Shown piece by piece: positions 1-34,510 of a stretch of 34,510 bases of DNA (positions are counted from its first letter, which is position 1; every line of letters starts with the position of its first letter). The notes beneath the pieces are model-generated. The model saw nothing but the letters and a program-made list of their open reading frames with translations. It was not told where the DNA came from and did not search any database. The DNA lies in IMG/VR virus record IMGVR_UViG_3300036770_000740, positions 1 through 34,510 of that record; one strand, given 5' to 3'. This stretch comes from a virus. The position numbers were made by a program, and so were the translations under genes.

Positions 1-246
1 GTCGCTACCTGTGAAGTGAAATCCGCTCAACAATTCCTGTGCCTAGGAAAATATCGGGGTCCGAATTACCCGTACCTGCCTATTGGTCAGGAGGACCCGC
101 GTTGCTTCCACGCAACATCCCCCCCCCTACCGCTTCGTCCTATCCGCGACCCTAAACCCTTCCTCAAACTTGGCGCGTAGGTTCTGGACGATGCTGCGGT
201 CAATGGTTTCGTAGAACCGGAATCGCTTGCTGTACTTCGGTGCGGT
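1..246. repeat. Terminal direct repeat, left copy (circular overlap)
   Basis: Bases 1-246 match bases 34266-34510 base for base except for one homopolymer: the left copy has nine C (119-127) where the right copy has eight. A match of this kind at the two ends of a contig is the usual sign of a circular or circularly permuted molecule, so the non-redundant genome is about 34,265 bp. True fixed direct terminal repeats are possible but less likely beside a GpA-type terminase, whose known members usually make cohesive ends. The repeat covers a non-coding stretch and the 3' end of the gene at 127-888. Confidence 0.95.
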
Positions 247-888
247 GTCCGTGAAGATAAACACCGGACGGATACTGCCGCCGAATCCGAACTCTACTCT
301 CTCCCAGATGCCGGGCGTGAGGTGCGCGGTCTTCGCCCTGCCCGGGTAGGCGACGAAGTAACGTTCGTTTCGCTTGCGCCTTCGGGCTAGATACCGTCGC
401 TTACTCTCTGCGCTTTCGTTAGCGGTGCTGTCGCGCTGGGCCTGTAGCTGCGAGAGGATGCGGTTAATGATGCCTCTCGGCACGTTGCCGTATCTATCCA
501 GCGGGGCGTTCTTCGTAGGCACAGCGTACATATTGGATGGCATCACGCCATTCCGAATAAGCTGTTCTTCAAAGCCCTTACGTTGTCGCTGCGTCCCTTC
601 GATGTGGTGGATGAGGTAACGCACGGCTGGGATGCCCTTGACGCTTTCATCCTTTAGTTTGACCTGTGCGACCGGCCGATTCTTTTGCGCTGGCCTAATA
701 AACACGGCCCGTTGCGTGTACGGGGTAGGCGCATCGAAGACCTTGATGATTTCCCGTTCGACGTCTTCCTTTGCCGCCTGTGCCGTCTTGGTTAAAGCGT
801 AGGCGGTAGCGAACGGAATCTGGTCTTTACGAAGGAAAGCAAGATAGCCCAGTGCTTCCTTTAACTCTGCGCGGACGTCGTACTGCAT
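127..888 (-). CDS. Conserved phage protein, possibly minor tail protein Z-like
   Basis: A 253-aa basic protein. Visible are a PTPYTQRAVF motif near residue 54, a second conserved-looking block around residues 88-110 (YLIHHIEGTQRQRKGFE) and LDRYGNVPRG near residue 130. The middle is very Arg-rich (about 162-175). This general plan (Ala-rich helical start, PTPYT motif, basic linker, beta-rich end) is common in phage proteins that are usually left unnamed and recalls gpZ-type tail completion proteins; the functional label is an inference. It starts with ATG at 888, 81 bp after the Q-like gene, and is the last gene before the junction gap ahead of the ParB-like gene. On the circle it is therefore the first gene of the late operon. 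Its 3' end is repeated at 34391-34510. Confidence 0.6.
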   Translation of the reverse strand: MQYDVRAELKEALGYLAFLRKDQIPFATAYALTKTAQAAKEDVEREIIKVFDAPTPYTQRAVFIRPAQKNRPVAQVKLKDESVKGIPAVRYLIHHIEGTQRQRKGFEEQLIRNGVMPSNMYAVPTKNAPLDRYGNVPRGIINRILSQLQAQRDSTANESAESKRRYLARRRKRNERYFVAYPGRAKTAHLTPGIWERVEFGFGGSIRPVFIFTDTAPKYSKRFRFYETIDRSIVQNLRAKFEEGFRVADRTKR

Positions 889-953
889 AGTTTGCCCTGC
901 ACGGTCGATGGTCTAGTTAGGCCGTGAGTGTGTACCGGAGGGCAGTAACCCCT

Positions 954-959
954 ATTATG
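954..959 (-). promoter_or_regulatory. Possible late promoter -10 element after the Q-like gene
   Basis: On the minus strand the hexamer CATAAT (5 of 6 match to TATAAT) lies 10-15 bases beyond the stop of the Q-like gene and about 66 bases before the next start codon. Lambdoid Q-dependent late promoters sit just downstream of Q. No good -35 is visible at 17 bp, so this is only a positional suggestion. Confidence 0.2.
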
Positions 960-969
960 CGCGCTTGTA

Positions 970-1311
970 TCATGTTTTCGGGGCAGCGTCAAGCATTTCG
1001 TTAATTCTGCCCTCGGCAGTACCTACTCGGCGCATAAAAGTTCGGCGGGATATGCCTATCGTAGTAGCCTTCCACCATAACGGCCCCGTGCGAACATAGT
1101 AGGCGATAAGGCACGCTTTGAGGATGGGGGAGAGTTTAGCGACGGCGGTATCCACTTCGGAAATATCATCAGGTAATGCGACTGCATTACCCGTCACTCG
1201 GCTCCCCTCATTGGCGCGCATAAAGGCCGCGACCGTGGGGTAGCCCGTGATGGGACGTCCACGACACCATCGGCCCCAAGCGGTTAGGCGTAGGCGGGTG
1301 TATTCAATCAT
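970..1311 (-). CDS. Phage antitermination protein Q-like
   Basis: A 113-aa protein. The N-terminus LRLTAWGRWCRGRP followed by a short linker, and a C-terminal half with an LSPILKACLIAYYV helix and the HTH-like ATTIGISRRTFMRRVGTAE (about residues 82-100), match the layout of phage Q-type antiterminators, which have a WGxW-like start and a sigma region 4-like HTH end. Such proteins load on RNA polymerase at the late promoter and let it read through terminators. The position fits well: end of the leftward early genes, just before the late operon. The ATG overlaps the stop of the nuclease gene upstream by 4 bp, so the two are translationally coupled. RinA- or ArpU-type regulators are the alternative; sequence identity to any one subfamily was not tested. 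Confidence 0.6.
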   Translation of the reverse strand: MIEYTRLRLTAWGRWCRGRPITGYPTVAAFMRANEGSRVTGNAVALPDDISEVDTAVAKLSPILKACLIAYYVRTGPLWWKATTIGISRRTFMRRVGTAEGRINEMLDAAPKT

Positions 1312-1646
1312 CGCATGGCCTCCGGTTTAATTTGTTCGGTGTAGCGTTCTATAAGGGCATTCACCGTTTCTTGCGGGTCACGCGCTTCTAGCCACTCGCC
1401 TCTAGGCTCAAAGATGGCGCGGAAGATGTGCTGGTCGCCCTGTAGTTTCCCCCGTTTGCTTTTGATTTCGACCCAGCACACAAAAAAGACCTGACCCCAA
1501 TCTGTAACTTGGGGTAAGGGCTTGATGACTAACTTGTCGGGTATACCCTTCCCCACGCTTGTCAGGTCGATAACGTTAAACCCCGCGGCCTTTATCGCTT
1601 GGGTTATCTCGGCATCGTTCAGGTCACGGCGTAGGCGATAGCGCAT
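1308..1646 (-). CDS. PD-(D/E)xK nuclease, VRR-NUC-like
   Basis: A 112-aa single-domain nuclease. Catalytic residues can be read directly: the GxPD motif (GKGIPDKLVI, about residues 33-42), then the ExK motif in CWVEIKSKRGKL (about 57-68) and the following GDQ (Gln typical of the fold). VRR-NUC and related small phage nucleases act as structure-specific endonucleases in recombination or packaging; which substrate applies here is unknown. It lies in the leftward early operon, sharing one base or more with both neighbours (stop at 1308 overlaps the start of the Q-like gene; its ATG at 1646 overlaps the preceding stop). The length is that of a stand-alone domain with nothing missing. Confidence 0.75.
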   Translation of the reverse strand: MRYRLRRDLNDAEITQAIKAAGFNVIDLTSVGKGIPDKLVIKPLPQVTDWGQVFFVCWVEIKSKRGKLQGDQHIFRAIFEPRGEWLEARDPQETVNALIERYTEQIKPEAMR

Positions 1647-1900
1647 TAGTCGATACCAAAGAGCAGTTTGGCGCGTCCTTCGCGGGTGAGGGACATTTGC
1701 TGGATGTCTTCGTAGGGTAGCTCCAGGTTATCGCATATCCAGCGCAGCGACCCGACATTGGTTCGGCGAGAGAATAGCCATGCCTTTGCCGGAAGGTGAT
1801 GACTCACGGAGTTACAGTCCCGAACGGCGCAAAGAATAACGTGCGCCCATAATGCGCGATATCCGTCATCGATGTCTTTCCGTTTCGACAAGGTCGTCAT
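1646..1900 (-). CDS. Small conserved phage protein, unknown function
   Basis: An 84-aa protein beginning MTTLSKRKDIDDGYRALWAH. It contains ALWAHVILCAVRDC and a WLFSRRTNVGSLRWICDNLE block (about residues 41-60), a pattern seen in many small phage proteins of unknown role. I chose the ATG at 1900 because the longer open frame upstream (to 2095) is Ser/Asn-rich low-quality sequence overlapping the preceding gene. Even so it overlaps that gene by 35 bp. Probable translational coupling within the leftward early operon. No function is assigned. Confidence 0.6.
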   Translation of the reverse strand: MTTLSKRKDIDDGYRALWAHVILCAVRDCNSVSHHLPAKAWLFSRRTNVGSLRWICDNLELPYEDIQQMSLTREGRAKLLFGID

Positions 1901-2102
1901 AAGCGGCGATTTTATCAAGGGCGACGCCGAGTTCCAGCGACATAAGCTGTTGCTTGAGCTTGATGAGCTGTTTTTGGAGTTCGGCGTTTTCGTTGACAAG
2001 AAGCCTGATGCGGTTCGCAAGATGCTGAGATAGTTCGCTAGCATCTGGTATCGCCTCAACGTGACCGACGAGTTCCATATCCGTCTTATTGGCATACATC
2101 AT
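1866..2102 (-). CDS. Small coiled-coil protein, unknown function
   Basis: A 78-aa protein starting MMYANKTDMELVGH. Residues about 25-55 (LANRIRLLVNENAELQKQLI onward) show heptad spacing of Leu/Ile with many Glu, Gln, Lys and Asn: a likely coiled coil. The ATG at 2102 overlaps the upstream stop (ATGATG/TGA arrangement), with a second in-frame ATG directly after it at 2099, so either may be used. Dimerising accessory protein is all that can be inferred. Confidence 0.6.
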   Translation of the reverse strand: MMYANKTDMELVGHVEAIPDASELSQHLANRIRLLVNENAELQKQLIKLKQQLMSLELGVALDKIAAYDDLVETERHR

Positions 2103-2638
2103 GCGGCCTTTCGGAGTTTGTCGATAGCGGGGCCACCCCAAAAGTAGGACGCCATCCCGACCAGATGCGCGTCGTGGGCGACTTCCTTGATATCGGCCTG
2201 TCGCATCAGGTCACCGGCGATATGTTTGAGCCACTCTAGCTTTTCCGATAGCTGTGGGTCATCCGGTGTGGTCAGATATCGGGCTAGCAAGGCATCGCAT
2301 AATCGGAGCTTGCCCAGCGGCGTTAATAAAGTTTCGCGCCACATCCTTGAATTAGAGTCTAGCGCGTACTGAAGCCGCGCTTCTTCGACGGCCTTTTGTT
2401 TATCGGTTTTGACAGGCGGTTCGGACGGGTCGCGTTTCTTCTTAAGGTCAAACAGGCCTTGCCATTGGTTGCTAATTGAATTGTCAACAACCTCGGCTTG
2501 GTCTTTGCCATATCGCGACAGTTTCAATGCCGCCGCCGCCATCGATGCTTCCTTGAGAGGCTTTTTGATAGCTTTTCGGTAAGCGACCCAGCGTTCCCAT
2601 GCGGCAATGTCTAGACCTTCGATGTTTTCAATGCTCAT
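2099..2638 (-). CDS. Putative phage replication-associated protein
   Basis: A 179-aa protein (start MSIENIEG at 2638). The N-terminal third, AAWERWVAYRKAIKKPLKEA followed by a SRYGKDQAEVVDNSISNQWQ stretch and GLF, resembles the C-terminal motif of phage replication initiator and helicase-loader proteins (W-x2-W-x2-YR ... K, later a conserved S-I-x-N-x-W-x-GLF). The rest is helical with no named motif. It may be a stand-alone replication accessory protein or hold the loader role in a genome where no other initiator, helicase or polymerase is seen. It overlaps the 59-aa gene upstream by 11 bp and the next gene by 4 bp. The role is an inference from one motif. Confidence 0.5.
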   Translation of the reverse strand: MSIENIEGLDIAAWERWVAYRKAIKKPLKEASMAAAALKLSRYGKDQAEVVDNSISNQWQGLFDLKKKRDPSEPPVKTDKQKAVEEARLQYALDSNSRMWRETLLTPLGKLRLCDALLARYLTTPDDPQLSEKLEWLKHIAGDLMRQADIKEVAHDAHLVGMASYFWGGPAIDKLRKAA

Positions 2639-2807
2639 GACCGCCCTCCAATCGCTTTTCAATCATTGCCATCGCTTGACTGACTTGTTCGTTTGTCAGG
2701 TTGAACCCGATTTCGCTGGCAAGGTCTAGCGCCTTTTGGGTTCGTTCGGGACTGTCTGCGGTGATGGAAAGCCAAAGTGCGGCTTCAAATGCTTCTATCT
2801 GTGTCAT
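2628..2807 (-). CDS. First leftward early gene, 59-aa unknown protein
   Basis: ATG at 2807 opens a 59-aa frame (MTQIEAFEAALWLSITADSP...) that ends at 2628, 11 bp inside the next gene. It has the clearest ribosome binding site in the control region: GGAGG four bases ahead of the ATG (minus-strand reading of 2812-2816). The product is helical and acidic in its first half; no family is recognised. Directly upstream are two palindromic sites (2828-2873), so this is the probable first gene of the leftward early transcript. Its ribosome binding site is the possible target of the RNA candidate described at 2981-3210. Confidence 0.6.
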   Translation of the reverse strand: MTQIEAFEAALWLSITADSPERTQKALDLASEIGFNLTNEQVSQAMAMIEKRLEGGHEH

Positions 2808-2827
2808 CGTTCCTCCGTTGAGTATTT

Positions 2828-2873
2828 TTACTCAGTAAGTTGAGTAATCTTCTATGTATATACACTGTGTATA
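2828..2873. promoter_or_regulatory. Two palindromes upstream of the leftward early operon
   Basis: An inverted repeat TTACTCA-N6-TGAGTAA occupies 2828-2847. A near-perfect odd-centred palindrome TATACAC-T-GTGTATA occupies 2859-2873. Both lie 20-66 bp ahead of the ATG at 2807 in an AT-rich island, as expected for repressor operators over a promoter. Their sequence differs from the GTTTAC half-sites at 3457-3518, so a second regulator may be involved. The exact promoter hexamers could not be fixed. Confidence 0.45.
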
Positions 2874-2980
2874 CAAACCCCTATGCTCGGAACCCAGAGA
2901 TAGACCCCCCTAACCCCCACAACATTTCTGCGTGAGAGGCCGAGGGGTAACTATGCCCGTATACCCGTCGGTTTAACCCG

Positions 2981-3210
2981 CCTTGGCAATTTAAGCAGCC
3001 CAAGGTCGTGACCTAAGCCAACCGGATTTGCACCGGCCCCACTGCCATCAGATTTGCGTACCTTGATGAGGGTACGGAAGAACATGACTTGACGCCCCGG
3101 CTTGAATAGCCGAGAATCGCCTTGTCTGTTCCTCCACGGACAACTCTACCCGCACTTCAGCTGCCGGTAAAGTCCTAAAGCCCCAAACCTGACGGAATGG
3201 GGCTTTTTTT
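2981..3210 (+). ncRNA. Candidate structured antisense RNA in the immunity region
   Basis: Between 2808 and 3244 there is no convincing gene. On the plus strand the stretch forms a series of hairpins: CCTTGG/CCAAGG (2981-2986, 3000-3005), CCGG/CCGG with a 7-nt loop (3022-3036), CGTACC/GGTACG (3057-3062, 3071-3076), CGGCT/AGCCG (3098-3112) and TTGTC/GACAA (3122-3126, 3139-3143), ending in a strong terminator (3177-3210). A longer-range pairing AAGCC/GGCTT (3015-3019, 3099-3103) could close the central part. The loop of the 3122-3143 hairpin reads GTTCCTCC, an exact complement of the GGAGGAAC ribosome binding site of the gene at 2628-2807. From memory, the segment around 3015-3060 recalls the C4 antisense RNA family of P1/P7-type immunity loci, but this was not checked. 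The 5' end and promoter are unknown. Confidence 0.4.
3177..3210 (+). terminator. Intrinsic terminator in the control region
   Basis: Stem AAAGCCCCA (3177-3185) pairs with TGGGGCTTT (3198-3206) around a 12-nt loop and is followed by T through 3210, giving seven consecutive T at 3204-3210. It is strongest for plus-strand transcription. On the minus strand it may also act weakly at the end of the repressor gene, whose stop is at 3245. Confidence 0.75.
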
Positions 3211-3244
3211 AACCTAAGGCGATTAGAGCGACTCAAAGCCACCC

Positions 3245-3448
3245 CTATACCTTCCCCTTGTCTTCGCCTGTAATCGGCTGTAATGGCTTCTCCGGCAGTT
3301 TTACGGCCCCTGCCTGTAACTGCCATACCCTAGATTCGGGAAGTTTGCCTGATTGCACCCAGTAAGTGACCGCCATACGGCTGACACCGAAGGCTTTGGC
3401 AAGGGCTGATTGGTTTCCGGCTTGTTTGATGAGTTGGTGTATGTCCAT
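3245..3448 (-). CDS. Small HTH repressor/Cro-like regulator
   Basis: A 67-aa protein starting MDIHQLIKQAGNQSALAKAF. Residues about 10-32 form a clear helix-turn-helix: helix 2 NQSALAKAFG, turn VSR, recognition helix MAVTYWVQSG. This is the Cro/YdaS class of phage regulators, which bind as dimers to operators in divergent promoter regions. It faces away from the rightward early genes with the half-site array directly ahead of its start, so autoregulation and control of the rightward promoter are likely. No Shine-Dalgarno is present ahead of the ATG at 3448 (the minus strand reads CTCCTCC there), which may mean a leaderless transcript. Longer upstream extensions of the frame are unlikely to be translated. 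Whether it acts as Cro or as the maintenance repressor cannot be decided; it has no C-terminal dimerisation domain. Confidence 0.75.
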   Translation of the reverse strand: MDIHQLIKQAGNQSALAKAFGVSRMAVTYWVQSGKLPESRVWQLQAGAVKLPEKPLQPITGEDKGKV

Positions 3449-3456
3449 GCGGAGGA

Positions 3457-3519
3457 GTTTACAAAAGTTAACAGTAAACATAAAGGGGGGTTTACATCCC
3501 TGATTGGAGAGTGTAAAGT
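3457..3519. promoter_or_regulatory. Operator array and divergent promoter
   Basis: Four half-sites lie between the repressor start and the first rightward gene: GTTTAC (3457-3462), GTAAAC (3474-3479), GTTTAC (3490-3495) and GTAAAG (3513-3518). They form two inverted pairs. A rightward promoter can be read inside them: -35 TTTACA (3491-3496), 17-bp spacer, -10 TAAAGT (3514-3519), placing the start near 3526 and 40 bases ahead of the first gene. Read leftward, the same segment gives TTTACA-N17-TAAACC, so divergent promoters may overlap. Half-sites on promoter elements are what repressor control of both directions needs. Confidence 0.55.
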
Positions 3520-3565
3520 TCTTCCACGGTATAGATAACCTCATCCACAGACAGGAGATACAACG

Positions 3566-3757
3566 ATGAAAAGCTACGAAGTTCATTTTAAGCCAGAAGG
3601 TCGAATTGCAGATTGGTATCAGTTCACGGTAATGGCCTCATCAATCACGCGGGCGGTCAATGCTGGAAAGCGTCAGCTTGAGGTAATCGTCGGACCGCGC
3701 GACGCGAAGTCTTATGCCGCTTTTTTGGTTCGCGAAATAACCAGTGAGGCGGCGTAA
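3566..3757 (+). CDS. First rightward early gene, 63-aa unknown protein
   Basis: MKSYEVHFKPEGRIADWYQF opens a 63-aa protein with alternating beta-type and helical segments (TVMASSITRAVNAGKRQLEV in the middle). A good ribosome binding site (AGGAGA at about 3553) precedes the ATG. No family is recognised. As the first gene behind the operator-controlled rightward promoter it may be a regulator or anti-host protein, but nothing in the sequence shows it. Confidence 0.6.
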   Translation: MKSYEVHFKPEGRIADWYQFTVMASSITRAVNAGKRQLEVIVGPRDAKSYAAFLVREITSEAA

Positions 3758-3785
3758 GCCGCCCCTCTTACGGAGGACAATAAAG

Positions 3786-4040
3786 ATGTCAGAGAAGCAC
3801 GCATTTGACCTAACCGCCGAGGGCCGCTCCAGGCTTATCGATTGGCTACACCAACATCACCGAAATCCTGACCGTATTGTCAGCATTGAAGAATTCGTTG
3901 ATGAAATCCTACAGAACGCAAACGAAGGGGATGACCCATTGTGTGAGGTTCGGGCGATGCATAGCGTCGATGGTAGCGCACGAACCTTTCGGGCGTGGAT
4001 AGAAGAAATTAAGTGGCGACCCATGGAGGACGAAGAATGA
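3786..4040 (+). CDS. 84-aa unknown early protein
   Basis: The chosen ATG at 3786 has GGAGG about 10 bases upstream; the longer frame from 3744 overlaps the previous gene and has no such signal. The product (MSEKHAFDLTAEGRSRLIDW...) is acidic, Trp-rich at the C-terminus (FRAWIEEIKWRPMEDEE) and probably helical. Its stop overlaps the next ATG (ATGA). No recognised domain. Confidence 0.6.
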   Translation: MSEKHAFDLTAEGRSRLIDWLHQHHRNPDRIVSIEEFVDEILQNANEGDDPLCEVRAMHSVDGSARTFRAWIEEIKWRPMEDEE

Positions 4041-4318
4041 GGAACTGCTGCACACAGATATGGCTTTATGGAACTTTGGTGGAAGTCGAAGTTGACTATG
4101 AAGTCATCGATGACGTTATCGAAGTTGTTAAAGCCAATATCGTAGGCGTGTATCACAAGGGCGATAACCCACGGCTACGGGACTACACCAGTATCCAATC
4201 TGATATCCCGCTATGGGGTAGCGAAATGCCGGAGAGAATGTATGACGAACTGGTCACGAAGGCCGAAGAATTTGAAGAAACCATGTTTTACGAATACGGA
4301 GCGGACACGCATGAATAG
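4037..4318 (+). CDS. 93-aa acidic unknown early protein
   Basis: Starts at the ATG overlapping the preceding TGA. The product begins MRNCCTQIWLYGTLVEVEVD and is very acidic overall (many Glu and Asp, ending in YEYGADTHE), with a beta-rich first half. No family is recognised. The overlap on both sides supports translation as part of one operon. An acidic DNA-mimic role is conceivable but nothing beyond composition supports it. Confidence 0.55.
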   Translation: MRNCCTQIWLYGTLVEVEVDYEVIDDVIEVVKANIVGVYHKGDNPRLRDYTSIQSDIPLWGSEMPERMYDELVTKAEEFEETMFYEYGADTHE

Positions 4319-4439
4319 TCGACTCGCCGCCATAGGGTTGATTGCGATTTACCTGTTAGCTGGATTGGTAGAACGCTGCGACGGGCATAGCTGCAAAGGT
4401 GATGAATGGACGACTGGAACCAACACGAACTTGAATTAA
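4311..4439 (+). CDS. 42-aa small membrane protein
   Basis: ATG at 4311 overlaps the previous gene by 8 bp. Residues 5-20 (LAAIGLIAIYLLAGLV) form one hydrophobic segment behind a basic start (MNSR), followed by a short polar tail with two Cys (ERCDGHSCKG). It could be a one-pass inner-membrane protein or a short secreted peptide. No family known to me; membrane location is the only support for function. Confidence 0.45.
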   Translation: MNSRLAAIGLIAIYLLAGLVERCDGHSCKGDEWTTGTNTNLN

Positions 4440-4448
4440 GGGAACAAC

Positions 4449-4988
4449 ATGACCGACTTACTCAAAATCAACGTCAACGAACACTGCGAAAAGAAGGGCA
4501 ACCTGACTTATCTATCGTGGGCATGGGCATGGGCCGAGGTCTTGAAGATAGACCCAGCGGCAAGATGGACGGCGCACGAATGGAACAATATGCCCGTCAT
4601 GTATCTGAAGAATGGGAGTGCGATGGTCAAGGTAAGCGTCGAAATTAAAGGCGACGTCAAGACCTGTGTGCTGCCCGTGATGAATCATAGAAATCAGGCA
4701 GTCGTAGACCCTGACAGCTTTCAAGTCAACACGGCAATCATGCGGTGCTTGGCGAAAGCGATAGCGATGCACGGCCTCGGCTTATATATCTATAGCGGCG
4801 AGGATTTACCCGAAGGCGACCCCGGCGACCCGAAGGTCATCGACAAGATTAAGGCGTTGCCCGATGTCACTTCGCTCAATCGGTTCTATAAAGATTTAAG
4901 CGTCGATGAGCGTGCGCGATACATGGGACACTTTGCTACCCGCAAAAAAGAATTACAGGGGGCCAGCGATGGAACAACGGTCGCCTGA
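4449..4988 (+). CDS. Sak-type single-strand annealing protein (DUF1071)
   Basis: A 179-aa protein with the family's two best-known blocks: KKGNLTYLSWAWAWAEVLKI (about residues 15-34) and RCLAKAIAMHGLGLYIYSGE followed by DLP (about 99-121). Sak proteins are Rad52-like annealing proteins that pair complementary single strands made by a 5' exonuclease during phage recombination and replication. The next gene is that exonuclease, overlapping by 20 bp, which strengthens the call. A GGGAA ribosome binding site lies just ahead of the ATG. The C-terminal tail (about 125-179) is a helical extension of unknown role. The length is normal for the family. Confidence 0.85.
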   Translation: MTDLLKINVNEHCEKKGNLTYLSWAWAWAEVLKIDPAARWTAHEWNNMPVMYLKNGSAMVKVSVEIKGDVKTCVLPVMNHRNQAVVDPDSFQVNTAIMRCLAKAIAMHGLGLYIYSGEDLPEGDPGDPKVIDKIKALPDVTSLNRFYKDLSVDERARYMGHFATRKKELQGASDGTTVA

Positions 4989-5577
4989 TTGGTTTGCAGC
5001 TCGCCTTGGCAAGGTAACGGCATCCAGAGTCGCGGATGTCGTGGCTAAGACAAAGAGCGGGACTAGCGCATCGCGGGCTAACTACTTAGCCCAGTTAATT
5101 TGCGAACGCCTCACGGAGACTGTAGCCGAGGGGTATACGTCTGCGGAAATGCAATGGGGGACTGACCAAGAACCCTATGCTCGCGCAGCGTACTCGGCGA
5201 AGGTTGGTGAACTGGTTGAAGAAGTCGGGTTCATTGACCATCCGACGATAGCCGGAGCGGGGGCAAGTCCAGATGGGCTAGTCGCGGAGGGGTTAGTCGA
5301 AATCAAATGCCCGAATACGGCGACGGCGCTTGATTGGATTTTGTCGGGCAAGCCTCCGGCGAAATATGTGACGCAGATGCAGTGGCAAATGGCGTGTACG
5401 GGAAGGCCTTGGTGCGACTTCGTATCGTACGACCCACGGCTTCCAGAGAATTTGCGGCTCTTAGTTATACGGGTTGACCGTGACGATGACCGCATTAAGG
5501 AGCTTGAGCAGGAGGTCAAAGAGTTCCTGCAAGAGCTAGACGACAAAGTAAGCAAACTCAAAAAGGTGAAATTGTGA
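4969..5577 (+). CDS. YqaJ-like (lambda exo-type) recombination exonuclease
   Basis: A 202-aa protein from the ATG at 4969 (preceded by AGGGGG). Motifs of the lambda exonuclease/YqaJ fold are visible: QRSPDWFAARLGKVTASRVA at the N-terminus, MQWGTDQEPYAR (about 61-72), the catalytic ASPDG (99-103), the VEIKCP motif (110-115) and QMQWQMACTGRPWCDF (about 137-152). The enzyme degrades one strand from duplex ends and hands the single strand to the annealing protein encoded just upstream. The C-terminus (about 170-202) is a charged coiled-coil-like helix. Its stop overlaps the start of the SSB-like gene by 4 bp. Confidence 0.9.
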   Translation: MEQRSPDWFAARLGKVTASRVADVVAKTKSGTSASRANYLAQLICERLTETVAEGYTSAEMQWGTDQEPYARAAYSAKVGELVEEVGFIDHPTIAGAGASPDGLVAEGLVEIKCPNTATALDWILSGKPPAKYVTQMQWQMACTGRPWCDFVSYDPRLPENLRLLVIRVDRDDDRIKELEQEVKEFLQELDDKVSKLKKVKL

Positions 5578-5843
5578 CTGAGTACGACAACACAAATCGT
5601 GGCGTATTGTTTAAGAACAACACGGGCGACAACCCGAAGCGACCGCAGTATCGGGGTTCGCTAAACGTCAATGGAGCGGAATACAACATTAGTGCGTGGA
5701 TTAAAGAGTCGCGCAAAGATGGGTCAAAGTTTATGTCGCTATCGGTAGAGCCGAAGCGCGATAAACCAGCGGCCCCGAAGCCTCAAAAGATTACTGAGGA
5801 TAACTGGGCGACAGAAGAACTTAACGACGATATGCCGTTTTAA
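5574..5843 (+). CDS. Small single-stranded DNA-binding-like protein
   Basis: An 89-aa protein. The N-terminal part NTNRGVLFKNNTGDNPKRP, then YRGSLNVNGAEYNISAWIKE and GSKFMSLSVEPK, reads as a compact OB-like or DUF736-like beta barrel. The C-terminus is ELNDDMPF, which closely resembles the DDxPF acidic tip by which bacterial SSB recruits partner proteins. Coming after annealing protein and exonuclease (4-bp overlap), a ssDNA-binding role is the best inference. It is much shorter than host SSB (about 170 aa), with a Pro/Lys linker of about 20 residues. Confidence 0.65.
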   Translation: MTEYDNTNRGVLFKNNTGDNPKRPQYRGSLNVNGAEYNISAWIKESRKDGSKFMSLSVEPKRDKPAAPKPQKITEDNWATEELNDDMPF

Positions 5844-5911
5844 CCCGTGCCGAAGGCGTCTCGGCGAATGAATGGAGTGCGGCCCCAAGGCGTCAGCCGT
5901 GAGGATTTAAG
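5844..5911 (+). other. 68-bp gap between SSB-like gene and nuclease-like gene
   Basis: The longest gap among the rightward genes. It contains AAGGCGTC twice (at about 5853 and 5889) and a GAGG ribosome binding site about 10 bases ahead of the next ATG. No terminator or gene is evident. Confidence 0.4.
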
Positions 5912-6469
5912 ATGACAGCGTGGAACGAATGTAGAGACTTAGAACGATTAAGCCGCGAACAATTGCGCCAATCGTTATTCCCGACGATTGCTTATGAGGG
6001 TCGATATGCCCATATCAGCAAGGGGGATATGGCGAAAGCCTTTCAAGCGACCCAAGGCGACTATGTGTTTAATCTAGACGATGACACAGCTGTCAGGGTT
6101 GAACACAAATGCGAATACACGAACGCTTACGGAAACTTCTTTATCGAAACCTTCAGCAATAAGAGCCGAGGGAATCCAGGCTGGTTCTGGAAGCTAGAAT
6201 CAGATTATTTGATGTATCACTTTATGCGCGAAGGCGAGGTCTACATCATGGGTCTAGCCGCTCTTCGGAATTGGTTATATGAACCGTCCCCGAATGGTCA
6301 GCCGAACATCCACAAATACCCACACAAGGGTCAATCACGGTATGACCAAAAAAATGACACTTGGGGGTACTGCGTCAGCGTCGAAGACATCACCAATGCC
6401 ATCCAAGTTCATTTCTATAACGTGCCGTCTATCAAGATAGATAGACGCGAAAAGTGGCGAGCCGCATGA
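5912..6469 (+). CDS. Putative restriction-fold (PD-(D/E)xK) nuclease-like protein
   Basis: A 185-aa protein. The segment DDTAVRVEHKCEYTNAYGNF followed by FIETFSN (about 50-76) places acidic residues and an E-x-K (EHK) on neighbouring strands, and GWFWKLESDYLMYHFMRE follows; this pattern recalls phage proteins of the restriction-endonuclease fold. The active site is not certain. The rest, including NGQPNIHKYPHKGQSRYDQK, is polar. It lies inside the recombination module and overlaps the NinB-like gene by 4 bp. Unknown function is the fallback. Confidence 0.5.
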   Translation: MTAWNECRDLERLSREQLRQSLFPTIAYEGRYAHISKGDMAKAFQATQGDYVFNLDDDTAVRVEHKCEYTNAYGNFFIETFSNKSRGNPGWFWKLESDYLMYHFMREGEVYIMGLAALRNWLYEPSPNGQPNIHKYPHKGQSRYDQKNDTWGYCVSVEDITNAIQVHFYNVPSIKIDRREKWRAA

Positions 6470-6861
6470 AACGGATATTCCCAAAAGGAACAGCGCGGGA
6501 AGCTATCGCAAAAGTTGTGATGGCGACCGTGACGGAGGACTGCTCCTGGACGGTAACCGTAGAGCCGTTCAAACGGCCTAGAAGTCATCAGCAAAACGCC
6601 TATTTATGGGGAGTCGTATACCCAACCATCTTAGAAGCAGGAGGCGAGGCGTTACGGGGCTGGACAGCGGATGACCTACACGAATACTTCTTGGGCGAAA
6701 TTCACGGCTGGGAGGTCATCGAAGGATTCGGGCGTAAGCGGATGAAACCGATAAAACGGTCTAGTCGAATGACCCGTATTGAATTTATGGATTACCTAGA
6801 ACAGATTAGCCAGCGATGCGCGAACATGGGCATCGTGATACCGGAGCCGAACTATGGATAG
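6466..6861 (+). CDS. NinB-like recombination protein
   Basis: A 131-aa protein from the ATG at 6466, which overlaps the preceding TGA. The motif FKRPRSHQQNAYLWGVVYPT (about 35-54) is the RSxxQNxxLW signature of NinB/YfdR-related phage proteins, and the C-terminal helix (MTRIEFMDYLEQISQRCANM) matches the last part of that family. NinB (lambda Orf) binds ssDNA and SSB and helps recombination, in keeping with the genes just upstream. Length is slightly below lambda NinB (146 aa). Family call made by motif only. Confidence 0.7.
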   Translation: MKRIFPKGTAREAIAKVVMATVTEDCSWTVTVEPFKRPRSHQQNAYLWGVVYPTILEAGGEALRGWTADDLHEYFLGEIHGWEVIEGFGRKRMKPIKRSSRMTRIEFMDYLEQISQRCANMGIVIPEPNYG

Positions 6862-7114
6862 TCAAGCTATGAGAGAAAGAGCAAATGATGCGATTTCTTT
6901 AACCTATATTCCTGCTCATTGCAGGGAAATTGATTGGCATTTGTCCGCAAACAAATTTTTAAAAGAATATTTGCAATTAACATATACAGTTATGTATAGC
7001 AATGACGTAATTAAACGATTAGAAAAAGTTAGATTAAAATTGCTAGAAGAGAAAAAAGAATTGAGAAAAGAGATTAGAAAATTGAAAAGAAAATTGCGTA
7101 ATGAGACTGCGTAA
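6854..7114 (+). CDS. AT-rich coiled-coil ORF, unknown function
   Basis: An 86-aa protein whose C-terminal half (about residues 53-83) is an almost pure Lys/Glu/Arg/Leu coiled coil (RLEKVRLKLLEEKKELRKEI). Its DNA is strikingly AT-rich, with codons such as TTA, AAA and AGA, unlike the roughly 50 percent GC genes on both sides. It overlaps the gene before by 8 bp and the gene after by 14 bp, so it is placed in the operon exactly despite the foreign composition. No function assigned; recent acquisition is inferred from base use. Confidence 0.6.
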   Translation: MDSQAMRERANDAISLTYIPAHCREIDWHLSANKFLKEYLQLTYTVMYSNDVIKRLEKVRLKLLEEKKELRKEIRKLKRKLRNETA

Positions 7115-7385
7115 GGCCGCTAAAGGGCAGGAGTGTATGGTCAGGCTTCCGGGCGTCTGTAATCACAACCCAGAAACGACGGTGCTGGCTCACGTTCGAT
7201 TGGCGGGGGTCAGTGGAATGGGAATAAAGGCCGATGACCTACTCGGCGCATGGGCTTGCTCTAGCTGCCATGACGCGATAGACCGGCGAGGGCATCTAGA
7301 CCTTGAGCGTGACTATGTACGACTAGCGCATCTTGAGGGGATGGTCAGAACGATAGCGATATTACGGAAGGAGGGCTTAATATGA
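7101..7385 (+). CDS. YbcO-like (DUF1364) HNH-type nuclease
   Basis: A 94-aa protein with the family signature start to end: MRLRKAAKGQECMVRLPGVC, then ETTVLAHVRLAGVSGMGIKA and WACSSCHDAIDRRG. Metal-binding Cys are at about 12, 20, 53 and 56, with His31 and His57 as likely active-site residues. YbcO-type proteins replace NinG/RusA-like nucleases in lambdoid nin regions and cut DNA structures. Neighbouring NinB-like gene supports this setting. Its stop overlaps the next ATG (ATGA). Confidence 0.85.
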   Translation: MRLRKAAKGQECMVRLPGVCNHNPETTVLAHVRLAGVSGMGIKADDLLGAWACSSCHDAIDRRGHLDLERDYVRLAHLEGMVRTIAILRKEGLI

Positions 7386-7495
7386 ACTGGTTTAGACGAA
7401 TGCTGAAACGCTGGCGCGAATGCGCGAATTATGAATGGCGACAAGTGCCTGACCCGAATTGGCGGTCTAGCAGAGGCGGGAGGGATTATTGGTGA
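7382..7495 (+). CDS. 37-aa basic, Trp/Arg-rich small ORF
   Basis: MNWFRRMLKRWRECANYEWR continues to RDYW at residue 37. It begins at an ATG that overlaps the TGA of the YbcO-like gene, which itself has a nearby GGAGG (about 7369), and ends overlapping the next start. Six Trp and eleven Arg or Lys residues make it a plausible nucleic-acid- or membrane-interacting peptide. Evidence for translation is only positional. Confidence 0.4.
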   Translation: MNWFRRMLKRWRECANYEWRQVPDPNWRSSRGGRDYW

Positions 7496-7734
7496 ATCGC
7501 GGCGACGCAAAATTAGAACGCATCTTTATTGACCCTGACGCATGGTCAATGCCGGTCGGAACAACAATGGTTATCAAGCAACCTGAGTACGACTGCCCCG
7601 TTCACGGGACGATAACCAGCACCATTACATTTAACCGCGTCACTGACGTCAGCGTTAGGCATTTCTGCATGGAGTGCTGCTTTGACAAGCTGGTTGAGAT
7701 TGGTGTGTCTGAAGTCACGGAGAAGAAGCCATGA
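7492..7734 (+). CDS. Small putative zinc-binding protein
   Basis: An 80-aa protein from the GTG at 7492, which overlaps the preceding TGA; a TTG one codon earlier is possible. Residues YDCPVHG (about 33) and HFCMECCFDKL (about 57) give two pairs of Cys/His that could bind zinc like a ribbon. The segment between is beta-rich (TSTITFNRVTDVSV). Unknown role; small zinc ribbons of this kind are common in early regions of phages. Confidence 0.55.
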   Translation: MNRGDAKLERIFIDPDAWSMPVGTTMVIKQPEYDCPVHGTITSTITFNRVTDVSVRHFCMECCFDKLVEIGVSEVTEKKP

Positions 7735-7814
7735 CCCGCGGGCAATGGATAGATGCAGCCTTGTGTGTAGCGTCTTTTGTGCTTGGTTTTGTGTTGATGA
7801 GGGCCGTGCTATGA
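7731..7814 (+). CDS. 27-aa one-pass membrane peptide ORF
   Basis: MTRGQWIDAALCVASFVLGF with seven further residues: a short polar start and one hydrophobic helix (about residues 9-23) ending MRAVL. ATG overlaps the stop before it and TGA overlaps the start after it (ATGA at both ends), so ribosomes passing along the operon would translate it. Too small for family recognition. Confidence 0.4.
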   Translation: MTRGQWIDAALCVASFVLGFVLMRAVL

Positions 7815-8008
7815 CTATCGACAACGAATCAGAGCCGGGGAGTTGGGAACGCGAAATGCGCCGTGCGCCGTGGGCGTATGGTCAACGGCGTGAACCCGAT
7901 GTCGCCGAAGTGCTGGCAAAGATGACCGCGCATGGCCTCATCGCAGAGGCCGCCGTCATTGCTAGGCTTCTTGCAGAAACCAAGGCCGCGTGCGAAGAAA
8001 AAACTTAG
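7811..8008 (+). CDS. 65-aa unknown protein, last rightward gene
   Basis: ATG at 7811 overlaps the preceding TGA. The product (MTIDNESEPGSWEREMRRAP...) ends in a helical segment VAEVLAKMTAHGLIAEAAVI and continues to CEEKT. No family is recognised. Its last 47 bp overlap the 3' end of a leftward gene, and no intrinsic terminator is visible between the two operons. Confidence 0.5.
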   Translation: MTIDNESEPGSWEREMRRAPWAYGQRREPDVAEVLAKMTAHGLIAEAAVIARLLAETKAACEEKT

Positions 8009-8162
8009 ACCCGCACTGTACGACGGTATCCGTGGGACGGGACACTTCGGGATGCGAACAGAACGGAGTCGTTTTGCGAAAGGCGAAGAACCGGCAGTTC
8101 TGACAGAGTTCCGGTTCGCCCATCGCCAGTTCGTCTAGGATGTCTCTGTCATCGATTCTCAC
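7962..8162 (-). CDS. Small Cys-rich phage protein, last leftward gene
   Basis: The supported part holds CQNCRFFAF, then FCSHPEV and VVQCGSKFFL: four Cys plus His in the C-x2-C ... C-x-H ... C layout of a small zinc-binding family often seen in phages. I chose the GTG at 8162 (66 aa), with GGAG nine bases upstream, which overlaps the DUF3310 gene by 14 bp; an ATG at 8123 would also keep all the Cys. It overlaps the rightward 65-aa gene tail to tail. Confidence 0.5.
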   Translation of the reverse strand: MRIDDRDILDELAMGEPELCQNCRFFAFRKTTPFCSHPEVSRPTDTVVQCGSKFFLRTRPWFLQEA

Positions 8163-8367
8163 GGGGGTCAACTCCGGCGAGAAAACTGGCATACCACAAT
8201 AGCTTTTGCGCGTCCTGCGCGGCCTCATCCTTACGGCCCATGCGCCAGTTATATTTCGCGACCTGACCGCGAAGGTAGCCGCGCCATTCCTCATCGGTTA
8301 ACTGTGCGCGGATAGCGTCAATGCACTCAATGTCATCGCGGTAATGGTCAGGGTTTATAGCGTCCAC
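8149..8367 (-). CDS. DUF3310-type small protein
   Basis: A 72-aa protein with the family's layout: NPDHYRDDIECIDAIRAQLT, then GYLRGQVAKYNWRMGRKDEA and LLWYASFLAG. The NPxHY start and KYxxRxxxK core are characteristic. Function is unsettled in the literature; it is often called a nucleotide-kinase-like phage protein. It overlaps the phosphoesterase gene by 20 bp. Confidence 0.75.
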   Translation of the reverse strand: MDAINPDHYRDDIECIDAIRAQLTDEEWRGYLRGQVAKYNWRMGRKDEAAQDAQKLLWYASFLAGVDPRENR

Positions 8368-9382
8368 GTAACACCTTCAGGTAATCAACAGCGACTTCGG
8401 GTTCCCAGAATATTTTAATCAGGTCAGGCGAATCGGGCGGCAGTTCAGGGTCGATGATAGCGACCGCGCACGGACTCAGCGTGTTATCGCGGAACCCCCG
8501 CTCTTTGGCAAAGCGGTCATAAACCTTGTAAGAACTGACCTTCAGCGCGTGCATCGCGATGCCGCTCTGCGGGTCTTTTAACACGCTGTAGGCCGATTCA
8601 TGCTTGTGACCAGCGACATATAGATGGTCGCGGGTTCCCATGATTGCGGCTTTCATTGGCCCGTGCGCTGGGTTCCAGATAGATGACCCGCTGTGGTCGT
8701 GGCGGCTATTCACGCGCACTTCACACCCGTTCGGGAAACGTAGCGCGATACGGGCTTCCGATGACTTGTATAAGGCGTCAGATTGTTTGGCAATCCAGCG
8801 CATCGGGTCGCCCGCGCCACTCCATAGGTCGTGATTACCGCCAATCATCCAGAGCCAATCGCATCGCCCGACGAACCATTCGGCTAGCCGCCATGCTTGC
8901 GATGCAGACGTACTCTGTTCGCCGTAGAGCCGCGCTAGACGGCCCACCCAGTTGTTCGTCGTGTCCCCTACGTTAACGGCAAACAATCCCTCAGTGTCCC
9001 TGACAAGCTGCGTATGACGTTCTAGGGCTTCGATGTCAGTGCCATCGTCGTCAACGTGCGGGTCGCCGAAAAACAAAAGGCCAATCGGCCCTGCCAGCTT
9101 GATTCGGATGGGGATAAGTTTGCTGGCTTCTTCGTGATTGCGCTTGTTAGCGAACTGGCGTTTCCGGTGCGCGATGAGTTCCTCAATTGGTACATCGTCA
9201 AGCGGAAGCGGAGTGAAGCTGTATTCCGGCTTATCGATGTCCCGTTTGCTCTTGATGCTGGCTAAACGCGACAAGAAGGTTCGGACGTTGTAGCCCATCG
9301 ATGCGGCTGCTTCCGTGCGATTCCCATTGCAGCGTTCCAATGCCGCTAGGATTTCATCGTCAGTCGCTTTTTTTACTGTCAT
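8348..9382 (-). CDS. Calcineurin-like phosphoesterase with N-terminal HTH
   Basis: A 344-aa protein. Residues 6-45 form a Fis/HTH_8-like helix-turn-helix (DDEILAALERCNGNRTEAAA then MGYNVRTFLSRL). Residues 100-300 carry the five metal-binding motifs of the calcineurin-like fold: FFGDPHVDDD (104-113), NVGDTTNN (137-144), GGNHDLW (181-187), RHDHSG and AGHKHE. It is therefore a predicted two-metal phosphodiesterase or phosphatase, possibly guided to DNA by its HTH. Such fused proteins occur in phages, where their substrate is not known. It lies at the end of the late operon beyond the lysis genes. Confidence 0.85.
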   Translation of the reverse strand: MTVKKATDDEILAALERCNGNRTEAAASMGYNVRTFLSRLASIKSKRDIDKPEYSFTPLPLDDVPIEELIAHRKRQFANKRNHEEASKLIPIRIKLAGPIGLLFFGDPHVDDDGTDIEALERHTQLVRDTEGLFAVNVGDTTNNWVGRLARLYGEQSTSASQAWRLAEWFVGRCDWLWMIGGNHDLWSGAGDPMRWIAKQSDALYKSSEARIALRFPNGCEVRVNSRHDHSGSSIWNPAHGPMKAAIMGTRDHLYVAGHKHESAYSVLKDPQSGIAMHALKVSSYKVYDRFAKERGFRDNTLSPCAVAIIDPELPPDSPDLIKIFWEPEVAVDYLKVLRGRYKP

Positions 9383-9385
9383 GGC

Positions 9386-9682
9386 TCACTTCATTGTGGT
9401 CAACATTTGATGGAGCATCGTTGAAACTCTGTCAACGAATTCTTCATTCTGGCTGAGTTCATAGTAAGAAGCGGTGTCTAAGATAGCGTGTACGGCTTCA
9501 TGCAAAAAGACCTGTTGACGGTGCGTTCCGGTCAGGTCGCCGCGAATTTCAATGCGTAGCTCTGCGGGTATCCACATCGCCAAAACTTGTTCGCCGTACT
9601 CCCATCGCTTGACCGATACATTGACAACCTTGATGGTGTGACCGCCAAGTTTGAACGACTTGGGGATGCCGTCTTCACGCAT
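9386..9682 (-). CDS. Small zincin-type metallopeptidase-like protein
   Basis: A 98-aa protein with the HExxH zinc motif in QVFLHEAVHAILDTA (HEAVH at about 61-65) and a downstream acidic residue candidate (NEEFVDRV, about 79-86). The N-terminal part is beta-rich. It resembles small phage ImmA/SprT-like zincins, whose substrates are unknown. It lies between endolysin and phosphoesterase, with gaps of only 3 and 9 bp. Confidence 0.7.
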   Translation of the reverse strand: MREDGIPKSFKLGGHTIKVVNVSVKRWEYGEQVLAMWIPAELRIEIRGDLTGTHRQQVFLHEAVHAILDTASYYELSQNEEFVDRVSTMLHQMLTTMK

Positions 9683-9691
9683 TGCTGCACC

Positions 9692-10063
9692 TCAATATGA
9701 CCAAACGTTGGGCCGTGGGGCTTCCTCAAGTGTATCCAAATGGATAAAGCGTCCAGACGTCTTTTGATTGACGCCGATGCCGGTAAACCCTGCGACGAAT
9801 GCCAGTTTCAGCAGCTTATAGGCATCTTGCCCATTGACCGCGATATCGCAAGCGCAGCCAGAGGAGTGCGCGCCGGGCTTAATCTTTTTGGCTTCGATAG
9901 GGTGCTGCGGGCAGCGGTAGCCCGACGTTATCGTCATGGGCTTCCCATAGGCTGTCCGAAGGGCTTGCAGCTTCGACATAAATTCGGGCTTCATTGCATT
10001 GACGCCGCAATGTGAGCAATTGAACTCTTCGGCCTTGAAATTCGGGTATTTGGAAAAATCCAC
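9692..10063 (-). CDS. Endolysin, peptidase M15 family (D-Ala-D-Ala carboxypeptidase-like)
   Basis: A 123-aa enzyme with metal-binding motifs of the M15A fold: SGYRCPQHP (47-55), GAHSSGCACDI (64-74, His and Asp ligands) and FIHLDT (about 106-111). The start EEFNCSHCG is also typical. M15 enzymes cut peptide bonds in peptidoglycan stem peptides; in phages of Gram-negative hosts this small single-domain form serves as endolysin. It has no signal peptide, so it depends on the holin encoded directly upstream (1-bp gap). No cell-wall-binding domain, as expected for a Gram-negative host. Confidence 0.88.
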   Translation of the reverse strand: MDFSKYPNFKAEEFNCSHCGVNAMKPEFMSKLQALRTAYGKPMTITSGYRCPQHPIEAKKIKPGAHSSGCACDIAVNGQDAYKLLKLAFVAGFTGIGVNQKTSGRFIHLDTLEEAPRPNVWSY

Positions 10064-10064
10064 T

Positions 10065-10469
10065 TTAGTCGCCCTTCTTGATGTTCATAATCTTTTCTAA
10101 GGTTCTGCCGCCAAAGTATGCAGACATCACCAACATCCCCCATTGGCCTAATAGCGTGACATAAGCCTCCGCGACTTTTACACCAAACCCATCCAGCAAC
10201 GCAAGACCAAGATAAGCGGACAGGATATAGGCAAGGGTCAGGGGCCGTATGTTCTGCGCCAACCATGAGCCGGTAGCCGCATCGGCTTTCCAGCGGTCGG
10301 ATACGTTGGTTTGTTCTGTTTTGTATAGCTCAGACTCATTCGCCATGCGCGCTAGTTCGCCATCTTGCGCCATCTTAGCTAAGTCCATCTGCGCTTTGGC
10401 TTTGGCTTCGGGGTCGGGAATGAGCTTGTCGATAACCTTAATCGCAAAGGGTAAAAGTTGCTGCCACAT
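10065..10469 (-). CDS. Holin, three-TM type
   Basis: A 134-aa protein beginning MWQQLLPFAIKVIDKLIPDP. A helical, charged middle (about 22-65) leads to RPLTLAYILSAYLGLALLDG and LLGQWGMLVMSAYFGGRTLE, two clear membrane helices near the C-terminus, with the N-terminal segment a weaker third. This is the layout of the holin family described from gene-transfer-agent and phage lysis cassettes. The ATG at 10469 overlaps the stop of the 52-aa gene (TGATG), and the endolysin follows at once. Its role is to permeabilise the inner membrane at the lysis time. Confidence 0.8.
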   Translation of the reverse strand: MWQQLLPFAIKVIDKLIPDPEAKAKAQMDLAKMAQDGELARMANESELYKTEQTNVSDRWKADAATGSWLAQNIRPLTLAYILSAYLGLALLDGFGVKVAEAYVTLLGQWGMLVMSAYFGGRTLEKIMNIKKGD

Positions 10470-10627
10470 CACTTATCGCCGTCCTTTTTGTTCCAAAGCG
10501 AAAACAGGGTCTTCACCTTTTCCTCAACAACCGCCAGCCTGACATCCATTTTTGCAAGGATGATGATGAGCGTGATTAGCCCTAAGAATATAGGCCATGC
10601 CTTGATAATAAGTTCTACTGTGGTCAT
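10469..10627 (-). CDS. 52-aa one-pass membrane protein of the lysis cassette
   Basis: ATG at 10627 overlaps the preceding TGA. The product MTTVELIIKAWPIFLGLITL continues with IIILAK, so residues about 5-25 form one membrane helix, followed by a charged helical tail (VRLAVVEEKVKTLFSLWNKK). It resembles small accessory lysis proteins (XhlA- or spanin-like in size), but no lipobox or family motif is present. It is coupled to the holin by TGATG. Confidence 0.6.
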   Translation of the reverse strand: MTTVELIIKAWPIFLGLITLIIILAKMDVRLAVVEEKVKTLFSLWNKKDGDK

Positions 10628-10851
10628 GGCTTATCCGCTTTGTCGTCTAGCTTGTCCCAGATGCGGCCCAGAATGCTTTTGATTTCATCGATATCGTTCC
10701 GATAGTCGGCGCGGGTGACATAGGTTAGCGGCATCTGCCGAACGTCTTTATCCAAGCGTTCTATAGAGCGGCTGATGTTATTCAGAATCCAGCCGCCAAA
10801 CATTCCGGCGATGCCGACCACGATGTTAAATAAAACCTGTGCGTCTTCCAT
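10624..10851 (-). CDS. 75-aa membrane-anchored coiled-coil protein
   Basis: Residues 6-24 (VLFNIVVGIAGMFGGWILNN) form a membrane segment close to the N-terminus, followed by a charged helix through SIERLDKDVRQMP and IDEIKSILGRIWDKLDDKAD. The layout (TM then coiled coil) matches common phage lysis-region proteins and could be an i-spanin-like or holin-accessory protein. It lies 7 bp after the tip-protein gene and overlaps the 52-aa gene by 4 bp. Confidence 0.6.
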   Translation of the reverse strand: MEDAQVLFNIVVGIAGMFGGWILNNISRSIERLDKDVRQMPLTYVTRADYRNDIDEIKSILGRIWDKLDDKADKP

Positions 10852-10858
10852 AGGTCAC

Positions 10859-13800
10859 CTATTTTTTAAAGACTTCAGCCACAACCAATGCCTTGCTGAT
10901 ATCTGCAAGCGGAGTCACGACAAACCCCGACTGCTGTACCCGCGCCTGTAATTTGTAGTCCCGATTCCCGCTTGATGGAACGTCATAGAACTTGATAGAA
11001 CCTGACCGCTCAATGTTGGCGAACCAGAACCCGCCGGACTCAAACCATGAAAGGTCTGCCATCTTCAAGCTGTGGATTTCTGTGCCGTCACGCAGCAATC
11101 GGAACTCAACGTAGTAAGAGGAAATGGAGCCGGGGTCGTTGATGAAACTTGCCGCGACCTCAATCTGCGCGATGCCTTCCACCACAACCACGCCCGTGCC
11201 GGGGTAGTTCACCGTTGCGGTACTGGTCACATCCGTCCAGTTTGTGCCGACGCTGGTTGTTGAACTGGCATAGTCATAATCAACTTCGGTGATGGCGTTA
11301 TTCGCCACACTTCCGGTCGTGATAATGCCGCCGTTGACCGTGAAATCGGAGCCGTCCCACTTGATGTTTTTTCCGCTGGCGTTGCCGATGCTGAACTTCG
11401 GCGTTCCGCTATCGTTGCCAAGGTAGAAGCCGGTTCCGGTGTCGAAGGCTGTTTGGCCTGACCGAATAAACCCGCCAGAGGGCAGCACAATTGTTCCTGC
11501 GGTGATGTTGCCCATGTTGGCGTTAATCGCCGCAAGGTCGGTCACCGAAATCTTTGCGGCTGTGACCGCTCCAGCTAATATTTTGTCTGCGGTCACTGCG
11601 TTCGTGGCTAATTCGCTAGCCTGAATCGCACCGGCTGCAATGTTTCCTGCGGTAATGGTGTTGGACGCAATTTCGTTGGCGGTGATGGTTCCTGCTGCAA
11701 TCTTCGCTGCGGTGACGGCTCCAGCGGCAAGTTCCGAAGTATTAATCGCACCAGCCGCAATCTGTCCTGCGGTAATTGTGTCGGCTGCAATGTTGCTAGC
11801 AGTAATCGTGTTACCGGCAATGCGGTCGCCAGTGATGGTTGCGCTGGCGATGTTTGAGGCGGTAATTGTGTTTCCCGAAATACGGTCGCCGGTAATCGTG
11901 CCGACCGCGATATCAGCAGCCGTAATTGTGTTTGCTGCAATCGTGTCGGAGGTAATTGCCCCCGCCGCTATCTTTGCGGTCGTGATACTCCCTGCCTGTA
12001 ACTTAGCAGTCGATATAGAGTCATCGGATATCTGCGTTCCGGTAATTTGACCCGTGAGCTTTGCCGCAGCAACGTCCGCGATTTGGGTATTGGTCAACTG
12101 GCCCGTAATCTTAGACGCCGCTAGAGCCGCAATCTGGGCATCTTGCAGGGTTCCGCTAAGGTCAGTAGTTGGAACCGCAGCCGTCCAATTTGTGCCGTCG
12201 TCGCGATAAAGTTTATTGTCTGTGGTAAGGAACACCACGCGACCTTGATTCCCTGCGGCGGGAAGCGAACTGGCAATCTCAACAGGTGTGAGGCCCGCAG
12301 CAAATTTTGCCGTCGAAATGGCGGCATCGGCGATTTGCGATGCAACAATCTGTCCAGTGAGGTCGGCGGTCGGAACCGCTGCAGTCCATTGTGAGCCGTC
12401 GTACCGATAGAGCTTGTCATCGGTTGTCAGGAAAACGATGCGACCTTCAAAGAGGTTTGTCGTGGGCAATGATGAAACGATTTCATAGCCGACTTTTGAC
12501 TTTGCGACGTTGAAGGTCTTGCTGACGCTGAAAAAGCCTTCCTGCTGTAAGAATGTTCCGTCCTCTTGCAGGATAGCGAACCCGTCCTCCATTAAAATAT
12601 CGCCAAGGTCGGTTGCCAGCGATGCGGTGATGACCAGCTTCGCTGTGTCGGCGGTCATCGCAGTGATGCGATAGTACCCTTTAGGTTTCCCGCTAACGGG
12701 CGTGTCGGCATCGGTGTTAACCGTGCCAGTGCAATCGGTCGCAACGGACGATAAGACCGCGCTACCCGTCAGGTCTTCTTCGCCTAGGAAGATGCTGAAC
12801 TGACCTTGGGCTGGGTCAAACGACACAACCGTGCCGTCGCTGTAAGCCATGACGGCTGCGAATTCAGGGTCAAGGATGGGCGATATACCGCCTACGTCGC
12901 CAGCAGGGCCGGTCGGACCTGTCGCGCCAGCGCGAACCTTCGTGACGGATAGCCTGATGACCAGCGGGTCGTAGCCGCTACGGGTCGCTGTGAACTCCAC
13001 ATAGCCCGTGTCGACGGTCATGCCCGTCAGGGTATAGGTGCGCGTTGAAAGCGTCCCTGTGATGCCCGTAGACGGTGAGGCGGTGACCGACCAGTTAGCC
13101 GATTCATCGGTCTGGCCTTCGTAGACAGTAACGGTCGTACTGGCGTTAGTGAAAACAGGGTTCGCGCCGTCATTATCGGCTGGAATTGCGATGCCGGTTT
13201 GCGTCAAAAAGATATTGGCAGTCTGCCCGTCCTGACCATCCTGCACCTTCGTGACCGTGAAGTCTTTGGTGATGGTCGCGCCGCCATAGGTTGCGCTAAC
13301 GGTATAGGTTCCCGTATCGCCGCCCGACAAAGCCGTGACGCGATAATAGCCTTTGACCTGTCCGGCAACGGGCGTGTCATCGGCGGTATTGATATCGCCC
13401 GTGACATTCGCTTCGGAGACTTCCGCGAAAGTCGCGGAACTGGTCACATCGGTTGTGCCGCTGAAGACCTTGAAGAACCCGACCGCCTTAGAGTAATCGC
13501 TAATCGTTCCCGCGCTGTCGGCCTCCAGCGTAATCGCTTCGTTTGTCAGGTAGCCCGATATGGTCGCAGCCCGACCGCTGCTGGAAAGTCCGTTGCCGCT
13601 TGGGGTTTCGTTAGAAAAGCCATTTGACGGGCGATAGTACGAACGCACCCAAAAATAACGGGTATTCGTATCGGTGCGCGGAACGCGAAGCTGGGTATCT
13701 GCGCCTTCATAAATTTGAACGGCTGACGAAAAAGGCGTGGCGGCTGAATGCTCAAAGACTTGATAAAGAATGCCGCTAATTGTGTTAGTTGGGGCTTGCC

Positions 13801-15328
13801 ATTGCAGCAAAATCGATTCGATTTCCTGCGTGGCGGTGAACGATTGCGGTGAGCCGGGCTTGTATGCGGCAGGGTTCGTGACCGATACTGAAGCAGGAGT
13901 GACGTAATCGTTCGGGTCAGGGTCATCGTAGTCGGTCGATGCCACTTCTTGAAGCGTAAGTTCTACTGCGGGTTCCGGACGGAATCGCCAGCCAACACAA
14001 CGAACAGGCTGGCTTGACCAGCCGACTTCGGCAATCGTCGCAACGCCGGTTTCCCAAGGGCGAATCTTGTACGCGCTGAAGTCGCAAACCACCGTGACGG
14101 TCTTTTGCCGTCGCGATTGTTTGCTGAGGATTATCGCGTTTCGCTGCGCTTCGTATTGGTTATTGCACGCGGGGAAATCAACTTCGGTATAGATTCGTTC
14201 GCCGTCTTCCGATTCGTAAGTCGAATTTAAAATCGGCTCAAATTCTAATGGCTGATAATCACGGTCTTTGTCAATGAACCGACCGCGCACTGCGTTGTAA
14301 TAGCCGTCAGATTTTCGGCTAGCGGCGGTCTGGATAGAGAGTTCGCCAACGATGTTGTCAGCGGTAAGCGTAAACGCCGAAGACGACCATGCGCCTGCGT
14401 ACATCCTCCACTTGCCGCCGCTGTAGTAGCAGGTTCCCATCATCGCTAGCGCGATAGCTTCAATATTGGTTTCGTAGGCGCTTACGGCATCCAAAACCAT
14501 GTTGCAAGTAAATCGCTTTTGAGTCGCAGAGCCGGGGATGTTGACGTCTTCGTCGCAGATGTTCGCAGCGGCTACGACTAGCGACCAATCGACCCGTGCA
14601 GCAGACTCTGACAGCCCGTATGAGGCCACCAAATAGTCAGCAAGGCATAGAGCAGGGTTGGTCGAATAAGCGGCATACGTCGCGTCTGTGGGGTTAGCTC
14701 CAGGGGATGTATCTAATCGCGGGTCATAGACTTTTTTTCCTTCGACGATACAGGTGACATCAGGTTTGCCGCTGCGGTAGACCTCTGTGTCGTACTGATA
14801 GCGCAAAGCAAGATAGGCGATGCCACGACCGCGATGGTCGGTTGTCCATTCACTCAATGCAGAGCTAAGGATGCTGTCGACCGTCTGAGTGGATGTGCCT
14901 AGATATTTACGGACAGTCGCCTTTCCGTTGAACGTGCCGGTCGTTACATTCCCCGACCCGTCTAGCGTCAACTGTTCTTTGTTAAAGAAGACATTGCCAA
15001 TGGCATTGACTTCATGACCCGCCAAGGCCAGAACTTGATGGAGGTATTCGCCTTCGCTGCCGGTGACCAGCGGGGGAATCACGTTCATCCCGCTGACTTT
15101 GTTTTCGCCGTACAGAATGCGGCGCGATGCCATCGTGTCCGAATATTCAACGTCCTGCGGGAAATCGCGAACGCGGGGGGCTTTCGGGCCAAGCAACTTC
15201 GACACTTTGGTCAGAGCTATATTCGCGCCGACCGTGACGATAACGGTTTTTAGCCAAACAGGGGCTGTTTGAAAAGCCGTGATGAGCAGCGATACGCCTT
15301 TGACGATAGCTCCAATGACTGCGCCCAT
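10859..15328 (-). CDS. Tail tip/host specificity protein, gpJ-like
   Basis: A 1489-aa protein, the largest of the genome. The start has a hydrophobic segment (about 8-40), then a gpJ/central fibre-type region to about 480 (VRDFPQDVEYSDTMASRRIL; later TDNIVGELSIQTAASRKSDG). An FN3-like domain follows at about 490-580, Ig-like beta domains at about 590-800, a short collagen-like GATGPTGPAGD (about 800), two copies of a 66-residue module (VFLTTDxKLYRxDG core) and some sixteen 10-residue repeats (TITAxxIAAG type, about 1100-1260). The C-terminus is beta-rich. gpJ proteins form the tail tip and bind the receptor. It follows the NlpC/P60-like gene with a TAATG overlap, as in lambda K-I-J order. Confidence 0.85.
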   Translation of the reverse strand: MGAVIGAIVKGVSLLITAFQTAPVWLKTVIVTVGANIALTKVSKLLGPKAPRVRDFPQDVEYSDTMASRRILYGENKVSGMNVIPPLVTGSEGEYLHQVLALAGHEVNAIGNVFFNKEQLTLDGSGNVTTGTFNGKATVRKYLGTSTQTVDSILSSALSEWTTDHRGRGIAYLALRYQYDTEVYRSGKPDVTCIVEGKKVYDPRLDTSPGANPTDATYAAYSTNPALCLADYLVASYGLSESAARVDWSLVVAAANICDEDVNIPGSATQKRFTCNMVLDAVSAYETNIEAIALAMMGTCYYSGGKWRMYAGAWSSSAFTLTADNIVGELSIQTAASRKSDGYYNAVRGRFIDKDRDYQPLEFEPILNSTYESEDGERIYTEVDFPACNNQYEAQRNAIILSKQSRRQKTVTVVCDFSAYKIRPWETGVATIAEVGWSSQPVRCVGWRFRPEPAVELTLQEVASTDYDDPDPNDYVTPASVSVTNPAAYKPGSPQSFTATQEIESILLQWQAPTNTISGILYQVFEHSAATPFSSAVQIYEGADTQLRVPRTDTNTRYFWVRSYYRPSNGFSNETPSGNGLSSSGRAATISGYLTNEAITLEADSAGTISDYSKAVGFFKVFSGTTDVTSSATFAEVSEANVTGDINTADDTPVAGQVKGYYRVTALSGGDTGTYTVSATYGGATITKDFTVTKVQDGQDGQTANIFLTQTGIAIPADNDGANPVFTNASTTVTVYEGQTDESANWSVTASPSTGITGTLSTRTYTLTGMTVDTGYVEFTATRSGYDPLVIRLSVTKVRAGATGPTGPAGDVGGISPILDPEFAAVMAYSDGTVVSFDPAQGQFSIFLGEEDLTGSAVLSSVATDCTGTVNTDADTPVSGKPKGYYRITAMTADTAKLVITASLATDLGDILMEDGFAILQEDGTFLQQEGFFSVSKTFNVAKSKVGYEIVSSLPTTNLFEGRIVFLTTDDKLYRYDGSQWTAAVPTADLTGQIVASQIADAAISTAKFAAGLTPVEIASSLPAAGNQGRVVFLTTDNKLYRDDGTNWTAAVPTTDLSGTLQDAQIAALAASKITGQLTNTQIADVAAAKLTGQITGTQISDDSISTAKLQAGSITTAKIAAGAITSDTIAANTITAADIAVGTITGDRISGNTITASNIASATITGDRIAGNTITASNIAADTITAGQIAAGAINTSELAAGAVTAAKIAAGTITANEIASNTITAGNIAAGAIQASELATNAVTADKILAGAVTAAKISVTDLAAINANMGNITAGTIVLPSGGFIRSGQTAFDTGTGFYLGNDSGTPKFSIGNASGKNIKWDGSDFTVNGGIITTGSVANNAITEVDYDYASSTTSVGTNWTDVTSTATVNYPGTGVVVVEGIAQIEVAASFINDPGSISSYYVEFRLLRDGTEIHSLKMADLSWFESGGFWFANIERSGSIKFYDVPSSGNRDYKLQARVQQSGFVVTPLADISKALVVAEVFKK
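11549..12033. repeat. 30-bp tandem repeats inside the tip-protein gene
   Basis: About sixteen degenerate units of 30 bp, each coding ten residues of the type A-G-x-I-T-A-x-x-I-A. Neighbouring units often differ at third positions and at two or three variable codons. Such decapeptide repeats form extended beta-helical or spike-like stalks in phage fibres. Unit number can change by slippage. Confidence 0.8.
12166..12434. repeat. Two copies of a 66-codon module in the tip-protein gene
   Basis: The coding segments starting near 12168 and near 12366 are 198 bp apart and encode similar stretches (VFLTTDDKLYRYDGSQWTAA and VFLTTDNKLYRDDGTNWTAA). DNA identity is partial, so this is an old internal duplication within the stalk. 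Confidence 0.65.
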
Positions 15329-15729
15329 TATCGTACCGCCCAGCTACAAATTGCCCGAACCATCGAAACCGATACCAGACCGGATTCGCCCGTGCTGACA
15401 ATATCGCGACCCAAGCAAATGCCAAGGGTTTCGCGTCCGTCATTATCGAACAACACGACGTCGCCGCGTTGGGTGAAGTTTAGATTCTGCGGCTTACCTA
15501 ACCAGCTATCGACCGCTGATTTGATAGAGCCGAAACTAGCGATGTATTCCATCGCGCTACGCTCATCCTGATACTCGGCTTGCAGCCCTGCTTCGTATTC
15601 CGTATCGCACATCGCATCGACACAACGGGCAGCGAACAGGCAGCAGTCATGCTGGCCCCAGCCGAACGTCGTGTCCTTGTGCGCCTCAATGACGCCGTAA
15701 AGGCGTCGTGTCCAATCGTAGCGTTTCAT
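15328..15729 (-). CDS. Tail assembly protein, NlpC/P60-like (DUF6950-type)
   Basis: A 133-aa protein. FGWGQHDCCLFAARCVDAM (about 22-40) carries the WGxxDC motif with the likely catalytic Cys, and QRGDVVLFDN (about 87-96) and LGICLGRD (about 101) are the family's other blocks. Such cysteine-peptidase-fold proteins take the place of lambda gpK, next to the tip protein, and may cut peptidoglycan during DNA injection or help tip assembly. It overlaps both neighbours by 1-4 bp. Confidence 0.72.
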   Translation of the reverse strand: MKRYDWTRRLYGVIEAHKDTTFGWGQHDCCLFAARCVDAMCDTEYEAGLQAEYQDERSAMEYIASFGSIKSAVDSWLGKPQNLNFTQRGDVVLFDNDGRETLGICLGRDIVSTGESGLVSVSMVRAICSWAVR

Positions 15730-16355
15730 CGCTCATTGACCGGAATATTGCCGGGGATGGGACTGCCGGGGTAACCGCCCCCGCCATAGGAATAAGTATT
15801 TGGCTTATCTCCCCACGACGCTTTGAACTGAGGAATCTTTTGCGTAAGGTCAAAGAACCGGTCGCCAGCATAGGCAAGCCGCTGGTCGGTGTCGGTATAA
15901 CGCGCCACGACAGGCTCTTTTCGGAGACGGTATTCGCACGACACGGATATGGTCGCGGAGTTCTGGTCTAGCGAAATGCTCATCGTATCGATACGCCCCG
16001 ACCAAAGTTCTTCTGGGTCATCAACGAAGGTCATATCTTCGGCTAGTAAGCCAAGATAAAGCGTGACGGTTCGGCCCTGATAGGTTTCGGTCATCACCGT
16101 TGATACTAAACCAGACTCCACGCCGCTTAACGTCAGGCGAATACCGCGGGCTACGTTGTCGATATTCTCATCAACAATATCGAATGACCCGTATGTGCCA
16201 ATGCCTAAGTAGGTATTACCGCCAAACGATAACGGCCCCGCGCCGTCGTGAACACGAATCGTGCCGCTGTCAAAGTTTAATTCGCAAAGTGTAACCAGAT
16301 AGGTTGCAGCCTTCGCCGCTTGCGTTTCGTTCGTATTGGATGCCCAGCGGGTCAC
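15726..16355 (-). CDS. Distal tail/tail hub protein
   Basis: A 209-aa protein. Beta-rich throughout, with LCELNFDSGTIRVHDGAGPL, a LYLGLLAEDM stretch and the tail-tip family motif YTDTDQRLAYAGDRFFD (about 153-169), followed by a Gly/Pro-rich end (SYGGGGYPGSPIPGNIP). The motif and the place just ahead of the NlpC/P60-like gene fit the baseplate hub or lambda gpL-like position. ATGA-type overlaps join it to both neighbours. Confidence 0.65.
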   Translation of the reverse strand: MTRWASNTNETQAAKAATYLVTLCELNFDSGTIRVHDGAGPLSFGGNTYLGIGTYGSFDIVDENIDNVARGIRLTLSGVESGLVSTVMTETYQGRTVTLYLGLLAEDMTFVDDPEELWSGRIDTMSISLDQNSATISVSCEYRLRKEPVVARYTDTDQRLAYAGDRFFDLTQKIPQFKASWGDKPNTYSYGGGGYPGSPIPGNIPVNER

Positions 16356-17356
16356 GCGATGTCCTCCACCAACTCAATCGAAAGGTCAGAGAGAGTGCCG
16401 GGTCGGGTTTGCCAGCCGACTTCTTCGGATAGCAGAAACCGTCCCATCGGGTTACGAAAGATAACAGGGGTATTGTCGGCGGGGCTGGTACGCAACTGCG
16501 GCTCAAACATAATGTAGCCTTGACCGCTGGCGTTAGAGTTCACATCAGCGATAACGCGCTTCAGTTCGCCGTTGATTTCAAACCAATCACCGGCCTTGAT
16601 GACGCCATTTGCGGAGGTCGGTAGCCCATCGATGTCTAGCGCGGAGCCTGTTTGCGTGCCGCCATTGACCCGCGCACAACGGGCGACAGAGGCCCACGAC
16701 ACGAACTGGAAGTCGTTAGCCAAGCGCCCGGAAATCTCATCGCTGAATGAAATATGCGTTGATGTACCGGAGGCGGTAAAGACTTCGGTATAGCGACCCG
16801 CTGCCGTGCGGGTTGTCCCTGCGACTAATGACGCATCTCCTGCGCTGGTTCCTGCGTCAAGCGCGATTCGGACGTTGCCTTTTCCTTTTTCGATGACGGC
16901 ACGAAAAGCATAGTCAGCGCTAGTAACAGTCGTAACGGCAGACTGAGCAACATAACGGTCAGCAGTAACGCCGCTGCGAAACAGACGAAGGCCAAGGTGA
17001 GAATCTGCTGAAAGTATGAGTTCGGCATCTGAGCTAGTCCATCCTGTTGTGTTGACGACTGCGGCGTTATTAGACAAAAGTTCCGCGCACGAAAAAGAAC
17101 CGGAAAAGGTATAGCCTGGTTCGGTGAGCCAGAGCCGGTTAGCGCGACCGCGAAGGGCGGCAATCAAAGATAATAGCCGACGCCGCTTTTGGTCGGAGAG
17201 TGCGCGAAAAGCAAGGCGAACGCCCCAGCGATTGCCGGGTCGGGAATAGGTGCGAACTGCACCGGACAGCGGCGATGAGTAAACCGCCGTGTTATCTAGG
17301 ATGCGCCATTCGACTTCGTTGGCGACAAGGTCGGGCGGTAAGATGTAGTCGGTCAT
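16352..17356 (-). CDS. Minor tail protein with probable carbohydrate-binding-like insert
   Basis: A 334-aa protein. The first 85 residues (NEVEWRILDNTAVYSSPLSG, then GNRWGVRLAFRALSDQKRRR) resemble distal-tail proteins of this gene position. Residues about 90-220 look like an inserted jelly-roll domain (TTGWTSSDAELILSADSHLG ... GRYTEVFTASGTSTHISFSD), as in carbohydrate-binding modules. The end (VIFRNPMGRFLLSEEVGWQT) returns to the tail-type fold. A role in tip structure and early contact with surface sugars is inferred. It follows the tape measure gene with a 4-bp overlap. Confidence 0.6.
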   Translation of the reverse strand: MTDYILPPDLVANEVEWRILDNTAVYSSPLSGAVRTYSRPGNRWGVRLAFRALSDQKRRRLLSLIAALRGRANRLWLTEPGYTFSGSFSCAELLSNNAAVVNTTGWTSSDAELILSADSHLGLRLFRSGVTADRYVAQSAVTTVTSADYAFRAVIEKGKGNVRIALDAGTSAGDASLVAGTTRTAAGRYTEVFTASGTSTHISFSDEISGRLANDFQFVSWASVARCARVNGGTQTGSALDIDGLPTSANGVIKAGDWFEINGELKRVIADVNSNASGQGYIMFEPQLRTSPADNTPVIFRNPMGRFLLSEEVGWQTRPGTLSDLSIELVEDIA

Positions 17357-18717
17357 CGGCCTATCCCATAGCGTCGGTCAAGTTCATCGAAGATGCGCCG
17401 GTTGTTTTCTTGCAGAATTCCGGGCAGTGCCTTTTGCAGGTCAGCCGTCGCGCCGCGTGCGTCGATGTTATATACCGGAGCCACGGTGACGCCGCCCATT
17501 CTATCGTTCGGAACAATGCTGCCGTTAGAGCCGGGGACGAACAGCTCTGGCCCACGCTCGCCGACGATGTAGGGCTTGCTCCCCAGGACGGAGCCGCCCA
17601 TTGCCTTTCCTCCGATAGCAAACTTGGCAAAACTAGCAAGAAGTCCGGAGCCAGAGGCAAACGGGGTAAAAAAGAACTTCATCAATTGGCTAGCAGCAAA
17701 CTCTGCGACCATGCGCCGAATGGTATCGACGAAGCCTTTGAGCATTCCTTTTAAGCCATTTTGAAATGGGTCAAAAAGAAATTCTGCAAAAGCTGACTGC
17801 ATATTGCGCGCAGCCTGTTCTGCGAAAACAGAAATTTGGTCGACGGTTTCTTGAGTTAGGTCAGGAATATCGGCTTGTATTTTTTGAAGTTCATCATAGG
17901 TTGCATCGGCGGTTTCAATGATTTGCATCCGAACCGACTCAAATAGCTTTTCCTCCATTTCAAGGATAGGCTTGATTGCGGCTTCGCGTGCTTGCAAATC
18001 TTTGAACGCTTGAGTTTCGTAGAAGTTTTCAAGCGGAGTTGCGCGACGTCGCCCAGTTACTTCGACGCCGACTAATTGACTTTCCCTGAGTTGACGCAAC
18101 TGTTCTTGAAGTTGCGCCCGTCTGGCGTCAGTCCCGCCAACCCCAGACAACTCCATCATGGCTCCGCCCGCTCCAACTTCGGGGATTCCGACCATTGGAG
18201 CAGGACTGACAGCGGCTAATTGCCTTTCAAGCAGGGCAATTTGGTCTTCGGTTGTCTTTGCCGACAATGCGCCGAGTGCGACTAACTCAGAACGAATAGT
18301 CCCAGCGGTTTTGACGATAGCAGTTGCGGCTTTGGTAAAGCCGACCAACATGGTATCGATGATGCCGTTTAGCGCGGACTGAATCCCGGGGTCATTTAAG
18401 GCGTCACGGAGTTCGTACATTGCTTCCGTTGCGCCATCGATGCCCTGAGACGGTGCAAATAATTGATTGGCAGATTTTTTGACCGAATCAAGGGCCTGAG
18501 CAAAGCCGAGTGACCCTTGCTCTGTTTTGGCGGCTGCGCTGGCAAGGCGCGTGAATCCATTGATGATAAAGCCGCCGGTGATGATGGAAAATGCCAAGTT
18601 GAACCGAGACTGAAGTTTTGCGGCCCCAGCCTCTAGTTTTTGCAAGCCACGGGAAGCTGAGTCGATTGCCACCTTGCTTCTATCAACGGCTGTGATTTCT
18701 ACTTGTGCTTTCGCCAT
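17353..18717 (-). CDS. Tape measure protein
   Basis: A 454-aa protein. The first 130 residues are helical and Ala-rich; a central coiled-coil part follows (about 215-330); a hydrophobic stretch lies at about 335-365 (FAASQLMKFFFTPFASGSGL). The C-terminal signature GGKAMGGSVLGSKPYIVGER and GPELFVPGSNGSIVPNDRMG is diagnostic of phage tape measures. It follows the G/GT chaperone genes, as in lambda. At about 0.15 nm per residue (established rule for long-tailed phages) a tail of roughly 65-70 nm is expected, shorter than lambda's. Confidence 0.88.
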   Translation of the reverse strand: MAKAQVEITAVDRSKVAIDSASRGLQKLEAGAAKLQSRFNLAFSIITGGFIINGFTRLASAAAKTEQGSLGFAQALDSVKKSANQLFAPSQGIDGATEAMYELRDALNDPGIQSALNGIIDTMLVGFTKAATAIVKTAGTIRSELVALGALSAKTTEDQIALLERQLAAVSPAPMVGIPEVGAGGAMMELSGVGGTDARRAQLQEQLRQLRESQLVGVEVTGRRRATPLENFYETQAFKDLQAREAAIKPILEMEEKLFESVRMQIIETADATYDELQKIQADIPDLTQETVDQISVFAEQAARNMQSAFAEFLFDPFQNGLKGMLKGFVDTIRRMVAEFAASQLMKFFFTPFASGSGLLASFAKFAIGGKAMGGSVLGSKPYIVGERGPELFVPGSNGSIVPNDRMGGVTVAPVYNIDARGATADLQKALPGILQENNRRIFDELDRRYGIGR

Positions 18718-19216
18718 GCTTGCTCCTGGTCTTCTGCCTCTAACTTACACGCGGCAAGTAGATGGTAGAAGTCAACTTCGGACATTTGGAAAACCTGCTC
18801 TGGGAGGATGTGCAGCCTCAACGCTAGTGCGTAGATTGCCCGTAGCTGCCCATCCTCTATCAGTTTTTTTCCGCTTCCTCTATACCGCCAGAACCTGTCT
18901 CCATCTGCGATGCGATGAACGCGATATCTTCGGCGAGAATATGACGCATTAACCAGAGCCGTTCGGCTTTGGTGAATAACTTGTTTCCGTCTTTGTCTCT
19001 CGCCCGAACGATAAGCATTGTCGCCATCGCCTCAAGGTCAGCCGAGCCGCTGTCGCCACGGGATTTTAACGCAGCGTAGATTTCTCGGCTTTCCTCAAGG
19101 TTCATCGCTTTCCAGTAATAGACCGTGAGGTCTAATTGTGGAACCGGAATCGCGACTAAGGTTTCCGGAGTGCGAAGCGAATTAAAACGCGCCTCGGCTT
19201 TTTCCTTCCAATTCAT
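18699..19216 (-). CDS. Tail assembly chaperone GT fusion by -1 ribosomal frameshift
   Basis: Reading starts at 19216 in the G frame and shifts back one base at the heptamer A-AAA-AAC (18869-18863), then continues for 54 codons (LIEDGQLRAIYALALRLHIL, later DFYHLLAACKLEAEDQ) to TAG at 18701-18699. The product is 172 aa. In lambda the GT product bridges tail tube monomers and tape measure and is made at a few percent of G; the same logic is expected here. The T extension cannot be started on its own in a plausible way and overlaps the tape measure gene by 19 bp. Confidence 0.85.
18860..19216 (-). CDS. Tail assembly chaperone G
   Basis: A 118-aa acidic protein, the unshifted product. It starts MNWKEKAEARFNSLRTPETL and has a helical segment VYYWKAMNLEESREIYAALK typical of small tail chaperones, ending IEEAEKN immediately at the frameshift site. 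Its place between tail tube and tape measure is that of lambda gpG. It starts 10 bp after the tail tube gene. Confidence 0.8.
   Translation of the reverse strand: MNWKEKAEARFNSLRTPETLVAIPVPQLDLTVYYWKAMNLEESREIYAALKSRGDSGSADLEAMATMLIVRARDKDGNKLFTKAERLWLMRHILAEDIAFIASQMETGSGGIEEAEKN
18863..18869 (-). promoter_or_regulatory. Programmed -1 frameshift heptamer A AAA AAC
   Basis: In the G frame the codons are GAA AAA AAC TGA, so the heptamer A-AAA-AAC is in exactly the X-XXY-YYZ register needed for tandem slippage. The stop TGA follows directly. A downstream pseudoknot was not found by eye. Confidence 0.85.
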
Positions 19217-19226
19217 TTATCACCTA

Positions 19227-19619
19227 TTAGGCAGTGCCCGTGGTCAAAGCGCCGTTTCCGATAAAGTTGAACGTGATTTCCGTGATTGCGCCACGGGAAA
19301 CCGTGCGGGTAACGTCGGTTATCAGAGCATTGCCATAATAGTAGGTGTCGCCCGTGCCGTCGCCTTCGGGATATAGTTTCAGCGCGATGTTAGAGCCGGG
19401 GGCAAGCGCGACCTGCCCGTTTGTATCCGTCTCATCCCAAAAACAGGCGACGTTGCCCGACCACGATTTAATTGCCGTGATGTTATACGTTTTGTCGGTA
19501 TCAGCCAGCGCGGTATCCTCTGCATACTCCGCAGTCGCGGTGAACGTGAATCCGGTCACTTCCGCGACCGTTGCTGAATCGACTTTTACAAGTCCTTCGG
19601 AGCCGTGATGTGTAGCCAT
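19227..19619 (-). CDS. Major tail (tube) protein
   Basis: A 130-aa beta-rich protein: MATHHGSEGLVKVDSATVAE, then FTFTATAEYAEDTALADTDK and a Gly/Thr-rich end. The phrase VTRTVSRGAITEITFNFIGN (about 103-122) is typical of the last strands of siphovirus tube proteins. Position between tail terminator and G/GT chaperones supports the call. It forms the hexameric rings of the tail tube. No added Ig domain, so it is one of the short forms. Confidence 0.8.
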   Translation of the reverse strand: MATHHGSEGLVKVDSATVAEVTGFTFTATAEYAEDTALADTDKTYNITAIKSWSGNVACFWDETDTNGQVALAPGSNIALKLYPEGDGTGDTYYYGNALITDVTRTVSRGAITEITFNFIGNGALTTGTA

Positions 19620-19629
19620 TTTTTATCTC

Positions 19630-20073
19630 CTAGCCAATCAAAGTTTGCGAAACATTTTCAGCAGTTCGATAAAGCACCCGGAACTGCAATCGGGCATTCC
19701 CAATCGGCGCATCGCCGCTGAAATCGTGAGTGATGGTTGTATCCGTCAAGATACAGTCTTTGACCAAACCATCTAGCGTGTTGTTATTGCCGATGGCGTT
19801 TTCGATAGCCTGGCAGAGCGAATCCAGCTGGTCATCTAAATCGCTAACCTTGCGCGCTACGGCCTCAATGACTAGCGTTAACTCCCGCGTGAATTTGCGC
19901 GGGGCTGTCAGCGTAGTTTCTAAGACCGTTTCCGTGTTCGTATAAATCAATGCGACCGTGGTGCTGTCGGGCGGCAAAGGATAGACCCGCGACTGAGAGA
20001 TGACCGCCGCAGCATTTGCCGTGGTCAAAATAGCGGCAACTTTTTCCCGAATTTGTTGGCGAGCGTGACTCAC
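19630..20073 (-). CDS. Tail terminator-like protein (gpU position)
   Basis: A 147-aa alpha/beta protein: RQQIREKVAAILTTANAAAV, VYPLPPDSTTVALIYTNTET, then ELTLVIEAVARKVSDLDDQL and LQFRVLYRTAENVS. The order (helix, strand with a YP motif, long helix with a D-D-L-D-x-L pattern) fits tail terminator/gpU-like proteins, which cap the finished tube and join it to the head. The gene order head-joining, terminator, tube agrees. Confidence 0.72.
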   Translation of the reverse strand: MSHARQQIREKVAAILTTANAAAVISQSRVYPLPPDSTTVALIYTNTETVLETTLTAPRKFTRELTLVIEAVARKVSDLDDQLDSLCQAIENAIGNNNTLDGLVKDCILTDTTITHDFSGDAPIGNARLQFRVLYRTAENVSQTLIG

Positions 20074-20381
20074 GATGTCGCCTCCAGGCGTAACTTGCTC
20101 ATGCCCGTCCCGTCGCTTTCAATGTTTCGGATGGTGAAAGGCACACAGTCGATTTCCAGCGTATCGCCAAAGGCAAAAGCACAAGGCAAATCAGCGGTAC
20201 GCATAAAGAAAATCGGAACGGTACTCGCCATTTCGACCTCCGCGACATCGACGCCGCCATACTCACGGTCAAAGATGCCGGACACGGGATAGCGTTTGCC
20301 CTTAGACTTGTAAATCGCTGCAACGCCAAAGTCGTTGACGTTAAGCATCGCTGCGCGGTCGGCTGCGGTTTCAACGCCCAT
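20070..20381 (-). CDS. Head-tail joining protein, gpFII-like
   Basis: A 103-aa protein. DFGVAAIYKSKGKRYPVSGI, FDREYGGVDVAEVEMASTVP and a final FTIRNIESDGTGMSKLRLEA match the beta-barrel pattern of FII-type head completion proteins (gap protein at the connector where the tail docks). It overlaps the methyltransferase gene by 11 bp and the terminator gene by 4 bp. Confidence 0.68.
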   Translation of the reverse strand: MGVETAADRAAMLNVNDFGVAAIYKSKGKRYPVSGIFDREYGGVDVAEVEMASTVPIFFMRTADLPCAFAFGDTLEIDCVPFTIRNIESDGTGMSKLRLEATS

Positions 20382-20913
20382 ACGTAATCCCCCAGACTTG
20401 GCTTGTTGACGTTATACCAACAACCTCAACCTTGCCGGTCAGAACTTCACGAAACAGAGCGTCCCATTCCTTGTAAGGCCGCGCCGATGGGTGAAGGTTG
20501 ATGCCGTTTCTAAAATCGGGAAAGTCAGCCGCAGCGATAAGTAGCGTTCCCTTCGTGACCCGCTCCAATTCCTTTAGGCCCAACACGATATCCGGCTCCA
20601 GAATATGCTCAATGACATCGATGCAGGAAACGACGTCAAAGGCTTTATCGGGAAACGGGAGGCTATCAATGGTGGCGTTCAGCACATGCTCATTGCATAG
20701 CGCAGGGACAGCCTCCGTGCCGTATACGGGACGGAATCCAAAGGTCTGAGCGACCCGCATCAATTCCCCGCGTCCGGTGCTGACGTCCAGATAAGAACCC
20801 TGATATCGCTTGAGAATATCGGTCATGGCGCGAAGCCGACCCTGACCCATCCCGTAGCCCGTATCTAGATAAGCCTGAACGTAGTGTTCAATTTCCTTTT
20901 TTCTTGCGTCCAC
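20371..20913 (-). CDS. Class I SAM-dependent methyltransferase
   Basis: A 180-aa Rossmann-fold protein. SAM-binding motif I is SYLDVSTGRGELMRV (about 39-53, a variant of DxGxGxG); an acidic residue ends the second strand (YGTEA, about 63-67); motif IV is DVVSCIDVIEHILEPD (about 93-108). This is the methyltransferase 11/23 type, usually acting on small molecules, lipids or sugars and not on DNA: no DPPY or PC motif is seen. It sits with a DUF115-like gene between capsid and connector genes, an unusual place. Target unknown; capsid, glycan or nucleotide modification are options. Confidence 0.75.
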   Translation of the reverse strand: MDARKKEIEHYVQAYLDTGYGMGQGRLRAMTDILKRYQGSYLDVSTGRGELMRVAQTFGFRPVYGTEAVPALCNEHVLNATIDSLPFPDKAFDVVSCIDVIEHILEPDIVLGLKELERVTKGTLLIAAADFPDFRNGINLHPSARPYKEWDALFREVLTGKVEVVGITSTSQVWGITYGR

Positions 20914-21079
20914 TGTTCACCATTTCGCGCACGTTGGGGATTTCAAACTTCATCGCGTAGGGGACGGCATAGCCCTTCGTAAGCAGCCATCGACCAAACG
21001 CATCGTCCACTTCGGCGACCCTTCCTGCTTCAAGGGTAACGCCTCCGTAGAGCCGTGAACGCTTCATTTCAACTTTCAT
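20888..21079 (-). CDS. 63-aa small protein next to head genes
   Basis: ATG at 21079 (product MKVEMKRSRLYGGVTLEAGR...) was chosen over the longer frame to 21205, which lies inside the previous gene. The pattern of a small beta domain (GGVTLEAGRVAEVDD) followed by FGRWLLTKGYAVPY resembles short phage proteins often found right after capsid genes. The end is very basic (NSGRKKKGN). It overlaps both neighbours. Function unknown. Confidence 0.5.
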   Translation of the reverse strand: MKVEMKRSRLYGGVTLEAGRVAEVDDAFGRWLLTKGYAVPYAMKFEIPNVREMVNSGRKKKGN

Positions 21080-21593
21080 AGTCGCCGAATACCTTTGTGG
21101 GATGACCTGATACCGCACGAACACGCTCAGGATGTTGTAGATGGTCGCGAACCCGCTTCCATACTCCGGATGGCGTGACGCCCATTTCCCAAGCGCGTTC
21201 GCCAAGTTTGCTATGCCAATAGCGACGGTCGCCTAAGTAATCGTCGCAGCCGCATATCACAATCTCATCAAACCCCATCCAATCGGCAATCCAAACGGCA
21301 GTGCCGCCAGAAAATCCGAAGTCAGGGCAGATGCCTGACCAGATATCTGCACAATCGCGATGATGCGTGATGATAGGCGCATGGCCTACCAAAATGGGAT
21401 ACAAGTCTTTATCTTGAAAAACAATGTAATCCAGTGAAAGCAACAGCGTATGTTGATTCACACCTATCCAAACGCCCGACGCCTGAAAGCGCGGACGAAC
21501 CACCTTGATGTCGCCAAGCAATGACGGGCCACCGCCTAACACGACGGCGCGTTGCCCCATATGCTTGTTCTTGTAATGCGTTAAATCAATCAC
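21069..21593 (-). CDS. DUF115/MptE-like Rossmann protein
   Basis: A 174-aa protein. RAVVLGGGPSLLGDIK (about 15-30) is the GGGPSL nucleotide-binding start of the DUF115 family (related to flagellin glycosylation factors and MptE-like pterin kinases). GVWIGVNQHTLLLSLDYIVF, TAVWIADWMGFDEIVICGCD and DDYLGDRRYWHS are consistent with the same fold. In bacteria such proteins move sugar or pterin diphosphate groups; in phages their role is not established. With the neighbouring methyltransferase it forms an insert between capsid and connector genes. Starts about 20 bp downstream of the terminator at 21617-21675. Confidence 0.6.
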   Translation of the reverse strand: MIDLTHYKNKHMGQRAVVLGGGPSLLGDIKVVRPRFQASGVWIGVNQHTLLLSLDYIVFQDKDLYPILVGHAPIITHHRDCADIWSGICPDFGFSGGTAVWIADWMGFDEIVICGCDDYLGDRRYWHSKLGERAWEMGVTPSGVWKRVRDHLQHPERVRAVSGHPTKVFGDYES

Positions 21594-21616
21594 GACAACC
21601 TCTCTAGCTGTCTCTC

Positions 21617-21675
21617 AAAAAAATCTGCGGCAGGGCGGTGAGATACCGCCTTTTCGGGGGCTACCCTAGCCGCAG
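21617..21675 (-). terminator. Terminator/attenuator after the major capsid gene
   Basis: On the minus strand CTGCGGC (read from 21675-21669) pairs with GCCGCAG (21631-21625), enclosing an inner hairpin GGCGGT/ACCGCC (21650-21645, 21639-21634), followed by A and seven T (21623-21617). This is a convincing intrinsic terminator just after the capsid stop and before the DUF115-like gene. As the late genes beyond it must still be made, it probably works partially or is overridden by the Q-like antiterminator, giving more capsid than downstream products. Confidence 0.75.
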
Positions 21676-21686
21676 GCTATCAGTCA

Positions 21687-22976
21687 TTAGGCAAGCGTAA
21701 TTTCGTTACACTCTGCGAACGACTCCGGATGACGCACAGCAAAGTCGCAGTCGTGGAAGGCCACGATGCGAACCGTGCCAGCGTTGCTGCCGGTGTACGG
21801 GTCTGCCATCAGGTCGATGCCCGACCACTGACCGACCAGCAGGTCTGACCAGACGCCGAAAATCATCGCGCCGAGATTGGCGGTGTTCGTACCCTTCGAC
21901 AGGTTCGCCGGAACCTGCTGACTGACAACGATGGGGAAGCCGTACAGGTTGTTGATGTCCGGGCCAAGGATGAAGTTACCCTCAACGCCCGACGACTGAC
22001 GCGGCAACGAAGCCAGACGCGCCTTGACCTGTCCGTTGGTCAAGAAGGACGCAGCACCCGTGAGGGCGTTGTCCAACTCAACTTCCTTCACCAAGTCAAC
22101 GACCATCTGCCAAGTGGGCGCGCCGCCGTTCGTGCCAAGGGTCACAGAGCCGATGCCGCTGGTGTTCAACACGCCGGTCGGACGGTTCGTGCCGCTGCCC
22201 GCAATCGCCGCGCCGTCCATCGCAACCGCGATAGAAGTGGCGAGGTCATTACGCACCATTGCTTCGACGTCCAAAGAAGATTGAAGCATCAAGCGGCGGC
22301 TGTAGTCGACATACGCCGCCAAGGTCTTCGGCGACATCGTGACTTGGTCAAAGGCTGGCTTGTTGGTCGACTCAGACGGGGCTGAATTCTCACCCACCCA
22401 GTACACATCGGCAGCAGCCGTTTTGCGGGGGATGGCAACGTTGCCCTGAAGGCCCGTGAGGAACTGCGCGCCAAGGGTGTTCAACACCATACGGTTACGC
22501 AGAACATCGATGAACCGCTCTGCCAAGAGGTCGGTCGCAACGGTGTTACCCGCTTTCGCCGTTCCCGACGCAGTGCTGGTCGTGAGGTCACGATACAACA
22601 CATCGGTCGGAATCATAATGCCACGGCTATCGCGGCCCTCTTTGGCGGCAGCAGCGCGGGAAGCGTCAAACTCAAACGCGGCTTCCTCTTGTGCGCGGCG
22701 GTCTTGCGGGTTCGACAAAGCGCGGATGGCGCGAACGAACGAAAACTGACGCACTTCCTTATCGGAGAGGCCGATTTCATTGTTCACGGCAAGCGGCTTG
22801 CTGCCCACTTTGTCTAACAACGCACCACGGAACGAATCCAGCGATGCACCCTCACGGATGGCTTGCTCACCAAACTCACGCTGATTGTGACGGCTGGCAA
22901 GTTCCATGATGGCAGCAACGCGGCTACGCTCTGCCTTTGCTGCGTCCTCACGGACGCTGTTGATATCTTCAGACAT
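21687..22976 (-). CDS. Major capsid protein from internal start (HK97 fold)
   Basis: In the same frame as the fusion, ATG at 22976 (Met363, MSEDINSVREDAAKAERSRV) is preceded by AAGGAGA with six bases between AGGAG and the ATG, the best ribosome binding site in this region. Its product is 429 aa, a normal HK97-type coat: N-terminal scaffold-like helical arm of about 115 residues, then the coat domains. Several hundred coat copies per few proteases are needed, so this start is probably the main source of capsid protein. This is inference from the sequence; the fusion frame itself is uninterrupted. Confidence 0.75.
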   Translation of the reverse strand: MSEDINSVREDAAKAERSRVAAIMELASRHNQREFGEQAIREGASLDSFRGALLDKVGSKPLAVNNEIGLSDKEVRQFSFVRAIRALSNPQDRRAQEEAAFEFDASRAAAAKEGRDSRGIMIPTDVLYRDLTTSTASGTAKAGNTVATDLLAERFIDVLRNRMVLNTLGAQFLTGLQGNVAIPRKTAAADVYWVGENSAPSESTNKPAFDQVTMSPKTLAAYVDYSRRLMLQSSLDVEAMVRNDLATSIAVAMDGAAIAGSGTNRPTGVLNTSGIGSVTLGTNGGAPTWQMVVDLVKEVELDNALTGAASFLTNGQVKARLASLPRQSSGVEGNFILGPDINNLYGFPIVVSQQVPANLSKGTNTANLGAMIFGVWSDLLVGQWSGIDLMADPYTGSNAGTVRIVAFHDCDFAVRHPESFAECNEITLA

Positions 22977-24062
22977 ATTTGTCTCCTTAATTTGAATAAA
23001 TGGGACAGGCTCCGGTGCGGGGGCTTCGATAGAACGCCCAACACCGACGCTAGTGTCCGCTGGGATTGAAACGATACTGATTTCCAATGGTTGCCAACTG
23101 GTCGCACGGAAGACCTCCCGGCCCTCATACTCCCCGTCTTTGACCATTTCATTGATGACGTAACCGACAGAAACATTAGAGCGAATACCATCTTTAACGT
23201 CTTGCCAGATTTCCTCGGCGCGTTTGCTTTTCCCAAAGCGAACCCTAGCGCGTGCTACGCGGTCGGAACCAAGTTCAATCTGTTCCACGACACCGACTTG
23301 GTCAGACATGTCGTGGTCTACCAGCAGCGGCGCACGACCGCTGCCAATAAACTCTGAGTCAATCGCGCCGGGGGAGTGGTCTAGCACTTCATAGCCCCAG
23401 CCGCGGTCGACCTCCATTTCACTGCTAAAGGCCAGCGTCACGCGCCGGTCTTCGGTTACCGTTTCGCGCTGGAAGGTCGCGTTACGGAATACCCGTTCGG
23501 TTGGCCCCTTGCGCGAAGCTGGCCCCTGATAGCCTTCTTCCCACGGCTCTTTTCCCGTGATGTCTTTGGGCCGCTCACCTTCCATTTCTTCGGCGGCTTC
23601 CTCTACGGCTTCGATGGCGTCATCCGCTTCTTCGGATTCGTCCATATCGAATTCAGATTTCGTGAACGTAATGGTCACGGTCGCATCGTCTTCAACCACT
23701 GCGACAACGTGGCGCTTTTCTAGGTCATCCATATTTCGGCCCTCATTCTCAAGCTGTTTATCTTTGGCGTTGGCCCATGACTTGCCGGGTTCGCCGCCCC
23801 ATAACGCCCACGCAATGCGTCCTGCGCTGGGGTATCCATCTTCGCCGGGCGACCAGCCTTCGCCTTCTTTGTCGACTTCGTGACGTGCGAAGTAACTTAC
23901 CATCCGGCGCACGGTTTCAGGTGACAAGGTTCTGCGGTTGCTGATATCCCGCGCACGGGCAACGCCGACCTCCGTACCGCCACGCCCGAATTCTTCGCGC
24001 CAATTAAGGCCGCGCTGGGCTTCCTCTGCCATAGCTTCGGTTGGTTGAAGGTCGACTGTCAT
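21687..24062 (-). CDS. Prohead protease-major capsid protein fusion
   Basis: One 791-aa frame. Residues 1-110 are a domain often found ahead of phage proteases (EVGVARARDISNRRTLSPET; DGYPSAGRIAWALWGG). Residues 135-170 are very acidic. The HK97-type serine protease spans about 195-340 with His250 (LLVDHD), Ser298 or Ser295 (RSNVSVGY) and Glu327 (PLEISI). A Pro-rich linker follows (345-362), then the capsid part: helical delta-like segment (363-480) and HK97-fold coat (480-791; SRRLMLQSSLDVEAMVRNDL, FAVRHPESFAE at the end). The protease would free and trim the coat after prohead assembly. An internal start (22976) would also allow the coat alone. Confidence 0.85.
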   Translation of the reverse strand: MTVDLQPTEAMAEEAQRGLNWREEFGRGGTEVGVARARDISNRRTLSPETVRRMVSYFARHEVDKEGEGWSPGEDGYPSAGRIAWALWGGEPGKSWANAKDKQLENEGRNMDDLEKRHVVAVVEDDATVTITFTKSEFDMDESEEADDAIEAVEEAAEEMEGERPKDITGKEPWEEGYQGPASRKGPTERVFRNATFQRETVTEDRRVTLAFSSEMEVDRGWGYEVLDHSPGAIDSEFIGSGRAPLLVDHDMSDQVGVVEQIELGSDRVARARVRFGKSKRAEEIWQDVKDGIRSNVSVGYVINEMVKDGEYEGREVFRATSWQPLEISIVSIPADTSVGVGRSIEAPAPEPVPFIQIKETNMSEDINSVREDAAKAERSRVAAIMELASRHNQREFGEQAIREGASLDSFRGALLDKVGSKPLAVNNEIGLSDKEVRQFSFVRAIRALSNPQDRRAQEEAAFEFDASRAAAAKEGRDSRGIMIPTDVLYRDLTTSTASGTAKAGNTVATDLLAERFIDVLRNRMVLNTLGAQFLTGLQGNVAIPRKTAAADVYWVGENSAPSESTNKPAFDQVTMSPKTLAAYVDYSRRLMLQSSLDVEAMVRNDLATSIAVAMDGAAIAGSGTNRPTGVLNTSGIGSVTLGTNGGAPTWQMVVDLVKEVELDNALTGAASFLTNGQVKARLASLPRQSSGVEGNFILGPDINNLYGFPIVVSQQVPANLSKGTNTANLGAMIFGVWSDLLVGQWSGIDLMADPYTGSNAGTVRIVAFHDCDFAVRHPESFAECNEITLA
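22977..22988 (-). promoter_or_regulatory. Internal ribosome binding site for the capsid protein
   Basis: The minus strand reads AAGGAGACAAAT directly ahead of the in-frame ATG at 22976, a seven-base match to the Shine-Dalgarno consensus with ideal spacing, inside an open frame that does not need it. Confidence 0.75.
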
Positions 24063-24268
24063 TATTTCTGACTCAAGGCTTGCGTTGTAACAACCCGTAA
24101 CACAAGGTTACACATCGCGCCGACCAACAAGATTGACGCGGCAACGTCTTGCCCGAATAGCACGGTGAGATTGCCTGCGAACATTTCCAGACTAGCCAGC
24201 AACGCCAGCAGGACGTTCCACCAGACTGTCTTTGACTTTAATGCGCCTTTGAGGGTTTGCATGTCCAT
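24062..24268 (-). CDS. Holin-like two-TM small protein (DUF7940-type)
   Basis: A 68-aa protein. After a short basic start (LKGALKSKT), VWWNVLLALLASLEMFAGNL and ASILLVGAMCNLVLRVVTTQ form two membrane segments. The pattern SKTVWxNVLLALLxxLE ... NxVLRxxTTxAL is typical of small phage proteins annotated as holin-like. It sits between fibre-like genes and the capsid gene, far from the lysis cassette. It may be an accessory holin or a membrane protein of unrelated use. It abuts the protease start. Confidence 0.6.
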   Translation of the reverse strand: MDMQTLKGALKSKTVWWNVLLALLASLEMFAGNLTVLFGQDVAASILLVGAMCNLVLRVVTTQALSQK

Positions 24269-24277
24269 GATGTCTCC

Positions 24278-25972
24278 TTAACCGCAATACAACACAGTCG
24301 GGACACAGTACGAACCATCATCGTATTCGTGCGTCTTGACCGTGCTAGTGACTTTGCCGATGGTGCTGCTGCGAATGAGGTCATCCGCTTGGACACGCGC
24401 TGTGCCGTCGCCGTTGGATTCCAGTAAGTCGCCCTCTTGCACCGTGACGCCAGCATTCACGCGGCAGATAAACGCACCGACCGCTGTGACGTACATATCG
24501 TTCGTCTCAGTCCAATCGTTGTCCCACGCCATAAACACGCCGTAGACTTTTTTGCTGCCAGCGGTGTCGCTGATTTTGCACTTGGGCAGGCGTTCGTTGG
24601 TTTCGTCAGGCCACTCACACAATTCGTTGATGGACTCCATTACCGTGCCGCGCAAAATGTCGGGCTTGCTGCCGTCTTGCAGTTGCGACCAGTGCGAACC
24701 CGCGAAGGCGTTGTAGGAGACGGTATTACCGGAGACGGAGATGTTTCCTTCAAGCGCACTTGATTGATAAAAATTAACAAGCGTTCCGTCACTCACTCCA
24801 CGGTTAAGATTTAATGGAGATGTTCCATCAACAGACGCCTCAATTACGCCGTTTGAATTTAAATACGCTCCAGACGATGCGGGAAATGTACCCGTTGAAC
24901 CAACTAAGAAATTCCCCCCGCTCGTGATGCGTGCGCGTTCGGTGTTGTTGGTGTTGAATACAAGCGGCAGATTTTGAACGCTGCTTAAAACCGTATTAGA
25001 TGAGTTTGAATAAAGATATGCACCATTCGTATTGTTGTAAAACAAAGCAATTTGCGCGCTACCCGTGCCTTCAACAGCAAGAACTTTATCAGTCGCATTT
25101 CCACCCGTAGATGTGCGGCCTATTGCCAAGCCTCCCGTCGCTTCCAGCGTCATCGCCTGCGTGAACGTGATGGGGTCGCCTGCGGTGCCGGAGGCTGCTG
25201 TCTTCCAAATATGCTGCCCCGACGCCTGTTCGTATTCAGACGCATAACCGTTGTTTACATACGTTCTAATTCCAGATGAATTACTGAATGCGTTTTGTCC
25301 AAGAATGTAAGCAGAGGTTGAGAAACTCCACAGGCTGCCCGCATTTAACTGCAACGCTCTGATGCTGTTCCCCGTATCCCACGCACTCGGCGTGACGCCG
25401 AGGCCGAGGTTGCCGGCGCTGTCTAGCCTGAGACGCTCCGTGCCAGAGCCAGTGCCATTAACAAAAGCGATATATCCGCTATCTGAGCTGTTAGTAAACG
25501 CAAGATTTTGGCTATCGTCGTAAGTTAAAAGAAATGGTCTGCCAGAAACGGTATTGTCAAGACGAATCGCGCAAGCGGTTCCTGATGAGGAAATGTGAAG
25601 TTTTCTAGTCGGCGCGTTAGTGCCAATGCCTACGTTATCCGCAGACGCATCCACGAACAGCAAATTACTATCTGTGTCTCCCTCCACCCGAAAGTCAACG
25701 TCGGCGCCGGAGTCGTTGAAGACTGCGGCCCCATCAACCTTAAAGGTCGTGCCGTCGTAGGTGACTACGGAACCCGCAGTCGCTTCCTTAGAGCCGTTCA
25801 GATAAACCACACCGTTCGCGGTCTGAGTATTCAGCGCGCCGTCGACGACATCTTTGACGGTGATTTTCTTTGTCTCCGTGGCGTTCGTATCCACAACCGC
25901 CATAACATCGGTCGACGGGGCCACGCTAGCCGCAGCAAGCGCGGTTAACTGGCTGATTTTCTTATCTGCCAT
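24278..25972 (-). CDS. Fibre-like structural protein with probable C-terminal chaperone/peptidase domain
   Basis: A 564-aa protein. The start MADKKISQLTALAAASVAPS is the KISxL anchor common in phage fibres. A repetitive beta part follows (VGIGTNAPTRKLHISSSGTA, LRLDSAGNLGLGVTPSAWDT), the pattern of fibre stalks. The end (about 445-564: ILRGTVMESINELCEWPDET, VYGVFMAWDNDWTETNDMYV, then VTVQEGDLLESNGDGTARVQ and the last VPTVLYCG) recalls the intramolecular chaperone/G2 peptidase domains that trimerise fibres. Located between portal and capsid genes, it is a candidate head fibre; tail fibre is the alternative. Confidence 0.7.
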   Translation of the reverse strand: MADKKISQLTALAAASVAPSTDVMAVVDTNATETKKITVKDVVDGALNTQTANGVVYLNGSKEATAGSVVTYDGTTFKVDGAAVFNDSGADVDFRVEGDTDSNLLFVDASADNVGIGTNAPTRKLHISSSGTACAIRLDNTVSGRPFLLTYDDSQNLAFTNSSDSGYIAFVNGTGSGTERLRLDSAGNLGLGVTPSAWDTGNSIRALQLNAGSLWSFSTSAYILGQNAFSNSSGIRTYVNNGYASEYEQASGQHIWKTAASGTAGDPITFTQAMTLEATGGLAIGRTSTGGNATDKVLAVEGTGSAQIALFYNNTNGAYLYSNSSNTVLSSVQNLPLVFNTNNTERARITSGGNFLVGSTGTFPASSGAYLNSNGVIEASVDGTSPLNLNRGVSDGTLVNFYQSSALEGNISVSGNTVSYNAFAGSHWSQLQDGSKPDILRGTVMESINELCEWPDETNERLPKCKISDTAGSKKVYGVFMAWDNDWTETNDMYVTAVGAFICRVNAGVTVQEGDLLESNGDGTARVQADDLIRSSTIGKVTSTVKTHEYDDGSYCVPTVLYCG

Positions 25973-25983
25973 GCTCTATATCC

Positions 25984-27999
25984 TCATTCAAGCCGCAAGA
26001 AGGATTCTGCGGTCGTGGTCAGGGTTAATGCAACCAAGCGCACTGTGCCATCGCTTCCCTTTACTTTGATGGTCAAGGTGCTGTTGTCGGTCAGCTCAAA
26101 AACCATATCGCCATTATTGGCGGGCGTTGCCGTGGCTGCGGGAAGATACGTCACCGCGCCGACAGAGCCGCCCGTGATAGCAACATTGTTTGCGTCCTGC
26201 GTGGACATCGTGCCAAGGCCGCTGACTGCGGTGTTAGCAATCGCAATCGTCGAATTTGATGCGGCGGTAAGGCGACCTTGAGCATCCACCGTGAAGGTCG
26301 CGACTTGCGTTGCGCTGCCGTAGCTGTTCGGCGTGACAGCGGTATCGGCTAGCGCAATCGTTCGGTCGGTCGATAAGTCGCCGCCGCCCGATAGCCCCGT
26401 TCCGGTCGATACGTTGCGCGTGGTCGGTACGGCTGAGACATCGGATGCCGACAGCGACACGACACCCGTTTGCCCGTTCACGCTAGTCACCGCATCGGTC
26501 GGAGTCAGTAGCTCCTGCCAGTTCGCTAGCGTCGAATAAGGTGCTGCGGTCAGGATAAATGACTTATTGACGTCAGTACGAACCGCGACGTCACCCTTTT
26601 CGGCGGTCGATAGCGCCAGCATCGCCGCTTCGTTTGCGACCACGAAAGTGTCGGTGATGGCAATGGCTGGAACCTGCGAAGATGTAATCTTGCTGTTCGC
26701 GTCCAAGGTCGCGACACCGTTTGCCGCGCCTTTTTCCGATGACGGAATGGCATCGGTAATCCCATACCCTGAAAGCGTCGTAGGCGTTGCCGTGACCGAT
26801 GAAAATGCAGGGGTGACTGTGGTATTCCCCGCTGCCGTCAATCGGCCTTTTGAATCAACCGTGAAAGTTCCGACCTGTGTTGTAGAGCCGTAAGCTCCTG
26901 GCGTAACCGTCGTATTGGCAAGCGTTGTCGTGATTGCCGTTGTGCCGGAGCCGGTCGTATCGCCTGACAGCGTGATGGTCTGGTTGCCGGTAATGTAGCC
27001 GTCAGGATTCGTTGCGTTATAAGGTGTGAACGTCAAAGCGTCCGTAACATCTTGCGATGTGAGCGTGACCGCTCCGGTTCGGGTGTTAAAGCTGTCCACG
27101 CTAGGCAGCGCGGTTGTGGCGGCGATGGTAACTTCACCGTTCGCATTCGTAATCGTGACACCTGCGCCAGCAGTGAGCGTAGAAGCCTCCCAGCGCGTCT
27201 GTGCGGCGTCGTAAATCAACACTGACCCTGCGACAGGGGATGAGGCTGCAACGTCTGAGAGTTGGTTGACGTTCGGCTCAAAGGTCGGTCGAACGAAGAT
27301 GGAGCCTGACCCGCCCGGGCCTGCATTCACCACAGACGCCACTACGACGCGGGGCGTCGGCGGGGTCGGCGCGGTCTTCGTCAGCCCACCCGCGACGGCA
27401 GGGTTGTAATACAGGATATCGCCCTGCTGCCAATTCTCTGCGCCGCCTGTGGTGTCGAATCCGCGCACCAACCCGAAGGCGGTAACCTCACCGAAACCGT
27501 TGTCGGCGATGTTGGAGGCGGCTACCCCCATAATGACAAGGCCGTCAGTAATGCCGGTTGCTGGTGCGCCGCTCAGTACGCCCGACGCGCCGACCGCGCC
27601 GGTAAACATAACGCATTGGCCTTTCGTTATGGCTGCTGATGCCTTGATGCGATAATAGCTATGAAATCCGACGAACTGGTTGACCGCGCCACCGTTCATT
27701 CCGATGTCGATGGTCGCATAATCCTGATTCCACGCGATTTGACCTTCGACAGGGGTTATCCCTGCGTCAACGTCAAACTGGATGGAATCGACTTCCGATA
27801 TCGCGCCGGTAATTCCGGTCAGTGATGTGATGTCAGTGTTTGCGCCTTTCCGTGCGCCTTCGGGCCATGCCGTACGCACGACCAATTCTTGCGCGGTTTC
27901 CTGCACGACAACCGATTGCAGGATTTCATCGACAACGACTTGTGAGCGGTCACCCTGAACGATAACCGACTGCACATTTTCGTTGACAATCACGCTCAT
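25984..27999 (-). CDS. Fibre-like structural protein, candidate head fibre
   Basis: A 671-aa protein. The first 40 residues alternate short beta segments (VQSVIVQGDRSQVVVDEILQ). About 70-255 is a domain seen in virion fibres (VEGQIAWNQDYATIDIGMNG, YYRIKASAAITKGQCVMFTG, GDILYYNPAVAGGLTK). The rest is repetitive beta stalk: TITLSGDTTGSGTTAITTTL and two copies of the VTPxxYGSxTQVxTFTVD-x-GRLTAA unit (about 380 and 560). It starts where the 114-aa gene stops (4-bp overlap). As with the next gene, its place between portal and capsid argues for a capsid decoration. Confidence 0.7.
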   Translation of the reverse strand: MSVIVNENVQSVIVQGDRSQVVVDEILQSVVVQETAQELVVRTAWPEGARKGANTDITSLTGITGAISEVDSIQFDVDAGITPVEGQIAWNQDYATIDIGMNGGAVNQFVGFHSYYRIKASAAITKGQCVMFTGAVGASGVLSGAPATGITDGLVIMGVAASNIADNGFGEVTAFGLVRGFDTTGGAENWQQGDILYYNPAVAGGLTKTAPTPPTPRVVVASVVNAGPGGSGSIFVRPTFEPNVNQLSDVAASSPVAGSVLIYDAAQTRWEASTLTAGAGVTITNANGEVTIAATTALPSVDSFNTRTGAVTLTSQDVTDALTFTPYNATNPDGYITGNQTITLSGDTTGSGTTAITTTLANTTVTPGAYGSTTQVGTFTVDSKGRLTAAGNTTVTPAFSSVTATPTTLSGYGITDAIPSSEKGAANGVATLDANSKITSSQVPAIAITDTFVVANEAAMLALSTAEKGDVAVRTDVNKSFILTAAPYSTLANWQELLTPTDAVTSVNGQTGVVSLSASDVSAVPTTRNVSTGTGLSGGGDLSTDRTIALADTAVTPNSYGSATQVATFTVDAQGRLTAASNSTIAIANTAVSGLGTMSTQDANNVAITGGSVGAVTYLPAATATPANNGDMVFELTDNSTLTIKVKGSDGTVRLVALTLTTTAESFLRLE

Positions 28000-28340
28000 C
28001 GCGTGACCTCTGCGTCCACCGTGAAGTCGCCTTGCAGCAAGCGGTAGACGGTCGCGCCGTCGATTAGCTCTAGGTCATAGACATAGCAGCCCGCAGCAAC
28101 GGCTGCCGTCGCGGTCGCTGAGGCGGTAATCGTAATCGTTCCCGCTGTGCCACCTAGTGTTATATCGCCGCCGCTGGAGGTGAGGCTAAGAAGCGTCGAT
28201 GCTGACGATGCCGTAGCGCGCACTTGCATCCGTGCGGTGTAATTCGTGAGATTGACCGGCACGCCTTCGCTATCCAGCCAAGTGATTTCGCGGGTAAAGG
28301 TTGCGCCTTGCTCACAGATAAAGTTATGCGTTCCCGCCAT
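27996..28340 (-). CDS. Beta-sandwich structural protein
   Basis: A 114-aa protein: FICEQGATFTREITWLDSEG, VNLTNYTARMQVRATASSAS, then GTAGTITITASATATAAVAA and CYVYDLELIDGATVYRLLQG. The strand pattern is Ig-like and matches small phage proteins found after portal genes or at the base of fibres. It overlaps the portal gene by 17 bp and the 671-aa fibre gene by 4 bp, so it may be the adaptor for that fibre. The first half resembles the N-terminal part of the gene at 29751-30335. Confidence 0.6.
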   Translation of the reverse strand: MAGTHNFICEQGATFTREITWLDSEGVPVNLTNYTARMQVRATASSASTLLSLTSSGGDITLGGTAGTITITASATATAAVAAGCYVYDLELIDGATVYRLLQGDFTVDAEVTR

Positions 28341-29751
28341 TTGGCGAACCCTCCAGCGTCACGTTAAACGACGCAATCATTTCGTCTTCGGCTTGTCGTT
28401 CGCGCAAGACGTCTTCGATATCTAGGCCACGCTCCGCAAGGGCTTGCGTTCGGGTCATCAAGCCGTTGTTAATCGCGGTGATTTGTGCTTCGGCTTCGTT
28501 GCGCGGGTCGACCCACTGCCAGCCACGCGGAACCCACATCGTTTGCGAAAACTTAAAGAATTTGTTGGCGGGTAAATTGACGATGCCCGAATCTAAGGTC
28601 TGCCGTAGCCATCGCAGATAAACGGGCTGGCAGAAATGCTCAATCATCCAATGTTGGACGGTGCGCCATTGGTCGCGTTCCTCAAGTAGTCCCTGACGGA
28701 TACTGGAGTAGCTGACAGCCTCTAAGTCATTAGCAAGCGATGTGTAAGACACGCCAAGGCCAGAGGCGATACCTCTCAACATGGCCTTTTCAAAGTCACG
28801 GAATGCGGTCGAAGGATGCTGCGGGTCGTAGCTCTTAAAATCTACGCCTGCGGGGAGTTGGTTGAACGTGCCAGGTTGAACGTCCATGTTCAAAGTCCCG
28901 TCCCCGTTGGCTCCGTCAGCTTGATACTCGTCGCCGGATTCGGAAACAAAGAAACCCATCTTCGATGCGCTGATGCGCGCTGCGACGAGTTCCGCTTCTT
29001 CGTAGCCGCCTAACATTTTTAGCCGTGTCATCGATGTCGATGTCCAAGGCGTTCCGCGTGTCTGACCGATACGGTCAGGACGGAAAGCGTGAATCATTCG
29101 GTCAGCGGTAATTCGTTCGTCGCGGATGTAGTTTTGCGCGCCCATTTGGTAATCGTCAGGATGTTTGACCTTGACGTAGTAGGCGATGGGCTTACCGGCG
29201 GCATCGACTTCGATACCCATGCGGATTTGATTACCGTTCTTCAGGACCTCATTCTTTTCTTGGTCGATAAGGTCGGGGTCAAGGAACTGAAGCCGGAATC
29301 GGTAAGGATTGCCACGGTCTTCGACGAATAACACGAAGCACTCGCCGTCCCGAACGACGCTTTCAATAAACATACGCTGACAGTCGACCCACGACAATCG
29401 ACCATCGACGGTGCAGACGCCGGGCTGCCCCCAGGCCATAAATGCGGTCTCTAAGGTCTGGTTTGCCACTTGGTCTAGCGTGCCGTTATTTTCCCGCGCC
29501 CGAACTTGAAGCGTGATGCCACGCGGCCCAACAACGTTCGTACGCACAAGGTCAAGATACCGCCGCGCATAATCGTTGTTCTGGCAAAGGTCACGCGACC
29601 GTGCGCGCATCGCCCGCAAGCTGTAGCGGATGTCGCTATCGGCTGACTTTGTGAGCGTCAACCAATCGGAGAAAAGCCGACCGACATTTGCGGCCTCAAA
29701 GGCGCGTCGTTGCGGCTTGACCTGTTTCCGGAACATATCAAGGAGGCCCAT
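28324..29751 (-). CDS. Portal protein, lambda gpB family
   Basis: A 475-aa protein. The segment MRARSRDLCQNNDYARRYLD and LVRTNVVGPRGI (about 48-80) is the family's hallmark; TADRMIHAFRPDRIGQTRGT and the ISASKMGFF block (about 255) agree, and the wing/crown region ends with WVPRGWQWVDPRNEAEAQIT (about 412-431). Twelve copies form the vertex channel through which DNA is packaged. It follows the gpW-like gene directly (shared base 29751). Length is slightly short of lambda gpB (533), with no C-terminal extra. Confidence 0.9.
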   Translation of the reverse strand: MGLLDMFRKQVKPQRRAFEAANVGRLFSDWLTLTKSADSDIRYSLRAMRARSRDLCQNNDYARRYLDLVRTNVVGPRGITLQVRARENNGTLDQVANQTLETAFMAWGQPGVCTVDGRLSWVDCQRMFIESVVRDGECFVLFVEDRGNPYRFRLQFLDPDLIDQEKNEVLKNGNQIRMGIEVDAAGKPIAYYVKVKHPDDYQMGAQNYIRDERITADRMIHAFRPDRIGQTRGTPWTSTSMTRLKMLGGYEEAELVAARISASKMGFFVSESGDEYQADGANGDGTLNMDVQPGTFNQLPAGVDFKSYDPQHPSTAFRDFEKAMLRGIASGLGVSYTSLANDLEAVSYSSIRQGLLEERDQWRTVQHWMIEHFCQPVYLRWLRQTLDSGIVNLPANKFFKFSQTMWVPRGWQWVDPRNEAEAQITAINNGLMTRTQALAERGLDIEDVLRERQAEDEMIASFNVTLEGSPNGGNA

Positions 29752-30335
29752 TACGTGAACCTCACGCGAATGGTGGAGGCGGTCAACATACCACGGGCAA
29801 GTTGTTCGGCTTGTCTCTCACGGGCCACCTCGCCTTTTAATCGTTCACGTTCGATATACAAGTCCTCACGGCTCCATCGTGACAACGACCGCCCTGCGAT
29901 GCTGTAGCTGGCGGCAGCGACGTTGCTGGGGTCGCGCAAATAGGTTTCGACGTTATCCAAACAAATCTGCGCGAAGGAACGGGGGTCATCCGATGAGGTC
30001 GCTTTGTTGGGCTTAACCTCAATGATACCGCTGTTGATTTTAATACGCGCAGAATCAGATGTCCTAGTAATGTAGGCGTCCCAATGATAACGCCCTGCGT
30101 TATAGGTTGCTGTCGTAGTCGAACTGACCTCAACCACATAAGCATTCGCGCCAGCGGAGGCTGTAATCGCGATACGTTCGCCGGTGATTTCTCGGCGTAG
30201 CACATAGCTGAGAGTGTAGGCCGAGGACGGATAGTCATTGATAAGGTCGGTACGTTGCCACGCCCATCGGTCACCGGCCTCTAGGGAGTCCGGTTCCCTT
30301 GTCGGATAGTTTGTCGTGTCAAAGAGATTCGCCAT
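29751..30335 (-). CDS. gpW-like head-tail joining protein with N-terminal beta domain
   Basis: A 194-aa protein. Residues 1-115 form a beta domain (EAGDRWAWQRTDLINDYPSS, AYTLSYVLRREITGERIAIT, NAGRYHWDAYITRTSDSARI). Residues 120-194 are helical with SYSIAGRSLSRWSREDLYIE (about 144-163) and RERLKGEVARERQAEQLARG, resembling the gpW fold, a 68-aa domain that closes the portal after packaging. The position between terminase and portal is that of lambda W. Fusion to a beta domain is the odd point. Confidence 0.6.
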   Translation of the reverse strand: MANLFDTTNYPTREPDSLEAGDRWAWQRTDLINDYPSSAYTLSYVLRREITGERIAITASAGANAYVVEVSSTTTATYNAGRYHWDAYITRTSDSARIKINSGIIEVKPNKATSSDDPRSFAQICLDNVETYLRDPSNVAAASYSIAGRSLSRWSREDLYIERERLKGEVARERQAEQLARGMLTASTIRVRFT

Positions 30336-30337
30336 AG

Positions 30338-32242
30338 TTATCTCCAGCCATTCACCCAGCCGCCCGGACGCGGCCTCATTGCCCGTCGCATCGGCTGTGT
30401 CACTTTCGGTTCTTCTTCCTGCACTTCGACAGGCTCAACAGTTCTGTTTGGCAGAATCATCGGGCCGTTTCGACCAATGAATGCTGCGTAGGCGTAGACC
30501 ATACAGTCTAAGGCTTCCGTGCGTGAGCCGGTTGACCGTGGCTTGTATGACCTGACCCTGCGGCCCTGCACCATGCGATGCACCAAAGTCTCGGCTGTTA
30601 GTTGGTCGAAATAGACCTCATCGACGCTGACGGGGAAGTGTAAGTATCCCGCACCCGGTTGATGAATTCTTTTCAGCCGTCCATATAAGACGTCTTTAGC
30701 AGTATCGACGCCGACGATGTGAACCTGTGCGCTAGTGCGTCCTGCTCGTCCTGCGCGTTTAGGCCATATCAACCGACCGAAGCCGCCCGCGCCTTTAATC
30801 GCCCAGATGCGCCGTGCTTTTCGTTTGGCGCAATACTGATAAACCTGCTGTGTGAAGTGACCGCCCGAATCGACCGCGACCGCTTCCAGTATCAACTTTC
30901 GCCCGTCTTCGGTTTGCCGAGGTCGTGCGATGTAGCCGTCTAAATCTAGCCACAATGATTCAGAGCCGGGGTCGCCGTGTAGGACTGCATGGTCAATGCA
31001 CCACGCTTCTTCATCCCGTCCCCAGCCCCAAACGGTAACTTCTAATCGGTCATCCTGTACGTCAACACCGGCGGTCAACATCAAGACCGCTTGCGGTATA
31101 GAGTTTACGGTGTAGGGTTCACGCCTTTGCGCGAGGCCGACCGCTTCGACTTCTTCGCCCCGCTCCTCAAAAGTTTCACCGAGCGAGGTGTTAATCCACG
31201 TTTGGAGGGTTTCGGGAAATCTTTTGGCCCGAACAAACGCGACAGCCATTTCCGACCAAGTCGACCAAGGGCTATACAGTTCCGATATATGGAATGAAGC
31301 AATGCCATTAAACTCTCTGCTACCACGCCACTCTCCCTGTCGGAGCATCTCCGGTTTATCGGCTTCGGTTAAGACCGCAGCACAGTGAACGCATACATAT
31401 TCGGCGAGTTCTGGTTGACCTTCGGGCCACTTGACCTGTGACCAGATAAGCCTTTGGAACTCTCCGCAGTGAGGGCAAGGAACGTAATAGAATCTTTGGT
31501 CGCCTGACTCAAACCCCGCTTCGATTCGACTACTCCCTTTAATCGTAGGCGTAGACCCTGCTAAAACCTTTCGGTTCCAGAATGTTGCGGTACGTTTCTT
31601 GCCCAAGGAAATCGGGTCACCCTCCGTTCCTGCGCTAGATGGATAGCGGTCTACCTCATCGAACAGCACGATTCGGATAGGACGGCTGGCTAATCCTGAC
31701 GGGCTATTTGCACCCGCCACCGTTAGGTGACCGCCCGTGAACTTTTTGTGCAGCAGCGTATTGCCGCTGTCGCGTGATTTCGGGTCGGCGATACGTTCGG
31801 TGAGTACCGGCGTATCCCTGACCATCGGAGCAAGTCGGTCTTTGCTCCAGGATTCTGCCATCTCCAGCGTCGGCTGCACTAACAGCATCGGCGCGGGGTC
31901 TTGATGAACGTGGAACCCGATGACGTTGTTAAGAATCTCCGTCCAGCCGACTTGCGCCGACTTCATCACCCAGACTTCGCGAATCGCCTCATCGGTAACG
32001 GCGTCCATAATGCCGCGCTGGTAGGGTGCGCGGGACGTTCGCCAATAGCCCGGTTCTGCGGACGATTCGCTTGAGAGTCTACGATAAGCGTCAGACCACT
32101 CCGATATCGTCAGTTTCGGCGGCGGGTTCCAAATCTTCTTCGCCGTCTTCAACGCCTCCCAAATATTCGTCGTGACTCTCGGCGAGTTCGGTGAGGACGA
32201 TATCGATTTCTTCGCGGATTCGACCTGCGATGACATTTGCAT
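30338..32242 (-). CDS. Terminase large subunit, GpA family
   Basis: A 634-aa packaging motor. The ATPase half shows the family start (WSDAYRRLSSESSAEPGYWR, about 49-68), the Walker A-like MKSAQVGWTE (93-102) and Walker B IVLFDEVDRYP (191-201). A zinc-binding pair CPHCGEF and CVHCAAV lies near 255-285. The nuclease half has AGVDVQDDRLEVTVWGWGRD (Asp ligand) and a late SRTEALDCMVYAYAAFIG. It cuts concatemers and drives DNA into proheads. The ATG at 32242 overlaps the small subunit by 152 bp and has no Shine-Dalgarno; a TTG at 32152 beside a GGGAGG is an alternative, so the start is unsure. Confidence 0.9.
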   Translation of the reverse strand: MQMSSQVESAKKSISSSPNSPRVTTNIWEALKTAKKIWNPPPKLTISEWSDAYRRLSSESSAEPGYWRTSRAPYQRGIMDAVTDEAIREVWVMKSAQVGWTEILNNVIGFHVHQDPAPMLLVQPTLEMAESWSKDRLAPMVRDTPVLTERIADPKSRDSGNTLLHKKFTGGHLTVAGANSPSGLASRPIRIVLFDEVDRYPSSAGTEGDPISLGKKRTATFWNRKVLAGSTPTIKGSSRIEAGFESGDQRFYYVPCPHCGEFQRLIWSQVKWPEGQPELAEYVCVHCAAVLTEADKPEMLRQGEWRGSREFNGIASFHISELYSPWSTWSEMAVAFVRAKRFPETLQTWINTSLGETFEERGEEVEAVGLAQRREPYTVNSIPQAVLMLTAGVDVQDDRLEVTVWGWGRDEEAWCIDHAVLHGDPGSESLWLDLDGYIARPRQTEDGRKLILEAVAVDSGGHFTQQVYQYCAKRKARRIWAIKGAGGFGRLIWPKRAGRAGRTSAQVHIVGVDTAKDVLYGRLKRIHQPGAGYLHFPVSVDEVYFDQLTAETLVHRMVQGRRVRSYKPRSTGSRTEALDCMVYAYAAFIGRNGPMILPNRTVEPVEVQEEEPKVTQPMRRAMRPRPGGWVNGWR

Positions 32243-32627
32243 TAGGTTGATTTACTAACTGCGGAGCGACCTTGCTAGGGAGGCTTAACAGTTTAGCCTT
32301 GGCTCCTGAAATATGCTCTGACCAAACGCTGATGACATCGGACACATAGACCAACTCTCCGCGCTTGATGGAGTTTTCAATTGCTAACTTATCGCCCTGC
32401 TCTTTTGCCAATCGTGTTCGTTCGGCGATAAGGTCGGGCGTATCGGCGTTGACATTAGGGCCGCGCTTTTCTAAAGCGTTTTGCAAATAGCGGATATACC
32501 ACGCCATGCAGGGGCCGAGTTCGTACTGCCCTCGCCCAACAGTTGGCAAGCCTTCCTGTTTTAATTGATGAACTCTCCGAGTTGTCAGATTCAGAGCGTT
32601 CGCGATTGCTGCGATGTTGACCGGCAT
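32091..32627 (-). CDS. Terminase small subunit, Nu1-like
   Basis: A 178-aa protein. Residues 4-35 form the winged HTH (IAAIANALNLTTRRVHQLKQ then EGLPTVGRGQYEL) typical of Nu1-type small subunits, followed by a helical middle (LIAERTRLAKEQGDKLAIEN) that makes dimers and a C-terminal part to bind the large subunit. It recognises the packaging site. The stop overlaps the large-subunit frame. It starts immediately after the glycosyltransferase gene. Confidence 0.85.
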   Translation of the reverse strand: MPVNIAAIANALNLTTRRVHQLKQEGLPTVGRGQYELGPCMAWYIRYLQNALEKRGPNVNADTPDLIAERTRLAKEQGDKLAIENSIKRGELVYVSDVISVWSEHISGAKAKLLSLPSKVAPQLVNQPNANVIAGRIREEIDIVLTELAESHDEYLGGVEDGEEDLEPAAETDDIGVV

Positions 32628-33490
32628 TAATTAACGCGACGATATTTTTCGTCGATGATTTGGGGGGCTGTGTTGTTCCAGTTCAATTTGTGATGAAGCC
32701 TTCGATGCGTTGTTATCATTTCTGCGACCTTGACGCAAGAGGGGCAATACATCACAGAGTAGAAGCTTTTAACGTAAGTTCCGTAATCCAGATAAAGGTC
32801 GGTCATTCCAGATGCGTTACTTTGGGTTACCTTTTGATTGACCGATAAAATTGGAATTGTAAAAAACAACTTGCCTTGAAATGTCTTAAAAGCGTATGTA
32901 TTGACGTCTTCGTTGATTCGACCAATAAACTTAAATGGACGTTCGGTGCTGCAGATAAATGTGTTCATCACCTTTCGTGTCGGTTTTATCTTTTGAGCTA
33001 TTGCCGCTGCACCGCCTCCGATAAAGTCTCCATCTTGTGCCATTGCGATAGCAAGTGCTGGTATCGAATCAAAATAATCAACCAACAAGTCAAGAATCGT
33101 ATCTAGGTCTTTAATTCGCCATCGACCATATTGATGTTTTTCATTGAACTTGTAACAAAATTCTTTGTAGTCGTCGTCAAGTTGAAAGAAGTATTTGATG
33201 CCTAGGTTCTTTGCTATGTCGAAACAAGCATTCCTAGCATATACGACGCCTCGCCGTTCTTTGAAGTTGTCTCCTTCATCGAAGGTTTGCGCCACTTCTT
33301 TTTTTAAAAACACAATAACTTGGTCAGGATATCGACGCCTGTATTCATCCAGTGTCGAATCCTCATCATCACAAATCAAATATATCTTGCCTGTATATCC
33401 ACACTTCCTAAGTGTGTTGACGGTGTCAACACGGTCGGGACGTCCGTGCGTGAGGATAAAGGCCGCAAAGTCGTTATTCCTCATCGTCAT
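32627..33490 (-). CDS. TET-associated-type glycosyltransferase (GT-A-like)
   Basis: A 287-aa protein. FILTHGRPDRVDTVNTLRKC (11-30), IYLICDDEDSTLDEYRRRYP (36-55), FDEGDN (70-75), VYARNACFDIAKNLG (83-97) and FFQLDDDYKEF (101-111, the DxD-like metal/nucleotide-sugar site) match the pattern of phage glycosyltransferases described as linked to TET/JBP dioxygenases in DNA hypermodification loci. These are predicted to put sugars on modified bases. No TET/JBP gene is seen in this genome. Its DNA looks more AT-rich than its neighbours. It overlaps the ParB-like gene by 17 bp. The substrate is unknown. Confidence 0.7.
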   Translation of the reverse strand: MTMRNNDFAAFILTHGRPDRVDTVNTLRKCGYTGKIYLICDDEDSTLDEYRRRYPDQVIVFLKKEVAQTFDEGDNFKERRGVVYARNACFDIAKNLGIKYFFQLDDDYKEFCYKFNEKHQYGRWRIKDLDTILDLLVDYFDSIPALAIAMAQDGDFIGGGAAAIAQKIKPTRKVMNTFICSTERPFKFIGRINEDVNTYAFKTFQGKLFFTIPILSVNQKVTQSNASGMTDLYLDYGTYVKSFYSVMYCPSCVKVAEMITTHRRLHHKLNWNNTAPQIIDEKYRRVN

Positions 33491-34253
33491 CGGCTGTATC
33501 CTTTTTATACTGCTCCATGATGTTTTTGGTCAGCAGTATGTAGCCGTTTTCGATGGCCTTATCGAAGTCAATGATGACAAGCGCAGAGTCTTCCATCAAT
33601 GACTGCATTTCAGAACTTGCGTGAGCGTAGTAGTCTGCGACTTTTCGGAAGTCGAAGACGGTGTGACGTTCTGCGGCAAAGAGTAAGAACTTCTTTTCGT
33701 CATCCGATAGCCCGGATGACTTGATGTCTTTGATGAGTTTGTTCGTTTTCTCTCTGTCACACAAAGAGTCAAGGATTGGTTTGTCGCCTGTCGGTTCGTA
33801 CTTCGGGGCTTCTATCTTCCGCGTGTAAGGTTCCTCACGTTGAAGGTTGATGTCCTTCAGGGAAAGGGCCTTAATTTCAGAATCACTGAACCCAACAGAG
33901 TCAGTCTCAATTCCTAACTCGCCGAGTTCCTTCAACTCAAGGGACAACAGCTTCTCATCCCATCCTGCGTTCAGGGCAATCTTGTTATCCGCGATGACGT
34001 AGGCTCGTTTTTGCGCTTCCGTCAGCCCGACTAGCCGAATGCACGGAACTTCCGTCAGGTTTAATTTTCGCGCAGCCAGAAGTCGCCCATGACCCGCGAT
34101 GATGCCGTTGTGTTCGTCGATTAAGATTGGATTCGTAAACCCAAACTCCCGAATGCTGCCCGCTATCTGGGCGACTTGTGAATCGGGGTGCGTTCGACTG
34201 TTACGTGCGAACGGAATTAAATCGGTGACGGCTAGCGTTTCGACTTGTAACAT
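33474..34253 (-). CDS. ParB/sulfiredoxin-fold protein
   Basis: A 259-aa protein when started at MLQVETLAVTDLIPFARNSR (ATG at 34253); a TTG at 34298 would add 15 residues. The ParB-N domain (about 5-100) shows SQVAQIAGSIREFGFTNPIL, then IIAGHGRLLAARKL (the GHGR motif that binds nucleotide) and VPCIRL. The C-terminal 140 residues are not a ParB DNA-binding domain: helical, with HTVFDFRKVADYYAHASSEM. No ParA is present, so partition is unlikely. Such domains in phages are often CTP- or ATP-using or nuclease-like and occur beside modification enzymes and methylases. It is the first gene after the circle junction gap. Confidence 0.75.
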   Translation of the reverse strand: MLQVETLAVTDLIPFARNSRTHPDSQVAQIAGSIREFGFTNPILIDEHNGIIAGHGRLLAARKLNLTEVPCIRLVGLTEAQKRAYVIADNKIALNAGWDEKLLSLELKELGELGIETDSVGFSDSEIKALSLKDINLQREEPYTRKIEAPKYEPTGDKPILDSLCDREKTNKLIKDIKSSGLSDDEKKFLLFAAERHTVFDFRKVADYYAHASSEMQSLMEDSALVIIDFDKAIENGYILLTKNIMEQYKKDTADDDEE

Positions 34254-34390
34254 GGCCAACTTATGGTCGCTACCTGTGAAGTGAAATCCGCTCAACAATT
34301 CCTGTGCCTAGGAAAATATCGGGGTCCGAATTACCCGTACCTGCCTATTGGTCAGGAGGACCCGCGTTGCTTCCACGCAACATCCCCCCC
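34254..34390. other. 137-bp gap across the circle junction; possible cos/packaging region
   Basis: The largest gap in the late operon. It holds the C8/C9 tract, a GTTGC/GCAAC inverted repeat (near 34368-34383), the run GGTCAGGAGGACC (near 34353) and no ORF of note. In lambda-type phages cos lies ahead of the small terminase gene; here two genes intervene. No cleavage site can be shown. Confidence 0.3.
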
Positions 34391-34510
34391 CTACCGCTTC
34401 GTCCTATCCGCGACCCTAAACCCTTCCTCAAACTTGGCGCGTAGGTTCTGGACGATGCTGCGGTCAATGGTTTCGTAGAACCGGAATCGCTTGCTGTACT
34501 TCGGTGCGGT
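34266..34510. repeat. Terminal direct repeat, right copy
   Basis: Same as 1-246, with eight C in place of nine in the homopolymer just outside the stop codon of the repeated gene, so no reading frame is affected. It should be removed to give the circular unit. Confidence 0.95.
34391..34510 (-). CDS. C-terminal part of the 253-aa protein (repeat of 127-246)
   Basis: The last 39 codons and TAG of the gene at 127-888, cut by the window end. It is not a second gene; it is the same gene seen through the contig overlap. Confidence 0.9.
   Translation of the reverse strand, partial: TAPKYSKRFRFYETIDRSIVQNLRAKFEEGFRVADRTKR

Follow-up and report, generated by a model that had tools for sequence, protein, structure and literature searches.

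In the uncultivated phage analysed here (34,510 bases in IMG/VR, the whole of which is called the window), the interval between a cro-like gene and the replication genes appears, from comparison with about a hundred related phages, to be a conserved RNA control module. It is read here, with moderate confidence, as control of the replication operon by an antisense RNA and convergent promoters, similar to lambda pO/oop, with a new structured leader. A minus-strand promoter is predicted to start a structured leader RNA, which would continue into the genes for a 59-aa protein and an O-like protein. A plus-strand promoter, face to face with the first, would give an antisense RNA of about 86 nt and three hairpins, which would end at a terminator just short of cro (Table 1).

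The antisense RNA is expected to lower the expression of the replication genes, and this may happen by three routes: collision of the two facing polymerases; full-length pairing with read-through messages that start at the cro promoter; and masking of the ribosome binding site (RBS) of the first gene past the leader by sequence in an sRNA hairpin, a route open to this phage and some of its relatives. Because there is a second, dedicated promoter opposite the antisense start, all three are possible. The production of the RNAs, the negative sign of the control and the relative weight of the three routes are what we infer from the sequences.

To our knowledge, little is understood outside lambda of how the replication genes are limited in phages that lack a recognisable cI-like repressor where one is usually found. 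As neither RNA is in the Rfam library, the module looks like a new RNA-based control of replication genes. With its small size and its conservation in about a hundred loci, it lends itself to reporter assays of one part at a time. Two new families can be defined from the leader RNAs, given how well these are conserved, and matching pairs for loop-to-RBS tests already exist in several lineages.

Table 1. Features of the early region of the window, with two type A leader RNAs of relatives.
Feature	Position	Strand	Basis
Recombination operon (Sak-like annealing protein, YqaJ exonuclease, SSB, NinB)	from 3566	plus
Cro-like repressor gene, 67 aa	3245..3448	minus	Pfam P22_Cro 7e-8, YdaS 5e-8; PHROGs transcriptional regulator
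Antisense sRNA promoter, TTGACG-17-GAGAAT	3089..3117	plus	consensus scan; kept in 102/102 relatives
Predicted antisense sRNA, three hairpins, ~86 nt	3124..3210	plus	promoter-to-terminator distance; ends inferred
sRNA hairpin SL1, GUCUGU-UCCUCC-ACGGAC	3124..3141	plus	fold; comparison with L004
sRNA hairpin SL2, encoded within the minus-strand promoter spacer	3143..3173	plus	stem conservation
sRNA intrinsic terminator SL3, stem AAAGCCCCA/TGGGGCTTT and T tract	3177..3210	plus
Leader RNA promoter, TTTACC-17-TAGAGT	3143..3171	minus	same position in 99/102 loci
Type B structured leader RNA, ~260 nt	2876..3136	minus	profile match and covariation
Leader 5' hairpin, GGAGGAACA paired with UGUUCUUCC	3076..3134	minus	fold
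Type B RNA conserved core	2877..3073	minus	alignment A5, 16 sequences
RBS of the 2807 ORF, GGAGGAAC	2809..2816	minus	complementary to sRNA 3128-3135
59-aa ORF, first gene past the leader RNA	2628..2807	minus	relatives with 39-86% identity at the same place
O-like replication gene	2099..2638	minus	PHROG 678, replication initiation O-like, 9e-15
Q-like gene	1311-970	minus
Type A RNA examples	L004:4588-4801, L014:4739-4939		alignment A3

Gene Order and Relatives

The early region has a lambda-like layout, in which the cro-like gene, the 59-aa ORF, the O-like gene and the Q-like gene are all on the minus strand. There is no cI-like gene between cro and the plus-strand recombination operon, and the window proteins examined included no integrase. 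An earlier reading of the sequence (the first-pass annotation) had given the gene-free stretch as 230 bases and the 2807 ORF as the first leftward gene. The interval is in fact about 437 bases (2808-3244), and the ORF is the second gene, since cro precedes it on the same strand. Both strands of the interval fold better than shuffled sequences (z = -3.5 for plus, z = -6.5 for minus). Just upstream of the 2807 gene are two palindromes, TTACTCAGTAAGTTGAGTAA and TATACACTGTGTATA (2828-2847 and 2859-2873), which look like operator sites and were not seen in the relative L004.

Relatives were reached through the O-like protein, and comprise close ones (L004, L014) as well as distant ones. More than 430 contig stretches encode relatives of this protein, and the best 80 of 431 were analysed. 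The antisense module was scored in 102 related IMG/VR loci, 81 with a type A and 21 with a type B leader RNA, the two types of structured RNA of which one or the other occupies the spot between cro and the O-like gene. These loci are metagenomic contigs of shared ancestry, so that their counts are not independent events; for the tests of RBS complementarity they were clustered (42 clusters).

The interval from cro to the next gene has the same build in nearly all relatives: a hairpin, then a minus-sense promoter, a 5' hairpin and a core of about 200 nt that is conserved. Downstream of the RNA and on its strand, the O-like gene was present in 89 of 100 loci; the remaining 11 are cut off or almost so. 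Upstream, 87 of the 100 have a cro-like gene. It is through this comparison that the promoters, the terminator, the hairpins, the structured leader with its strand and the gene order are established. No similar DNA was found in phage and plasmid collections, and bacterial genomes gave only chance 17-mer matches.

The Antisense RNA

The plus-strand RNA of about 86 nt is probably real. Its promoter and terminator are found as a pair at the same place in all 102 related loci. TTGACA or TTGACG with a -10-like hexamer at 16-18 nt was present on the antisense strand in every locus, and the perfect TTGACA in 86. The best promoter score reached 9-10 of 12 in 99 loci compared with 5 of 102 shuffles, as judged by the sigma-70 consensus, from which that of the host may differ. 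The predicted sRNA is 71-90 nt long in the 102 loci (median 75), and its 3' end in the relatives is a hairpin just upstream of the sense promoter. The 10 nt that follow the SL3 stem contain on average 5.7 T in the plus direction and 1.1 in the other (99 loci), and the stem GCCCC/GGGGC of the window is GCCGC/GCGGC in L004. The hairpin at 3177-3207 was also considered as a terminator of cro in the minus direction, and was rejected for want of a T tract that way.

The first-pass annotation had described five hairpins and a strong plus-strand terminator at the end of the stretch, and had suggested an RNA made from the plus strand. The terminator was found as described, a hairpin followed by a T tract. 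The RNA itself is very probably real, because the one predicted at ~3124-3210 has UCCUCC as the loop of its first hairpin. It would span only about 86 nt of the stretch, however, and the remainder is a conserved structured RNA of the opposite strand.

The conserved terminator could serve only to insulate cro against antisense transcription. In an explanation by transcriptional interference alone, as proposed for lambda pO/pR, the firing of the promoter would be the control, the RNA would be functionless and the terminator would protect cro. We consider this rather unlikely, although several features agree with it: the predicted start sites of sRNA and leader overlap by a near-constant 12-14 nt in 97 of the 102 loci (about 13 nt in the window), which suggests a selected promoter geometry; the sequence of SL1 varies among relatives; and lambda pO acts in cis on pR (PMC3985674). 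By contrast, the SL2 stem points to a working RNA. A stem of at least 4 bp was found in 94% of 87 distinct sequences, compared with 30% of shuffles, and it is kept through 39 different stem sequences. The same is suggested by complements between sRNA and RBS that differ together in several lineages.

Complementarity to the Ribosome Binding Site

It had been proposed in the first-pass annotation that a hairpin loop of the plus-strand RNA could block the RBS of the 2807 ORF. The hairpin at 3122-3143 is present (TTGTC-TGTTCCTCCACG-GACAA). Within the 34.5-kb window, the 8-mer GTTCCTCC has exactly two copies, one at 2809-2816 and one at 3128-3135; the former lies opposite the RBS (GGAGGAAC-ATG), and the latter is the GUUCCUCC contained in SL1. 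On the window alone, this match is not significant, because the plus-strand 343-mer has 8 complementary 8-mers in 44 start regions against 6.6 expected from dinucleotide shuffles, and by duplex energy the 2807 gene comes second rather than first. A total of 8 is attained by 36% of the shuffles.

A different picture was obtained from the relatives. With the sRNA taken without its terminator, an exact complement of at least 8 nt to the start region of the first gene was found in 6 of 42 clusters, compared with 1% of mismatched pairs, and the mean length of the complement gave a permutation p of 0.017. When 900 nt downstream were scanned, only the 50-nt bin with the RBS showed an excess (6 against 0.67 expected); the bins outside it were at chance, and the total along all 900 nt was 21 against 19.9 expected. 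The cluster of the window and L004 should be discounted, since it prompted the question, and five remain.

Indirect support for pairing in trans also comes from several lineages in which the two sides of the pair differ together: GUUCCUCC/GGAGGAAC in the window, UUUCCUCC/GGAGGAAA in L004, UCCCCGUA/UACGGGGA in the L014 group and AUUCUCCC/GGGAGAAU in L107. Further pairs are GAUACCCC/GGGGUAUC in L270 and complements of 10 nt each in L059 and L021. The place of the complement within the sRNA varies from phage to phage. The complement is absent from L066, L096, L118, L119, L128, L129/L342 and most loci of the TTGACG type, and also from L341, which was added later with its 59-aa protein. A universal loop-to-RBS rule was therefore rejected. 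The pairing is a real possibility in some lineages, not a rule of the family.

C4 antisense RNA is transcribed on the same strand as its target gene and ahead of it. The first-pass annotation had likened the plus-strand RNA to the C4 RNA of P1/P7 (RF01695), and the likeness lies in the idea of a loop complementary to the RBS of an early phage gene; here such a complement is above chance across the relatives but absent from some lineages. A C4-type control in trans, in which the blocking of the GGAGGAAC RBS by the loop GUUCCUCC would be the main function, could draw on the 8-10-nt complements with lineage-specific sequences and on their frequency among the clusters. It is nevertheless unlikely: the complement is missing in L129/L342, L066, L128, L341 and most TTGACG-type loci, the match in the window is at chance level and the pairing is not universal. 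An Rfam search found no C4 match in the window, and none among the weak matches in 2750-3600. The promoter and terminator of the sRNA are on the plus strand and the presumed target operon is on the minus strand. The module is not filed as a C4 RNA because of the missing model match and the opposite strand.

The Structured Leader RNA

The leader RNA of the window belongs to type B, as indicated by a profile match and by helices with compensatory changes on the minus strand. Its 5' end was taken from the promoter and its 3' limit is where conservation ends. The promoter of the window is weak, at 8 of 12 by the sigma-70 consensus (that of the host may differ), and in the relatives it is usually TTGACG-17/18-TACGCT at a fixed distance. 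The 5' hairpin keeps its shape in L004 with a different sequence. A pattern taken from the core of the window found the locus L239, which was the first step to type B, and iterated profiles extended the type to 23 distinct loci, the window included. A profile built without the window matches it at 3073-2877 on the minus strand (nhmmer, E = 5.7e-39).

In alignment A5 (16 sequences), 87.9% of the cells are paired compared with 39-52% when the partners are slid, a control that flatters the structure because the structure came from A5 itself. The shuffles and the many pair types are unaffected by this derivation. Compensatory changes on both sides occur in 34 of the 67 base pairs; there were 113 such changes in A5 against 40 in shuffled alignments, and none of 500 shuffles attained any of the five measures used. 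Folding is also stronger for the RNA-sense strand (-90.1 kcal/mol) than for its complement (-71.0 kcal/mol).

In another explanation, the leader alone is real, as a riboregulator or a processed RNA of the replication operon, with GTCAA/TTGAC being a conserved motif of the leader that resembles a -35 box by chance. The strong support for a leader RNA on the minus strand and the GUCAA in the 5' hairpin beside an AA bulge would fit such an explanation. It is improbable, however, in view of the -10-like hexamer at 16-18 nt in all loci and of the plus-direction terminator at a fixed distance. That the core is conserved as a short protein (ORF 2951-3085, SGAGANPVGLGHDLGLLKLPRR, similar in L239) is very improbable and was rejected: L239 can be read in the same frame over about 25 codons with mostly third-position changes, but a conserved start codon or frame is missing from the other relatives, the indels and the compensatory changes in stems are as expected of an RNA, and the protein search gave no convincing match.

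Most relatives carry the type A RNA, of about 215 nt, which was found between cro and the O-like gene in at least 95 IMG/VR loci. Its core is marked by the motif GGGGAAACNACGCGCAG (alignment A3), and its covariation is strong, with 17 of 38 predicted pairs compensated on both sides. From inspection of A3, columns 43-47/63-67 and 51-55/153-157 are likely to form a pseudoknot. The window was rejected as a type A RNA, as GGGGAAACNACGCGCAG is absent from it within 3 mismatches and the type A profile has no hit. Type A has no Rfam match, and for the leader no match at the gathering score was obtained in the window or any member scanned, nor any in weak-match searches. No description of type A or B RNAs was found in the literature searched, coverage of which was incomplete.

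A short motif is repeated close to the 3' end in both types, and its two copies change in concert. In type B the copies are GGGCAUA/GAGCAUA and GGGCAG/GAGCAG (minus strand ~2876-2965 in the window), and in type A they are CAGUCAU/CAGUCAU, AAGGUCAU/AAGGUCAU and AAGGCUCA/AAGGCUCA. A search for the complement of the type A motif within the same phages gave only scattered chance hits.

It may tentatively be suggested, at somewhat less than even chances, that types A and B are two structured RNAs not previously described, possibly distant relatives, and part of a two-RNA replication switch found in a large group of uncultivated phages, in which a coevolving sRNA reads both leader and RBS, the repeated 3' motif of the leader being the recognition element for a partner.

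Comparison with Known Systems

The functionally closest system would be lambda pO/oop/tO. In lambda, pO is convergent to pR and makes the short oop RNA beside O; it lowers pR-driven transcription and affects replication (PMC3985674). What the two share is a short antisense RNA that lies between the cro region and O and ends at a terminator of its own, and a promoter convergent to transcription of the replication genes; in the window, the RNA, its terminator and its promoter are predicted. Lambda oop overlaps cII, whereas the sRNA of the window lies in non-coding DNA and overlaps no cII-like gene. There is no such gene between cro and the RNA, and hence no complementarity to a cII 3' end of the kind that characterises oop. 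Unlike in lambda, a second dedicated promoter stands opposite the antisense start, the overlap being 13 nt, and a new structured leader follows.

Short hairpin antisense RNAs opposed to the leader of a replication transcript are also the principle of ColE1 RNA I/RNA II and R1 CopA/CopT. The sRNA of the window is likewise short, made of hairpins and opposed to a replication leader, but it overlaps the leader from that leader's own promoter by only ~13 nt; full overlap exists only with read-through messages from the cro promoter. The CI RNA of phage P4, which is cut from the same strand, is similar in that it, too, is structured and belongs to a replication operon's leader. In contrast to P4, the complement of the repeated motif of the leader was not found in the relatives.

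Other Features of the Window

Two further observations were made away from the early region. An Rfam match to int-alpA RNA (21611-21676, minus strand, 53 bits, E = 1.6e-8) has an odd location just downstream of the major head gene. A minus-strand gene at 32627-33490 matches beta-glucosyl-HMC-alpha-glucosyltransferase (PHROG 842, 1.5e-72) and adjoins a ParB-like/methyltransferase-like gene; the glucosyltransferase-like gene hints at modified DNA in this phage.
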